Source of the DNA: Campylobacterales bacterium
Lineage (GTDB): Bacteria > Campylobacterota > Campylobacteria > Campylobacterales > Sulfurimonadaceae
Reading direction: 5' to 3'
NCBI GenBank assembly: GCA_016937915.1
Contig: JAFGVR010000233.1
Location: 1 to 10,795 of the forward strand
Length of the DNA: 10,795 nucleotides
A model generated the notes under the pieces. The model worked only from the letters and a program-made list of their open reading frames with translations, did no database searches and was not told the DNA's origin. Both the position numbers and the translations under genes were made by a program. This document shows positions 1 through 10,795 of the stretch, piece by piece; position 1 is the stretch's first letter, and each line of letters begins with the position of its first letter.

Positions 1-4
1 AGGT

Positions 5-82
5 CGGGGTGTAGCTCAGTATGGTTAGAGTACTTGGTTTGGGACCAAGGGGCCGAAGGTTCGAGTCCTTTCACCCCGACCA
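5..82 (+). tRNA. tRNA-Pro (anticodon TGG)
   Basis: A full cloverleaf folds by eye. The acceptor stem CGGGGTG (5-11) pairs with CACCCCG (72-78), followed by discriminator A79 and an encoded CCA (80-82). The anticodon stem CTTGG/CCAAG encloses the loop TTTGGGA, giving anticodon TGG, which reads CCN proline codons. The T-loop is TTCGAGT. It is the first gene of a four-tRNA cluster. The gene begins only four bases into the window, so its promoter and any upstream members are not visible. Confidence 0.96.
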
Positions 83-111
83 CTCTTTTTTTTATATTTT
101 CAAGAATTTAT

Positions 112-189
112 GGTGGGATTAGCTCAGTTGGTTAGAGCACTAGTTTGTGGCACTGGGGGTCGCGAGTTCGAATCTCGTATCCCACCCCA
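112..189 (+). tRNA. tRNA-His (anticodon GTG)
   Basis: The acceptor stem GTGGGAT (113-119) pairs with ATCCCAC (179-185). An additional G112 opposite C186 is the G-1:C73 pair that is diagnostic of histidine tRNA and needed by histidyl-tRNA synthetase. CCA is encoded at 187-189. The anticodon arm CTAGT-TTGTGGC-ACTGG gives GTG. The gene lies 29 bp after tRNA-Pro and is probably co-transcribed with it. A T8 run just after tRNA-Pro has no GC stem of its own and is more likely a processing spacer than a terminator. Confidence 0.97.
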
Positions 190-210
190 TTGAAGATATA
201 AATAATATAA

Positions 211-287
211 GCGTCCGTGGCTCAATTGGATAGAGTTTCGGATTTCGGCTCCGAGGGTTATAGGTTCGAATCCTATCGGGCGTACCA
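211..287 (+). tRNA. tRNA-Arg (anticodon TCG)
   Basis: The acceptor stem GCGTCCG (211-217) pairs with CGGGCGT (277-283) using two G-T wobbles (positions 1-72 and 4-69). Discriminator A284 and an encoded CCA (285-287) follow. The anticodon stem TCGGA/TCCGA encloses the loop TTTCGGC, giving anticodon TCG, which reads CGN arginine codons. It lies 21 bp after tRNA-His in the same cluster. Confidence 0.95.
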
Positions 288-309
288 TTTTAAAACAAAC
301 CTAACAAAC

Positions 310-386
<77 letters not shown>

Positions 387-409
387 CTTTTATAAATTAT
401 CGTTTATTT

Positions 410-418
410 TGGTATAAT
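410..418 (+). promoter_or_regulatory. Extended -10 promoter of the small membrane protein gene
   Basis: TGGTATAAT is a perfect extended -10 box (TGn plus TATAAT at 413-418) preceded by T-rich DNA. It would start transcription near position 425 and leave a leader of only about 12 nt before the ATG at 437. No convincing -35 is seen, which is usual for sigma-70 promoters in Campylobacterota. Confidence 0.6.
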
Positions 419-436
419 CACGAAAAAAGTTTTTTG

Positions 437-811
437 ATGGATATAGTTTTACTCATAAAATCAGGTCTTGGCCTACTTGTTGTTCTTGCTATTTTGGTAT
501 TTTTACTTATATCTCCTAATAAAAAGAAAAAAAGAAAAAAACAGATTCAAAGCAAACCAAAAGAAAATTTTTCTACAGATCTAAAAGAACTTATCAAAAT
601 AGTTAAAAATAAAGAAACAGATACTGTAAAGCTTTCAAAAACAGTTGATACAATTTTAAAATATCATGGGAAGATACCAGAAAAACTAGGTATCAGAACT
701 CATCCAGAATATATTTTATATGATGATATTATTTTTGCATTATGCAGACATCCAAATGTAACATCAAATATAGTACTTGATTTTATATCTGGATTGGAAA
801 AAAAAACCTAG
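437..811 (+). CDS. Small single-span membrane protein, apparently frameshifted near its C-terminus
   Basis: The protein is 124 residues as read. It has one transmembrane segment (about residues 8-26, rich in L, V and I), a strongly basic stretch (about 29-36, KKKKRKK), and a soluble helical domain that should lie in the cytoplasm by the positive-inside rule. The soluble part has conserved-looking elements: STDLKELIKIVKNK, ILKYHGKIPEKLG and the CRHPN block. I recall this pattern from conserved hypothetical proteins of Campylobacterota with no assigned function. ATG at 437 is preferred; an adjacent TTG at 434 is also in frame. The ribosome-binding site is weak. The frame stops at 811 just after an A9 run (798-806), while the -1 frame stays open to 873 with a family-like tail. 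The product may therefore be truncated, made by slippage to about 145 residues, or affected by a homopolymer sequencing error. Confidence 0.75.
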   Translation: MDIVLLIKSGLGLLVVLAILVFLLISPNKKKKRKKQIQSKPKENFSTDLKELIKIVKNKETDTVKLSKTVDTILKYHGKIPEKLGIRTHPEYILYDDIIFALCRHPNVTSNIVLDFISGLEKKT

Positions 812-873
812 AGTATAAACCTCAGATAAACGATTCTTTAACTAAAGGTTTAAACTCTAGAGTGATTTCGTAA
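797..873 (+). other. Slippery A9 tract with an open -1 frame behind it
   Basis: The run A798-A806 gives the codons GAA AAA AAA ACC and then the stop TAG (809-811). Slipping back one base, or adding one A, reads AAC CTA GAG TAT and onward. That frame stays open for 22 codons (NLEYKPQIND, then SLTKGLNSRVIS) to TAA at 871-873. A 14-of-15 bp inverted repeat starts two bases after the tract (808-822/846-860). A slippery A-tract plus a downstream stem is the layout of -1 frameshift or transcript-slippage sites. The same stem is also the terminator of the opposing lapD gene. The resemblance of the -1 tail to the usual end of this family is from memory. Confidence 0.5.
798..860 (-). terminator. Intrinsic terminator of the lapG-lapD unit
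   Basis: On the - strand, a 15-position stem (860-846 with 822-808, one A-A mismatch) has a 23-nt loop. It is followed by one G (807) and nine consecutive T (806-798). The stem includes the lapD stop codon on one side and the opposing gene's stop codon on the other. There is no T-run after 860 on the + strand, so it should work mainly for the leftward transcript. Confidence 0.75.
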
Positions 874-2770
874 CACCCCCTTGAATGGTATCTACCCCTT
901 TTTGTAAGAGTAGATTTAAATTTTCATTATCATTTACACCAGAAGCTATTAGTTTTATCCCAACAGAGTCTGTTATAAGTCTTATAGCAGATAAAGTTTG
1001 CTCTTTTATAGATATTATATAACTCGCTTCAGCTTTTATATATACAGGTCTTAACTCTTTTATATACTTATAATCTGTACTATCACCTATAAACTCAAAT
1101 ATCCCTATGTCTATACCATATTTTTGAAATAGTTTTTTATACAGCATCATATGTTCAAAATGTTCATAAGCTAGTTTATCTGGAAGTTCTATTATAAGTT
1201 TGAATTGTATATTTTTTGAATGATTTTTTAATAAAGCAGATATATGTTCATACGCATCTTGTGTTTTTAGATACTCATACGCTAATCTAAGTGAACATAC
1301 AGTATCTTTTAATTGATATTGTGGTGTTTTAAAGAGTATCTCTAAGATAGTGTCATAAATATCATGGCTCATCCCAGTATGATTTGCTGGTGCCATAAAT
1401 TGACCATATATATAGTTTGTATCATCTACCATCATATTTATGCTAAGTGTGTTATGAACAATACTTTTATTTTTAACATCTACTGTCTTATATGGTATGA
1501 GCTTAAAAGATTTTGAATCTATAGCTTTTTTTATGTTATATCTCCACTCATCTTTTCCCATAACCTCTAAAGTATTATCATCTTTTTCAAAATAGATTTT
1601 TTGTGAATTAAATTTTGCTTTGGCTAGAGCATTGTCTAAGATAGAAAGTAAAGAAGCTATGGTGTAGTTATAGTGGTATTTGCATAACCCTAATGAAACT
1701 GATGTGATTTTGTTATCAAGTTTCATTTTCTCTATCATTAAATCTGTATCATTCTTTATTTTATGAGCTATCTCTAGTGCTTCTTTCTCATCACAATCTG
1801 GTATAAATAAACAAAACTCTGTACCATTTATCCTAGAGGCTATAGCATCTTTATATTTTTTTATATAAGTTTCTAAAACATTTGCTAAATTTATAAATAA
1901 ATTATCAACCTCTTTATGACCTATCTTTTCATTTGCTTCTGTAACACCACTTAGAGAGATCATCATAGTTGAACCACCACTTGATGTAGCATCCATTTTT
2001 AAAAATTCTGGAAGTTTATCTATAAGATATTTTCTATTTTTTAATTTTGTGTCTTTATCTATATATTCTAACTCTTTTTGGCGTTTTAACTCTTCATTTC
2101 CTTTATCAAACATGGCTTTTACTTTTTCAACCATTACATTCATTCCAATAACTACATCTTCAAATTCTTTTGTAGATGGTATCTCTGATTGTATAATAAA
2201 CTCATTTCTTGTGATAGCTTCAGCTTGAAGTTGAACTTTTTTAAGAGGTTTTAAAATCATAGCTATTAAAAAATTTAGACTAATCAAAGCAAAAAAAGCT
2301 ATTATCCCAAAAGAGATGAGTAGATTTTTTAAGATAGTGTAAAGTTGTATATATGCATAATCGTTATCACCCTCTACATACAAAACACCAACTTGAGACC
2401 AACCTGCACTTATATTGGAGGATGCTATAGGTGGTTTTATATCTAAAATCTCTCTAAACCATTGTGGTACATCTACAATTTTTTGTTCAACTTCTCTCTT
2501 ATAGATGGTATTATCTTCTGTGTCTTTTAAGATAATATAGTGATAATAACCGCTATCAAAACTAGCATCTATCATAGTTGTCATTATCCCTATATCACCG
2601 TTTGTAGTAGTTAAAGATATCCCTAGGGTTGTGGCTGTATTTTTGGCATCTGTGTATAATCTATCTTTTATAGAACTGTTTGCACTTTTAAAATTTAACA
2701 CTAAAACAGTACTAAGAATTATTAGAAGAAATGTAGATATCATCAGTGCTATTTGTCTAAATAGTGTCAT
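857..2770 (-). CDS. lapD: LapD-like inside-out c-di-GMP receptor (periplasmic domain-HAMP-degenerate GGDEF-degenerate EAL)
   Basis: This inner-membrane receptor is expected to bind cytoplasmic c-di-GMP and sequester the protease LapG on the periplasmic side. The 637-residue protein has TM1 (about 7-27), a periplasmic LapD/MoxY-type domain (28-148), TM2 (149-171), HAMP (172-224), GGDEF-like (about 235-395) and EAL-like (about 408-637) domains. Gly123-Trp124 in the periplasmic domain matches the tryptophan loop through which LapD grips LapG (W125 in Pseudomonas). The GGDEF site reads NGTEF (315-319), and the EAL signature reads NTL (440-442). Both domains should be catalytically dead, as in known LapD. 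ATG at 2770 is chosen because it overlaps the lapG stop as ATGA and has AAGGAGAG four bases upstream. A longer frame from 2809 lacks support. It is translationally coupled to lapG and ends in a strong terminator. Confidence 0.88.
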   Translation of the reverse strand: MTLFRQIALMISTFLLIILSTVLVLNFKSANSSIKDRLYTDAKNTATTLGISLTTTNGDIGIMTTMIDASFDSGYYHYIILKDTEDNTIYKREVEQKIVDVPQWFREILDIKPPIASSNISAGWSQVGVLYVEGDNDYAYIQLYTILKNLLISFGIIAFFALISLNFLIAMILKPLKKVQLQAEAITRNEFIIQSEIPSTKEFEDVVIGMNVMVEKVKAMFDKGNEELKRQKELEYIDKDTKLKNRKYLIDKLPEFLKMDATSSGGSTMMISLSGVTEANEKIGHKEVDNLFINLANVLETYIKKYKDAIASRINGTEFCLFIPDCDEKEALEIAHKIKNDTDLMIEKMKLDNKITSVSLGLCKYHYNYTIASLLSILDNALAKAKFNSQKIYFEKDDNTLEVMGKDEWRYNIKKAIDSKSFKLIPYKTVDVKNKSIVHNTLSINMMVDDTNYIYGQFMAPANHTGMSHDIYDTILEILFKTPQYQLKDTVCSLRLAYEYLKTQDAYEHISALLKNHSKNIQFKLIIELPDKLAYEHFEHMMLYKKLFQKYGIDIGIFEFIGDSTDYKYIKELRPVYIKAEASYIISIKEQTLSAIRLITDSVGIKLIASGVNDNENLNLLLQKGVDTIQGGVTKSL

Positions 2771-3399
2771 ATAACTCTCCTTTGTATATTTTGTATAAGT
2801 AGATCCCATTTTCTACCAACTTTTTGACTTACAACTTTTTCACCTGTTGATACTTTCTCAATAGCACCAGCTTGAAGTCTAAAGATAGGTTTTAAATCAT
2901 CTCTTTTGTTTGCTGGTAAAACTTTGAGATTGTAGTTATCTAAGATAAGAGGGATGGATGATGGTTTTTTATAGTAAGCTAAAACCATGTGGGATTCGGT
3001 AAATTTTGTAGATTTTACATAAAAAAAGAACATTTTTTTTTCATCTACTCCTAGATGTTTTAGTGCAAAATATTTAGCTATGACATAATCTTCACAATCC
3101 CCACTATCTCTTGCTAAAAATTCATAAGGGGTAGCCCAATAATCACTAACGCCATAGTTTTTTTTATCAGATTGATATTTAACATCATTATAAAAACTAT
3201 TTACTGCATCCAGTTTTTTTTCATCAGTTGCATCTTTTATCGAATCAAGCATTTGTTGTTGATAAAAAAATCTTTTTTTTGCATATATATCATATTTTTT
3301 TTCTATCTCACTAATAAGCTCTGTATCTACATAATCACTATTTGCAGATGTTATAATAACAGTAGATGCGATTATGAAAAAATATCTAAAAAAAAACAT
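2767..3399 (-). CDS. lapG: LapG-like periplasmic calcium-dependent cysteine protease (BTLCP family)
   Basis: LapG proteases cut the N-terminal region of giant RTX adhesins to release them from the outer membrane and disperse biofilm. This 210-residue protein has an N-terminal signal segment (about 1-21, ending near SANS). Its transglutaminase-like triad is Cys102 (in GDCEDY), His137 (in ESHMVLAY) and Asp154 (in LDNY). The His-Asp spacing of 17 equals that of Pseudomonas LapG (H172-D189). Asp101 and Glu103 flanking the cysteine match the calcium ligands D134/E136 there. The gene follows the radical SAM gene by 23 bp and overlaps lapD by 4 bp. The start at 3399 is the only Met before the signal segment. 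It has no real Shine-Dalgarno sequence, and TATAAT lies five bases upstream. Codons 2-4 form a T9 run, and the gene holds five further 8-9 nt A-runs. The substrate adhesin and its type I exporter are not in the window. Confidence 0.9.
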   Translation of the reverse strand: MFFFRYFFIIASTVIITSANSDYVDTELISEIEKKYDIYAKKRFFYQQQMLDSIKDATDEKKLDAVNSFYNDVKYQSDKKNYGVSDYWATPYEFLARDSGDCEDYVIAKYFALKHLGVDEKKMFFFYVKSTKFTESHMVLAYYKKPSSIPLILDNYNLKVLPANKRDDLKPIFRLQAGAIEKVSTGEKVVSQKVGRKWDLLIQNIQRRVI

Positions 3400-3404
3400 T
3401 CTCG

Positions 3405-3410
3405 ATTATA
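3405..3410 (-). promoter_or_regulatory. Possible internal -10 box in front of lapG
   Basis: TATAAT on the - strand ends five bases before the lapG ATG, inside the 23-bp gap after the radical SAM stop. If it is used, transcription would start at or about the start codon and give a leaderless lapG-lapD mRNA. There is no extended TGn element and no clear -35. In such AT-rich DNA it may be chance. Confidence 0.35.
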
Positions 3411-3422
3411 CATAAAAAGATT

Positions 3423-4922
3423 TTATATCTGTCTTTTGTTAAAACCTGAACTTCCCTCTTGCATCTTAAACTCTATATCAGATGCGTAAGGTTTTAAGTA
3501 TTTTGGAATTGCTCTTCCTTTTAGTTTCATCATATCTTCAAGCATATTTGCAGCTATATCTTTTGGCTCTAAAGATTTCATTTCACTAAGGTATCTAAAT
3601 AAAAGTTCCCCCATCCTATCTAGCGATATTTTCCATGTAGAATCGGTTTGTTCATAAAGCCAGATGCTAAAATGGTAGAAGTTTTCATAAACACTCCCAT
3701 CACCCCATATCATCCCAACTGAGCGTTTAAAATTTCCACTGTTGTAAGTTATATCCCAAAATCTTGCAAATCTTTTCATTATCTGAATATCTTTAAAACT
3801 TAAAAGATTGTTTTTTAGTATGTCATAAGGGGGTAAATCACTATACACCATCCCATGCTCTATATCGTGCCTATCTAGTTTTGTCCCTGATAATTTTTTT
3901 AAGATGCCAAGCTGTATCTCACTAGAACTAAGCGATACAAGCTCATCGAGATTTTTACCAAAACTCTCTAGTGACTCACCTGGTAAACCGATGATTAAAT
4001 CTAAGTGGATATGTGCAGATGTTTCATTTTCTAAGTAGCTTATATTCTCTTTTATCTTCTCTAAATTTAACACCCTTGAGATGTTTTTAGCGATTTGTTG
4101 ATTTAGAGTTTGTATCCCTATCTCAAGCTGCAAAGCACCTTTTGGAAACATCTTTATCTTCTCTTTTAGTGATGATGGAAAATGATCAGGTATAACTTCA
4201 AAATGGACAAAATATTTACCATCTTTTTCTAGAAAAAAATCTAAAATCTTATTGGCTGTTTTTATATTTATGTTAAAAGTTCTATCTACAAACTTAAAGT
4301 TTCTAGCACCCCTATCCCAAAGTTTTTGAAACTCATTTAAAACTTCATCAAGATTAAATGTTCTAACCCTCTCATCAATTGATGATAAACAAAACTCACA
4401 CTCAAACGGACAACCCCTTGATATCTCTACATATATATATCTATTTTTTATATCAAAGTCGGTGTAGTAACTATATGGAAGTTTTAACTCTTTTAAATTT
4501 GGAACGGTTGGTTTTATAATCTTTTTATCAACTACTTTACCACCGTGTAAAGATTTGCAAAGCTCATAAAAAGCAACATCACCCTCACCCTGAACTACAT
4601 AATCAGCCAATGAAAAATCAACCCTAAAAGGGGTGTGACTAACCTCTGGACCACCTAAAACAACTGTAGTTTTAGGAGATACTTTTTTTATGATATGGAG
4701 TAGTTCATAAACCTCTAACGCATTCCAGATATATACTCCGATGCCAACTATGGTTGGATTTGTATCTAAAATCTTCTCAGCTACGCTTTGCATGGCATCG
4801 TTTATACTAAATTCAATTATCTCAGTAGCTTGTTGAAACTCTTGCATATTTGCATATATATATCTAAGCCCTATGGAGCTTTGTGTAAAACGGGAATTTA
4901 AAGTTGTAAGTACTATTTTCAT
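3423..4922 (-). CDS. Radical SAM protein with N-terminal cobalamin-binding-type domain and DUF4080-like C-terminus
   Basis: This is an uncharacterised radical SAM enzyme of 499 residues. The N-terminal part (about 1-140) has the Rossmann-like layout of B12-binding domains, including VVLGGPEVSH (about 87-96) and YVVQGEGD (108-115). It shows no DxHxxG base-off cobalamin motif. The radical SAM core (about 160-380) carries Cys171, Cys175 and Cys178 in CPFECEFC (CxxxCxxC, for the 4Fe-4S cluster and S-adenosylmethionine). It also has the later motifs QLEIGIQTLN and DLIIGLPGES, seen in this class. The C-terminal 120 or so residues resemble DUF4080, which usually accompanies this arrangement. The substrate is unknown. 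ATG at 4922 begins the typical MKIVLTTLNSRF start; the ribosome-binding site is weak. The gene lies just after a terminator and leads into lapG after 23 bp, so it may head a radical SAM-lapG-lapD transcript. Confidence 0.88.
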   Translation of the reverse strand: MKIVLTTLNSRFTQSSIGLRYIYANMQEFQQATEIIEFSINDAMQSVAEKILDTNPTIVGIGVYIWNALEVYELLHIIKKVSPKTTVVLGGPEVSHTPFRVDFSLADYVVQGEGDVAFYELCKSLHGGKVVDKKIIKPTVPNLKELKLPYSYYTDFDIKNRYIYVEISRGCPFECEFCLSSIDERVRTFNLDEVLNEFQKLWDRGARNFKFVDRTFNINIKTANKILDFFLEKDGKYFVHFEVIPDHFPSSLKEKIKMFPKGALQLEIGIQTLNQQIAKNISRVLNLEKIKENISYLENETSAHIHLDLIIGLPGESLESFGKNLDELVSLSSSEIQLGILKKLSGTKLDRHDIEHGMVYSDLPPYDILKNNLLSFKDIQIMKRFARFWDITYNSGNFKRSVGMIWGDGSVYENFYHFSIWLYEQTDSTWKISLDRMGELLFRYLSEMKSLEPKDIAANMLEDMMKLKGRAIPKYLKPYASDIEFKMQEGSSGFNKRQI

Positions 4923-4940
4923 GAAATTTCTTTATAGAGG

Positions 4941-4989
4941 AAAAAACCAACCAAGCTAAACAAAAGGGGAAAACGCTTGGTTGTTTTTT
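4941..4989 (-). terminator. Terminator after the chemoreceptor gene (near-symmetrical, may act both ways)
   Basis: CAACCAAGC (4948-4956) and GCTTGGTTG (4975-4983) form a perfect 9-bp stem with an 18-nt loop. It is flanked by A6 (4941-4946) and T6 (4984-4989). On the - strand it ends with G then T6, so it should terminate the PAS-chemoreceptor transcript and the candidate small RNA. It lies only 18 bp before the radical SAM start codon. Confidence 0.75.
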
Positions 4990-5045
4990 AATAATTGTTA
5001 AGAGTATTTAGCACTCATTATGAAAGGGGGAAAACATAATTGAGC
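4941..5045 (-). ncRNA. Candidate small RNA (about 105 nt) with two hairpins bearing C-rich loops
   Basis: Reading leftward, a -10 box TATAAT (5057-5052) predicts a start near 5045. The RNA would open with a hairpin of CTCAATTATG against CATAATGAG (5044-5035/5022-5014, one bulged A). Its 12-nt loop is TTTTCCCCCTTT. An AU-rich linker follows, then a terminator hairpin (4983-4975/4956-4948) whose loop contains GTTTTCCCCTTTT, and a T6 tail (4946-4941). Promoter, two stems, linker and U-tail together form a normal small-RNA gene. A C/U-rich terminator loop recalls RepG of Helicobacter pylori, which targets a chemoreceptor mRNA. It could instead simply be the 3' untranslated region of the chemoreceptor mRNA. 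No homology has been tested. Confidence 0.4.
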
Positions 5046-5051
5046 ATCAAA

Positions 5052-5057
5052 ATTATA
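5052..5057 (-). promoter_or_regulatory. -10 box for the candidate small RNA
   Basis: TATAAT on the - strand sits seven bases before the first hairpin stem, so the predicted start (about 5045) coincides with the base of that hairpin. A weak TTGCCT (5082-5077) lies 19 bp upstream as a possible -35. The alternative use is as a promoter for the radical SAM gene, but the terminator at 4941-4989 stands in the way. Confidence 0.4.
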
Positions 5058-5095
5058 ATAACTATTGGTTAACATTAGGCAAATGGATCTTATAT

Positions 5096-6400
5096 CTATT
5101 TTCTAACTTTATGTTGAACCAACATATCATCAAGTTTTCCAAATAATACTTGAGATGCATCTTCCATTTTTGAGAAGTTTTGATAAACTAACTCAGGATT
5201 GGTTCCTTTTAGGGTTGTTCCAGTTTCTACAAATTTTAAGTTAGCAAAAACTTGTTGATGAACAGTTGCGTGTGGGGCTTCCATCTCTTTATAAGCTTTT
5301 GTATCTCCAAAAACCTCTTTTGCGATTCCTGTGTACCATTTACCCATACGACAATTATGATGATCTGCAAACTTCATCTCTCTATTTTCAGATGTAACGG
5401 CATGATAAGCGTTGTTTTTGAAAATAATATGGTCAACTTTAACTAAAGTTGTAAAGAATCTATCTTGTGTCTCTTTTGCTATTAGTGATGTATTTTCAGC
5501 TAAGCTATTAAGTTGTGTAAATGTTTGTTCAAACTCATTTATAACTTGATTTGAAGCTGATGCTATCTCTGAGATAGTATCTGAGTTGTTTCTCATCTCA
5601 TTTGTCTCTTGTTGAAGAGTTGAGATATTTATCTCTATCTCACTTGTTGCTTTTTGAGTTCTCTCTGCTAATTTTCTAACTTCATCAGCAACAACTGCAA
5701 ATCCACGACCATGCTCACCAGCTCTTGCTGCCTCAATGGCTGCATTAAGTGCTAATAGATTTGTTTGATCAGCTATATCTTTGATAAGATTTATAACTTG
5801 ACTTATTTCACTTGAACGGGTCTCTAAACTCATAATACCATGATGCGATGTCTCTATAAGCTCAACAAGCTTTCCAAGTCTTTGAGATATATCTACTACA
5901 CTGCTTAAACTTTTTGATGACTCTTCAGCTGTTTTATGTGCAACTTCTACTATCTCTTGAGCACCATCTTGAGAAGTTGTTATATCTGATTGGATAACTG
6001 CTAAACCAGCTGCAACCCCACCACCTAATTTGTTTAGTTTATGTGCAAGTTCTGCTCTAGCTTTTGTGGTTTGACCAAGTGCTATAGATTCACTAGCTTC
6101 AAATAAGCTTTGAGCCATATTTTTAAACTCACCATTAAGTCCAGATGTATAGGTGTGTCTATAAGCTTTACCTTGAGAAGCACCCTCTACAGTAGCTTTT
6201 GCATCACGCATGAAAGCTTCGGTTTGGTCTAGCAGATCATTTATAGCCCATGCAAATTTTGACTCTTTGCTTCCATCTTGTGGTATGTTTGTAACACGCC
6301 CCTCCAAATTACCATTAGCCGCATCCATGACAACTTTCATCATCTTGTCCATACAAGCTTGTGTTTTAGAGTTATCCTTGAAGAGAGATGATAAATTCAT
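5096..6400 (-). CDS. Soluble methyl-accepting chemotaxis protein with C-terminal zinc-binding CZB domain
   Basis: This 434-residue chemoreceptor has no transmembrane segment, so it should signal from the cytoplasm to CheA/CheW. The N-terminal 110 residues contain two HAMP-like helical units (for example NGNLEGRV and [12 protein letters not shown]). The signalling region has the highly conserved hairpin tip around 206-252 ([16 protein letters not shown]). The C-terminus is a CZB domain with ligands His324, Cys350 (in CRMGKWY), His377 and His381. The Cys-His-His spacings of 27 and 4 equal those of E. coli DgcZ (C52, H79, H83). There is no C-terminal CheR-binding pentapeptide. ATG at 6400 lies inside the end of the PAS gene (29-bp overlap), with AAGGA ten bases upstream and no alternative in-frame start. 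It most likely works with the PAS protein as a split Aer-type receptor. Confidence 0.93.
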
Positions 6401-6857
6401 TGTAGTCCATTCCTTTCTCGTTTAATAAATCTGTCAAAACTTTAGTTCCAGCACTTACACCACCACCTCTTTCAGCATTTAGCATCGTTTGATATAGTGA
6501 TTTTACAGCTTCTATCGCAGATGGGTTTGGCATCCTTCTAACAGAATAAAAACCAACGATATTTCCTCTAGAATCGTAAGATGGAGTTACATTGGCAAAT
6601 ACCCAATAGGCGTTCCCATTTTTTGTTTTATTGATTACAAAAGCAAAAACTTCCTTTCCACTTTGAACATAATCCCAAAGAAGTTTGAAAACAGCCTTTG
6701 GCATATCTTGATGACGAATCATGTTGTGAGGCTTACCTAAAAGCTCATGCTCACTATACTCACCCATCTCCATAAATATTTTATTTACATAAGTTATACG
6801 ACCTTTTGTATCTGTTTTTGAAACAATAAAATCGCCATCTTTTAAATGTTTTAACAT
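6372..6857 (-). CDS. Aer/CetB-like single PAS domain protein (probable redox/energy-taxis sensor)
   Basis: The 161-residue protein consists of one PAS domain (about 8-110) and a helical tail (111-161). The PAS core closely resembles the FAD-binding PAS of E. coli Aer, with [29 protein letters not shown] and GFYSVRR. Arg48, His49 and Asp51 match the Aer FAD residues R57/H58/D60, but the position of Aer Trp79 is Val70. In Campylobacter, CetB is likewise a separate PAS protein paired with the receptor CetA. Here the partner is presumably the overlapping soluble chemoreceptor. The start at 6857 is preferred because AAGGTGG (6872-6866) sits eight bases upstream. The upstream in-frame ATG at 6875 has no ribosome-binding site and lies at the predicted start of transcription. 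The gene heads a two-gene unit. Confidence 0.9.
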
Positions 6858-6888
6858 AAAAAAACCCACCTTCATTTTTACTAAGATA

Positions 6889-6897
6889 AGTATATCA
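6889..6897 (-). promoter_or_regulatory. Extended -10 promoter of the PAS-chemoreceptor unit
   Basis: TGATATACT on the - strand is an extended -10 box with transcription predicted near 6882. That gives about a 25-nt leader to the ATG at 6857 and leaves the ATG at 6875 almost at the 5' end, which supports the shorter protein. It is set back to back with the transporter promoter at 6934-6942. Confidence 0.55.
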
Positions 6898-6933
6898 TAT
6901 AATTATTTTTCTACACCATAATATAAGCTATTT

Positions 6934-6942
6934 TGATATAAT
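6934..6942 (+). promoter_or_regulatory. Extended -10 promoter of the MFS transporter gene, apparently leaderless
   Basis: TGATATAAT is an optimal extended -10 box that ends only seven bases before the ATG at 6950. The predicted start of transcription falls on or next to the A of the start codon. There is no Shine-Dalgarno sequence in between. Confidence 0.6.
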
Positions 6943-6949
6943 TTTAACT

Positions 6950-8080
6950 ATGTCATATTTGCTTAGTATATTTTATTTTTTCTATTTTTCTATCATTGGC
7001 GTGTATGTTATCTTCTTGCCAAAAGTGTTGTCGATGCTAGGTTATGGAGCGAGTGATATAGGGGTGATATTTGCCGCTGGACCTATGGTTAGGTTTTTAC
7101 TTCCTTTTAGTTTTACAAAATTTTTTAAGTTAAATAGGACTACATTTAATGTTGCTCTTGTTTTAATGATAGTTGGTACTATCGCTTTTTATCTTGGAAA
7201 AGGGTATTTCTATATACTTTTAGTTTCAAATATAATCCTAAGTGTAGGGCTTAGTTTAGTTTTGCCATATATAGAAGTTGTGGCATTAGAGCATATAGGA
7301 AAAGAGAAGTATGGAAAAGTAAGGCTTTTTGGTTCTGTTGGGTTTGTGCTAGTTGCTTTAGTGCTTGTAAAATTTTTAAACTCAGCAGATACAGCTTTTT
7401 TATTTTTAACTACTCTTACTTTTTTAACCACTACTTTTGCATATATCATTATAAGATCTGAACAAGAGATACTACAAACAAAAGATGAAAATCTATCCCA
7501 TACAAATGGTGATATAGCTATCTTGAAAGATATAAAACTTTGGATAGGTCTGACTTTAATGCAGGTTAGTTTTGGTTCTTTTTATAACTTTTTTACTATC
7601 TATGAAACAGATCATGGAGTTAGCATCGATATGACTATATATCTTTGGAGTTTTGGGGTTTTTATGGAGATACTAATGCTTTATTTTCAAGGAAAACTTT
7701 TAAAATTAAACTTGCTTTTTTTACTCCAAATCGCAGCTTTTGCAACAGCTATACGATGGTTTTTAGTTTTTTTATATCCACAAGAGATAGAGGTTCTATT
7801 TTTTACCCAAAGCATCCATGCCCTAAGTTTTGCTTTGTTTCACTCTGCAGCTATAAGCTACCTTTTTCATCTCTATAAAGATAAAAAATTAGCCCAACAG
7901 TTTTTTTCAGGTATAAGTTATGGGCTAGGGGGATTTTTGGGAGCTTTGAGTGCTGGTTATATCTATGAATACTTTGCATCGTATCTGTTTTTAAGCTCAT
8001 CTATTTTGGCATTTTTATCTTTTGTATATCTATATCTTTGGGATAAAGAGATCAATAATCAACGATTAGGTTTGCACTGA
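6950..8080 (+). CDS. MFS transporter, HcaT-like (MFS_1-like) family
   Basis: This 376-residue inner-membrane protein has about 12 hydrophobic segments in two six-helix halves. They are separated by a charged cytoplasmic loop (about 170-195). It matches the compact MFS_1-like family that includes E. coli HcaT (3-phenylpropionate transporter). The recognisable blocks are LPYIEVVALEHIG (105-117), KYGKVRLFGSVGF (120-132), SFGVFMEILM (234-243), and a late block with AIRWFL and HALSFALFHSAA. The substrate cannot be told from sequence and is presumably a small organic compound moved by proton symport. The start at 6950 is forced by the signal-like MSYLLSIFYFF and by the close -10 box; no Shine-Dalgarno is present. 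Its last 29 bp overlap the end of the convergent DUF481 gene. No partner enzyme lies nearby to hint at the cargo. Confidence 0.87.
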   Translation: MSYLLSIFYFFYFSIIGVYVIFLPKVLSMLGYGASDIGVIFAAGPMVRFLLPFSFTKFFKLNRTTFNVALVLMIVGTIAFYLGKGYFYILLVSNIILSVGLSLVLPYIEVVALEHIGKEKYGKVRLFGSVGFVLVALVLVKFLNSADTAFLFLTTLTFLTTTFAYIIIRSEQEILQTKDENLSHTNGDIAILKDIKLWIGLTLMQVSFGSFYNFFTIYETDHGVSIDMTIYLWSFGVFMEILMLYFQGKLLKLNLLFLLQIAAFATAIRWFLVFLYPQEIEVLFFTQSIHALSFALFHSAAISYLFHLYKDKKLAQQFFSGISYGLGGFLGALSAGYIYEYFASYLFLSSSILAFLSFVYLYLWDKEINNQRLGLH

Positions 8081-8864
8081 TAGTGTCATCTGTATTTACA
8101 AGACCATTTGCAGGTTGATTTACATAGTCTAGTTTGTAGCTTATCCCAGCTGAAACCATATTTGTTATATTTATACTAAATCCACTTTTTGAAAAAACAA
8201 AAAAGTTATCAGCATCATCAAATTTAGATCTGTATGAGAGAATTTGATTAAATTTTAGATTATCAAGCACTTGCCATGAGTAGTTACCTAAAACTCTATA
8301 AGAGATATAATTATTTGTTATGTTAGTAGTGCTATCTTTATCTTGTGAGTAAAGTAGGTTTGCATCTAAAAATAGATTGTGTTTATCTTCATCTATAAAC
8401 TGATATTTCAAACCAGGTCCTGTGTATAGTTGGTAATCATATCCAGAAAATTTATCATCTTTGTAACCAAAAAGGTAACCAAAAGCTAATTTTGAAGATA
8501 AATCATAATTGTAGTTTAATTCTAAAAGGTACTTGTTTTTACTCTCTATATCATTATCTTTTGCATACTGAGCATCTATAAGCATAGTAGCGTGGTGTTT
8601 TTTCCAATTTTTTTTGATATTCATCTCAAGATTGAAACTTTGAGTATCTGTATTACCACTTGTCTGAGAAAATCCAAGTTCAGTGTGAGTTAAAAAGCTT
8701 CTATCAAGTTTTCTTTTTAAAAGCTCACTGCTTAGGGCTTTTAGTTTTGCATCTACTTGTTTTTTCTCCTCTTTGGCTTTTACTATCTCCTCTTTTAGCT
8801 CCGCATCTGTTAGTCCAAAAAGAACACTACTTAGTAAAGCTAAAGTCAAAGGGTACCTAATCAT
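8052..8864 (-). CDS. DUF481 outer-membrane beta-barrel protein (YdiY-like) with signal peptide
   Basis: This 270-residue protein has a signal peptide (1-21, cleavage after TDA) and a short charged coiled-coil-like segment (about 22-52, rich in K and E). An alternating-pattern barrel domain (about 57-270) follows. The first strands carry the DUF481 hallmark HTELGFSQTSGNTDTQSFNL-type block (about 60-79). The protein ends in DY, and a terminal aromatic residue is the usual BAM recognition signal of outer-membrane barrels. The family is widespread but its function is not established. ATG at 8864 is well supported by AAGGA six bases upstream. It has its own extended -10 promoter in the divergent region shared with the FIST kinase gene. 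Its last 29 bp are antisense to the end of the MFS gene, and no separate terminator is visible. Confidence 0.88.
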   Translation of the reverse strand: MIRYPLTLALLSSVLFGLTDAELKEEIVKAKEEKKQVDAKLKALSSELLKRKLDRSFLTHTELGFSQTSGNTDTQSFNLEMNIKKNWKKHHATMLIDAQYAKDNDIESKNKYLLELNYNYDLSSKLAFGYLFGYKDDKFSGYDYQLYTGPGLKYQFIDEDKHNLFLDANLLYSQDKDSTTNITNNYISYRVLGNYSWQVLDNLKFNQILSYRSKFDDADNFFVFSKSGFSINITNMVSAGISYKLDYVNQPANGLVNTDDTISANLIVDY

Positions 8865-8893
8865 ATACTTTCCTTAATAATTATTTAATTATA

Positions 8894-8902
8894 ATTATAT
8901 CA
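8894..8902 (-). promoter_or_regulatory. Extended -10 promoter of the DUF481 gene
   Basis: TGATATAAT on the - strand is an optimal extended -10. A second TATAAT (8893-8888) abuts it in the direction of transcription. The start would fall near 8887, or near 8881 for the second box, leaving a 17-24 nt leader with a good Shine-Dalgarno (AAGGA). Confidence 0.55.
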
Positions 8903-8919
8903 AAGTATGATAGTTTAAG

Positions 8920-8938
8920 TAATAAAATAATTTTATTA
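8920..8938 (+). promoter_or_regulatory. 19-bp palindrome between divergent promoters, candidate operator
   Basis: TAATAAAAT-A-ATTTTATTA is a perfect inverted repeat around a central A (8929). It covers the -35 regions of both the DUF481 promoter (leftward) and the FIST kinase promoter (rightward). It could bind a dimeric regulator controlling both genes. All-AT composition makes chance occurrence quite possible. Confidence 0.3.
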
Positions 8939-8953
8939 ACATATTTTGGGTAG

Positions 8954-8959
8954 TATAAT
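8954..8959 (+). promoter_or_regulatory. -10 box of the FIST-PAS-kinase gene
   Basis: TATAAT in the context GTATAATCAC (8953-8962), a 10-mer identical to that in the promoter at 412-421. Transcription would start near 8966 and give a leader of about 28 nt with AAGAG seven bases before the ATG at 8994. No TGn or good -35 is seen. Confidence 0.5.
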
Positions 8960-8993
8960 CACTTTAAATAAAAACGATAGTAAGAGTTATGAA

Positions 8994-10795
8994 ATGTTAC
9001 AGATAAATCACCTTTTTAGTTCTATAGAGTTGTTGAAAACAGAAATTGATGCTTTTGGTGTCTCTACTAAAAGTGAAGATATCTTGATACAGCTTTTTAC
9101 ATCAATTTTAGATAAAGAGTATTTAAAAAAAATCATAAAAGATATCTTGGAACTTTTTCCAAATGCTACTCTTATAGGTTCTACAACTGATGGTGAAATC
9201 ATAGACGGTACTATGTTAGACGATAGCGTCGTTTTGGGTATCTCTGTTTTTGAGAAGACAAAAATTAAAAGTACATATTTTATAACTGATGATTCTCACA
9301 CTTTAGGGGTTGAGATAGCTAAAGAGGTGATATCTTTAAAAAGCAAATGCATTATAACATTTGCAGATGGACTTATGCATAATGGTGAAATCTATCTAGA
9401 ATCTTTAAACAATCAAAATAAAAATAATATCCCTGTAGCAGGAGGTATGGCTGCTGATGGTAGTAGGTTTGAGAAAACTTTCACTATCTATGGGGATAAG
9501 ATATTTAGTGGTGGCGGAGTATCTGTCTCACTAGAGGGTGATAATCTTGAGGTTTATAACGATTACAATTTAGGGTGGAAAGCGGTTGGTCCACACTTTA
9601 CTATAACAAAAGCAAAAAATAATACAGTGTATGAGATAGATAATCGTCCAACTTTAGATATATACAAAGAGGTTTTGGGTGAGTCTGTATTGCTTGGTTT
9701 TCCAAACTCGACTATAGAGTTTCCACTTATAAAAAAAATTGATAATATATCGATAGCTAGAAGTGCTGTTAAGCTAAATGATGATGGAAGTGTAGTTTAT
9801 GCTGGAAACTTAAAAAATGGTGATAAAGTTCAGTTTGGTTTAGGGAGTACAAATCTGGTCAATGAGTACAAGCATTTAAAAGAGTTAGATGAGAATGATA
9901 TACAAGCATCTTTTATATATTCATGTAGTGCTAGAAAAAAGTTTTTAGGGAAAAATTTAGAGAGTATATATAAAGATTTAGCATCTATATCACCATCTGT
10001 TGGTTTTTTTACTTATGGGGAATTTTTTAACTCTTTAAACGATTCAAAGTTTTTAAATATAACAACAACTCTACTTTTTTTAAATGAAAAAGATACCAAA
10101 CAAAGTAGAGATAAAGTTTTAAAATCAAAAATAGATATAAAAAGCTACAGTAAAGATGCAGCTACATTACACCTAATAGATTATATGACCCATGAGCTTG
10201 AGAGAAGGGAGCTTGAAGTATCACATATACAGCAAATAACAAATGAGTATCTAAATGCTATAGATACAACTTTGATAGTTTCAAGAACAGATATACACGG
10301 CAGGATAACTTTTGCAAACGATAAGTTCGCAAAGATAAGTGGGTATAGTGTAGATGAACTCATAGGCCAACCCCACTCTATAGTTAGACATCCAAGCAAT
10401 AAGTCAGAGTTTTTTGAAAATATGTGGGATACTATAGAGAGTGGTAGGATATGGCAAGGTAGTTTTCCAAATCTTAGAAAAGATGGTACTACTTACTATG
10501 TTACAAGTTCTATAATACCTATACACGATATTTACGGGAAGGTAATTGAGTATTTGGCTATAAGAGAAGATGTGAGTGAGCTTGTAGAAGCTAGGATGAG
10601 AGCTGAACATGCTGAAGCTAATCAAGCTGCATTTTTGGCAAATATGAGTCACGAGATAAGAACTCCTATGAATGGTATTTTGGGTTTTAGTGAATTGCTA
10701 CTAGAGACAAAACTCAATAAGACTCAAAATGAATATACAAACATCATCAAAAACTCAACAAAAACACTTATAAATATAGTAAATGATATATTGGA
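8994..10795 (+). CDS. FIST-PAS-histidine kinase, cytoplasmic sensor kinase (3' end outside window)
   Basis: The visible 600 residues contain no membrane segment. A FIST_N domain (about 35-210) has GSTTDGEI (62-69) and GGMAADGSRF (about 150-159). A FIST_C domain (about 220-365) has SCSAR (310-314) and GFFTYGEF (337-344). FIST domains are predicted small-ligand sensors, possibly for amino acids. An Aer-like PAS domain (about 421-525) follows with Arg465, His466 and Trp487. Then comes a HisKA domain whose H-box SHEIRTP places the phosphorylated histidine at 553. The frame runs off the window. By family architecture an HATPase_c domain and perhaps receiver domains should follow. ATG at 8994 is preferred with AAGAG upstream; an ATG at 8989 opens only five codons. 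The gene is divergent from the DUF481 gene and may regulate or be co-regulated with it. Confidence 0.92.
   Translation, partial: MLQINHLFSSIELLKTEIDAFGVSTKSEDILIQLFTSILDKEYLKKIIKDILELFPNATLIGSTTDGEIIDGTMLDDSVVLGISVFEKTKIKSTYFITDDSHTLGVEIAKEVISLKSKCIITFADGLMHNGEIYLESLNNQNKNNIPVAGGMAADGSRFEKTFTIYGDKIFSGGGVSVSLEGDNLEVYNDYNLGWKAVGPHFTITKAKNNTVYEIDNRPTLDIYKEVLGESVLLGFPNSTIEFPLIKKIDNISIARSAVKLNDDGSVVYAGNLKNGDKVQFGLGSTNLVNEYKHLKELDENDIQASFIYSCSARKKFLGKNLESIYKDLASISPSVGFFTYGEFFNSLNDSKFLNITTTLLFLNEKDTKQSRDKVLKSKIDIKSYSKDAATLHLIDYMTHELERRELEVSHIQQITNEYLNAIDTTLIVSRTDIHGRITFANDKFAKISGYSVDELIGQPHSIVRHPSNKSEFFENMWDTIESGRIWQGSFPNLRKDGTTYYVTSSIIPIHDIYGKVIEYLAIREDVSELVEARMRAEHAEANQAAFLANMSHEIRTPMNGILGFSELLLETKLNKTQNEYTNIIKNSTKTLINIVNDIL

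Follow-up and report, generated by a model that had tools for sequence, protein, structure and literature searches.

What lies in the short interval between a chemoreceptor gene and a radical-SAM gene on the minus strand of this 10,795-nucleotide stretch of DNA (here called the window)? A reading made from the letters alone (the sequence-only reading) had proposed a small RNA gene consisting of a TATAAT box, a hairpin, an AU linker, and a terminator with a T6 tail, and that layout was confirmed on the minus strand in nearly every detail (Table 1). The loop core that it had described as shared, GTTTTCCCC, was likewise found at exactly the positions assigned to it, 5035-5027 and 4974-4966 on the minus strand. 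The segment from 4939 to 5047 was predicted to fold with a minimum free energy of −22.1 kcal/mol, compared with a mean of −11.25 for shuffled sequences (z, −4.48), and none of 200 shuffles folded as well. Moreover, AAGGGGGAA occurred at six sites in the window when up to one mismatch was allowed, against 1.64 expected, a number reached by none of 200 shuffles, and three of the six sites were in the loops of the small RNA. Within 4800-5200, a promoter scan returned one site (TATTAT at 5060-5055, minus strand) against 2.3 in shuffles, which is not above chance, and a terminator scan limited to loops of 3 to 8 found none. The element was accepted as real despite these simple scans because it is conserved in 112 of 135 same-genus genomes. 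We conclude that the window very probably contains a real and uncatalogued small RNA gene that is present in most sampled Sulfurimonas species. On the plus strand, hairpin 2 is also followed by TTTTTT (4984-4989; hairpin and tail, 4948-4989), and thus it could terminate transcription in both directions.

Table 1. Positions of the small RNA gene, its predicted parts, and its neighbors in the window
Feature	Coordinates	Strand	Details	Basis
Small RNA	5046-4941	−	~105 nt; 3′ end is T6 at 4946-4941	Predicted
−10 box TATAAT	5057-5052	−	T at −6 in 96% and A at −8 in 90% of 113 upstream regions	Sequence
Direct repeat	5083-5065	−	Half-sites TTTGCCTA (5083-5076) and TTAACCAA (5072-5065), 11 bp apart	Column conservation, 113 regions
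Hairpin 1	5044-5014	−	Arms 5044-5035 and 5022-5014; loop TTTTCCCCCTTT (5034-5023)	
AU-rich linker	5013-4984	−	Mostly unpaired in predicted fold	
Hairpin 2 (Rho-independent terminator)	4983-4948	−	Arms 4983-4975 and 4956-4948; loop GTTTTCCCCTTTTGTTTA (4974-4957)	
B12-binding radical-SAM protein (DUF4080)	3423-4922	−	Downstream neighbor	Pfam
CZB-domain chemoreceptor	5096-6400	−	Upstream neighbor; not part of the RNA gene	Pfam

Conservation was followed by alignment and by covariance models. A DNA search of 60 same-genus genomes supplied the 30 best loci, one per genome, which were aligned with MAFFT (alignment A1), and a covariance model, R1, was trained on 30 genomes. R1 matched 112 of the 135 same-genus genomes, including 71 of 79 good ones, with one match each except in a single genome with two; outside the training set it matched 82 of 105. 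In the window, whose sequence was itself in the training set, the match covered 5046-4941 (E value, 1.4e-13). R1 found no match in 23 of the 135 genomes, some of which are incomplete, and 8 of the 79 good ones were also without one. The genus appears to be Sulfurimonas from the names of the matching genomes; when named genomes were scanned for an exact pattern, 33 loci were obtained, of which 22 had titles naming Sulfurimonas (S. indica among them) and the others bore different or broader names. One locus (L145:1501-1700, genome G024) holds a decayed copy 5′ of the radical-SAM gene, in which the promoter repeat and the start of hairpin 1 are left and the stems are gone, which indicates that the small RNA can be lost.

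Beyond the genus, matches were few. R1 matched 18 of 298 genomes sampled from the order: 14 from the genus, 2 from its sister genus, and 2 others, of which G403 was weak and G309, from another family, was strong (E value, 1.2e-16) and again lay after a CZB chemoreceptor gene. The G309 match has the same position as a match in a 3.9-kb contig titled as a Hydrogenimonas metagenome-assembled genome, and thus may come from a stray contig. A second model, R2, matched 122 of 228 genomes of the family in 4 of 18 genera (112 from the genus, 8 from the sister genus, 2 of them weak, 1 strong match in another genus, and 1 weak match with an E value of 0.08) and 17 of 298 genomes of the class in 3 of 58 genera. 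Outside its own family, R1 found only G309 and the weak G403 among the 298 order genomes, and R2 only G403 among the 298 class genomes. The sister-genus versions (L071:1501-1616 and L072:1501-1615) have diverged in sequence and lie behind different upstream DNA; they keep a CUCCCC loop, a loop with a C run plus UUUU, and an ACTCCT linker. We conclude that, within reach of R1 and R2, the small RNA hardly extends beyond Sulfurimonas and its sister genus.

The RNA did not correspond to a catalogued family. Rfam 15, at the gathering cutoff, returned only four tRNAs for the whole window, and between 4900 and 5110, with E values up to 10 allowed, the best match was a weak one of 20.7 bits against a cutoff of 55, with no credible family. 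Identity with LhrC or STnc240 was rejected on Rfam scores far below the cutoffs (for LhrC, 16.2 bits against a gathering cutoff of 110; E value, 4.1). A literature search, with coverage that left out preprints and most subscription journals, listed no paper whose title or opening abstract lines dealt with a Sulfurimonas small RNA. The element was rated as a new RNA family of an already known functional kind.

The sequence-only reading had named conservation of stems and loops in relatives as one of two tests of its proposal beforehand, and the stems were found to covary and the loops to be kept. In the 30 sequences of A1, 92.9% of cells pair, and at most 50.1% do so when the partner is slid; 10 of 19 pairs, with 38 cells, changed on both sides, which none of 500 shuffles reached. 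A larger alignment of 100 model-aligned sequences (A2), 28 of which were training sequences, had double changes in all 11 terminator-stem pairs and 270 double-change cells over the whole structure against 67 in shuffles. A2 is, however, biased toward the model, and its count of double-change pairs was reached by 24 of 500 shuffles. The stem of hairpin 1 paired in 93.3% of cells in A1, and its two helices paired in 95.6% and 97.6% in A2. Even the most variable stem columns of A2, 93 and 132 (0.10 and 0.07 bits), still pair together.

The loops behaved differently from the stems. Core C columns of both loops carry 1.4 to 1.8 bits in A2, a C run of at least 3 is present in 99 of 100 hairpin 1 loops, and CCC is present in 95 of 100 loops of hairpin 2 and absent from 5. 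The longer CCCTTT is found in 93 of 100 hairpin 1 loops and 91 of 100 hairpin 2 loops, and 99 of 100 hairpin 1 loops contain no G. As the stems are variable yet paired and the loop C columns are kept, selection acts on the loops independently of the stem. The linker also has a core conserved in the genus, CTCCTA..AATTWTT, with several A2 columns at 1.2 to 2.0 bits. Between species in A2, the length of the C run ranges from 2 to 9 in the hairpin 1 loop and from 0 to 9 in that of hairpin 2, a possible site of slippage.

To define the promoter and the neighborhood, 114 loci were compared, comprising 111 of 112 genus genomes plus L061, L071, and L072, with G041 and the second match in G130 left out. 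In 113 upstream regions (one locus had no upstream DNA), conservation rose block-wise from −38 to −5, was low from −4 to −1, and jumped at the A of ATCTC. We conclude that transcription probably starts at this A, which places the start in the window at 5046 rather than 5045. Upstream of the −10 box, a direct repeat with the genus consensus TTWACYTA-N3-TTWACTTA was conserved. The exact consensus occurred at 12 sites in 26 genomes, of which 9 were at the small RNA, 1 was at the decayed copy, and 2 were elsewhere, against 2 for a reversed control; it was present in only 9 of the 20 genomes of that set in which R1 found the small RNA, and the repeat of the window deviates from consensus and is not among the 12. 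The repeat is a possible candidate site for a regulator that would bind two half-sites on one helix face. In all, the comparison supported the earlier claim that a small RNA with C/U-rich sequence in both loops is encoded here under a promoter of its own.

What might such an RNA do? Both loops are kept as C/U runs and thus may recognize G-rich mRNAs. Hfq (PF17209) was detected in none of 30 genus genomes, 28 of which had a completeness of at least 90% and a contamination of no more than 5%, with a control search that detected it in 5 of 14 known genomes. We infer pairing in trans with G-rich mRNAs because hairpin 1 loops are G free, because RepG and CJnc190 provide precedents, and because Hfq was not found. 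In the mechanism that we propose, a DNA-binding regulator would control transcription of the RNA through the 11-bp direct repeat, and the RNA would act in trans independently of Hfq. Its CCCCUUU loops would pair with runs of G in mRNA, for example AAAGGGG in a ribosome-binding site, and pairing would most likely repress translation; the two equivalent loops could let one RNA bind two sites or could raise the effective concentration. Taken with the comparative data above, the element is probably a stand-alone gene for a regulatory RNA of ~105 nt that occurs almost exclusively in Sulfurimonas and its sister genus and would act in trans without Hfq by way of its loops.

In silico screens found no conserved target mRNA. 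Of 26 genomes, 14 contained the exact 12-nt loop complement AAAGGGGGAAAA, with 19 sites in total, whereas the reversed pattern had 15 sites; 7 of the 19 were the RNA's own loops, and no common gene was seen at the other 12, apart from an MFS gene that carries an antisense site in two genomes. AAGGGGRA before ATG was not clearly enriched over its reversal (39 versus 30 in G030, 13 versus 9 in G008, 12 versus 15 in G060, and 5 versus 8 in G067; DNA was inspected for 30 loci and 20 regions of the 69 sites). AAAGGGG before ATG was above the control (28 versus 16 in G067, 27 versus 14 in G065, 31 versus 22 in G060, and 53 versus 20 in G010; DNA was inspected for 30 loci and 20 regions of the 139 sites), an excess that was not counted in favor of the small RNA because it includes repeated multicopy sites and ordinary Shine-Dalgarno use.

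Individual candidates were also followed across genomes. Perfect loop complements were present at two gene starts of the tad pilus operon in G010. Secretin orthologs of at least 53% identity were found in 13 of 100 genomes (75 of 100 have a match at an E value of 1e-10, mostly to other secretins), and the tad secretin was rejected as a conserved target, with GGGG before 4 of 12 starts (13 loci read, one being another gene). Two genomes share AAAGGGGTCAAAATG at an S24-type regulator gene that is present in 42 of 45 genomes; this candidate was rejected as well, with GGGG in 6 of 28 readable upstream regions (30 loci, 29 starts). In L330-L359, a promoter-like block (TTTGAC..., TATAAT) precedes this widespread S24/HTH regulator gene. 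Within the window, the starts of seven genes (PAS, chemoreceptor, and five others) had no G run longer than 3 between −60 and +21, and the best duplex among them, at the PAS start, was −10.0 kcal/mol. The target of RepG is a homopolymeric G-repeat in the leader of a chemoreceptor mRNA, and no such repeat was found at the start of the window's chemoreceptor gene. Control of the adjacent chemoreceptor gene, which is one of the seven, was not supported.

A broader reading, which we consider doubtful, is that the RNA is a genus-wide core regulator in which two interchangeable C-rich loops, under a dedicated tandem-site regulator, would tune many G-rich ribosome-binding sites in Hfq-free sulfur oxidizers, the length of the RNA's own C run (2 to 9 in loop 1) setting the strength of pairing. 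Such variation of the small RNA would be the mirror image of RepG, where it is the G run of the target that varies.

The result of the target screens bears on a different function, in which an RNA-binding protein, not mRNA, would be bound by the C/U-rich loops and the RNA would act as its sponge. The lack of an mRNA target in the screens is compatible with this idea, and the presence of two near-identical loops in a single molecule is reminiscent of RNAs that titrate proteins. Against it, we know of no bacterial protein that is titrated through CCCCUUU loops, and CsrA prefers GGA. Moreover, the Campylobacterota precedents with C/U-rich loops, described in the reports cited below, base pair with mRNA. 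We consider a sponge improbable, and pairing with mRNA is retained as the preferred reading of the loops.

The neighborhood bears on whether the element is a gene at all or part of an adjacent transcript. Among the 114 loci, the radical-SAM gene was adjacent downstream in 102 and displaced in 6; in 4 it did not turn up within 1.6 kb, and 2 were at a contig end. Upstream, 72 loci had a same-strand CZB chemoreceptor gene, 35 had a divergent MFS gene, and 6 had something else, and 1 was at a contig end. A special link of the RNA to the chemoreceptor, as the sequence-only reading had supposed, was therefore not upheld, the gene being directly upstream in 72 loci and not there in 41. The RNA persists without either neighbor, which argues that it is a gene of its own. 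In the window, a PAS-domain protein gene overlaps the CZB chemoreceptor gene (5096-6875) as an energy-taxis-like pair. Elsewhere in the window, a LapD-like gene (LapD_MoxY_N, GGDEF, and EAL) overlaps a gene for a C93 transglutaminase-like protease (857-3399), an arrangement like that of LapD/LapG pairs, and four tRNA genes (Pro, His, Arg, and Arg) are clustered at 5-386.

The association with the radical-SAM gene, which starts 5 to 44 nt past the RNA end where it is directly downstream (102 of 114), could indicate a 5′ leader of that gene, an attenuator or riboswitch with hairpin 2 as a regulated terminator, and the B12 and SAM chemistry of the encoded protein would suit a riboswitch. In most loci, however, the radical-SAM gene appears to have an extended −10 element of its own: among the 102 adjacent loci, 86 contained TGNTANANT in the last 40 nt ahead of the ATG, against 1.6% in shuffles, and in 83 of the 86 it was 5 to 7 nt before the ATG. 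A Shine-Dalgarno-like word preceded the ATG in 3 of the 102. The extended −10 near the ATG and the rarity of Shine-Dalgarno words suggest that the gene has its own promoter and a leaderless mRNA, and that the RNA is not its leader. TGNTANANT was absent from 16 of the 102, including the window, where TATAAA at 4936-4931 is no clear example. Furthermore, the RNA is kept in the 6 loci in which the gene is displaced and the 4 in which it was not found, and no Rfam riboswitch matched. A leader is thus quite improbable, and we conclude that in most relatives the radical-SAM gene is probably a separate transcription unit with a leaderless mRNA. Its extended −10 is squeezed between the small RNA terminator and the ATG.

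The element could also merely terminate transcription from the chemoreceptor operon that lies upstream. As a terminator, hairpin 2 may well stop read-through, and the chemoreceptor match ends 29 to 133 nt upstream in 70 of 72 loci (202 and 355 nt in the other two). The 35 loci with a divergent MFS gene upstream (at a distance of 55 to 355 nt in 33 of them and of 620 and 974 nt in the other two) nevertheless keep the promoter, hairpin 1, the linker, and the loops, and a plain terminator needs neither hairpin 1 nor C-rich loops, which makes this explanation very improbable. Finally, a small peptide encoded from the ATG in hairpin 1 is scarcely credible: of 100 sequences, 90 have ATG at this codon and 10 have GTG, but the length of the loop that follows ranges between 10 and 15 nt (10 nt in 11, 11 in 18, 12 in 54, 13 in 10, 14 in 6, and 15 in 1), the first stop after the first ATG falls at codon 4 to 30 or past the RNA in 32 of 100 (the 10 GTG sequences being read from a later ATG), and no reading frame in the RNA was conserved across the 100. 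Neighbor counts and the separate extended −10 thus disfavor the leader, neighbor counts the terminator, and frame variation the peptide, and the stand-alone regulatory RNA remains the preferred reading.

The noncoding RNAs of Campylobacter jejuni and Helicobacter pylori are described as not conserved between these species except for stable RNAs such as 6S (PMC3847290). For this phylum it would be unusual to see a clearly covarying small RNA that is kept across most of a genus and is also present in a sister genus. Such an RNA would also be a tractable regulator, with obvious mutants to make in its loops, for Campylobacterota that are free-living and Hfq free.

Known small RNAs offer parallels for the loops. 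LhrC of Listeria and other small RNAs with UCCC loops use C-rich loops to recognize ribosome-binding sites; LhrC is alike in having such loops, and its sequence does not match the element. In C. jejuni, CJnc190 uses a C/U-rich loop to pair with the G-rich ribosome-binding site of ptmG, which it thereby represses, and CJnc190 is processed by RNase III from precursors opposite CJnc180 (PMC8687705). The element shares the C/U-rich loop with CJnc190 and differs from it in its apparent stand-alone promoter and terminator. The C/U-rich loop of RepG acts on a G-rich mRNA site, and RepG, which lies between hp1043 and hp1044, has been described in H. pylori and in the related species H. acinonychis, H. 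cetorum, and H. mustelae (PMC8295292). RepG (HPnc5490) resembles the element in being a short stand-alone small RNA gene of the Campylobacterota with a C/U-rich terminator loop and proposed pairing to G-rich mRNA. In contrast to RepG, the element has two C/U-rich loops, a conserved direct-repeat promoter, another lineage, and another neighborhood: RepG lies beside the hp1043 response regulator gene, whereas the element lies between chemoreceptor and radical-SAM genes and, in relatives, beside these or an MFS gene. The analogy with RepG drawn in the sequence-only reading therefore stands as one of mechanism, for which a C/U-rich loop acting on a G-rich mRNA site is precedented, and its kinship with RepG is unproven. 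With fair confidence, the likeness to RepG and CJnc190 may be taken as one in the way of working. The element suggests that the pairing of C/U-rich loops with G-rich sites is a recurrent solution in this phylum.
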